A stretch of 37,925 nucleotides of DNA from Opitutales bacterium (GTDB lineage Bacteria > Verrucomicrobiota > Verrucomicrobiia > Opitutales > JABSRG01): the NCBI GenBank assembly GCA_028280845.1, contig JANQKZ010000048.1, positions 1 through 37,925 on the forward strand. Reading direction: 5' to 3'. Shown here in pieces: positions 1-37,925 of the stretch. The position numbers and the translations under genes are program-made. Every line of letters begins with the position of its first letter. Position 1 is the stretch's first letter. A model generated the notes under the pieces. The model ran no database searches and had not been told where the DNA came from. It was given only the letters and a program-made list of their open reading frames with translations.

Positions 1-873
1 CTCATACTGGCGGGCGGTGATCGGATTCATGCAGGAAACGGTATGCTGCACAAAGGCCAGGTTTTCCTTAAAAAACTGGGGCAGATAAAACTTGGTTCGA
101 CCACTGTACGCCTGCTGGTCGAAATCCATCGCGCGGATACGGATCTGTGCTTCCTCAAAATCAGGAGTCAGATCGACGACATAATTATATGAGCGCATAT
201 CTCCGAGGAGGCGAACGAAACAGCGTTGGTTAAATTTGACTAATTCTTTGGCCAGGCGGATGGTCTTCACCCACTTGGAATCCAACCAGTCTGTAATAAA
301 AATATCCCCGGGAATTCCAATAATATGCTCTTCAATGAGGGTATCCTGGTCGGTCAGAAAGTGAATTCGGTTCGGGGATAAGAGGTCCTCCAGCTCAAGC
401 CCATAGATGCGGCTGGCATCGGCTTGTTTCACATAGTAATAGTCCTGATTATCATTCAGCGAATTCACGATGCGGATGCGAAAGGGTTTGGTGTTTCCGA
501 AAGTACAGTAATCCACCCGGTCACAATACAAGTGGTCCATCATCGTGAGATTGCCCCCGGTTTTGAGCACCGCATAAATCCGGGTAAGATCCTTGCGCAG
601 ACGTTCGTTTTCGCCGGAGGGATAGAGCACACTGAGCCAAAGGGTATCGTCTCCATCGGCATCATAAAGCGGTGCGGCCTCCGTGAAGCGCTCCAGGCGC
701 TCATACGATACACCGAGGTTCATTTCGCGGGAATTCGCCAGGAGGTATTCCGTCAACAGCGGATTAACCGGGTAGATCGGTTTCTTCCGGGTCTCAAGAT
801 GGTGAAGGGAATCATCGGTCTCCACAGGTTGAAGTTGAACTTTGTGCCAAAGCACCGCAAAAAGAAAATCCAC
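1..873 (-). CDS. Partial conserved-looking protein of unknown function (C-terminus beyond the window)
   Basis: The minus strand is open from an in-frame TAG at 904-906 down to base 1, and the translation has a normal coding composition throughout (about 290 codons). I do not recognise the family. The product looks soluble: no signal peptide or membrane segment is visible, and it is rich in aromatic and acidic residues, with stretches such as NPLLTEYLLANSREMNLG, LWLSVLYPSG and FITDWLDSKWVKTIRLAKEL. The start is uncertain. GTG at 873 lies immediately after AGAAGG, which is too close to be a good ribosome site; GTG at 855 or 825 and ATG at 723 are alternatives. The gene is divergent from the one at 916, so both promoters must sit in a very short gap or overlap the 5' ends. 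Opposite-strand open frames inside it look like shadows. Confidence 0.6.
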   Translation of the reverse strand, partial: MDFLFAVLWHKVQLQPVETDDSLHHLETRKKPIYPVNPLLTEYLLANSREMNLGVSYERLERFTEAAPLYDADGDDTLWLSVLYPSGENERLRKDLTRIYAVLKTGGNLTMMDHLYCDRVDYCTFGNTKPFRIRIVNSLNDNQDYYYVKQADASRIYGLELEDLLSPNRIHFLTDQDTLIEEHIIGIPGDIFITDWLDSKWVKTIRLAKELVKFNQRCFVRLLGDMRSYNYVVDLTPDFEEAQIRIRAMDFDQQAYSGRTKFYLPQFFKENLAFVQHTVSCMNPITARQYE

Positions 874-915
874 CCTTCTCAGGGTTTGAGTATCCCCAAA
901 AAACTAGAACGTATC

Positions 916-1944
916 ATGAAGAAGCACTTCGCGCTCCCGAGCATTCTTGGAATCTGCCTAGGGTTCGCCTTAGGCGCCTTACTCTGGTTTCCTCCTTCCC
1001 CGGAACCGGACTTCACAACCGATACGCAACCGGTAAACGGTCCCAACCAGGAATCCCTCGACGACCTGCGGAATCGAATTGCTGAGCTGGAGGCCAGAAA
1101 TGCAAGCCTCGAAACCCAATTGGCCAATGCTGCGCCCCCTCCGGTTGCCGCCGGAACCCCCTCGCAAGGAGCTCAACCTGCGCTACCCCAGGAGGAAAGG
1201 CAACGGTTGGCCAATGAACGGATGAAACAGTTCGCCCATTTGAGAAGCCAGCACAACTATGAGCAAACGAAGTTAAGGCTTCAATACATCGCCAACCTCA
1301 CCCCGGAGCAACTTGAACTCGTCGACCAGATCTACGCGCAATATTTCGACGATATGTTCTCGCCGCAGAATAGAGGGATGGTACCGCTGGGACTCGAGTC
1401 GGGAGACCCTTTCCGCGAGCGGCTCATTCCGGTTCTCTCGCCCGACCAGCTCGCCAGCCTGGACACTTACCTGGAGGAGCAGAACTGGAACCGAATTGAG
1501 CAGCAGGCCAATGCCCAGCTCATGAATATTCAGTCTCAACTGGTTCTATCTGAGAATCAGAAGGATGCCATTTTCCAACACTATGTTGAGGCGGCCCAGC
1601 TCGGAGCATCCTCGGACCAACCATTTGAGGCGTCATACCTCGAACGCCTCAAACAGGAGAATGCCAACACCCTGGCAGCGCTGGAGCCGATTCTCGACCC
1701 GGATCAATACGACATGTATGAGGCGATCTTAACGCAACGGGAGGACCTCATGGAGACGATGCAAAACGAGAACAACCTGAGCATCCAAAGCCAAGCGGCC
1801 ACTATTGGAACAGCCTCAGGCGTGGTATTTGGCAGCATGATTGGAAGTTCGCCTTCCTCTGGCAATACGATCTCCCTGTCCCCCACTTCGCCGACAAACC
1901 CGAACACCCAGACAGGGGAAACGGAGTCCGAGCCGAGTCCTTAA
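916..1944 (+). CDS. Membrane-anchored or exported protein with four LTxxQ-like motifs (Spy/CpxP-like, function unknown)
   Basis: The protein has 342 residues. I chose ATG 916 because it begins a basic-hydrophobic signal or anchor (MKKHFALPSILGICLGFALG). The open frame extends further upstream only as antisense of the divergent gene. After the anchor come a short coiled coil (about residues 35-65, LRNRIAELEARNASLETQL), a Pro/Ala linker, and a helical body. The body carries four spaced motifs of the LTxxQ type: LTPEQ, LSPDQ, LSENQ and LDPDQ. LTxxQ is the signature of the periplasmic Spy/CpxP chaperone family, which normally has two copies in about 160 residues, so this protein would be a longer, duplicated relative. 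The tail is Ser/Thr/Pro-rich and low complexity. An envelope-stress or chaperone-like role is inference. The stop codon TAA shares the tetranucleotide TTAA with the stop of the convergent gene. Confidence 0.7.
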   Translation: MKKHFALPSILGICLGFALGALLWFPPSPEPDFTTDTQPVNGPNQESLDDLRNRIAELEARNASLETQLANAAPPPVAAGTPSQGAQPALPQEERQRLANERMKQFAHLRSQHNYEQTKLRLQYIANLTPEQLELVDQIYAQYFDDMFSPQNRGMVPLGLESGDPFRERLIPVLSPDQLASLDTYLEEQNWNRIEQQANAQLMNIQSQLVLSENQKDAIFQHYVEAAQLGASSDQPFEASYLERLKQENANTLAALEPILDPDQYDMYEAILTQREDLMETMQNENNLSIQSQAATIGTASGVVFGSMIGSSPSSGNTISLSPTSPTNPNTQTGETESEPSP

Positions 1945-2417
1945 CCGATTTCTTTTTCAATAGACTCGCTGGCATCGCTAAAGGCACCAATTGATGCCTT
2001 GGTCACCAGGAAACCACCGACCGCGGCCAGGGAAACCAACACCATCAGGATAAAGGCCGCTGCCTGGGCCACCCCAAGGAGCTTCTTTGTAATGAAGATG
2101 ACGGCCATCACTCCAATAACGATCCCTGCAATGTGCCCAGCATGCAGAGTGACCCCTGCTACCTCGACACCTTTCCAACCCACAAAGCCGTCGATCAACC
2201 CGAAGGTGCCCAGACCGGCAATAAAGGGAGCCAGCACCCCGGTTCCCACTTTCCACACACCCGCCTCGGAGTTAAAGATAAACTGGTTCAGCAGTTTTCC
2301 CACAACGATGAGGACGACCACCACAGCGGCCAGAATGATCCATAAACTGACCTCCCCTTCTGCCAACTTGATACCATCCCCATAGAGTTCTTTAAAGGAG
2401 GCAACGATTTCATCCAT
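1941..2417 (-). CDS. Small integral membrane protein, function unknown
   Basis: The 158-residue protein has a short acidic N-terminus followed by about four hydrophobic segments: around residues 25-45 (LWIILAAVVVVLIVVG), 60-80, 90-110 (HIAGIVIGVMAVIFI) and 118-138 (AAAFILMVLVSLAAVGGFLV). Its soluble tail ends in DASESIEKEIG. I do not recognise the family. It starts two bases after the panE stop and is therefore very probably the last gene of the panC-like/panE transcription unit. That suggests but does not show a link with pantothenate or CoA metabolism. Its stop overlaps the stop of the convergent LTxxQ gene in a shared TTAA. Confidence 0.7.
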   Translation of the reverse strand: MDEIVASFKELYGDGIKLAEGEVSLWIILAAVVVVLIVVGKLLNQFIFNSEAGVWKVGTGVLAPFIAGLGTFGLIDGFVGWKGVEVAGVTLHAGHIAGIVIGVMAVIFITKKLLGVAQAAAFILMVLVSLAAVGGFLVTKASIGAFSDASESIEKEIG

Positions 2418-2419
2418 AA

Positions 2420-3376
2420 CTATTCAAGTGGGTTAGCATTGCGGTAGCGCAATAGGTAAAGTAGAGCCTCCAGGGCGGGTGTCGAGACTCCTATGGCTTG
2501 TCCCCTATGGAAAACTGCTCCCCAGAGTGATTCTACTTCAAGGGGCCGTCCCGCCCGATAATCCTGCAGGGTGGACGGCACAAAGGGCCCCAGCTTGGCC
2601 GTAACCTCAAATTGATGATCAATCCAGGAATCCGGAATCGAGACCCCATGAGCCAGGGCAACCTCATGGAGCTCACTGAGCAATTGCCTGGCCCACGCCA
2701 CCAGGTCCGGAGAATTCATAATCTCCTCAGTGTGAACACCACCCGCGGCTACCGAGATCCCGTTAAAGGGAATGTTCCAGTATAACTTTTTCCAGAGGGC
2801 GGTTTCGATGTCGGATTCTATTGTGACGGGGATCCCCTGCTCTTCAAATCCATGCTTCAACCCAGCCAACAGAGATTCGCATGAGCCGGTGGCAACACCA
2901 AAGACCAGACGCCCACGAAAATAGGGATATACCTGACCCGGTGCTACCCGTTCCAACCCGACATAAGCCAACCCGACCGCAATCGCATGATCCGGAAATG
3001 CCGCTATGAGTGGCTCCACATTGCCCAACCCGTTTTGAAAAGTAACCACCTGGGTCGAGGGACCAACCAGGGGCTGGATCCACTCTACTAGACCTGGGTT
3101 GGCAGTTGTTTTCAAGAATACGAGCACCACATCGCAGGGGCCAAGAGCTTCCGGACTTGCGTAGACTGAGAGAAACCGCTCCTGCCAGGCACCTTTCGGC
3201 CAAAGGACCCGCAGTCCTTTTGATTTCAACTCCCTAGCCTTACTCCGCGTCAGAAAATGAACATCAAGCCCCGCGCGCAACAAATGCGCTCCGTAGAACA
3301 GTCCCGTGGCTCCTGTACCCACAACGGCCACCCGACCCAAAGGAGCTGGAGATGATCGGTCGTGCACCAAGTTCAA
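2420..3376 (-). CDS. panE: 2-dehydropantoate 2-reductase (ketopantoate reductase)
   Basis: The 318-residue length is normal for the family. The enzyme reduces 2-dehydropantoate to pantoate with NADPH in the cytoplasm, a step of pantothenate/CoA synthesis. The N-terminal Rossmann glycine motif is seen as VAVVGTGATG (residues 16-25). The central FQNGLGN segment, the conserved lysine in ALWKKLYWN and the C-terminal helical domain with a conserved Glu near PLEVESLWGAV are all where the ApbA/PanE family has them. ATG 3376 overlaps the stop of the upstream PanC-like gene by four bases (ATGA), which indicates translational coupling. Related reductases with other 2-oxo substrates exist in this superfamily, but the PanC-like neighbour supports the pantoate assignment. 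Confidence 0.85.
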   Translation of the reverse strand: MNLVHDRSSPAPLGRVAVVGTGATGLFYGAHLLRAGLDVHFLTRSKARELKSKGLRVLWPKGAWQERFLSVYASPEALGPCDVVLVFLKTTANPGLVEWIQPLVGPSTQVVTFQNGLGNVEPLIAAFPDHAIAVGLAYVGLERVAPGQVYPYFRGRLVFGVATGSCESLLAGLKHGFEEQGIPVTIESDIETALWKKLYWNIPFNGISVAAGGVHTEEIMNSPDLVAWARQLLSELHEVALAHGVSIPDSWIDHQFEVTAKLGPFVPSTLQDYRAGRPLEVESLWGAVFHRGQAIGVSTPALEALLYLLRYRNANPLE

Positions 3377-4215
3377 AACTCAATATGGTCTATCAGCCGA
3401 ATCTGGTCGACCAAGACTCCTGTTTTTAAAATAGAACGTCCCGGTATAATCTCCCGCATCTCCTTCATCGTAAAGCGATCCACCACCAAGGCGTACAACA
3501 CATGCAGCCGACGGGTGTCCCGCATGACATTGATGGTTTCCGCTTCGATCCGGTCCACACTGGGATTCCCACCACTGTAAATCCGCTTTCCTGCCAGAAG
3601 CGCTGCGTATATCTGCACAGCATCCCGACGCTGGGTGGAATCCAGATATGCATTGCGCGCATCCGCCGCCAACCCATCTGCTTCCCGAACCGCAGGAACT
3701 GTTTCTATCTCCACCGGGAGAAAGAGGTTGTCGATCAATTGCCGAATCACAGCAATCCGCTGCATCTCATGCTCGGAATAGACAACCACGGATGGAGTCA
3801 GGAGGTGGATCAACTTGACAAAAGTAGTCGCCACTCCACGAAAATGATGGGGACGGGATACCCCGCAAAGCCCCTCAGCCAATCGAGTCTCCTGGACAAA
3901 GATGGATGCAGTCGGGGGATGAATAGCCTCCGCGGACGGAGCAAACACCGCATCCACGCCAAGCGCTTCACAGAGCCGCCGGTCCTCGTCCGGCTCTCGG
4001 GGAAACTGGCGGTAATCTTCATTGGGGCCAAACTCGAGGGGATCCACCAGGATAGAAACCACCACCTCGTCTGCCACCGCCTTCGCTTTTTCGATCACGG
4101 TGCCGTATCCTGCGGAAAGGACGCCTGACGTAGGAACCAGGGCAAGCCGCCCGCCTTCCTGTTTAGTTCGTTGGATGCGGGTTTGCATCCCTTCCACTGA
4201 ATCGATCCAATCCAT
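3373..4215 (-). CDS. PanC-like protein (pantoate--beta-alanine ligase fold) with degenerate active site
   Basis: At 280 residues it matches normal PanC length and aligns over the whole protein: RLALVPTSG (24-32), VVVSILVDPLEFGPNED (51-67), GLCGVSRPHHFRGVAT (115-130), VEIETVPAVREADGLA (168-183). PanC joins pantoate and beta-alanine using ATP. The residues that do this chemistry are largely replaced. The HxGH nucleotide motif is SAGY (34-37), and the Met before it is Ser30. The GEKD-x-QQ motif reads SEHEMQR (147-153), losing Lys, Asp and one of the pantoate-binding Gln. The other pantoate Gln is Glu61. The MSSRN loop reads AADARN (183-188). Substitutions sit only in these motifs while the scaffold is intact and in frame, so this is not a simple pseudogene. 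It is followed by panE with a 4-base overlap. It could be a pseudoenzyme, a regulator or an enzyme with changed chemistry. Confidence 0.8.
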   Translation of the reverse strand: MDWIDSVEGMQTRIQRTKQEGGRLALVPTSGVLSAGYGTVIEKAKAVADEVVVSILVDPLEFGPNEDYRQFPREPDEDRRLCEALGVDAVFAPSAEAIHPPTASIFVQETRLAEGLCGVSRPHHFRGVATTFVKLIHLLTPSVVVYSEHEMQRIAVIRQLIDNLFLPVEIETVPAVREADGLAADARNAYLDSTQRRDAVQIYAALLAGKRIYSGGNPSVDRIEAETINVMRDTRRLHVLYALVVDRFTMKEMREIIPGRSILKTGVLVDQIRLIDHIEF

Positions 4216-4306
4216 GACTGCCTTCCGGCCTACTTATTCTCGTTGGGAACAGACTTTTTATTATTTCAGTTGAAAGCCTGAAGCGCTTATGCATCCAGTG
4301 TCTACC

Positions 4307-5551
4307 ATGTCCGACTCCTATATCCAAAATCTTTTTGCAGAAAGAATTGGTGGGGCCTCCTACGGGAAGTCCCAGGCGATTTACAAGTTTGAGAAGATCA
4401 AACGGGCCAAAGCTGCTGCCCGGCAAGCCAAGCCCGACCTGACCCTTATCGACATGGGAGTGGGCGAACCGGACGAAATGGCATTTCCCCAAGTCGTAGC
4501 AACCCTGCAGCAGGAAGCAGCCAAGCCCGAAAATCGGGGGTATGCCGATAATGGGGGAATGGAATTTCGGGAAGCTGCCGTCCGCTACATGGAAGCCGTT
4601 TTCGGCGTGGCGGGTCTCGACCCCGCCCAACATGTGATCCACTCCATCGGTTCCAAAACAGCGCTTTCCCTGCTCCCCGCCTGCTATATTAATCCCGGCG
4701 ATGTCGTCCTCATGACGACTCCGGGCTACCCGGTCCTCGGCACCCATGGAAGCTACTACGGAGGAGAGGTTTACAATCTCCCCCTGACTCGGGAGAATGA
4801 TTTCCTGCCAGACCTCGAGGCCATCCCCGCAGACATCTTGGGCCGGGCCAAAATGCTTGTGCTCAATTACCCGAATAATCCCACGGGGGCCAGTGCCCCC
4901 CGCGAGTTTTTCGAGAAAGTGGTTCTATTCGCCAGAACCCATGAGATCGTGGTCATTCAGGACGCCGCCTATGCCGCCTTGATTTTCGAGGGAGAGCCCA
5001 TCTCCATTCTCCAGGTCCCGGGTGGGATCGATGTGGCGGTCGAGCTTCACTCGCTATCCAAGAGCTACAACATGACGGGATGGCGCATCGGCTTTGTCGT
5101 CGGTAATCCCCTCATGGTCCAGGCCTACGGCGATGTGAAAGATAACAGCGATTCCGGCCAGTTTCTCGGAATACAGAAGGCCGCGGCGGTCGCCCTGGAT
5201 CACCCGGAAATCACTCGAGAGATTACAGCCAAGTACTCACGCCGCATGGATCTCCTGGTAGACGCGCTCAACGACCTGGGATTCTCCGCCGAGAAGCCGA
5301 AGGGCAGTTTCTTCCTCTACGTCGCCGCTCCCAAGACAGCCACCCGCGATGGTTCCACTACCGCGTTTGAAACCGGGGAGGACTTCTCCCAATGGCTCAT
5401 CCATGAACAACTCATCTCCACCGTCCCCTGGGACAACGCCGGCTCTTACGTCCGCTTTTCCGTCACCTTCGCCGCCCGGGGCGAGCCAGCCGAAAAGGAG
5501 ATTATCGCAGAAATCAAAAGCCGGCTCAGCCCCTACCAATTCGACTTTTAG
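4307..5551 (+). CDS. dapL: LL-diaminopimelate aminotransferase
   Basis: This PLP-dependent fold-type I aminotransferase has about 414 residues from ATG 4307 (an in-frame ATG at 4289 would add six). DapL converts tetrahydrodipicolinate directly to LL-diaminopimelate, bypassing the succinylase/acetylase branch for lysine and peptidoglycan. Visible signatures are MGVGEPDEMAFP near the N-terminus, the substrate loop around ENRGYADNGG, LVLNYPNNPTGA, QDAAYAALIFEG, and the PLP-lysine motif SLSKSYNMTGWRIGF. The pathway is typical of the PVC group, Chlamydiae and plants, which fits the suspected taxonomy. No strong ribosome site precedes either start. The gene is divergent from the PanC-like gene, with a gap of about 75-90 bases holding both promoters. 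Confidence 0.88.
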   Translation: MSDSYIQNLFAERIGGASYGKSQAIYKFEKIKRAKAAARQAKPDLTLIDMGVGEPDEMAFPQVVATLQQEAAKPENRGYADNGGMEFREAAVRYMEAVFGVAGLDPAQHVIHSIGSKTALSLLPACYINPGDVVLMTTPGYPVLGTHGSYYGGEVYNLPLTRENDFLPDLEAIPADILGRAKMLVLNYPNNPTGASAPREFFEKVVLFARTHEIVVIQDAAYAALIFEGEPISILQVPGGIDVAVELHSLSKSYNMTGWRIGFVVGNPLMVQAYGDVKDNSDSGQFLGIQKAAAVALDHPEITREITAKYSRRMDLLVDALNDLGFSAEKPKGSFFLYVAAPKTATRDGSTTAFETGEDFSQWLIHEQLISTVPWDNAGSYVRFSVTFAARGEPAEKEIIAEIKSRLSPYQFDF

Positions 5552-5647
5552 TTTTCAGTATCGAAACTATTCATATTCAGCTAATATCCTGTCAGCGGGT
5601 CTTTCGTATCAGAAAACTGAAAACCCCAACTCTAAACCCTGACTAAA
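5551..5647 (+). promoter_or_regulatory. Intergenic leader of the kdn operon with an imperfect inverted repeat
   Basis: Between the dapL stop and kdnA lies a 96-base AT-rich gap. An outer inverted repeat pairs GTTTTCAG (5551-5558) with CTGAAAAC (5617-5624), and an inner one pairs CGAAA (5562-5566) with TTTCG (5602-5606). It could be a dapL terminator or a kdn leader structure. There is no U-run directly after the stem, so an intrinsic terminator is doubtful. The last bases before kdnA contain a CTAAACC-type heptamer also seen near 23260. Confidence 0.35.
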
Positions 5648-6841
5648 ATGCCCGGCTTTGAAAAATTTGGCGACGAAGAGCGCCGCGAACTGCAAGATGT
5701 GTTAGATAACGGCGTCCTCATGCGCTACGGCTTTGACCCCATGCGTAATGGGCATTGGAAGGTGCAAGAGTTTGAAGCCGCCCTTTGCGAACGCCTGGAT
5801 GCACCCTATGCACACTGCGTATCCAGCGGAACCGCCGCCGTCTGGTCTGCTCTGGTCTGCGCGGGCGTGGGGGACGGGCACGAGGTCATCGTACCTCCGT
5901 TCACCTTTGTGGCCTCCATGGAAGCCATCTTGTTTGCCGGGGCGGTTCCCGTGTTCGGAGAAATCGACGAAACCTTGGGATTGGACCCCAGCCGCCTGGC
6001 TGAAGTCATTACTCCGAAGACCAAGGCCGTCATGCTCGTGCACATGTGTGGAGCTATGGCCCAGGTAGACCAGATCAAGGAGATCTGTGACCACCACGGA
6101 TTAGAGTTGATTGAAGATGTGGCCCAGGCCATGGGCGGATCTTTAAACGGAACTCCTCTGGGGCGTTTCGGCCGATTTGGATGTTTTTCCTTCGATCCGG
6201 TCAAAACCATCACCAGTGCGGAAGGAGGAGCCATCATCACCCACACGGAGGCAGACTACCGGCTGGTCGATGCCTTTACCGATCATGGTCACGATCACCT
6301 GGGAGCCGATCGGGGCCAGGATCGCCACCCCATTATGGGGTTAAATTTCAGGTTGAGCGAATTACATGCTGCAGTAGGGATTGCGCAGCTGCGCAAACTT
6401 GACGGATTCTTGGAACACCAACGGGCTATCCGGGACATCCTCGAAACCACCCTCGCCCCTCTCGATCATGTCAGTTTTCGTAAACTCCCTGACCGGGCGG
6501 GGGATACCGCGACCTTTTTCAGCTTTTTTCTGCAGGATGCGGACATGACCCAGGCCGCCGTGACTGGATTGACCGACGGGGGAGTGGATGGATGCTTCTA
6601 CTGGTACGCGAACAATTGGCACTACTATAAAAGCTGGGATCACTTTCGGGATCTCAAAACACCCCACCCGATTCCCCTGCAACGCCTGGACCAACCAATG
6701 AGGTATCAAAACCCATCCCTGCCCCAATCGGATGATGTCATGTCCCGCTGTATCTCCATGTTGATCAAATTATCCTGGTCATTGGAAGAGGCACAGGAAC
6801 GGGCGGAAAAGATGAAGGTAATTTTGTCATCGCTCGGCTGA
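5648..6841 (+). CDS. kdnA: 8-amino-3,8-dideoxy-D-manno-octulosonate (Kdo8N) aminotransferase, DegT/DnrJ/EryC1 family
   Basis: The 397-residue PLP sugar aminotransferase carries SSGTAAVWSAL (59-69), EVIVPPFTFVAS (79-90), EDVAQAMGG with the cofactor-contacting Asp157, and the PLP-binding Lys186 in FDPVKTITSAEGG. Family membership alone would leave the substrate open. The neighbours decide it: an iron-ADH-type Kdo oxidase, a CMP-Kdo synthetase and a Kdo transferase follow directly. In Shewanella oneidensis, KdnB oxidises C8 of Kdo and KdnA aminates the resulting aldehyde using glutamate, giving Kdo8N. Here the order is kdnA-kdsB-kdnB-waaA. ATG 5648 is the first start in the frame; the ribosome site is weak. 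Cytoplasmic. An alternative sugar amine product cannot be excluded without assay. Confidence 0.85.
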   Translation: MPGFEKFGDEERRELQDVLDNGVLMRYGFDPMRNGHWKVQEFEAALCERLDAPYAHCVSSGTAAVWSALVCAGVGDGHEVIVPPFTFVASMEAILFAGAVPVFGEIDETLGLDPSRLAEVITPKTKAVMLVHMCGAMAQVDQIKEICDHHGLELIEDVAQAMGGSLNGTPLGRFGRFGCFSFDPVKTITSAEGGAIITHTEADYRLVDAFTDHGHDHLGADRGQDRHPIMGLNFRLSELHAAVGIAQLRKLDGFLEHQRAIRDILETTLAPLDHVSFRKLPDRAGDTATFFSFFLQDADMTQAAVTGLTDGGVDGCFYWYANNWHYYKSWDHFRDLKTPHPIPLQRLDQPMRYQNPSLPQSDDVMSRCISMLIKLSWSLEEAQERAEKMKVILSSLG

Positions 6842-6866
6842 GGGGCCTTTGTTTTATTCCCCTTTA

Positions 6867-7637
6867 ATGAGTACGACTGCCATCATCGTTCCAGCCCGTC
6901 TGGGCTCTACTCGCTTTCCGCAGAAGCTGCTCCACCCGGTAAATGGGAAGCCCATCATTATCTGGACAGCCGACCGCATACGGAAGGAAGCCCCGGACAT
7001 CCCCCTCTATTTTGCCGTCGATGGAGAATCCCTGGCCAAGGTCTTGGACAAAGCCGGCTATGAGACCGTTATGACCTCGCCCGGCCTGCCCAGTGGAACC
7101 GACCGGATCGCCGCCGCCAACCGGGAGATCCAGGCGGACCGTGTCATCAATGTGCAAGCCGACGAGCCCATGGTCACGGGCAACCATATTCGATTGCTGG
7201 ACTCCCTCCTGACAGAAGGGATCGACATGGCCACCCTCGGGACTCCTCTTCAATACAACCACGACTACCACAACCCCAATCATGTAAAGTTTGTCCGCGC
7301 CCAAGATGGTCGCGCCCTCTATTTTTCCCGGTCCCCACTTCCCTACATTCGAGACACCCAGGGCATTTTCGACGAAGAGCAGATGCAGGACTTTGACCCT
7401 GCGGTTTTTATACACCTAGGGCTCTATGCTTATACGAAAGATTTCCTCGAGAAGTTTTCCCAGCTCTCCCCGGGGATTCTGGAAACCCTCGAAAAATTAG
7501 AGATGCTGCGAGCTATCGAGCATGGCTACACCATTGCCACAGGCATCACCGAAGAAGGTCTTATCGAGATCGACACCCCGGACAATGTGATCGAATTCGA
7601 ACAAGCCTTGAAAATTCATTTTTCCCCCGAGTCCTGA
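6867..7637 (+). CDS. kdsB: CMP-Kdo (or CMP-Kdo8N) synthetase, 3-deoxy-manno-octulosonate cytidylyltransferase
   Basis: The protein has 256 residues from ATG 6867, the normal KdsB length; an upstream TTG at 6849 would add six residues ahead of the conserved N-terminus. The nucleotide-binding start IIVPARLGSTRFPQKLL, SGTDRIA, VQADEPM (usually VQGDEP) and EIDTPDNVIEFE near the C-terminus are diagnostic. The enzyme activates the 8-carbon acid sugar with CTP so that WaaA can transfer it to lipid A. Its place between kdnA and kdnB suggests it handles Kdo8N, as the Shewanella enzyme does, but specificity is not readable from the sequence. Its stop is followed immediately by the kdnB start, so the genes are cotranscribed. 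Confidence 0.9.
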   Translation: MSTTAIIVPARLGSTRFPQKLLHPVNGKPIIIWTADRIRKEAPDIPLYFAVDGESLAKVLDKAGYETVMTSPGLPSGTDRIAAANREIQADRVINVQADEPMVTGNHIRLLDSLLTEGIDMATLGTPLQYNHDYHNPNHVKFVRAQDGRALYFSRSPLPYIRDTQGIFDEEQMQDFDPAVFIHLGLYAYTKDFLEKFSQLSPGILETLEKLEMLRAIEHGYTIATGITEEGLIEIDTPDNVIEFEQALKIHFSPES

Positions 7638-8711
7638 ATGTATAAAAATCTCCGTATTGTTCCCCATATCGTTTTTGGCCGCGGGGCATTCAACCAACTT
7701 GACAATATCCTGAGTGGTAAACGTACCGATGCCGGGGCTCATGTCGTCTTCCTCATCGACGACATTCATGAGAGTAAGCCGCTCATCCACCGCGTCCCGC
7801 TACACGCCAACGATCTGGTAATTCTTGTAAATGTAGACCACGAGCCCAAGACCACCTACGTCGACCAGCTCACCGAGCAGATCAAAGCCTACAGCAACCG
7901 CCAACCCGAGGCCGTCGTTGGGATTGGTGGCGGCAGCACGATGGACTTGGCCAAGGCTATCTCCATCATGTTGAACAACCCGGGAACATCCGCAGACTAC
8001 CAGGGTTGGGATCTCGTCAAGTATCCGAGTGTTTATAGTGTCTGCATCCCCACCTTATCTGGTACCGGAGCGGAAGTCTCTCGAACCACAGTCTTGACCG
8101 GCCCGGTCCGCAAGCTGGGGATCAATTCCGATTACACGCCCTTTGACCAGGTCATTATGGACCCGGATCTCCTCGCCGGCGTCCCCCGGAACCAATGGTT
8201 TTTCACCGGTATGGATTGCTACATCCACAACGCCGAAGCCTTAAACGGCACCTTTATGAACGCCTTTGCCCGCGCCTACGCAGAGAAAAGCCTTGAGCTG
8301 TGTCGGGACGTTTACTTCCACAAAGTGGATGAACAGGAAGCCGAGGAACGTCTCATGATTGCCTCCTATTTTGGCGGACTCAGCATCGGGTATTCGCAAG
8401 TTGGGGTCTGCCATGCCCTGTCCTACGGGCTATCCTATCTCCTTGGAGTCCACCACGGAGTCGGTAATTGCATCGTCTTCGACCAGCTTGAAGAATACTA
8501 TGGAGACTTTGTTCAGGAATTCAGAAAAATGATGCAAGTCAACCAGATCAGCCTCCCTCAACAGGTGACGGCCGAGGTAGATGAGGCCGGCTTTGAGAAA
8601 ATGATCGATGTCGCCCTCAGCCTGGAACCCCTCTGGGAAAATGCCCTTGGCACGGAGTGGAAATCGATCATGACCCGTGAAAAAGCACGGGAGCTTTACG
8701 AAAAAATGTAA
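7638..8711 (+). CDS. kdnB: Kdo 8-oxidase, iron-containing alcohol dehydrogenase family
   Basis: The 357-residue protein has the NAD-binding segment VVGIGGGSTMDLAKAIS (GGGS at 97-100). The metal-binding set of the iron-ADH family is present: Asp193 and His197 in GMDCYIHNAEA, His259 in GVCHALSYG, and His272/273 in GVHHGVGN. KdnB oxidises the C8 hydroxyl of free Kdo to the aldehyde used by KdnA. The protein is close in style to that subfamily (FGRGAFNQLDNIL at the N-terminus, HESKPLIHR), and the context with kdnA, kdsB and waaA gives the function. ATG 7638 abuts the kdsB TGA stop with no gap, which implies coupled translation. Confidence 0.87.
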   Translation: MYKNLRIVPHIVFGRGAFNQLDNILSGKRTDAGAHVVFLIDDIHESKPLIHRVPLHANDLVILVNVDHEPKTTYVDQLTEQIKAYSNRQPEAVVGIGGGSTMDLAKAISIMLNNPGTSADYQGWDLVKYPSVYSVCIPTLSGTGAEVSRTTVLTGPVRKLGINSDYTPFDQVIMDPDLLAGVPRNQWFFTGMDCYIHNAEALNGTFMNAFARAYAEKSLELCRDVYFHKVDEQEAEERLMIASYFGGLSIGYSQVGVCHALSYGLSYLLGVHHGVGNCIVFDQLEEYYGDFVQEFRKMMQVNQISLPQQVTAEVDEAGFEKMIDVALSLEPLWENALGTEWKSIMTREKARELYEKM

Positions 8712-8714
8712 TCC

Positions 8715-9989
8715 ATGCAGTGGATTTACGCAGGGCTCACCCAATTCGGGGCCGTCCTCGCCTGGATTGGCCTCCGCCTGTATGCCTGGTTTAATCCCTC
8801 GTGGACCGAACGTTTCCAGCAGGGATTTGCCCATTACCCGGATCATTTACGGCAAGCCGATACCGCCATCTGGATTCACGCGGCCTCGGTGGGCGAGGTC
8901 GGCCTGGCCCTGAACATTGTCAAAGCGCTCCGACAGCAGTCCTTCAAGGGAGACCTCCTGATCAGTACGATGACCACGACGGGATTTGGTCGAGCCAAGG
9001 CTGAGGGCAAGGGCCTTTGCACGCCCATCTTTTTCCCTTTCGACAGCAGTACCGTTGTTCGCCGGGCTATGGACCAGATTCGACCCGATAAGGTGGTTCT
9101 GCTGGAAACCGAGATCTGGCCAAACTTCATCCGGGAATGCGCCGCGAGGCATATTCCCACGATCCTCGTAAACGGGCGACTCTCCTCCCGTTCCTATCCG
9201 CGCTATCTCAAGATCAAAGGCTTCCTCGCCCCCATTCTGAAACACCTGCAAGCGGTCTATGCGATCAGCCATCTCGATGCAGATCGTTTCAAGGGCCTAG
9301 GCTGCCCGCACGATCGGGTCTTTGTCTTGGGAAACGCGAAATATGATTCCTTACCCAAAGCAAAAGCAAGCACCGACCTGGAGACCATCAGGAACATTTA
9401 TGGCATCAAACCCGATGACTGGGTGTGGGTGGCGGGATCCACCCGCAGGGGAGAGGAAACAATGATTCTGGAGGCTTACCAGTCCATCATAAAAGCGGTG
9501 CCAAATTGCCGCTTTATCTGGGCCCCCCGCCACCCGCAGTACACCTTTCGAGTTGCTAAACTGCTCCAGGGAGCCGGCATTGCCTATCAGCTCCGTTCTG
9601 AACTCCGTGAATCGGTGCCCGGATCGACCCCGGTCGTCCTGGTAGATAAAATAGGGGAACTCATGGGACTGTATGGGCTGTCGCATGCGGCCTTCTCCGG
9701 AGGCTCCCTGATCAATCGAGGGGGTCACAATTTCCTCGAGATCGCCATATGGGACAAGCCTCCAATTACCGGTCCCAGCTACGACGACTTTCAAGATGCC
9801 TACGATTGGCTCAATGAGCAGGGGGCCCTCTACTTGGTCCATTCCGCGAGAGAACTGGCGAACCAGGTTATTTCTATTTATCAGGATCCTGTAGATTTTA
9901 AGAGCCGGGCAGATCGCTTGTCGTCTGTATGGTCCCAACGTGTTCCGGTAGCAGAGGAAACTGCCCGAATCATCTTGACCGTGGAATAA
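8715..9989 (+). CDS. waaA: Kdo transferase (3-deoxy-D-manno-octulosonic acid transferase), GT30
   Basis: The 424-residue protein has a hydrophobic N-terminal anchor (about residues 1-25, LTQFGAVLAWIGLRLYAWF). The catalytic-type motif IWIHAASVGEVGLAL follows, with the conserved Glu of WaaA. Further marks are STMTTTGFGRAKAEG, LLETEIWPNFIREC, VNGRLSSRSYPRY and a C-terminal GT-B domain with VAGSTRRGEE and GGHNFLEIA. It adds one or more Kdo/Kdo8N residues from the CMP-sugar to the lipid A precursor at the inner membrane. ATG 8715 is three bases after the kdnB stop. It is the last core gene of the Kdo8N operon. Whether it is mono- or bifunctional is not visible. Confidence 0.92.
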   Translation: MQWIYAGLTQFGAVLAWIGLRLYAWFNPSWTERFQQGFAHYPDHLRQADTAIWIHAASVGEVGLALNIVKALRQQSFKGDLLISTMTTTGFGRAKAEGKGLCTPIFFPFDSSTVVRRAMDQIRPDKVVLLETEIWPNFIRECAARHIPTILVNGRLSSRSYPRYLKIKGFLAPILKHLQAVYAISHLDADRFKGLGCPHDRVFVLGNAKYDSLPKAKASTDLETIRNIYGIKPDDWVWVAGSTRRGEETMILEAYQSIIKAVPNCRFIWAPRHPQYTFRVAKLLQGAGIAYQLRSELRESVPGSTPVVLVDKIGELMGLYGLSHAAFSGGSLINRGGHNFLEIAIWDKPPITGPSYDDFQDAYDWLNEQGALYLVHSARELANQVISIYQDPVDFKSRADRLSSVWSQRVPVAEETARIILTVE

Positions 9990-10032
9990 GTCCGGTGGAT
10001 TGGACGTCTTATCCAGACACTTGCCACAGCCT

Positions 10033-11409
10033 ATGCTTATAAAATCCCCCTGGCTCATAGCAGTCGCTCTTTTGCTGCCGGCCACGCTCTTGCCACAGTC
10101 AACCGACCCTGGATCTATTCCACAGGATGCAATCTCGGTGGTTCAATTCTTGAGCCTCTTCAGCAATACCGATCAAGAGGTCGATGAAGCGCTGAACTAC
10201 ATCGAGGCAAAATGGGAACCCGCGTTCACCGTCATGGCGGTGGAAATGCTTTACCTGATGCGGCGAGAAAGTACGACTTCCCGCTTGTTGGACATCCTGA
10301 AATCCAAAACCGGCCAGGCCTTCGGCTATGATATGGATGCCTGGTACCGGTGGATTTGGTCTCAACCTGAACAGACAATCAGTACATACCCCGAATTTAA
10401 AGGCCGTCTCTATGGCCTGATTGACCCACGCTTCCAGACCTACTTCTTTGGAAGGCGTAATGCCACGATCCGCTTGGATGAAGTGCGCTGGGGTGGAGTG
10501 CGCCAAGATGGTATCCCCCCGCTCCGTAGCCCTGAGATGATCTCAGCCGCAGAGGCGGACTACCTCGGAAATGACCATGTCGTTTTCGGCATTGCCGTAA
10601 ATGGAGATGTCCGCGCATATCCCAAACGGATCCTGGCCTGGCATGAAATGTTCACCGACACGGTGGGGGGACAAGCTGTGGCCGGAGTGTATTGTACGCT
10701 TTGCGGCACCGTAATCCTTTACCATACAAACCACGAGGGGACGGCCCACCGAATCGGGACCAGCGGGTTTCTCTACCGGTCGAACAAACTCATGTATGAC
10801 CAGGAGACTCAGTCCCTCTGGAGCACCTTGTATGGGGAGCCGGTCCTGGGTCCTCTCGTCGGTCAGGACATTGAGCTTGAATCCGGTGCAGTGGTCACCA
10901 CGACATGGGGTGAATGGAAGCGCCGGCATCCCCAGACGCTGGTCTTATCTCTGGATACCGGCCACGATCGAAACTATGGGGAGGGCGTGGCTTACCAGGA
11001 TTATTTCGGCACGGATGAGCTCATGTTTATCGTTCCCGGGAGGGATATGCGTTTGAAGAATAAGGATGAGATTCTTGCCCTTCGATTCCCGGAATACCCA
11101 GAGGATCAGCTCGCCATATCGGCCAGGTATCTCAGCAAACACCCTATCCATCAGGATGAGGTGGGATCAAAAAAACTGGTCGTCCTCACCGACAGAACGG
11201 GAGGCAATCGGGTTTACGAACGCCAGACTGTATGGTTTATCTCCTACGATCAGGATACCGTCCTGGTCGATACCGAAGGTATCACGTGGACCCAATACGA
11301 AGATCGCCTGGTCAGCCAGGACGGCACCACCCTCAATCGGCTCCCCTTCCATCGATCCTTCTGGTTCGCCTGGCACGCCCAGTTTCCAGAGACCCGCCTC
11401 ATTCATTAA
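10033..11409 (+). CDS. Exported DUF3179 domain protein
   Basis: The protein has about 458 residues from ATG 10033; a TTG at 10000 in frame would place extra residues before the signal peptide. MLIKSPWLIAVALLLPATLL is a clear signal sequence or anchor. The DUF3179 core covers roughly residues 160-440: FFGRRNATIRLDEVRWGG, HVVFGIAVNGDVRAYPKRIL, VAGVYCTLCGTVILY with its paired cysteines, GTSGFLYRSNKLMYD and SLWSTLYGEPVLGPL. The biochemical role of DUF3179 is not established. The CTLCG pair could bind a metal or redox partner, which is inference. It starts 43 bases after waaA and may be the last gene of that operon. Its stop shares TTAA with the convergent glycosyltransferase gene. Confidence 0.83.
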   Translation: MLIKSPWLIAVALLLPATLLPQSTDPGSIPQDAISVVQFLSLFSNTDQEVDEALNYIEAKWEPAFTVMAVEMLYLMRRESTTSRLLDILKSKTGQAFGYDMDAWYRWIWSQPEQTISTYPEFKGRLYGLIDPRFQTYFFGRRNATIRLDEVRWGGVRQDGIPPLRSPEMISAAEADYLGNDHVVFGIAVNGDVRAYPKRILAWHEMFTDTVGGQAVAGVYCTLCGTVILYHTNHEGTAHRIGTSGFLYRSNKLMYDQETQSLWSTLYGEPVLGPLVGQDIELESGAVVTTTWGEWKRRHPQTLVLSLDTGHDRNYGEGVAYQDYFGTDELMFIVPGRDMRLKNKDEILALRFPEYPEDQLAISARYLSKHPIHQDEVGSKKLVVLTDRTGGNRVYERQTVWFISYDQDTVLVDTEGITWTQYEDRLVSQDGTTLNRLPFHRSFWFAWHAQFPETRLIH

Positions 11410-12353
11410 GGGAGGGCCACCAACTCCATTAAAGCCGCATACACGGTTTCCGGGTCGAGCCGGGCCAAGTCCCCATCCGGTCCCTCCACCCAATGATGGG
11501 TCGGATCCTCGAGGGGATAGGGACCAAAACGAGCCGGTGGAGTGGGGCCGAAGATCCCCATCACTTTGCGTCCCACGGCCGCAGCTATATGCATCGGCCC
11601 ACTGTCATTCGTTACATAGATGGCAGGTTGATTACACAGGGCTAGCATTTCGATAAAGGGGCAGGCCGTGAGGTTTAAAAATCGCTCAGCCGGCACTTCA
11701 ATTTTCGGGGCAACCGCCGCCCCACCACACCAACAGACCCGCGCCTCCGGTATACGATCAAATAACAAGCCAGTCAGGGCCTCGAAACCTTTCCATTCTT
11801 TTTTGGGCCCACGGCTGTCCAGAAACAGGATAAAGGTCTGCTCCGATCGCGCCTCCTGGAAAAACCTGACCCAGGCATAGGCGCCTGGGAAAGACAAGGG
11901 CACCCGCCCTACCAACGGGTCCGCCAGGCCCAGCGTACGCTGGAAGGTGCTCAAAATCTGGACCGCATGATTGGGAAACCCACCCAAAGGCGGTTCAATC
12001 GATTCGTAAAACAGGGTCGCACCTTCCCGCCCATCACAGCGCCCCCATTTCTTTTCTGCCCTGGCCGCAAAGGTCATGATCCCCGACCGGAGAAGCCCTT
12101 GCATATCCCAAACCAGGTCATAGCGCTCCTGTCGGATTTCCCGAATTACCTTCAGAAAATGCCACCCCCCACCCTTTCGATCAAACTCAATCACCTTGGC
12201 AACCGCAGGACAGGCCCGAACGATGGGGGCAAACCAATCCCGCACCACCCAGCTGACCTCCAGTTCAGGCCGTTGATGCTTGGCCGATGCCACCACCTGC
12301 AGACCATGGACGATGTCCCCCAGGCTGGATGGTTTGATGACAAGGAGTTTCAT
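11406..12353 (-). CDS. Family 9 glycosyltransferase (heptosyltransferase-like)
   Basis: The 315-residue protein begins with the typical GT9 N-terminus MKLLVIKPSSLGDIVHGLQ and ends with the family sugar-nucleotide signature VTNDSGPMHIAAAVGRKVMGIFGPT. Between them lie a WVVRDWFAPIVRACP segment and DLVWDMQGLLRSG, as in WaaC-type ADP-heptose:LPS heptosyltransferases. It probably adds a core sugar to the Kdo/Kdo8N region of LPS at the inner membrane. No heptose synthesis gene is present in the window, so the donor is uncertain. It is divergent from a DUF4254 gene, a family often found beside GT9 genes. Neighbouring waaA supports a core-assembly role. Confidence 0.82.
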   Translation of the reverse strand: MKLLVIKPSSLGDIVHGLQVVASAKHQRPELEVSWVVRDWFAPIVRACPAVAKVIEFDRKGGGWHFLKVIREIRQERYDLVWDMQGLLRSGIMTFAARAEKKWGRCDGREGATLFYESIEPPLGGFPNHAVQILSTFQRTLGLADPLVGRVPLSFPGAYAWVRFFQEARSEQTFILFLDSRGPKKEWKGFEALTGLLFDRIPEARVCWCGGAAVAPKIEVPAERFLNLTACPFIEMLALCNQPAIYVTNDSGPMHIAAAVGRKVMGIFGPTPPARFGPYPLEDPTHHWVEGPDGDLARLDPETVYAALMELVALP

Positions 12354-12442
12354 GGTGGAAATTATAAGAGAAGATTACAAAGGGTGTAGGGTTAAGTGTC
12401 ATTTCATTTATTAAACACGGTTTAGTAGGAGGAAAGACCGTT

Positions 12443-12535
12443 TTGCTCGCGGCAATAGGTATACACTACGCCAGACACTTCATGAGAGAGTTTCCTTTGC
12501 GCTCCTTCCCCCCTTCTGTTCCACTTTTGCTATGA
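12443..12535 (+). CDS. Possible 30-codon leader ORF overlapping the DUF4254 start
   Basis: A strong AGGAGG (12427-12432) stands 10 bases before TTG 12443. The frame stays open for 30 codons, and its TGA stop (12533-12535) overlaps the ATG of the DUF4254 gene in the arrangement ATGA. The DUF4254 gene has no visible ribosome site of its own. Translational coupling through this leader would explain both facts. The encoded sequence (start LAAIGIHYARHFMREF) is unremarkable. The TTG start and slightly long spacing keep confidence low. Confidence 0.25.
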   Translation: MLAAIGIHYARHFMREFPLRSFPPSVPLLL

Positions 12536-13125
12536 ACCTTCCCACACCTCAGGAAATCACTGAGCTACAAACCCATTTAACTCGCCACTGGCATGAAGTT
12601 AGCCCGAACGCTGAGCAACCCCGGGGCTTGCTTAGACTGGTGGAAGAAAACCATCTCCGCAATTTCAGCCTCTGGCATGAAGAGGATGTTGCGCGTAGGG
12701 ACGACTTGGGGTTTGAAGCCGTCTATAACGCGAAACGGGCCATCGATGCTTACAACCAACAGCGCAACGATTTTATGGAGAAGATGGATCAGGCTTTTGT
12801 CACCGGCTTGGAACCAAAGCCGGAAGGGGTTCCTTTTAACTCTGAGACGCCCGGGATGATGATTGATCGTCTGTCTATCCTGGCCCTCAAGGAATTCCAC
12901 ATGCAGGAACAGGTGGACCGGACCGATGTGGACGAGGCTCATCGCGCCAGGTGCGCTGACAAAGTATCCGTAATCCAACGACAACGGCAAGACCTGCAAA
13001 CCGCCCTCGCCGATCTGCTCGCCGGTGTGCTAGCCGGCACCCACAGTTTCCGAGTCTACTTCCAGTTCAAGATGTATAACGATCCCAGCCTGAATCCAGA
13101 GCTCTATAAGGAAAATGAAGCGTAG
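12532..13125 (+). CDS. DUF4254 family protein
   Basis: The 197-residue soluble protein matches the DUF4254 pattern: LVEENHLRNFSLWHEEDVAR (about 41-60), AVYNAKRAIDAYNQQRND (about 68-85), and PFNSETPGMMIDRLSIL followed by LKEFHM (about 104-127). It is mostly helical with many charged residues. The function of the family is unknown. It recurs next to glycosyltransferase genes for LPS or polysaccharide, and here it is divergent from a GT9 gene, so a role in envelope glycan assembly is a reasonable guess. It lacks a recognisable ribosome site and overlaps a possible leader ORF. It ends 11 bases before the convergent sulfatase gene. Confidence 0.82.
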   Translation: MNLPTPQEITELQTHLTRHWHEVSPNAEQPRGLLRLVEENHLRNFSLWHEEDVARRDDLGFEAVYNAKRAIDAYNQQRNDFMEKMDQAFVTGLEPKPEGVPFNSETPGMMIDRLSILALKEFHMQEQVDRTDVDEAHRARCADKVSVIQRQRQDLQTALADLLAGVLAGTHSFRVYFQFKMYNDPSLNPELYKENEA

Positions 13126-13136
13126 CTTCACTGGGG

Positions 13137-14903
13137 TCAATCCACCCGCTCCACATAGGCATAGTAGGCACTGAATTGTTCCCCAATCTCATTTTCAAAC
13201 CAGGAGCCAAGATTCAGCCGACCTGACTCTAAGACCACATCGAATGAAACTTCCCGGTCCCCAGGATGGACGGCTTGGTTGAATGTCTCCCCATTCAGGG
13301 AAATGATGGCCTGGGTCGCATCAAACCCGACTCCAGGGGTTTCCCTGAATGCCCGGAGACCTGGAACCGGCTCCCCTGAAGGAATGGCCTCATCGATTGC
13401 GGCTCCTGCTTCCCGTGGCCAACGGGCAATTGTGATTTCATATTCACCCCCTGCCTCTACTTCTAAAGCCCAGTGGCCAAGATCTCCAGCTCCGCTCCGG
13501 ATATGGGACTGGTGCCAGGGAACCTGCCCCTCCGCAATAATCCAATCATGCGCCGTCAAATGACTCGGGTTCTCTGCGGGGTGCCCCACGATGATCCTGG
13601 CCTCGTTTGAGAAGGAATCTACCATGCTGGCCCACCAGAGCTCATAGGCCTCCCTCAACCGCTCGACCATCTCGGGGTATTCCGCGCCCAGGTCCTGTTT
13701 CTGTCCCGGGTCCTTCTTGATCGCGTAGAGCTCTTTTCCATTCACGAGCCGCCACTCCTCCGTCATTACGCTGCTCTTTCTCCACTTGATCGGATCGACC
13801 ACCCGCTGCGAATCCGTGACCAGCACCCGGTCCGGCCATGGAGTGGGTATATCAAACAAAAGAGGGATCAGGGATCGTCCATCAAAGCTGTAGTTGTAAT
13901 CCATGGTCAGCCCACATAGATCCAGCAGCGTCGGCAGAATATCTACATGAGCGGTTAACCGGTCCACATCGCGCCCCACGTTCAGCCCACCCTTGGGCCA
14001 GTGGATGAAGAAGGGCACTCGATGACCGCCGTCATACTCACTCGCCTTTTTGCCCCGCATGCCCGCATTGAAAACGGTTTCGCCAGTGGCCGTCCCATTA
14101 TCGGTCATGAAAATGAAGATGGTGTTCTCCGCTAATCCCTCATCCTTGAGCCACCTACGCAAGTCCCCCACCCTGTCATCTATATTTGCAATCATGCCAT
14201 AGAATACAGCCACACGGGATTCCAACCCCATCGCCTCGTAGGGCTTCCAATACTCGTCCGGGCAATGGAAGGGACTATGGGGGGCATTGGTGGAGATATA
14301 GGCAAAAAAGGGGTTCCCTGTGAGCGAGCTCGCCTGAATAAATCGTTTCGCCTCCATGAAAAACACATCTGTGCAGTACCCTTCAAATCGGCGGGCTTCC
14401 CCGTTGTGCATATAGACTTCATTAAAATAGGCGTTATCCCAGTAATCCGGGGTCTGTCCCGTCCCTCCACCGCGATGGTATACCGTTTCCTGAAACCCGC
14501 GATCTTCCGGCCGGAACGGATAGTTGTCGCCCAGATGCCATTTCCCGAACATCCCGGTGACATAGCCATTTTGGGCAAACACCTCGGCCAGGGTGGTCGC
14601 TCCCTCCTTGAGGAAGGACCGACCCATGATGGTATGCCAGGGACCCGCTCGATTGGCAAAATGGCCGCTCATGAGAGCGCCTCGCGTCGGAGCACAAGTG
14701 GGGCTCACATGGAAATCGGTCAGCCGGGTGCTTTCGGCATACAATGCATCCAGGGCCGGGGTTTTCAATATCGGGTTCCCATGGCAGGACAAATCTCCAT
14801 AACCCTGATCGTCTGTGATAACCAGGATGACATTGGGCGATGAGGCGTAAAGGGAAAGGCTAAAGAGAACTCCCCAAACCATGTGGATCATGAACTGTTT
14901 CAT
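13137..14903 (-). CDS. Secreted sulfatase (arylsulfatase A-type, formylglycine Cys)
   Basis: The protein has 588 residues from ATG 14903; an earlier in-frame start at 14951 would put a non-signal stretch ahead of the signal peptide MKQFMIHMVWGVLFSLSLYA. The mature protein starts SSPNVILVITDDQGYGD, with metal-binding Asp31/32. The sulfatase signature is CAPTR (70-74, a C-x-P-x-R motif), where Cys70 would be converted to formylglycine. FGKWHLG (Lys121, His123), a conserved His in NAPHSPFH and FMTDNGT complete the active site. After about residue 460 comes an extra beta-rich C-terminal domain (HWALEVEAGGEYEITIARWP). It hydrolyses sulfate esters in the periplasm or outside the cell; the substrate is unknown. 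The adjacent fucosidase and BNR protein suggest a sulfated, fucose-containing or algal polysaccharide. No sulfatase-maturing enzyme gene is in the window. Confidence 0.92.
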   Translation of the reverse strand: MKQFMIHMVWGVLFSLSLYASSPNVILVITDDQGYGDLSCHGNPILKTPALDALYAESTRLTDFHVSPTCAPTRGALMSGHFANRAGPWHTIMGRSFLKEGATTLAEVFAQNGYVTGMFGKWHLGDNYPFRPEDRGFQETVYHRGGGTGQTPDYWDNAYFNEVYMHNGEARRFEGYCTDVFFMEAKRFIQASSLTGNPFFAYISTNAPHSPFHCPDEYWKPYEAMGLESRVAVFYGMIANIDDRVGDLRRWLKDEGLAENTIFIFMTDNGTATGETVFNAGMRGKKASEYDGGHRVPFFIHWPKGGLNVGRDVDRLTAHVDILPTLLDLCGLTMDYNYSFDGRSLIPLLFDIPTPWPDRVLVTDSQRVVDPIKWRKSSVMTEEWRLVNGKELYAIKKDPGQKQDLGAEYPEMVERLREAYELWWASMVDSFSNEARIIVGHPAENPSHLTAHDWIIAEGQVPWHQSHIRSGAGDLGHWALEVEAGGEYEITIARWPREAGAAIDEAIPSGEPVPGLRAFRETPGVGFDATQAIISLNGETFNQAVHPGDREVSFDVVLESGRLNLGSWFENEIGEQFSAYYAYVERVD

Positions 14904-14991
14904 AATTTTAAACGATCGTAGGAGCGGCCTCGCGCCACGACAACCACTCAATATTGTTAGCGGCCCCGCATCTCATACCCAGGATATGGGC

Positions 14992-15000
14992 TGCATTGCG
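14992..15000 (+). promoter_or_regulatory. Isolated copy of the TGCATTGCG motif between fucosidase and sulfatase genes
   Basis: TGCATTGCG lies one base beyond the fucosidase stop and about 90 bases upstream of the sulfatase start. The same octamer TGCATTGC precedes the three PEP-CTERM genes and the sigma-54 regulator gene. No convincing -24/-12 promoter follows on the minus strand (the best GG-N10-GC, at 14932-14946, lacks the TTGC part), so this may be chance. Confidence 0.2.
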
Positions 15001-16521
15001 CTACTTCACCTTTAGTTTATAAACCAGCGCGATGTCCGATGAGAAGGTCTCGCTGGCAGGAAAGAAAATCCCGTTGCGATTGCGCCCCCAGTCGACCCGG
15101 ACGTTGTCCCCAATCAACGATATCGAATCGATCTCCACCCGATGCCCCGGTTCGCCGTTGGCAAAGGCCGTCAACACGATCTGGTCGCCCGGCTCGGGCT
15201 GCCCCAAAATGAAAGCATATATCGTGTGTCCATCTTTGCTCCGGGTATAGCGTTTGTCTTCTGGCGTATAGACATTGGTCGTTTTCATCCCGCCAAACTG
15301 GCCTTCCTCAAATCCAGTCGGGCCCTCCCCATAGGTGAGCCAGGGCCGGGTCGCGTAGACGGCCTCTCCATTCAAGTCCAACCAGGCCCCCATCTCCAGC
15401 AACACACTACGCTGATCTTCCGGTATGGTGCCATCTGCCTTAGGTGAAATATTCAGCAGCAGTACCCCATTCTTACTGGTAATATCGATCAGACTGTGAA
15501 CCACCATGGAAGTCGGCTTGATTTCCAGGGTATCCGTGTAGCACCAGCTTCCCAGGCTGATCGTGTCATCACTCTGCCAGACGTTCTCCGAGATCTCGAT
15601 CATGCCGCCCTTTTCGATATTAAAGACCGCAACCCCATCCGGGAAATCCTTCTGCTTAAAAGTGGTGACCACTTCCTGCCCTTTCTTTTTTCCTTCCGCA
15701 TAATAGTAACTTAAAAATTCCTTTCGGTATGCTTCCGGGATTTGATCCAGCCAGGAATCAAACCAGATGATGTCAGGGGAATATTTATCGATAACCTCCT
15801 TCAACTTTCCCCACCAGACTTCCTCCAACCAAAGGTCCTCTGGAAGGCGACCATACAGGTAATTCAATTTCGGATCATCCATGCCGGGGGGCATCCCCTC
15901 GACTGGGGGATAATGGCTCTGCCAGAAATGATTCCAATCGGGATACGGATGCTCATGGCTCCCCGGATGGTCCGGCCGCTGAAGGTGACGGGCATGGTGA
16001 AAGGTAGCGATGAATTTCATGTCACGCTCGCGAATTGCTTCAGCTAGCTCGCCCGTAATATCGCGCTTCGGCCCTTTGTCCCCTACATTCCAAGGGGTCT
16101 TCTCACTGGCCCACATGGAAAACCCATCGTGGTGTTCCGCCACCGGTCCGGCGAATTGAGCTCCGGCTTTCTTGAAGAGCTCGGCCCATTCGGCCGGATC
16201 GAAATGCTCAGCCTTAAACAGGGGCACAAAGTCGTGATAGCCAAATTCAGAGGGATGGCCATAGGTCTCGACATGATGGTTAAAAATATCCCGGCCCTCG
16301 AAATGCATCCAACGGGGATACCATTCATTTCCAAATGCAGGTACACTGTAGACCCCCCAGTGGAAATATATCCCTAGTTTCGCGTCCCGGAACCACTCGG
16401 GTTCACTTTCGTATTGGCTGAATTCACTCCAATCGAGTTTCCACTCAGGTTCAGAAACTTCCTCGCTGAACAGAGGGAGCCCGATTAGGAAACATAGACA
16501 GGCAGGGATAATATATCTCAC
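15001..16521 (-). CDS. Secreted alpha-L-fucosidase, GH29
   Basis: The 506-residue protein has a signal peptide (MRYIIPACLCFLIGLPLFS). The GH29 catalytic barrel is clear: WFRDAKLGIYFHWGVYSVP (43-61, with HWG), FKKAGAQFAGPVAEHHDGFSMW (HHDGF at 130-134) and PDIIWFDSWLDQ (249-260), in which Asp255 is the expected retaining nucleophile. GVLLLNISPKADG and a C-terminal beta domain follow. GH29 enzymes release terminal alpha-L-fucose by a retaining mechanism. The acid/base residue is not conserved in sequence across the family and I did not place it. It lies between the sulfatase and BNR genes on the same strand, with gaps of about 90-100 bases. The neighbouring sulfatase may remove sulfate that blocks fucose cleavage, which is inference. 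Confidence 0.93.
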   Translation of the reverse strand: MRYIIPACLCFLIGLPLFSEEVSEPEWKLDWSEFSQYESEPEWFRDAKLGIYFHWGVYSVPAFGNEWYPRWMHFEGRDIFNHHVETYGHPSEFGYHDFVPLFKAEHFDPAEWAELFKKAGAQFAGPVAEHHDGFSMWASEKTPWNVGDKGPKRDITGELAEAIRERDMKFIATFHHARHLQRPDHPGSHEHPYPDWNHFWQSHYPPVEGMPPGMDDPKLNYLYGRLPEDLWLEEVWWGKLKEVIDKYSPDIIWFDSWLDQIPEAYRKEFLSYYYAEGKKKGQEVVTTFKQKDFPDGVAVFNIEKGGMIEISENVWQSDDTISLGSWCYTDTLEIKPTSMVVHSLIDITSKNGVLLLNISPKADGTIPEDQRSVLLEMGAWLDLNGEAVYATRPWLTYGEGPTGFEEGQFGGMKTTNVYTPEDKRYTRSKDGHTIYAFILGQPEPGDQIVLTAFANGEPGHRVEIDSISLIGDNVRVDWGRNRNGIFFPASETFSSDIALVYKLKVK

Positions 16522-16610
16522 GGAGAAATGGTGGAATAATCATTAAGAACAAGATGTCATGAGAATGCAAACTGGAGCCGTGTCGCCCTCAACCAGCATA
16601 GACACGCTCG

Positions 16611-17990
16611 CTATTCGACTTCAACGATGCCCACAGTATCCAAATCATAGTCAATATAGGTGTGGAATTCTCCCCGGTTCCAGAGAATCACGCGATATGG
16701 TCCCTCTCGAACAATCACTGGCCGTAAGTTTCTCACCGGTGAATTCTTGGTTACCGGTTCCCACTCAATGGAATGGATATTATCCTCAAGGCCAATTCGA
16801 GTCCTGTAGATCTCATGTTGGCCGCCAGAATCTACTCCCGTTCCGGGATCCACATCGGAAGATATCACGACCACACTGGGGTCTTTGGGGTCTAAGGCAA
16901 TGAGCCCTGTATAACTGGCTTCACGGTCGTAGAGGCACTTACCCGCAAAGGCCACCTCACGATCGATCCAGCGGGTTCCATCCCAGGACGCAATCCGAAA
17001 GCGATTATCCCGGTTACTTTTATAGACGGTGTAGGCCATGTGAGGATACCCCTTCCCATCTATGGCGATGGAACTGGTCCAGGCTGCGCCTTCCGCGCTC
17101 AAATGTCTTCCACGTCCGGCATTTCCGGTGCCTTGGTAAACCAGTTCCGCCTCACTGGGCAGAAGGGGCCCGTCGCTTTCCAGATCTTTAATCCATGTCC
17201 CATTTGCCTGATAATACCCTCCATCGCGAAATTCAAAATAATAGATACTGTTTCCATAGTTGCGGGGATGCGCATCGGTCACACTGACATAGATCGTGTC
17301 TTTCCCGTTATTCGCGTAGCGGGCATATGGTCGGTGCCTTCCTTCCACCTCACTTTTGAAGAAGTGGACCGGCTCCCCCCAGGTTTCCCCGTGGTCACTG
17401 GATACGACAAAGGTAGGATTATATTCAATACCCCGAAAAAAGAGATACAGGCGGTCCTCCTCACTCATCTCATACAAATTCATATAGGTCACCTTATCCT
17501 TCGGGTTTGTCATCACCCGCTCATGCAAGGTCTCCTCGCTCCACTGTAGGGGGTGCCCCGCTGTAGATATCCGTGAATGGTGAAAAGGCTCATCCCCATG
17601 TCGGGCATACACCGCTAAAACCCGATTATCCGGACGGGCGTAGAAGACCGGAGAATTGTGGTCATCGCGATCAAATTCCGGATGCAGGACCACGGCTCCC
17701 AACGCCTCATCCTTTTCCAGGTCGTAGACCCCTACCAGCGCTTCACCATTCCCATTCCCCCGGACCGACCCGATAAAGAGCTGTCCCTCATGGATGATCG
17801 CCCGCGGGTCCTGAAACCAGCACCACCCGCCATGTTCATGAAAAACCCGGAACCCGTGAGGGTCCAAATCGCGCCGATACGTCTTCCCCTCCTGGATTTC
17901 AAGTCCCTCGGATAGTAGCAAGCCAGGAGCGGCGGCCATCAGTAAGCCTGCGCTTTGAACCACAAATTTTGCAATTTCCAGATGTCTCAT
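16611..17990 (-). CDS. Secreted BNR_4-type beta-propeller (putative glycan lyase or hydrolase)
   Basis: The protein has about 459 residues from ATG 17990; an in-frame ATG at 18026 precedes it, but the signal peptide begins at 17990 (MRHLEIAKFVVQSAGLLMAA). The sequence is typical of the BNR_4 group: HGGWCWFQDPRAIIHEGQLF near the start, FDRDDHNSPVFYARPDNRVL with a conserved His, then repeating blades with Asp-box-like SSDHGETWG and SWDGTRWIDRE. BNR_4 proteins fold as beta-propellers, and relatives include ulvan lyases (PL24/PL25-like), but most are uncharacterised. Together with the sulfatase and fucosidase it suggests degradation of a sulfated algal glycan. Its chemistry cannot be assigned from sequence alone. 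Confidence 0.75.
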   Translation of the reverse strand: MRHLEIAKFVVQSAGLLMAAAPGLLLSEGLEIQEGKTYRRDLDPHGFRVFHEHGGWCWFQDPRAIIHEGQLFIGSVRGNGNGEALVGVYDLEKDEALGAVVLHPEFDRDDHNSPVFYARPDNRVLAVYARHGDEPFHHSRISTAGHPLQWSEETLHERVMTNPKDKVTYMNLYEMSEEDRLYLFFRGIEYNPTFVVSSDHGETWGEPVHFFKSEVEGRHRPYARYANNGKDTIYVSVTDAHPRNYGNSIYYFEFRDGGYYQANGTWIKDLESDGPLLPSEAELVYQGTGNAGRGRHLSAEGAAWTSSIAIDGKGYPHMAYTVYKSNRDNRFRIASWDGTRWIDREVAFAGKCLYDREASYTGLIALDPKDPSVVVISSDVDPGTGVDSGGQHEIYRTRIGLEDNIHSIEWEPVTKNSPVRNLRPVIVREGPYRVILWNRGEFHTYIDYDLDTVGIVEVE

Positions 17991-18064
17991 AATAGGGCTC
18001 CGGTAGAAGCAGTTATGGAGGGCCACACCTCGGAGCCAATCCTTTTCCTTTCCTCCAATGGATC

Positions 18065-18715
18065 TTATATCTGCTCTAAAACCGGCCCAATTGTGATTAA
18101 CAGGAGCGCCCCGAAGACGAAGGCCGCAAAACGATTCTGCTTATTGAGCGATTTCAGGATAATGGGCTCATCTATTCGCCCTTTGGAAACCCAACCCAGC
18201 AAGCAAATCCAGATGTTCCAGGAGACGGCTCCACAAAAGGTGCCGATGCCCATGTCAATCAAGCCAGACATCCCTCCCATCTGATACAGCATGGCAGTTG
18301 CGATCATATAGGCCAGGACCGTGGGCACGCGCATCGGCATCGTCACCAGGATGTAGAAGGATTGCTGAAATACCTGCCCACCCCCCTTGGGGATCCGAGT
18401 TCCCGGGGGCAGGTGGACGGAGGTCGCCCCATCCACCCAAAAGGACCGCCAACCCATGTAGGTCAGGATAATGATGGCAATCACCCGCAGGCCCATCCCA
18501 ATGATTTCCCAAAACGGAATGATCAGGAAAAAGCAATACCCCACCAACATGGCCAGGAAGGCCTGGCCCACCGCCAACCCGGCTCCAGCCATATTGGCAT
18601 AAGCCCAATTTCGCTTAAACCCTAACTGAACCATCCAAATGGTCGCCGGAGGGGTCACCACTGCAAGGATAAATCCCATGGCGAACCCCTTAAAAAAAAG
18701 AAATGGGTCAATCAT
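18065..18715 (-). CDS. LysE/RhtB-family exporter
   Basis: The 216-residue membrane protein has about six hydrophobic segments. It starts with FLFFKGFAMGFILAVVTPP and has an internal repeat-like organisation as in LysE translocators (ATIWMVQLGFKRNWAYANMAGAGLAVGQAF, seen around residues 25-54). LysE-family proteins export amino acids or small metabolites. It lies 74 bases upstream of the BNR gene on the same strand and could be cotranscribed. A direct role in glycan use is not evident. The short linker HLPPGTRIPKGG between the halves is ordinary. The substrate is unknown. Confidence 0.72.
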   Translation of the reverse strand: MIDPFLFFKGFAMGFILAVVTPPATIWMVQLGFKRNWAYANMAGAGLAVGQAFLAMLVGYCFFLIIPFWEIIGMGLRVIAIIILTYMGWRSFWVDGATSVHLPPGTRIPKGGGQVFQQSFYILVTMPMRVPTVLAYMIATAMLYQMGGMSGLIDMGIGTFCGAVSWNIWICLLGWVSKGRIDEPIILKSLNKQNRFAAFVFGALLLITIGPVLEQI

Positions 18716-18800
18716 GCTGGAACCTAAAAATGGTCATTTTCGTCGATTACTATGCAGTTCATTATTGGCCTTGGCCACGAATCAATCTCATAGTTTCAAT

Positions 18801-19058
18801 ATGTCTCATTCTTCCGCATCCGAGGGCCATCCCCCCGCAAAAATGCAAATGAAAGGTGAATCCCTTTCCGATACCCTCGGGAAAATTATCCATGAGTTTA
18901 ATGGAGAGCTGTTCCTGCTCCGAAGTTATGCGGATATGGCGGCCTCCCAAGCTGACGATCCCAACATGGTAAAAAAGCAGATGGAGAAGATCGAAGATCG
19001 TATCGAGCACCTGGTTTCCATCAGCCAACAGCTAAAGCAATTGCGAGATCGTCCGTAG
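18801..19058 (+). CDS. Stand-alone histidine phosphoacceptor (DHp/HisKA-like) protein
   Basis: The 85-residue protein was chosen from ATG 18801 because the frame upstream overlaps the divergent LysE gene. Residues 20-80 read as a two-helix hairpin. The core DTLGKIIHEFNGELFLL matches the H-box of hybrid kinases (usually HDFNNLL), with His31 at the phosphoacceptor position. A second helix follows (MVKKQMEKIEDRIEHLVSIS). No ATP-binding catalytic domain follows; the frame stops and the next 466 bases lack one. It could be a phosphotransfer protein, a dimerisation partner of a kinase encoded elsewhere, or a titrating domain. It is convergent with the sigma-54 regulator gene at 19525. No clear ribosome site is visible. 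Confidence 0.6.
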   Translation: MSHSSASEGHPPAKMQMKGESLSDTLGKIIHEFNGELFLLRSYADMAASQADDPNMVKKQMEKIEDRIEHLVSISQQLKQLRDRP

Positions 19059-19176
19059 TTGATGCCTGTAACACGAGTTTAAGGTCCTCAATTAGAGTAC
19101 TTTAGCCAACTTTTTCCCTTAAGCCGATTAGGCGGGGGCCGATTTATACGTCAAAGGAACGTATTCTTCTCCACCA

Positions 19177-19374
19177 ATGATATCACATCAATCGGAATAT
19201 CCACTACCGCCAGTCCATGGCGTCAACAGATCAGGTAGACCATCGCTTAGCCTCCAACAACGAGGATGTGCTCCCCTGGCTCACTACAGGAAACTGACCC
19301 GGGATCCATCTTATCCTTCACGGAAAGTCCTGGAATCCGTCGCCAGCCAGCTGATTCGGCAGCATAAGCTGTAG
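19177..19374 (+). CDS. Possible 65-residue protein ending inside a terminator
   Basis: An open frame of 65 codons runs from ATG 19177 to a TAG located in the loop of a strong intrinsic terminator (19366-19386). The product is basic, and its last part (RDPSYPSRKVLESVASQL) could form an amphipathic helix. I do not recognise it. AAAGGAA (19153-19159) lies 17 bases upstream, too far for a normal ribosome site. The terminator shows that something on the plus strand is transcribed here. Whether that is this frame, a small RNA or read-through from the DHp gene is open. Confidence 0.22.
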   Translation: MISHQSEYPLPPVHGVNRSGRPSLSLQQRGCAPLAHYRKLTRDPSYPSRKVLESVASQLIRQHKL

Positions 19375-19386
19375 AGCAGCTTTTTT
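19366..19386 (+). terminator. Intrinsic terminator
   Basis: The perfect 6-bp stem AAGCTG (19366-19371) / CAGCTT (19377-19382) has a five-base loop TAGAG, and the T-run covers 19381-19386. It reads on the plus strand and would end transcripts from the DHp gene or the small frame before it. Confidence 0.75.
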
Positions 19387-19399
19387 CATACCCGAAGTA

Positions 19400-19507
19400 T
19401 TGCAGGAGCCCGACTTGCAGGCGACCCCCATCTGATCCGGGTCGCTTGCAAAGCAAGCTCCACCTCATTTTACAAGCGGTAGAGGACCGCGAGCACGGGT
19501 AGTCCCG
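19400..19507. other. Hairpin-rich intergenic segment of unknown function
   Basis: Four short perfect stems lie within about 110 bases. GCGACCC (19421-19427) pairs with GGGTCGC (19439-19445). GCTTGC (19444-19449) pairs with GCAAGC (19453-19458). GCGGT (19476-19480) pairs with ACCGC (19486-19490). CGGG (19496-19499) pairs with CCCG (19504-19507). A direct repeat TTGCAGG occurs at 19400-19406 and 19415-19421. The first two stems share bases 19444-19445 and so could be alternative structures. It lies just beyond the regulator stop on the minus strand. It could be a terminator region, a structured RNA or a repeat element. I found no match to a known RNA family by eye. Confidence 0.35.
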
Positions 19508-19524
19508 AGATCACTAAGACCAGA

Positions 19525-20955
19525 TTACAACTTACCGGCTTTCCGCCAGCGGTACAGGGTAGTCGGGTGGATTCCCAGTTGAGCGGCTGTCCAGGTGAGA
19601 TCGTTTCCACTCTGGATCAAGAGATCTCGGGCCAACACCAGTTTTTCCTTTTTATTGAGGGGACCTGTCATGCCCATAAAAGGCTGCGAGGTGGACTGGA
19701 AGCCCGATGGGCTCACCCCTTGCTGGGGCCCGCCAAAGGGAGGTCGAGTGGTTCCGGTATGGGTGACCAAAGCCTGCCCGGGGAAATAAGCACTTCCTCC
19801 TGCCCCTTCAGGCGTCCCCGACTCCATCGCGGGCAGGGACCACCAGTCCGCACGCATGATGGGTCCGTCATAGTGAATCGCAAGTCGTTCGATGTTCTGC
19901 TTGAGTTCACGGACATTTCCAGGCCAATGATAAGCCTGAAATTTTTGAATGAGCTCCGGCTCCAGGGATTCGAAATTTTTGCCCATCCGAACCGAAGCCT
20001 CACGCAGAAAAACCAATGCCAGGTCGGGCACGTCGTCTGGTCGATGACGAAGGGGAGCCACATTCAGAATTACCTCGGAGAGCCGGTAGTATAAATCCAA
20101 TCGGAAACGCCCCCGCTCTGAGTCCGTCTTCAGGTCCCGGTTCGTGGCCGAAATGAGCCGAACATTTACTTTATAATCCCGGGTACTGCCTACCCTCCGC
20201 GCAGATCCGTTTTCCAGAAAGCGTAATAGCTTAGGCTGCAGCCCAATATCCATCTCCCCAATTTCGTCGAGAAAGAGGGTACCGCCATCAGCCTCCTCCA
20301 CCAGTCCGGGCTTCGTTTGGTTCGCCCCAGTAAAGGCTCCCTTTTCTGCCCCGAATAATTCCGACTCCATCAACTCCTTCGGGATGGCCGCACAATTGAC
20401 GATTACCATTTCCCCCCGCCCAAAGGCGCGCTGCGTGGCTTCCGCTACCCGCTCCTTACCCGTTCCCGATTCTCCCAGGATCAACACCGATGCGCTCGTT
20501 GGTCCAATTCGCTGGATCGACTCCCGTAAAGCCTTCATAGTCGATGACCGACCCACTAAGATTTCCTCACCAATGTCCACCTCGCTTCCGTAGAGCTGCC
20601 ACCACAAACTTTGGGCATTCGCCGCCTTCTGAATAGCCTCCAGGATCCGAGCCTCACTGTCGACTTGGTCAATGACATCAAAGGCCCCATCCCGGGCTGC
20701 TTGCACAATCCGGCGAGAGTCCAGCTGCTCTCCATACACGATATAATACCGACTGCTCCGCGCCAGGGAAACGCGCCATTCCCCCCATTTGGGATTCTCA
20801 ATGAGCTCATGCGGCACCATGTAGACCAGATCCGTCGTCCGACTGCTCAGGGCTTTGACCTTCCCCGGGGGTTCCACCTGGACCCGGACCCCCAAACTCT
20901 GCAAATCATGGACAAATACTACATTCTTGTCTTGGCTTAAACATGATACCCGCAT
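19525..20955 (-). CDS. Sigma-54 enhancer-binding transcriptional activator with degenerate receiver-like domain
   Basis: The 476-residue protein consists of an N-terminal alpha/beta domain (1-110), an AAA+ domain (about 130-365) and a C-terminal Fis-type helix-turn-helix (TWTAAQLGIHPTTLYRWRKA). Walker A is GESGTGKE (161-168), the sigma-54 contact loop GAFTGA is intact (206-211), and Walker B is TLFLDEIGE (226-234). The N-domain resembles a response-regulator receiver (TDLVYMVP at 41-48, GAFDVIDQ at 90-97). It has a hydrophobic residue (Met46/Val47) where the phosphorylated Asp should be, and Gln97 where the conserved Lys is expected. It is therefore unlikely to be phosphorylated in the usual way. 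A Gly/Pro/Thr-rich linker precedes the HTH. A perfect inverted repeat built on TGCATT lies 14 bases upstream of the start, and related motifs precede the PEP-CTERM genes. Confidence 0.9.
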   Translation of the reverse strand: MRVSCLSQDKNVVFVHDLQSLGVRVQVEPPGKVKALSSRTTDLVYMVPHELIENPKWGEWRVSLARSSRYYIVYGEQLDSRRIVQAARDGAFDVIDQVDSEARILEAIQKAANAQSLWWQLYGSEVDIGEEILVGRSSTMKALRESIQRIGPTSASVLILGESGTGKERVAEATQRAFGRGEMVIVNCAAIPKELMESELFGAEKGAFTGANQTKPGLVEEADGGTLFLDEIGEMDIGLQPKLLRFLENGSARRVGSTRDYKVNVRLISATNRDLKTDSERGRFRLDLYYRLSEVILNVAPLRHRPDDVPDLALVFLREASVRMGKNFESLEPELIQKFQAYHWPGNVRELKQNIERLAIHYDGPIMRADWWSLPAMESGTPEGAGGSAYFPGQALVTHTGTTRPPFGGPQQGVSPSGFQSTSQPFMGMTGPLNKKEKLVLARDLLIQSGNDLTWTAAQLGIHPTTLYRWRKAGKL

Positions 20956-20968
20956 TGCGCTTCAAGGT

Positions 20969-20990
20969 AATGCAATAAAATTGCATTGCA
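20969..20990. promoter_or_regulatory. Perfect 8-3-8 inverted repeat upstream of the sigma-54 regulator gene
   Basis: AATGCAAT (20969-20976), spacer AAA, ATTGCATT (20980-20987), continuing to give TGCATTGCA at 20982-20990. It lies 14-35 bases upstream of the regulator start codon (20955) and also in the gap to the divergent marC gene. A related CGCATTGCG overlaps the start codon. The position suits an autoregulatory operator. The same 9-mer occurs upstream of two PEP-CTERM genes, and with one change upstream of the third. Confidence 0.55.
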
Positions 20991-21071
20991 AGATTACATT
21001 AGCACCATTGGGCCCTTGCCCCTTCCCTTTATCTGCGATCCAATTCTCCTCCATTCTTCCTTTCCCTGCCC

Positions 21072-21710
21072 GTGCAACTCTCTGACCTTATCGCCTTCGC
21101 CATTTCCGTTCTCACGATTTTAAATCCTCTGGGGAATGCTACTTTGTTTGAGGGCATGGTGGCCGGACGCAGTGAAGCCGAGCGCAGGTCGATCATCCTG
21201 CGCAGCACCCTGGCCGTATGCGTGATCCTCGTGACTACGGTGTGGCTGGGGGAACAGCTGTTGAGTGCATTTGGTATTTCTATTGCCAGCCTGGAGGTAG
21301 CCGGAGGCCTTCTCATTGCCATGATAGCCCTTTCTATGGTTCACAGCTCCAAGAGTCAGATCCATTCAGTCGATGAAAAAATCCCTCGGCCGGAAGCCGC
21401 TGAGGATATCGCGATTGTTCCCCTGTCCATACCAATTATTGCCGGCCCCGGGGCCATTGCGACGGTCATGGTGGCCACCCAGAAATCCCAGGGATTGACC
21501 GCGAACCTGACGATGTCCCTGATTTGCATCGGGGGCGCCTGTTTCGTGGGCCTATCCCTGCTTGCCGCAGCGGCCCTGCAACGACTAATCGGCGCAAAGG
21601 GTATGGATGTGGTGGCCAAACTCATGGGCATGGTCCTCCTGGCCATCGCGGTAGGAATGATCGCGACAGGCGTGGGGACCCTCTTTCCCGGCCTTTTGGA
21701 TAAGGGATGA
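21072..21710 (+). CDS. MarC-family integral membrane protein
   Basis: The 212-residue protein starts at GTG 21072 and reads directly into the family N-terminus LIAFAISVLTILNPLGNATLF. Six hydrophobic segments are visible, including LEVAGGLLIAMIALSMV, and the signature PLSIPIIAGPGAIATVMV (about 117-134). MarC/UPF0056 proteins are inner-membrane proteins. The multiple-antibiotic-resistance link of the founding member has not held up, and the function is unknown. The gene is divergent from the sigma-54 regulator, sharing a 116-base gap that contains the inverted repeat at 20969. It ends 15 bases before the convergent proS stop. No ribosome site is obvious. Confidence 0.85.
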   Translation: MQLSDLIAFAISVLTILNPLGNATLFEGMVAGRSEAERRSIILRSTLAVCVILVTTVWLGEQLLSAFGISIASLEVAGGLLIAMIALSMVHSSKSQIHSVDEKIPRPEAAEDIAIVPLSIPIIAGPGAIATVMVATQKSQGLTANLTMSLICIGGACFVGLSLLAAAALQRLIGAKGMDVVAKLMGMVLLAIAVGMIATGVGTLFPGLLDKG

Positions 21711-21725
21711 GCGGAAGGCAATGGC

Positions 21726-23228
21726 CTAATAGGCTTTAGCGAACACCGTCAGCGGAGCGCTGGACTTACCCGTAAAGATGCAGGGTGCCGGCTCCCCTTG
21801 CTCCAGCGGGATGCAACGAGCGGTTACCTTGAGGTCGGACTGGAGGCGCTCCACCCACTCCGGGTCTTCATGGTAATGCGCCAGGGCAAAACCTGAATGC
21901 TCCTCTTTCTCAAAGAAAGCATACAGCTCCTCTTTCGAGACTACGGTTTGTGTGCGTTCCTTTTGAAATGCCAGGGCACGGGCAAACAGGGCATCATGGA
22001 TGGAATCCAGGATAGATTCAACCGTATCCACAAACTCACTACGCCTCAGGGAGTTTTTCTCTTTCGGTCCCTGATCCCGGCGCCCCATAAAGACGCTGTC
22101 CTTCTCCATATCTCGGGGCCCCACTTCCACTCGGAGGGGAATCCCCTTCTTGATCCAGCCCCAGGATTTCTCACCGCCGCGGATATCCCGGTCGTCAAGT
22201 TCCACACGCAGGGGAAGACCGAAGTATAGTTTCCCTTCCAGCTCAGTTTTCAACTTCGCGCAATAGTCCATGACTGCCTCACGTTGTTCCTCCTTGGGGA
22301 TAACCGGGAGGATTACCACATGGGAGGGGGCCACTCGGGGAGGACAGATAAAACCGTCGTCGTCGCCATGAGCCATAATTACTCCGCCGATCATGCGCGT
22401 CGACACACCCCAGGAAGTAGTCCAGGCATATTCCTCTCTACCCTCCGAGCCCAGGAACTTGATCTCGCTCGCCCTCGCAAAATTCTGGCCGAGGAAGTGG
22501 GAAGTCCCGGACTGCAGAGCTTTTCCATCCTGCATCATGGCCTCCATCGACAGGGTGTCGGTCGCTCCAGGGAAACGCTCGCTGGCCGTTTTCCGGCCAC
22601 GGATAACCGGGATGGCTAAGGCGCTTTCCACAAAGTCCGCATAGAGATGCAAAATCTTTTCGGTAAAAGCCACGGCCTCTTCCTGCGTAGCATGCACGGT
22701 ATGCCCCTCCTGCCAGAGAAACTCAGCCGTACGCAGGAATAGACGGGTCCTCATTTCCCAGCGAACCACGTTAGCCCATTGGTTGATAAGCAGCGGGAGA
22801 TCACGATAGCTCTGCACCCACTTGGAATAGACCTCCCCGATAATCGTCTCACTGGTCGGTCGTACAATCAGGGGCTCCTCCAGCGGACTCGCCGGCACCA
22901 GAGACCCATCAGCATCGGCTTCCAACCGGGAATGGGTCACCACGGCGCATTCCTTCGCAAAACCCTCGACGTGCTCCGCCTCCTTCTCCAGGTAGCTCTT
23001 AGGAATAAACAAAGGGAAGTACGCATTCCGGACTCCCACCTTTTTGAACTCCGTATCGAGCAGGTGCTGGATATTTTCCCAGAGGGCATACCCCCATGGC
23101 TTAATCACCATGCAGCCTCGAACAGGCGAATTTTCGGCTAATTCAGCGGCCTTCACCACCTGTTGATACCATTCCGGGTAGTTTTCTTCGCGCGTGGGAG
23201 AGATCGCAGTTTTTGGTTTTTGGGACAT
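21726..23228 (-). CDS. proS: Prolyl-tRNA synthetase, archaeal/eukaryal-type (ProS type 3)
   Basis: The 500-residue class II synthetase charges tRNA-Pro. The N-terminal NYPEWYQQVVKAAELAE, VRGCMVIKPWGYALWENIQ, LIVRPTSETIIGEVYSKW, the motif 2 loop VVRWEMRTRLFLRTAEFLWQ, and HGDDDGFICPPRVAP before the anticodon-binding domain are all characteristic. It lacks the large editing insertion of the common bacterial enzyme and has the archaeal-type C-terminal region. This form is found in several bacterial phyla including PVC members. It is followed on the same strand by nothing (marC is convergent). Its upstream gap to rny carries CTAAACC-type heptamers. Confidence 0.94.
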   Translation of the reverse strand: MSQKPKTAISPTREENYPEWYQQVVKAAELAENSPVRGCMVIKPWGYALWENIQHLLDTEFKKVGVRNAYFPLFIPKSYLEKEAEHVEGFAKECAVVTHSRLEADADGSLVPASPLEEPLIVRPTSETIIGEVYSKWVQSYRDLPLLINQWANVVRWEMRTRLFLRTAEFLWQEGHTVHATQEEAVAFTEKILHLYADFVESALAIPVIRGRKTASERFPGATDTLSMEAMMQDGKALQSGTSHFLGQNFARASEIKFLGSEGREEYAWTTSWGVSTRMIGGVIMAHGDDDGFICPPRVAPSHVVILPVIPKEEQREAVMDYCAKLKTELEGKLYFGLPLRVELDDRDIRGGEKSWGWIKKGIPLRVEVGPRDMEKDSVFMGRRDQGPKEKNSLRRSEFVDTVESILDSIHDALFARALAFQKERTQTVVSKEELYAFFEKEEHSGFALAHYHEDPEWVERLQSDLKVTARCIPLEQGEPAPCIFTGKSSAPLTVFAKAY

Positions 23229-23245
23229 AGCTAGTAGCCTTTGTG

Positions 23246-23280
23246 CTAAAACCTAAACTCTAAACCCTAAATCCTGAACA
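23246..23280 (+). repeat. Five tandem degenerate heptamers (CTAAAYC type) upstream of proS
   Basis: Consecutive 7-mers are CTAAAAC, CTAAACT, CTAAACC, CTAAATC and CTGAACA. They lie 18 bases upstream of the proS start codon on the opposite reading strand. Related units occur at 5617-5645 just before kdnA. The GGATTTAG complement of one unit recurs at 23369-23376. The function is unknown; they may be mere microsatellite drift. Confidence 0.5.
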
Positions 23281-23381
23281 AATTCAAAACCCAAAAATAA
23301 AAATGTCCTGAAACCGAGTTCCCGCCTGGGGCCTATGGATCTCGAGCTTGTCTAGATATTAGCGATTAGGATTTAGTATTT

Positions 23382-23398
23382 CCAACCCACCGGGTTGG
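23382..23398. other. Small hairpin at the rny stop codon
   Basis: CCAACCC (23382-23388), loop ACC, GGGTTGG (23392-23398) directly adjoins the rny stop. No T-run follows on the minus strand, so it is not a standard intrinsic terminator. It could be an mRNA 3' stabiliser or attenuator between rny and proS. Confidence 0.4.
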
Positions 23399-24931
23399 CT
23401 ATTTCGCCGTTTCCGAAAACCGTCGCTCCCGGATCACGGTAATTTTAATGGATCCCGGGTAATTCAACTCGTCCTCTACCCGCTGTCTGAGCAATCGAGC
23501 CAGTTTCTTCGCTTCTTCGTCATCCACCTCCTCGGGGGAAACAATAACCCGCACCTCCCGTCCGGCTTGAATAGCATAGGCATCCTGCACCCCTTTAAAT
23601 CGACGGGCCACCTCTTCCAGGCTCTTCACCCGGCGAATATAGCTGTCCATCGTATCGGTCCGCGCCCCGGGCCGCATCGCCGATAGGCCATCGGCTACCT
23701 TGACCAAGCCCGCATAAACACTCTCATCCGGGACTTCATCGTGGTGGGCGGCCACCGCGTTGATCACCTGCCACTCTTCGCCATACCGGCGCAAAATATC
23801 GGCCCCCACCTTCGCATGGCTCCCTTCATACTCATGGGTAACACTCTTCCCCATATCGTGAAACAGGCCTGCTCGCTTGGCCAACATCTGATCCAAGCCC
23901 AACTCCGCAGCCAGTAAAGAGCAGATAAAGGCCACCTCTATCGAGTGATCCAGGGTGTTCTGATTGTTGGACAGGCGGTAATGCAGTTTCCCGAGGAGTT
24001 CGACAATTTCCGGGGCCACCGAGTGGAGCCGCAATTCCCGGAGCGCCTTTTCACCCCATTCCTGGATGCTACGGGTCAATTCCTCTTCACATCGTGACAC
24101 GGTTTCTTCAATCGTGGCTGGATTGATGCGTCCGTCTTTTGTCAACCGCTCAAGCGCGAGTCGAGCCACCTCCCTGCGAACCGGATCAAAAGACGAGACG
24201 AGGACCGTTTCGGGCGACTCATCGATCATCAGCGTCGTCCCCGTAATCGATTCAAAAGTACGGATGTTCCGGCCTTCCCTCCCGATAATACGGCCTTTCA
24301 TCTCTTCGGTTTCCAACCGTACCAGGGTCGCGCTCGCCTCGTTGGCCGGATTGCTTGCAATCCGTTGCATGGCCGCCAGGAGCGTTCGCTTTGCATGGTC
24401 CTCAACTTCAGCTTCACTGCGCCCCAACACCTCGGCACGCAGCTGCTGGACCTCGTCCTCAGCCTCCTTCCGCGCGTGGTCCATCAACGCCTGCTTCACG
24501 CGCACCTCATCCCATTGCGACATGCTGTGGAGGCGCATGCGGTACAAGCGGGAAAACTTGTCCAGTTCCTTTTCCTTTGCACAGATGGATTCCTCCCGCC
24601 GATGAATCTCCTGCCGGGTGGATTCTAACCGCTCTTCGATTTCATCTGCCCCCTCAATTCGGCTCTTCACCAGCTTCTCTCTGGCTTGCAATTCCGATTC
24701 CCACTCCCGAAGCCGACTGTCTTCCTTCGCACGGTTCCGTTCCGCCTCTAATTCAGCTTCCGTTTTTACCTGCAAGGCTTTCAACTCGGCTTCTCTTACA
24801 ACAAGATTCGCCTTTTCCCCGGCTTCCTTTCGCTGGAGCTCAACGGATTTTTTCAAAAATACACGAAACAGCAATGCGACAATTGCTGCACCAGCTAAAA
24901 AAGTCAGAATTAGAGCCCAAGGATTATACAT
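23399..24931 (-). CDS. rny: Ribonuclease Y
   Basis: The 510-residue endoribonuclease is anchored in the membrane and begins mRNA decay. It has an N-terminal transmembrane helix (LILTFLAGAAIVALLFRVFL), then a long charged coiled coil (about 30-200). A KH domain contains GRIIGREGRNIRTFESITG. The HD domain motif is LDHSIEVAFICSLLA with LFHDMGKSVTHEYEGSH and VAAHHDEVP, giving the metal-binding His/Asp set. The length matches the family. It is divergent from rodA over a 208-base gap and lies upstream of proS on the same strand, separated by 170 bases. The window also encodes an RNase E/G, so this organism appears to have both decay endonucleases. Confidence 0.95.
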   Translation of the reverse strand: MYNPWALILTFLAGAAIVALLFRVFLKKSVELQRKEAGEKANLVVREAELKALQVKTEAELEAERNRAKEDSRLREWESELQAREKLVKSRIEGADEIEERLESTRQEIHRREESICAKEKELDKFSRLYRMRLHSMSQWDEVRVKQALMDHARKEAEDEVQQLRAEVLGRSEAEVEDHAKRTLLAAMQRIASNPANEASATLVRLETEEMKGRIIGREGRNIRTFESITGTTLMIDESPETVLVSSFDPVRREVARLALERLTKDGRINPATIEETVSRCEEELTRSIQEWGEKALRELRLHSVAPEIVELLGKLHYRLSNNQNTLDHSIEVAFICSLLAAELGLDQMLAKRAGLFHDMGKSVTHEYEGSHAKVGADILRRYGEEWQVINAVAAHHDEVPDESVYAGLVKVADGLSAMRPGARTDTMDSYIRRVKSLEEVARRFKGVQDAYAIQAGREVRVIVSPEEVDDEEAKKLARLLRQRVEDELNYPGSIKITVIRERRFSETAK

Positions 24932-25139
24932 AAGAATCGCTACGTCAGAAGCATGTCATGTAGCGGTTATGCAAAAACCGTAATAAAGCTCGGGAACCTC
25001 TATTAATCAAGGGGGAATTGATCGACAAATCCGTATATTTCAGGAATTTAGGCGTGATTTAATAGGTCGGATTTCGTACCTTTGATTCAGTCCGGGTCTA
25101 CATTTCGTCACCAGAAACGCAGCATTCGGTTCCTTTTTC
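24932..25139. promoter_or_regulatory. Divergent rny/rodA intergenic region
   Basis: The 208-base gap must hold both promoters. Near the rny side there is an inverted repeat CGCTAC (24938-24943) / GTAGCG (24960-24965) and a small hairpin CGGTT (24964-24968) / AACCG (24976-24980), which would lie in the rny 5' leader. I could not place convincing -35/-10 boxes. Confidence 0.35.
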
Positions 25140-26375
25140 GTGAAAAGTACGGTTTTCAATAAGAGCTATCAAAAGATTCTCAGACCCGCTTCATCCAGCC
25201 GGGTCGACTTTATCTCCCCCTTTTGCATCCTCCTCCTCGGTTGCATTGGGGTGCTCTTCATCTACTCCGCCCAGACTTACAGCGGTGGGAATTTGTGGAA
25301 GAAACAGCTGTTCTGGCTCTCCCTCGGGGTCATCGTCTACATAGCAGTCTCAGCTATCAATTATAAGATCTTCATGGAGAAGGCCTTGTGGATCTACATC
25401 CTCGGGCTTGTGATGCTCCTTGCCGTCTTTTCCCCACTGGGGGTGACCCTTTACGGCGCCCGCCGATGGATCAACCTCGGCATCATGAACTTCCAGCCCA
25501 CGGAAATGGCCAAAATCGCCACCCTCATCATGATTTCCAGCATCCTGGCCCGCTCGCGAATCGAGGATTTCCGCAGCTCAGTCAAAGTCCTGGCCTGGGT
25601 GGGCCTCGTCTTTTCCCTACCTATATTATTGATTTTTCTGCAACCTGATCTAGGTTCGACGCTTGTTTTTCCCCCGATGGTGTTCGCCTTGTTATACGTT
25701 TCCAAGCTATCGGAGCGATTTTTCGTAACCGCCTTTGCCTTATTCCTGCTAGCCGTGGGAGTGGTGGGCTTTGACGTGTACCGGTATTATTCTTTTCTCG
25801 ATGAACGGGGCATTTCCCCACGGCAAAATACCGGCCTTTACGAAGAGCATGCGATTTTACCCTTAAAGGATTACCAGCGAAACCGGATTCTGGCCTTCGT
25901 AGCCCCGGAACTCGTCGATCCCCGCGGAATCGGTGTCGCCTGGAATGGAAACCAGGCCCGGATCTCGGTAGCTACTGGTGGTTTATTTGGCAAAGGACTC
26001 CAGCAGGGGACTCAAGCTCAACTGGGTTACCTTCCCCAAAGTGTAGCCCACAACGATTTTATATTCGCAGTTATTGCGGAAGAAACAGGTTTTATCGGAA
26101 GTGTATTTATCATTGCAATTTTCGGCCTCATTATAGGCAACGGATTTCGCATTGCAGGTAAGGCCCGTGATCAATTCGGGATGTTGCTGGCCGTCGGCGT
26201 CAGTGTTTTCTTTCTCGTGCATGCCTTCATCAATATTGGCATGACTATTGGAATTTCCCCGATCACAGGCCTCCCACTTCCATTCTTAAGTTATGGAGGC
26301 TCCTTCGTTTTGAGTTGCTGTATCCTACAAGGTCTTGTGCAAAGCGTTTATCGCTTTAGAAAGGATTTCTCATGA
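25140..26375 (+). CDS. rodA: Peptidoglycan glycosyltransferase RodA (SEDS family)
   Basis: The 411-residue polytopic membrane protein starts at GTG 25140. About ten hydrophobic segments are visible. SEDS motifs are present: GARRWINLGIMNFQPTEMAK, the extracellular loop region after ISVATGGLFGKGLQQGTQ, NDFIFAVIAEETGF, and GLPLPFLSYGGS near the C-terminus. RodA polymerises glycan strands for cell elongation together with a class B PBP. FtsW is the alternative SEDS member, but the downstream rng gene is typical of rod-shape clusters and favours RodA. No mre genes are in the window. Confidence 0.88.
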   Translation: MKSTVFNKSYQKILRPASSSRVDFISPFCILLLGCIGVLFIYSAQTYSGGNLWKKQLFWLSLGVIVYIAVSAINYKIFMEKALWIYILGLVMLLAVFSPLGVTLYGARRWINLGIMNFQPTEMAKIATLIMISSILARSRIEDFRSSVKVLAWVGLVFSLPILLIFLQPDLGSTLVFPPMVFALLYVSKLSERFFVTAFALFLLAVGVVGFDVYRYYSFLDERGISPRQNTGLYEEHAILPLKDYQRNRILAFVAPELVDPRGIGVAWNGNQARISVATGGLFGKGLQQGTQAQLGYLPQSVAHNDFIFAVIAEETGFIGSVFIIAIFGLIIGNGFRIAGKARDQFGMLLAVGVSVFFLVHAFINIGMTIGISPITGLPLPFLSYGGSFVLSCCILQGLVQSVYRFRKDFS

Positions 26376-26450
26376 TCCGACCTCTGTCCCTCCACCGATA
26401 CACGACTCGCCGTCAGAGCGCATGGTCCTCCCATCCAACCCACAGGAATC

Positions 26451-28217
26451 ATGCAAGAGGAAAAAGTTCAAACTCCCCCCAAAGCGGACATAAATTCTGA
26501 TGAACGCTTTACTGAAGAGCTACAGGCACCGCCCAAGGAAGAAAAGGGCCGTCCGGTAGACGAGGGCAAAATCAAAAAGGAGGCCAAGGAGCGCTCAAAA
26601 AAGCGCCCCATCCTACAGCGAATTGTCCATGCGATCTCCAAGGAAAAAACCCAGTTCAAGGAGATCATCATAAACAGCGAGCCCCTCGAGAAGCGGGCCG
26701 CTCTCCTGGATGATGGCATTCTGGAAAAGTTCGAGGTCGAGCGAACCGGTGAAAACCGGATGGTTGGCGCCATCTTTAAAGGAAAAATCCAGAATCTGGA
26801 ACCCGGCCTGAAGGCGGCTTTTGTCGATATTGGTCAGGATAAAAATGCCTTCCTCCACTACTGGGACATCAACCCCTCCGCATCTGAAGATAAGTCGATT
26901 GAGGTGGTCCGCGAAAATCGGACCGAAGCCCAGCGACAGCGCAACGAGAAGAAAATCTCGCTCAAGGACATCCCCAAACACTACCCGATTGGGACAGAAA
27001 TAATCGTCCAGATCACCAAGGCCCAAATTGGGTCAAAAGGGCCCCGAACCACCACCAACATCGCCCTGCCCGGCCGTTTTCTGGTCCTCATGCCTTATAG
27101 CGGTCAATGCGGAATCTCCCGAAAGATTGAGAATCGCCAGGAGCGCACCCGCCTGAAAAAGATTCTCCAGGATCTCACCATTCCCGAAGGCATGGGGGTC
27201 ATCATTCGGACCGCCGGTGAAGGCAAGAAGACTCGCTGGTTTGTGCGCGATCTTCACATTCTCCTGAAAAAATGGGAGATCATCCGTGAGCGGATCGACA
27301 ACGCGAAACAACCCACTTGCGTCTACACGGAGCCGGACTTGGTGGAGCGCACCGTCCGTGATTTCCTGACCGAGGAAATTGATCGGGTCATGATCGACAA
27401 TCCGGAGGACCACGAACGCATGGTCCAGGTCATCCAACAGATTTCACCGCGCTCCAAGGGTAAAGTGCATTTATTCAAAGATGACATTCCGATCTTTGAA
27501 CGCTACAACATCGAGCGGCAAATCGAACAGACCTTCATGCGCCGGGTCCCCCTGCCCAGCGGCGGCGAGATTTATATTGAGGAGACCGAGGCCCTCATCT
27601 CAGTCGACGTCAATACCGGCTCTCATAAAGTTCAAGGCAAGGATGGGAAAGACTTCATCCTCAAGGCCAACCTCGAAGCGGCGACCGAGGTCGCACGCCA
27701 ATGCCGCCTCCGCAACTTGGGCGGTTTGATCATCATCGATTTAATCGATATGAAGAATAAGAAGGATCGACAATTCGTCCTTAAGCGTATGCGGGATGAA
27801 ATGTCCAAGGACAAGGCCAAGAGTCACGTCCTCCCTATTTCCCAGCTCGGCATCATGCAGATGACCCGCCAGCGCCACAGCGAATCCACGGCTTCCGGTA
27901 TGTACTCCCCCTGCCCCTACTGCCGGGGTCGAGGCATCGTGAAAAGTAGCCGCACGATGTCGGTCGAAGTTCAACGAAGAATCGTATCGGTTATTCGACA
28001 TGAGCAGAATCGTATCGGAAAAGAAGGGGTGAAGGGTATGCAACTTCGCATCCTGCTCCACCCGACGAACCTCGAGCGTCTACGCCATGAAGATGAACAC
28101 TTACTCCTCGAAATTGAAGAGAGCTTTGATATTCACCTCAGCTTCCGGGCAGATCCCTCCTTCCATATCGAAAATTTCAAGATCCTCGACGCCCAATCAG
28201 GTAGAGAGCTGCGTTAA
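26451..28217 (+). CDS. rng: Ribonuclease E/G family endoribonuclease
   Basis: The 588-residue protein begins at ATG 26451, preceded by AGGA four bases upstream. An N-terminal 60-70 residue charged extension ([20 protein letters not shown]) precedes the conserved start [18 protein letters not shown]. The S1-like domain follows ([31 protein letters not shown]), then the catalytic DNase I-like region with SVDVNTGSH and [14 protein letters not shown] (the two metal-binding Asp). The Zn-link CPYCRGRG holds the dimer interface. It lacks the long RNase E scaffold tail, so it is RNase G-like. It cuts rRNA precursors and mRNAs. It lies 75 bases downstream of rodA and is likely cotranscribed. Confidence 0.9.
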
Positions 28218-28244
28218 ACCAAATCCGTTGCTTTAGCGAAATTT

Positions 28245-28284
28245 CCAAAACCCCAATACCCGAGTTTCGTCATTGGGGTTTTGG
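28245..28284. terminator. Bidirectional intrinsic terminator between rng and the next minus-strand gene
   Basis: A perfect 13-bp inverted repeat pairs CCAAAACCCCAAT (28245-28257) with ATTGGGGTTTTGG (28272-28284) across a 14-base loop. The GC part followed by TTTT on either strand lets it work for both convergent genes. Confidence 0.75.
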
Positions 28285-28329
28285 ACTTCCTTGCTCCTTG
28301 AACCTTGTGGCTTGGTCATTCTGGGGGGT

Positions 28330-29172
28330 TCAGCCCAACAGGTTCAACCCCGCCATTATCATGACCCAGGCCGCTATTGCAGCGACCACCTTGGTCATGA
28401 CCACCACACGGATAATAGTGGGCCATTGCGTGGCACTGGTGAACCCTTTGACCAGGTAAAGCATCGCAATGAAAGAGCTCAAGGTTACCACCGGGCCGAG
28501 AAAAGGGAGGGCCGCGGATCCCCATATCCACTCGACCAACGCTTTGATTCCCGTATCTATCACGGCAATCGCCAGAAGCCCCGGAATAAACGCAGATACC
28601 CCGGTTATGTTCACAGCAATCTTCAGTATGATTAAGGTAATGACCATGGAGATTCCATACCCTATCAGCACGCTTCCGATTCCAGGCGCACTGGGTTCAT
28701 AATCGTCCCAACCTTCCCAAGTATCCGTTATCGGCACGGATTCTGTCGCCGCAAGCTCGGCTCGAGCCGCTGCCTCCTCTGCAATTTCTGCCTCCTGCAT
28801 CCGGAGCCCCGCCTGTTCCGCCTCCGTCAACTGGAGATCCCGCGGTATCGAGTCCGGCGAAGAGGGAAAAGAAGGAATGCCACCTCCCTCTGGGGCCGGC
28901 TCCGGCTGGCGAGGACGCTCGCCCTCCTCCGGAGGCCCCATGGCATACTCCATACCTTCCACCTCCACTACCTTTCCATTTTCCAAGGTGATTCGCGCCC
29001 CGTTGGGAAATATTAAAATCTCCCGTCCGGGCCGGCTCAATGTGGATGTCGGACGGCCCAGCTCCCAGACCAGGGCTTGACGCTCCATGCCGAGATAGAT
29101 CTCCGCGTGGATCCCTATCGCAGTCACCACCAGTCCTATTAATAAGCGAAAATACAGGCCGGGATTTCGCAT
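28330..29172 (-). CDS. Hypothetical protein: BamE-like N-terminal domain plus C-terminal membrane domain
   Basis: The 280-residue protein begins with a signal or anchor (YFRLLIGLVVTAIGIHA). A short domain follows, reading YLGMERQALVWELGRPTST and then IFPNGARITLENGKVVEVEG, which resembles the small SmpA/BamE-type fold (about 25-75). A Pro/Glu-rich and helical linker (75-150) comes next. The C-terminal 120 residues hold about four hydrophobic segments (IGYGISMVITLIILKIAV, GLLAIAVIDTGIKALV, VVVMTKVVAAIAAWVMIMAG). I do not know a named family with this combination. It lies beyond the bidirectional terminator at the 3' side and 83 bases downstream of the thioesterase on the same strand. Confidence 0.65.
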   Translation of the reverse strand: MRNPGLYFRLLIGLVVTAIGIHAEIYLGMERQALVWELGRPTSTLSRPGREILIFPNGARITLENGKVVEVEGMEYAMGPPEEGERPRQPEPAPEGGGIPSFPSSPDSIPRDLQLTEAEQAGLRMQEAEIAEEAAARAELAATESVPITDTWEGWDDYEPSAPGIGSVLIGYGISMVITLIILKIAVNITGVSAFIPGLLAIAVIDTGIKALVEWIWGSAALPFLGPVVTLSSFIAMLYLVKGFTSATQWPTIIRVVVMTKVVAAIAAWVMIMAGLNLLG

Positions 29173-29255
29173 GAACGATGCCTAGCTTAATTTTGATAAA
29201 ATGGAAAGGGAAAGAACCGACCTACCCATTTTCAATGCTTCCAAGTTCAGCCCCA

Positions 29256-29657
29256 TCAACCCTTCGGCCCGAACTGGTGTTCCTCCAACATAGCCCGTTG
29301 CGCATCGGTCAATGGCAGCGTAGCTTTTGTGGGGTAATCGTAGTGCACCAGAACTGATTCTCCAAAGGCGCAACATTGGTTATTCTGCCAGGCCTCCTGA
29401 TACACCACGAAGGACTTGGTTCCTACTCTGCGCACCCCCGTCCGGATCTCCACCTCGGCTCCATAATAGATTTCACGCTTATACTCTACCTCCATACGGG
29501 CCAGGATCAGATGCGGGTTGTGCAGCGACTTCTCTGGATTGAATAAATCAAATAACGGATCTCTCGACCGCTCAAACCACTGGGGGAGCCGGGTGTTGTT
29601 CACGTGGCCTAAGGCATCGGTCTCATAAAATCCTACCCGAAAGATATCTCTGAACAT
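29256..29657 (-). CDS. Acyl-CoA thioesterase, 4HBT/YbgC-like hotdog protein
   Basis: The 133-residue protein is a typical single-hotdog thioesterase. It has the signature FYETDALGHVNNTRLPQWFE (10-29), where the Asp is the catalytic residue of the 4-hydroxybenzoyl-CoA thioesterase/YbgC type. YKREIYYGAEVEIRTGVRRVG and a conserved C-terminal strand follow. It hydrolyses short or aromatic acyl-CoAs; the substrate is not readable. ATG 29657 has a purine-rich ribosome site (GAGAGACAGG) just upstream. It is divergent from the first PEP-CTERM gene across a very AT-rich 230-base gap. Confidence 0.87.
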   Translation of the reverse strand: MFRDIFRVGFYETDALGHVNNTRLPQWFERSRDPLFDLFNPEKSLHNPHLILARMEVEYKREIYYGAEVEIRTGVRRVGTKSFVVYQEAWQNNQCCAFGESVLVHYDYPTKATLPLTDAQRAMLEEHQFGPKG

Positions 29658-29758
29658 ACCTGTCTCTCTTATACCCCCCAGTCTCCGTTGAAAAGCTCCC
29701 TTCTTTCCAAAATTTTCATAAATGAAAAATTTTTACTGATATAAAAATTTAATACAAT

Positions 29759-29767
29759 TGCATTGCA
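29759..29767 (+). promoter_or_regulatory. Putative activator site (TGCATTGCA) of the first PEP-CTERM gene
   Basis: TGCATTGCA lies about 100 bases upstream of the -24 element at 29861, a normal distance for a sigma-54 enhancer site. The identical 9-mer occurs at 20982 (regulator gene) and 34182. Confidence 0.5.
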
Positions 29768-29860
29768 TTTTTACTAAAATAAAAAATTTCCGTAGACGTC
29801 AAAAAATTTAATAAATGTAAGTAATTACTATTAAATATCTTACAGATTTCATTAGTTTAT

Positions 29861-29876
29861 TGGAATAGCTTATGCA
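29861..29876 (+). promoter_or_regulatory. Putative sigma-54 (-24/-12) promoter of the first PEP-CTERM gene
   Basis: TGGAATAGCTTATGCA has GG at 29862-29863 and GC at 29874-29875, separated by exactly ten bases. It is embedded in an inverted repeat TTGGAAT (29860-29866) / ATTCCAA (29876-29882). AAATATCTTA, starting 28 bases upstream of the T of TGG, aligns with CAATGACTTA before the other two genes. Confidence 0.6.
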
Positions 29877-29888
29877 TTCCAATGAGGC

Positions 29889-31223
29889 ATGAAATTACCA
29901 TGCATCGCCCTCAGGCAACGATTGACCGCTATATGGTGGATCAGCCTCCTGATCCTGGGCCTTTCCTTTAAAGATAAGGTGCTGGGTGAGGCGCGGCCTC
30001 TATCGGGGCTCCAACCGATTGGGACATTTTCCGAAACTTTCGATGCTGAGGATAAGGAGGATGAGGCCGAGGGCAACCCTCCCTCCCTCCATCAAGCCCC
30101 CACCTACAGCTGGGATGGGGAGGCCGGCCTCTGGGGCTACGGGATCTGGGGAGAGGGCACTTCAAGTCAGGGAAACTGGGTGGGTAACGAAAACCCGATC
30201 GATTATGCAGATGTCACGTTTGGTAACGATGTGGTTGGAGGAAATCTGAATGTGCTCATCTGGGGAGGGGATCGCGAACGAGTGGTCAGCTCCATGACCT
30301 TTGACAACCCTACCGGCTATACAATTTCCGGTGGAACCATCGTTATGGATTCCAATGGCAAGCAGCCCTTTACCTCAATCGTAGTGAATGACCGCAATGG
30401 TCGTTACGGAACCACACATACCATCTCCAGCAATATTCTCGCGCGGGAGAATTTACATATCGAGAACCGCACCGGATCCACAACCCTTCAAATCAACGGG
30501 AGCCTCAACCTGGAAGGCAATTCGCTCCAGATTTCCGGAAAGGGAACCACTACCCTCGCAGGCCAGACTATTAAGGGGGATCAAGTCACGAAAGAGGGAT
30601 CGGGTACCCTCAGCGTGACTGGTAACCTCGAGGCCAGGGTTATCACGGTAAACGGGGGATCCATGCGGCTCAACAACGAGACCGGCAATGCCCTTACCAC
30701 CGAGCAAGTCATTCTACGCGGAGGCACGCTCTTTTTGGATAAGGACAATCAGATCGACAACTCCGCCACCCTGGAGCTGGCTGGGGGAACCCTGGCCACC
30801 GGAGGCTATAGCGACACACTCGGATCCCTCACCTTGTCCAACACCTCGGTTATCGATTTAGGCAATGGAAGCAGCGTGCTTCACTTTGATTCCAGCGCCT
30901 CCCAGGACTGGTCGGGAGAACTCCATATTACCAACTGGGATGGCAATGCCCATTCCGGTAATGGCAACGACCAGATTGTTTTTGGTGATGATGGCGAGGG
31001 GCTCAGTCAGGACCAACTCAGTCAGATTCGATTCATTAATCCGGAAGGCTATGAGGAGGGAATCTATGGCGCCATGATTTTGGAAAACGGAGAAGTGGTT
31101 CCCCTTCCTGTCCCCGTTCCGGAACCTGGCACCGCCATCGGTGCCATCGCCCTCTTCGGCCTCGCCCTCCTTCACGAGCGAAAACGCATCCGAGCCTGGT
31201 GGTCTCGCCGCTCTCAGGACTAG
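29889..31223 (+). CDS. PEP-CTERM surface protein with autotransporter-type beta repeats (no lectin domain)
   Basis: The 444-residue protein has an N-terminal hydrophobic signal (LTAIWWISLLILGLSF). A WxGxGxW-type start of the repeat region follows (YSWDGEAG), then about 250 residues of short beta-strand repeats rich in Gly, Thr and Asn (GSLNLEGNSLQISGKGTTTL). A conserved module of about 110 residues comes next (LELAGGTLATGG to ILENGEVVPLP). It ends with the sorting tail VPEPGTAIGAIALFGLALL and then HERKRIRAWW, a PEP-CTERM signal read by exosortase. It is exported, and the tail is presumably cleaved and attached at the outer surface. No exosortase gene lies in the window. ATG 29889 is only 14 bases after the -12 GC, so the mRNA may be almost leaderless. 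GAGG stands one base before the ATG, too close to act as a ribosome site. Confidence 0.82.
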   Translation: MKLPCIALRQRLTAIWWISLLILGLSFKDKVLGEARPLSGLQPIGTFSETFDAEDKEDEAEGNPPSLHQAPTYSWDGEAGLWGYGIWGEGTSSQGNWVGNENPIDYADVTFGNDVVGGNLNVLIWGGDRERVVSSMTFDNPTGYTISGGTIVMDSNGKQPFTSIVVNDRNGRYGTTHTISSNILARENLHIENRTGSTTLQINGSLNLEGNSLQISGKGTTTLAGQTIKGDQVTKEGSGTLSVTGNLEARVITVNGGSMRLNNETGNALTTEQVILRGGTLFLDKDNQIDNSATLELAGGTLATGGYSDTLGSLTLSNTSVIDLGNGSSVLHFDSSASQDWSGELHITNWDGNAHSGNGNDQIVFGDDGEGLSQDQLSQIRFINPEGYEEGIYGAMILENGEVVPLPVPVPEPGTAIGAIALFGLALLHERKRIRAWWSRRSQD

Positions 31224-31270
31224 CTTACAGATCATATAGGTTATCTTTTCAAAGTTGCATAGCTTGTTAA

Positions 31271-31287
31271 TGCATTGCGTTTGCAAT
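31271..31287 (+). promoter_or_regulatory. Putative activator site of the second PEP-CTERM gene
   Basis: TGCATTGCG (31271-31279) leads into an inverted repeat ATTGC (31274-31278), four bases, GCAAT (31283-31287). It is about 120 bases upstream of the -24 element and resembles the 20969 repeat half-sites. Confidence 0.45.
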
Positions 31288-31394
31288 TTTTAAGAATAAC
31301 TATCGCTTATTCAGATTTCCTATATTTTGAAAAAACATTTTACATTTTTTTTAGTCAATTGTACTTCAATGACTTACGAATCAATTTAGGATAG

Positions 31395-31410
31395 TGGTAT
31401 AGCGACTGCA
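31395..31410 (+). promoter_or_regulatory. Putative sigma-54 (-24/-12) promoter of the second PEP-CTERM gene
   Basis: TGGTATAGCGACTGCA has GG at 31396-31397 and GC at 31408-31409 with ten bases between. It agrees with the first promoter at 12 of 16 positions. CAATGACTTA lies at 31367-31376, starting 28 bases upstream. The start codon at 31423 is 14 bases after the final C of the GC, the same as in the first gene. Confidence 0.62.
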
Positions 31411-31422
31411 ACGTGTGGGCGT

Positions 31423-34143
31423 ATGCAGCGCACAGTTCCATGCCAATTGTTCAAAACCAGCCGACTTCTGGGAGCGGTCACGGCATTGCTGTTCGCGCTA
31501 TCCAATTCCACTATATGGGGCCAGTTCATCTTCGATGAAGACTTTAAAGGCACGACAGCCGACGGGTGGATTTTCGGAACACAAAACGGAGGCTATACCC
31601 CCGAACTCACCGCCCGCGAGGGAATCGACCAGGACGGGGACGGATGGCTTCGTCTGACGACCAATGGCGGCAATCAATCCAACTTCGCCTATCTGGACAA
31701 CACCTTCTCCGCCGCCAACAACGAAGTCAAAGTCACCATCGACTTCACCATCTGGGGCGGCAACGGCGCAGACGGCCTCACTTTTTTTCTTTACGACGGT
31801 GACCAGGCTTTTGACACCGGGGCATTCGGCGGCTCTCTGGGTTATGCCAACCGCTCAGGAGTAGACGGCGTTGCCGGCGGCTACCTCAGCGTTGGTCTCG
31901 ACACCTACGGCAATTACTCCAACCCCACTGAAGGCCGTAACGGCGGAGTCGGTTTCAACCCCGATCAAATCGTAGTACGCGGACCCGGAAACGGACAGAA
32001 CGGATACGAATACCTGGCCGGCACCAACGGAATTAACACCACCATACCGGACGACCCGTTCACCCCGGAGGATGAATCCACCATCGACAGCCTTGGGGTA
32101 GACCTCCAATTCAATGCGCGCCCCGAAACCGGAACCGCCACCCAGAACAACTACTTTACCGTCGAAATCCTCCTCACCACCGCAGACCTGCTCACCGTGC
32201 GCTTCGACGACAATCCCGCAGACGGCCTCAACCTGACCGATCTGTTCACCGTGGACATGAGCAGCTTCGACCGGCCCGAGAATTTCGGTTTCGGATTCAC
32301 CGCCTCCACCGGAGGACTCAATAACTACCACGAAATCCGCAACCTCGAGATCACCACCACCACGGATCCCGTGCTTCCCCCCACCCCGGATTTCTTCTAT
32401 TGGGATAATGGCATCAACAATGGCCTGAATGGTGACAGCCTGTGGAGCACCGCCACCAATTGGGACGGTGCCCCCGGAAACACCGATCCCGATTCCGTGC
32501 CCCCCGTTCAAGCTGACATCATTTTTGACAGTACTTACGTGAGCACCAATCAGTCGATCGACCTCGATGGCGACCGCGAAGTACACTCCATCACCTTCGA
32601 CGACAACAACGCCTACACCCTCGAAGCCAACGGCGACGAGCTGACCTTCGCCAATGACCAGAATCCAGGCGACGCCTTCATCCGGGTGGAAAGCTCCAGT
32701 TCCGCCGAGCATACCATCGAAACCGATATCGATCTGGAAACAGACCTGGTGGTGGACAACAACGGAACCGGCAATGTCGGACTCACCCTCGACGGTGATA
32801 TCGCTATAAATAACAACACCCTGACCTTCGACGGCACCGGCACCACCGAGGTCCTTGAAGACATCCGGGGCACCGGCGACTTCGTCAAACAGGGCCAGGG
32901 CACCGTCATTCTCGATGCCAACGACAACGACTTCTCCGGCGACGCCATCATCAAGCAGGGCACCGTCATCGCCAACCCCAACAACAACCGGATCCACTTC
33001 GGCAACAATAGCAATAACCGCAACGTTCTCGGCTCTGGTGACGTCATCCTTGATGGCGGCAACTTTCAAGCTTCGACCACCGGCAACCAGGACATCCGCT
33101 TTTATCAGGACTTCACCGTGCAAAACGGATCGGTCGGCACCCTGGATTCAGACGATGACTTCAGCTTCCAGGGCGGATCGGTCACCACAGTCGACAACGG
33201 CACCCTCAACCTGATCGCCGACGACGATACCATCATGAGCGGATCCGCCACCTGGACCGTGAGCAACGATGGACGGATCAACATCAGCGGCACCGGTGGC
33301 GGCAGCCGCACCCGCCTCGACGGCACCGTCAACCTGAACAGCGGCGGCACCATTTTCTCCGACGCTCCCGACACCGAGCTGGACAACGGATTGACTATCA
33401 ATGGCGACGCCAACGGCAACAACGGCCTCCTCGCCATAACCGGTGACCTGCGGGTCGAAAACATCACCGTGAACAACCGCTTCGACCTGACCATCGACGC
33501 CGACCAAGACACCGTCATTGAAACCGACGGCAACAACCGCGCCCTCAACGGGGTCGGCACCCTCCTCGTCGATAACGATGGCAACACCCTCACCGTCCAA
33601 ACCCAGATCACCCAAATCAATGCCGAAGTACTCGACGTCCGCGGCGGCACCATCCTCTTTACCGACGACGACCAGTTCCGCAATAACACCACCGACGTCA
33701 TCCTCAGCGGCGGAGCCACCATCGACACCAACGGCAGCGACCAGCAATTCGCCTCCCTCACCATGAACTCCTCTTCCATCATCGATCTCGGCGAAGGGGG
33801 CAGCATCCTGGAGTTCTCCCAAAGTGACACCAACTCCTGGGACGGCGAACTCGCCATTGTGAACTGGGACGGCCGGTACACCACCGGCGGGGGCAGCGAC
33901 CAAATCATCTTCGGATCCAATGTGAATGGCCTAGACGCCAGCCAAATTGACCGCATCCGCTTCTACAACCCCGAAGGCCTGGCCCCCGGAATCTACGGAG
34001 CCCAAATCCTCAGCAACGGAGAAATCGTGCCGACGGCCACTCCCGTTCCCGAGCCCGGCACCGTCATCGGCGCCATCGCCCTCCTCGCTCTTGCCGCCTT
34101 TCGCGAACGCAAACGCTGGCTGCCCCTCCTCAAAAAGGATTAA
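31423..34143 (+). CDS. PEP-CTERM surface protein with L-type lectin domain and autotransporter repeats
   Basis: The 906-residue protein has a signal peptide (LLGAVTALLFALSNSTIWG). A bacterial legume-type (L-type) lectin domain follows at about residues 35-310, seen in FIFDEDF, WGGNGADGLTFFLYDG, GAFGGSLGYANRSGVDG and GGYLSVGLDTYGNYSN. Then comes FFYWDNG..NWDG, and a parallel-beta repeat region with PATR-type units such as GTGDFVKQGQGTVILDAND (roughly 330-790). The shared C-terminal module (SLTMNSSSIIDLGEGGSIL to ILSNGEIVP) precedes the PEP-CTERM tail PVPEPGTVIGAIALLALAAF, ending in RERKR. It would be exported, cleaved by exosortase and displayed. Lectin plus beta-helix suggests glycan binding or adhesion. 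The ATG lies about two bases after the predicted transcription start. Confidence 0.88.
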   Translation: MQRTVPCQLFKTSRLLGAVTALLFALSNSTIWGQFIFDEDFKGTTADGWIFGTQNGGYTPELTAREGIDQDGDGWLRLTTNGGNQSNFAYLDNTFSAANNEVKVTIDFTIWGGNGADGLTFFLYDGDQAFDTGAFGGSLGYANRSGVDGVAGGYLSVGLDTYGNYSNPTEGRNGGVGFNPDQIVVRGPGNGQNGYEYLAGTNGINTTIPDDPFTPEDESTIDSLGVDLQFNARPETGTATQNNYFTVEILLTTADLLTVRFDDNPADGLNLTDLFTVDMSSFDRPENFGFGFTASTGGLNNYHEIRNLEITTTTDPVLPPTPDFFYWDNGINNGLNGDSLWSTATNWDGAPGNTDPDSVPPVQADIIFDSTYVSTNQSIDLDGDREVHSITFDDNNAYTLEANGDELTFANDQNPGDAFIRVESSSSAEHTIETDIDLETDLVVDNNGTGNVGLTLDGDIAINNNTLTFDGTGTTEVLEDIRGTGDFVKQGQGTVILDANDNDFSGDAIIKQGTVIANPNNNRIHFGNNSNNRNVLGSGDVILDGGNFQASTTGNQDIRFYQDFTVQNGSVGTLDSDDDFSFQGGSVTTVDNGTLNLIADDDTIMSGSATWTVSNDGRINISGTGGGSRTRLDGTVNLNSGGTIFSDAPDTELDNGLTINGDANGNNGLLAITGDLRVENITVNNRFDLTIDADQDTVIETDGNNRALNGVGTLLVDNDGNTLTVQTQITQINAEVLDVRGGTILFTDDDQFRNNTTDVILSGGATIDTNGSDQQFASLTMNSSSIIDLGEGGSILEFSQSDTNSWDGELAIVNWDGRYTTGGGSDQIIFGSNVNGLDASQIDRIRFYNPEGLAPGIYGAQILSNGEIVPTATPVPEPGTVIGAIALLALAAFRERKRWLPLLKKD

Positions 34144-34170
34144 CCCGCCACAGGCGGGCATTTTGTATTT
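34144..34170 (+). terminator. Intrinsic terminator of the second PEP-CTERM gene
   Basis: CCCGCC (34144-34149), loop ACA, GGCGGG (34153-34158), then a T-rich stretch (CATTTTGTATTT). It starts one base after the stop codon of the 906-residue gene. Confidence 0.7.
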
Positions 34171-34171
34171 C

Positions 34172-34190
34172 GCAATTATAATGCATTGCA
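34172..34190 (+). promoter_or_regulatory. Putative activator site of the third PEP-CTERM gene
   Basis: GCAAT (34172-34176) and ATTGC (34185-34189) form an inverted pair. TGCATTGCA occupies 34182-34190, identical to the sites at 20982 and 29759. It is about 110 bases upstream of the -24 element. Confidence 0.48.
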
Positions 34191-34295
34191 AAAAGCCTGC
34201 TTAGCTTTGCTTTTTCATAATTAACTCAACATTGATTTATACAATATTATTTTAATACATTATATAACAATGACTTATCAATTTCTCATATAGTA

Positions 34296-34311
34296 CGGAT
34301 CAATTCTTGCT
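34296..34311 (+). promoter_or_regulatory. Putative sigma-54 (-24/-12) promoter of the third PEP-CTERM gene
   Basis: CGGATCAATTCTTGCT has GG at 34297-34298 and GC at 34309-34310, ten bases apart; the -12 element TTGC matches the consensus exactly. CAATGACTTA lies at 34268-34277, again starting 28 bases upstream of the -24 trinucleotide. Confidence 0.58.
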
Positions 34312-34340
34312 AAATTAAAGATGTAAATCGCAGGACTCCA

Positions 34341-37300
34341 TTGGGTGAACCCACCTACTTACTTCGCTTGCATCACCAAATCCAGTTCAAATCCCCTTCA
34401 AACCGCCGGGGCCCATCCTCCCGGTGGGTCGCTGTGGTTTGGTTTTGGGCATGGGGAGTCCTGCCTTCCTGGGGTCAGTTGGTGGTCTCCGAATCCTTTA
34501 CCGGCACGGCCGCACCGAACTGGGTGCTGGGCACTGAGAGTGGTGGATACACCCCGCAGTTAACCGCTGGCGCCGGCATCGATACCCCTGGCGACGGATG
34601 GCTCCGCCTCACCACCCCTGGAGCCGACCAATCCAATTACGCCTACCTCAACGACTCCTTTACGGCAGCCAATACCAACATTTCAGTCACCTTCGATTTC
34701 ACCATGTGGGGTGGAAATGGCGCGGACGGCATATCCTTCTTCCTCTACGACGCAGACATCCTGAACACGACTGGATTTGATCCCGGCGCATTCGGGGGCT
34801 CGTTGGGTTATGCAAACAAGACCACCATCGATGGTCTGGATGGTGGATACCTTGGTGTGGGAATCGATAAGTTTGGGAATTTTTCCAATGACGACGAGGG
34901 CCGTAATGGTGGCCTCAATAGCAACCTTAACCCCAATTCCATCGGAGTTCGCGGCCCGGATACCGGAGCCGTCGGTGGAACGGTCGGCGGTGGTTGGGAT
35001 TACCTGGGCGGAACCGGCGTCAACGGTGTCCCGGACCTCGACTTTGCCAGCCGGCCGATAGCCGGAACCGGCACCGAGTTCAATTACTACACCATCCGTA
35101 TTGAGCTTGACGTGAATGACCAGCTCTCAGTCACCTTCGACTCAGACACCAGCGATGCTACCACGATTGACCAGCTCTCCCCGCTTTTCTCTCTGGACAT
35201 GAGTTCATTTGCCCGCCCAAACGAACTCAGCCTGGGCTACGCCGCCTCTACCGGAGGATCCAATAACTACCACGAACTGCGCAACCTCAGTGTGGTCGCC
35301 ACCTTTGCCGGCTTCCTCTGGGACAACGAAACGGACGACAACCTATGGGGAACCGGAGACAACTGGTCCGGCAACACCGTCCCCCCCGACCAATACGACG
35401 TCATCCTGGAGAACACCTACGTAAACTCCGCGCAAAACATAGAGCTCGACGGGGACAAAATCGTCCAGTCCCTCTCCATCGACGCGCCCTTTGCCTACAC
35501 GATCGATCCTAATGGAGGCGCGCCCGGCGACCTGATCTTCAATAACAGCATCGCCGACGGCGATATGGTCCTCAACGTGACCGAGGTCAACGGGGACGCC
35601 GCCCATATCATTAATGCCGATATCGTGGCGACGGCCGGCCTGACGAACTCCGGTCTGGCCATCGACACCAACACCACCAGCTCCTTCACCGTGAACGGAG
35701 GCCTGACCCTGAACGACAATACCCTCACGGTGCGGGGCCTGGGGGATACCCTCATCAATGGTCAGATCACCGGAACCGCCGGCCTGGTCAAGCAGGATAC
35801 CGGCACCTTGACCCTGACAGACAACAACAATAGCTACACTGGCGGCACCACGGTCAATCTCGGCACCCTGTTGGTCGATGCCACCGGAACCAGCCAAAAC
35901 GTCGACCTCGGCCGGGTACGGGCCAACCGCAATTTCCTCGGCACCGAGGGCTTCACCGTGAACAACGGCGGAATCCTGCGAGTGAACTCCGCCGCCTCCC
36001 GCGACATCAACTTCTGGAGCGACAGCGGCGACACGTTCGATGTGAATTCTGGCGGAACCCTTTCCCTTGACTCGGGCCGAAACGTCAACATCCGCTCCGG
36101 CGCGGAGGTAAACATCGATGGCGGCCTCTTCGAAGCCGCGACAGACAATTCCTTCATTATTCAGGGCACGCTCGACTTGAGCAATGGCGGCACCTTGCAG
36201 GGCAAGCCCGGCGAGCTCATCGCAATGAATGATTTTTCCCTGACCGGAACCATGAACCTGTCAGGAGGGAGCACCGCCATCCTCGACCCGGGCGACGACG
36301 TCGTCTTTGGATCCGCCTCTACGCTCACCGTTGACAACAGCAACCTGACCATTGACATCAACACGGGTACCGACCCGCTCGCCAACGCCAATCGCGATGT
36401 CAGTTTCTCCGGCAACGCCACTATTTCCAACAACTCGGCCGTCGATATCGATGCCTACCGCCGGATAAGCTTTAACAGCGGCAGCGTGACCAACTTCAAC
36501 GACAGCACCGTCAACATCGACACCCGAGACGACGTCCGAGTCCTTTCCGGTTCCACCGTTAACCTATCCAATGCAACGGGTGGCTTCACCGCTCAAAACG
36601 GCTCCGACTCCGATGTCACCCTTGCCGGCGATCTCAATATCTCCAATGGCTCTAACTTCACTCTTACCGCCCAGGACGATGTCCAGATCAACACCCCAGG
36701 AGTCCTCACCGTCGACACCGGCAGTACCCTGAATGTCGTCACCACGGACGACTTCCGGGTTAACAGCGGGGCCACCCTGGTCGTCGATGGCGCCACCCTC
36801 GATGTCGACGCCAATTCCGGCGCCGACGGAGATGTCAATATCACGGGAACCGCCACCATCCAAAATAGCAGCATCGCCACTTTCGATACGGACGATGACG
36901 CCATTCTCGGCACCAACGGAATTTTAAATGTCAACGGGAGCACGGCCACGTTTAACGTTGGCGATGACTTCACCCAGAACGCCGGATCCGCCGTAAATCT
37001 GGATAACGGATCGGTCACGATTTCCGGCAACACGGCCGGTGCCGTCTTTAACGGCAACGATACCGGAACCATTACCCTGACCAATGGAAGCGATCTCACC
37101 ATTGACAAGGATGTCTCCAACCTGCGCGGGACCATCTCCATTGATGGCACCTCCACTTTGACCTCCAGCTCTGCCCAAACCGACCTGGAAAATAACACCA
37201 CGCTTAATGGCCCAGGCACTCTCGAGGTCACGGGCGCCACTTTCCAGATCGGTACCGGCACCTCCCTTGTGAGTGCTCCCAATATCGATATTCGCCCAGG

Positions 37301-37925
37301 ACAGGATTCCGTCATACAGAAAACCAGTGGGGGTACCACAACCTTTACCGGAGCCGGCACGATCACCATCGATAACGATGGCTTCACCACCACGATTACC
37401 AACGATTTCACCTCCTTTGAAGCCAACACCCTCGACATCACTGGAGGCACCCTCCTTTTCTCCGCCGATAACACAATCAATGCCGGCACCACCAACCTCG
37501 CCCTCTCCGGCGGCACGCTCGCCACGGGCGGTACCGACCAGACCCTCGCCGCCCTCACGCTCAACGCCGACTCCGCCCTCGACCTGGGATCCGGCGACAG
37601 CATTATCAATTTCTCCGACAGCTCCAGCACCACCTGGGATGAAAACAGCACCCTCCAGATCACCAACTGGTCCGGCAACGCATCCGGCGGCGGGACCGAT
37701 CAAGTCATTTTTGGAAGCGCCAGTGGCCTCGATGATGTTCAGCTCAGCCAGATCAGGTTCGTGAACCCAGATGGATTCGCTCCTGGCATCTACAATGCCC
37801 GTATCCTGCCCAGCGGAGAAATCGTCCCTGTCCCCGAGCCCAGCACCATCATCGCCTGCATCGGCCCCATCGCCCTCGGTCTCATCCGCGAACGCAAACG
37901 CATCCAGGACCTGATCACCCGGTTG
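34341..37925 (+). CDS. PEP-CTERM lectin/autotransporter-repeat surface protein (lacks only its last few codons)
   Basis: The frame is open from a TAA at 34311-34313 to the window end (1195 codons from TTG 34341). No ATG precedes the signal peptide in this frame. TTG 34341 is the best start because AGGA (34332-34335) lies five bases before it and about 20 bases follow the predicted transcription start. TTG 34368 is an alternative. The signal sequence is WVAVVWFWAWGVLPSWGQ. The L-type lectin domain follows (WGGNGADGISFFLYDAD, GAFGGSLGYANKTTIDG, YLGVGIDKFGNFSND), then a long beta-helix with a PATR unit (GLVKQDTGTLTLTDNNNSY) and many DDV-type strand repeats. The C-terminal module (LALSGGTLATGGTDQTL onward) and PEP-CTERM tail VPEPSTIIACIGPIALGLI-RERKR follow. 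It is close to the 906-residue protein in architecture but has a longer repeat region. Codon use and GC content differ little from its neighbours. Confidence 0.83.
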   Translation, partial: MGEPTYLLRLHHQIQFKSPSNRRGPSSRWVAVVWFWAWGVLPSWGQLVVSESFTGTAAPNWVLGTESGGYTPQLTAGAGIDTPGDGWLRLTTPGADQSNYAYLNDSFTAANTNISVTFDFTMWGGNGADGISFFLYDADILNTTGFDPGAFGGSLGYANKTTIDGLDGGYLGVGIDKFGNFSNDDEGRNGGLNSNLNPNSIGVRGPDTGAVGGTVGGGWDYLGGTGVNGVPDLDFASRPIAGTGTEFNYYTIRIELDVNDQLSVTFDSDTSDATTIDQLSPLFSLDMSSFARPNELSLGYAASTGGSNNYHELRNLSVVATFAGFLWDNETDDNLWGTGDNWSGNTVPPDQYDVILENTYVNSAQNIELDGDKIVQSLSIDAPFAYTIDPNGGAPGDLIFNNSIADGDMVLNVTEVNGDAAHIINADIVATAGLTNSGLAIDTNTTSSFTVNGGLTLNDNTLTVRGLGDTLINGQITGTAGLVKQDTGTLTLTDNNNSYTGGTTVNLGTLLVDATGTSQNVDLGRVRANRNFLGTEGFTVNNGGILRVNSAASRDINFWSDSGDTFDVNSGGTLSLDSGRNVNIRSGAEVNIDGGLFEAATDNSFIIQGTLDLSNGGTLQGKPGELIAMNDFSLTGTMNLSGGSTAILDPGDDVVFGSASTLTVDNSNLTIDINTGTDPLANANRDVSFSGNATISNNSAVDIDAYRRISFNSGSVTNFNDSTVNIDTRDDVRVLSGSTVNLSNATGGFTAQNGSDSDVTLAGDLNISNGSNFTLTAQDDVQINTPGVLTVDTGSTLNVVTTDDFRVNSGATLVVDGATLDVDANSGADGDVNITGTATIQNSSIATFDTDDDAILGTNGILNVNGSTATFNVGDDFTQNAGSAVNLDNGSVTISGNTAGAVFNGNDTGTITLTNGSDLTIDKDVSNLRGTISIDGTSTLTSSSAQTDLENNTTLNGPGTLEVTGATFQIGTGTSLVSAPNIDIRPGQDSVIQKTSGGTTTFTGAGTITIDNDGFTTTITNDFTSFEANTLDITGGTLLFSADNTINAGTTNLALSGGTLATGGTDQTLAALTLNADSALDLGSGDSIINFSDSSSTTWDENSTLQITNWSGNASGGGTDQVIFGSASGLDDVQLSQIRFVNPDGFAPGIYNARILPSGEIVPVPEPSTIIACIGPIALGLIRERKRIQDLITRL

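Follow-up and report, generated by a model that had tools for sequence, protein, structure and literature searches.

Three tandem PEP-CTERM genes and a nearby sigma-54 activator gene

The stretch of DNA analyzed here (the window, 37,925 nucleotides) is one entire contig (C20) of a 62-contig, 4.79-Mb genome, labeled G000. It carries three tandem genes for surface proteins, hereafter G1, G2 and G3, and, about 9 kb from them, a gene for an activator of the NtrC type:

19525 to 20955, minus strand: NtrC-like sigma-54 activator (enhancer-binding protein), 476 aa
29889 to 31223, plus strand: G1, 444-aa surface protein with the C-terminal order VPEPG, transmembrane segment, RERKR (PEP-CTERM type)
31423 to 34143, plus strand: G2, 906-aa autotransporter-repeat PEP-CTERM protein (TIGR02601)
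34341 to 37925, plus strand: G3, PEP-CTERM protein of at least 1195 aa, TTG start, open at the contig end

The C-termini of the three proteins align with 54-56% identity and end in VPEP(G/S), a transmembrane segment and RERKR. The PEP motif, transmembrane segment and basic tail are identified in G2 by TIGR02595, whose cut-off its C-terminus exceeds with 17.6 bits, and in G1 and G3 by alignment; G1 gave zero Pfam or NCBIfam matches. G2 and G3 also share their N-terminal domain (31423-35400), which is about 300 aa long and in G2 shows only a weak legume-lectin-like match (E 0.0035). The 3' end of G3 (37760-37925) is repeated on contig C36 (G000:C36:432-539) after unrelated sequence, with 58 nt exact within a longer near-identical stretch; either this end of the gene was duplicated or the assembly broke within repeats. 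A PEP-CTERM profile search and a C-terminal profile search, combined, place the number of PEP-CTERM genes in the genome at about 18.

A shared promoter layout upstream of G1, G2 and G3

The leaders of all three genes present the same elements in the same order: TGCATTGC, found at 29759, 31271 and 34182 in a base-by-base check, then CTTA, then YGG-N9-TGC. The distance from CTTA to the YGG is exactly 22 nt in each case.

29833 to 29842, plus strand: AAATATCTTA element of G1, with CTTA 22 nt before TGG
29861 to 29875, plus strand: -24/-12 element of G1, TGGAATAGCTTATGC
31367 to 31376, plus strand: CAATGACTTA element of G2
31395 to 31409, plus strand: -24/-12 element of G2, TGGTATAGCGACTGC
34268 to 34277, plus strand: CAATGACTTA element of G3
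34296 to 34310, plus strand: -24/-12 element of G3, CGGATCAATTCTTGC, the weakest -24 in the set

A first-pass annotation of this DNA had described these leaders as a common sigma-54 layout. All of its coordinates, including those of GG-N10-GC (29862/29874, 31396/31408 and 34297/34309), proved correct base by base, and so did the identity of the G1 and G2 promoters at 12 of 16 positions and the extra element 28 nt before the YGG (CAATGACTTA in G2 and G3, AAATATCTTA in G1). Its gap of 98-125 nt depends on the way of counting; from the end of TGCATTGC to the GG, the distances are 95, 117 and 107 nt.

RpoN is encoded in the same genome (contig C19, 199.9 bits in a profile search). An IHF site at the CTTA element was considered, and inspection by eye gave no good fit. 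The coding sequences of G1 and G2 begin 13 nt past the -12 GC (29875-29889, 31409-31423), so their transcripts would be almost leaderless if both starts and promoters are right. The same distance is seen on contig C19 of a related genome, G008, and one of 11 nt on contig C103 of another, G009.

Placement of the layout in the genome

Within the window, TGCATTGC occurs six times against 1.33 expected, a number reached in 0 of 100 shuffles. When the leaders were shuffled by dinucleotides, the pattern CTTA-N18-YGG-N9-TGC appeared with a frequency of 0.005% (G1), 0.035% (G2) and 0.035% (G3), a test that is partly circular because CTTA was picked from these very leaders. Across the 4.79 Mb, this strict pattern matches 13 times and its reverse 18 times, so its frequency alone is nothing unusual. 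Only four of the 13 lie in the leader directly before a PEP-CTERM gene, namely those of G1, G2, G3 and one further gene, first found through the PEP-CTERM profile and independently of the motif:

C23:123 to about 1260, minus strand: PEP-CTERM gene with the strict layout

The remaining matches fall within open frames or away from a gene start; one of them, on C55, is followed after 11 nt by a GTG frame, but its upstream side resembles coding sequence. It is the placement of the strict matches, rather than their number, that is the non-chance feature.

GG-N10-GC had been called common by chance and its combined spacing not. TGCATTGC-N80-110-GG-N10-GC taken alone is unspecific: used as a regulon finder, it returned 10 matches, mostly at other genes. 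The variant AATGACTTA-N16-20-GG-N10-GC occurs genome-wide before G2 and G3 only. Outside the window, the C23 gene is the one PEP-CTERM gene of the genome with the layout; about 14 other PEP-CTERM genes or fragments do not carry it. The surface-protein regulon proposed in the first-pass annotation gains from the shared layout, the presence of RpoN and the recurrence outside the window. It has to be redrawn in its extent, since only four of about 18 PEP-CTERM genes have the layout, which is therefore not that of the whole PEP-CTERM regulon, and since other genes are members.

The upstream element is part of a dyad

When G000 was compared with G009, a genome of 1.9 Mb from another family, TGCATTGC turned out to belong to a dyad, TTGCA-N1/2-TGCAA. 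Contig C103 of G009 has GCATTGCATCTGCAATGC and contig C25 has TTGCAATTGCATTGCGAATGCATTGCAA, and TGG-N9-TGC follows each of them. The corresponding features of the window are:

20969 to 20991, minus strand: dyad in the activator leader, TTGCAATGCAA plus AATGCAAT-TTT-ATTGCATT
29758 to 29768, plus strand: G1 upstream dyad TTGCATTGCAT, one mismatch, centre 97.5 nt before the -24
31270 to 31286, plus strand: G2 upstream dyad ATGCATTGCGTTTGCAA (TTGCGTTTGCAA, one mismatch), centre 114 nt before the -24
34181 to 34191, plus strand: G3 upstream dyad ATGCATTGCAA, one mismatch, centre 109.5 nt before the -24

Six dyads with one mismatch or none are present in the window, against 2.0 expected: three in the leaders of G1-G3, one in the activator leader and two others (19446, 36195). 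This excess is modest, and it is the positions that carry weight. TGCATTGC is also present at 14992-14999; a sulfatase-like gene on the minus strand (13137-14951) starts 41 nt downstream of it.

The combination of dyad and -24/-12 element was observed at eight promoters in three genomes, G000 and two from two further families. These belong to G1, G2, G3, the C23 PEP-CTERM gene (whose dyad has two mismatches), two PEP-CTERM genes of G009, one gene of G008 and a sigma-factor gene of G000:

G000 contig C47: FliA/WhiG sigma gene with the whole layout, CTTA 23 nt before TGGCATTATGCATGC

The dyad centres lie 68-135 nt before the -24, which is the usual enhancer distance, and no other conserved element was seen there; the helical phasing of the dyad relative to the -24 is not significant. 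All these promoters have a TGG-N9-TGC (GG-N10-GC) core except that of G3, which has CGG. The CTTA element is less well conserved outside G000. The C47 sigma gene adjoins MCE/ABC-transport-like genes, and no flagellar gene was seen next to it in a reading by eye. Contig C19 of G008 has two dyads and a consensus TGGCACACCTTATGC; behind them lie genes for two tandem paralogous proteins of 162 and 165 aa (3168-3654, 3943-4438), the first with no Pfam match.

These data bear on two other explanations of the layout. According to the first, each leader was copied along with its gene by tandem duplication, and what the leaders share is a functionless remnant of common descent. G1-G3 are indeed tandem paralogs by the identity of their C-termini. 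Their dyad-to-promoter spacing nevertheless varies (97.5-114), BLAST detected no second copy of the G3 leader, and unrelated genes bear the layout, namely the sigma gene on C47 and, on C23, a PEP-CTERM gene missed by the C-terminal profile; we regard descent alone as highly improbable. According to the second, the activator does bind the dyad, but some of the genes, in particular G3, have GG-N10-GC by chance and are transcribed from a different promoter. GG-N10-GC is common, the -24 of G3 is CGG, and the starts of G1 and G2 leave almost no 5' leader. This explanation is nonetheless unlikely in view of the TGC at -12 and the fixed 22-nt distance to CTTA, both found in all four PEP-CTERM genes with the layout, and of the TGGCA consensus cores at C23, C47, G009 C25 and G008.

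The candidate activator and the dyad in its own leader

The 476-aa activator consists of a pseudo-receiver domain (residues 1 to about 125), an AAA+ domain and a Fis-type HTH (IHPTTLYRWRKAGKL). Its AAA+ domain (PF00158, 206 bits) contains the Walker A motif GESGTGKE and GAFTGA, and together with the C-terminal HTH these features mark it as a bEBP. The N-terminal domain is predicted to adopt a receiver fold (pLDDT 91), and the PDB entries that match it best are receivers of response regulators, DctD, FixJ and NtrC1 among them. In 14 orthologs, the alignment, read by eye, shows neither the acidic pair nor the phospho-acceptor Asp nor the Lys. A receiver fold that lacks these phosphorylation residues makes a kinase-independent setting of activity probable. 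The recognition helix, HPTTLYRWRK, is nearly invariant among orthologs.

Eight full activators are encoded in G000 and three in G009, with two ortholog pairs between the genomes; the G009 ortholog of the window activator has 53% identity and a near-identical recognition helix. Of 177 genomes from the order, 19 encode a full-length ortholog. A dyad with at most one mismatch is present in 12 of the 17 readable ortholog leaders, against 0.78 expected from shuffling, and a perfect one in 9 of 17, against 0.06, although the true significance of these counts is lower because related species are not independent. The dyads are always located 35-58 nt before the start. Leaders bearing them span five families (f1, f7, f8, f9 and f20), the form varying between N1 and N2, and among the matches listed, a GTDB relative of the activator (Verrucomicrobia AV5) has GCATTGCGAACGCAATGC in its leader. 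The dyad is absent from the ortholog leaders of G001 and of one genus (G068, G082, G103, G116), and none of the eight leaders of other activators has it.

The window activator was also scored as a possible PrsR and rejected, reaching 256.9 bits against the TIGR02915 cut-off of 502.6. Five of the eight G000 activators were scored, and the other four also stay below this value (412, 420, 395 and 294 bits). The earlier suggestion that the regulator differs from the PrsK/PrsR pair therefore holds for the candidate in the window, which reaches about half the PrsR cut-off.

PhaR as a possible alternative dyad-binding protein

The main alternative is that a different protein recognizes the dyad, namely PhaR, a regulator bound to PHB granules. 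Until PHB builds up, it would control, mostly as a repressor, the genes for the activator, the surface proteins, the sigma factor and the exosortase. The sigma-54 promoters would then be real and have their enhancer elsewhere. In S. meliloti, the published PhaR motif is YGCRNYGCR flanked by AT-rich arms, as in the phaP2 site ATTGCATTGCAC, and PhaR controls exopolysaccharide (EPS) genes in that species (PMC12542648). At G1-G3, TGCATTGC(A/G) fits this motif exactly. PhaR is encoded in G000 as well (PF07879, 75.5 bits), beside a gene that we call phasin-like from its place and look, as it has no Pfam match:

G000:C18:27348-33348, around 30348: phaR/phasin-like locus, with leader dyads TTGCATTTGCAA and TTGCAAACGCAA

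These two dyads flank a sigma-70-like TTGACC-N18-TAAAAT in the phasin-like leader. They are, however, of the N2 form and so a misfit to YGCRNYGCR, as are the N2 dyads of many activator leaders. Among the matches listed, the dyad contexts of eight other genomes include no phaR or phasin homolog. In addition, a sigma-54 promoter needs an enhancer, and no other shared element was seen at enhancer distance in these leaders. The dyad is, moreover, enriched before the orthologs of one activator and not before other activators. Its position does not discriminate, because in S. meliloti the distance between PhaR site and start ranges from 13 nt to several hundred (PMC12542648). Altogether, we consider PhaR control possible though rather doubtful. 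Both proteins could also act, for example with PhaR on the activator gene.

Further dyad-associated genes in G000 and its relatives

A search for perfect dyads covered nine genomes, and their contexts were read among the matches listed. In this set, perfect dyads in leaders stand mostly before activator, FliA/WhiG sigma, exosortase or PEP-CTERM genes. The sigma gene is preceded by a dyad in four genomes (G000, G038, G137 and G053); two of these proteins were scored and exceed the TIGR02479 cut-off, and the others are homologous by tblastn. Exosortase genes follow a dyad in G093 and G128 (TIGR04178 above cut-off in both, PF09721 also in G093), with no convincing sigma-54 site at these dyads, and a PEP-CTERM gene follows a perfect one in G009. 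Perfect dyads were also seen before genes for a pseudopilin, a LacI-type regulator, a STAS protein and a 162-aa protein. A/T-centred perfect dyads are often found in leaders. G/C-centred ones lie almost only inside genes and were treated as background.

The layout was not found before any of the PEP-CTERM genes read from f4 and f20 relatives, the activator-bearing f20 relatives included. CGAYA was examined as a common box of the relatives' PEP-CTERM genes and dropped (9 of 39, against 4.4 expected). The pattern TAAR-N16-CCGAT corresponds to the sigma-28 promoter type of E. coli. It is seen before 4 of 58 PEP-CTERM leaders against 0.12 expected; for off-by-one spacing the count is 2, against 0.24. 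The four are the leader of a PEP-CTERM gene on contig C13 of G000 and leaders in G093, G038 and G103, all genomes with the activator. These sigma-28-like promoters are weak, suggestive support for a cascade.

A candidate circuit for surface-protein expression

We propose, with a probability of about 0.6, that the NtrC-like activator of the window drives the G1-G3 set through the dyad and RpoN promoters. What the sequences themselves show is the layout, the fact that it recurs and the dyads in activator leaders; the use of RpoN, the identity of the dyad-binding protein, the direction of control and the cascade are the parts that we infer. G1-G3 would be transcribed by RpoN (sigma-54) polymerase from the YGG-N9-TGC promoters, and an NtrC-like activator, most likely the product of 19525-20955, would use the dyad as its enhancer. 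The activity of this protein would probably be set by its amount or by a partner, not by a kinase. By binding the dyad in its own leader, it may regulate itself, probably negatively. In G000, the circuit would switch on four PEP-CTERM genes and the FliA/WhiG sigma gene, and with a sigma gene among the targets, the signal may be relayed from sigma-54 to sigma-28 in a cascade.

Because PEP-CTERM, sigma or exosortase genes of related families are preceded by this dyad as well, the display of the surface coat is likely under the control of this circuit in the verrucomicrobial order. More tentatively, and with less than even odds, there may be an order-wide circuit in Verrucomicrobiota in which a self-regulating, kinase-independent activator acts on PEP-CTERM genes directly, on further PEP-CTERM genes through FliA/WhiG and, in some lineages, on exosortase. 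The analysis names a candidate activator, defines the dyad and lists targets. If the proposal is true, a sigma-54 activator is linked to a FliA/WhiG sigma in a non-flagellar-looking setting; if PhaR is the regulator instead, surface coats are perhaps linked to carbon storage. In the open-access literature, we found no description of a PEP-CTERM/exosortase circuit with sigma factors in Verrucomicrobia.

Comparison with known regulatory systems

NtrC-family activators are known to control their own gene, as NtrC does, and as there, one dyad would serve here in two places, far upstream of its targets as an enhancer and close to the start of the activator gene; the pseudo-receiver and the target genes are different. 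In flagellar sigma-54 to sigma-28 cascades, a sigma-54 activator is set before a FliA/WhiG sigma gene. The same order is suggested here, but the sigma gene lies by MCE/ABC-transport-like genes and the targets are surface proteins.

The PhaR (AniA) regulon of S. meliloti has nearly the same palindrome and includes surface-polysaccharide genes among its targets (PMC12542648). In that report, by contrast, PhaR is mostly a repressor and is not tied to sigma-54 promoters or PEP-CTERM genes (PMC12542648).

Another close system is that of PrsK/PrsR, in which sigma-54 and an upstream motif at PEP-CTERM genes are shared only by Proteobacteria among PEP-CTERM species (Haft et al. 2006, PMC1569441). The proteobacterial motif comprises 17 nt ending in TTTACA, with a mean spacer of 62.8 nt, and the system includes a kinase (PMC1569441); RpoN dependence of a PEP-CTERM gene, pepA, has been demonstrated in Aquincola (PMC9850573). 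Verrucomicrobium spinosum has 65 PEP-CTERM genes and no PrsK/R/T in the table of Haft et al. (PMC1569441). Both systems would combine single PEP-CTERM genes with long leaders, a -24/-12 box, an upstream enhancer motif and an NtrC-like activator with a Fis-type HTH. They differ in the motif, which here is the dyad TTGCA-N1/2-TGCAA instead of one ending in TTTACA, and in the activator, which here scores at half the PrsR cut-off, has no phosphorylation residues and is encoded among housekeeping genes; the set here also includes a sigma-factor gene. Haft et al. (2006, PMC1569441) left the control of PEP-CTERM genes outside Proteobacteria open, and the candidate circuit described here would address that gap.
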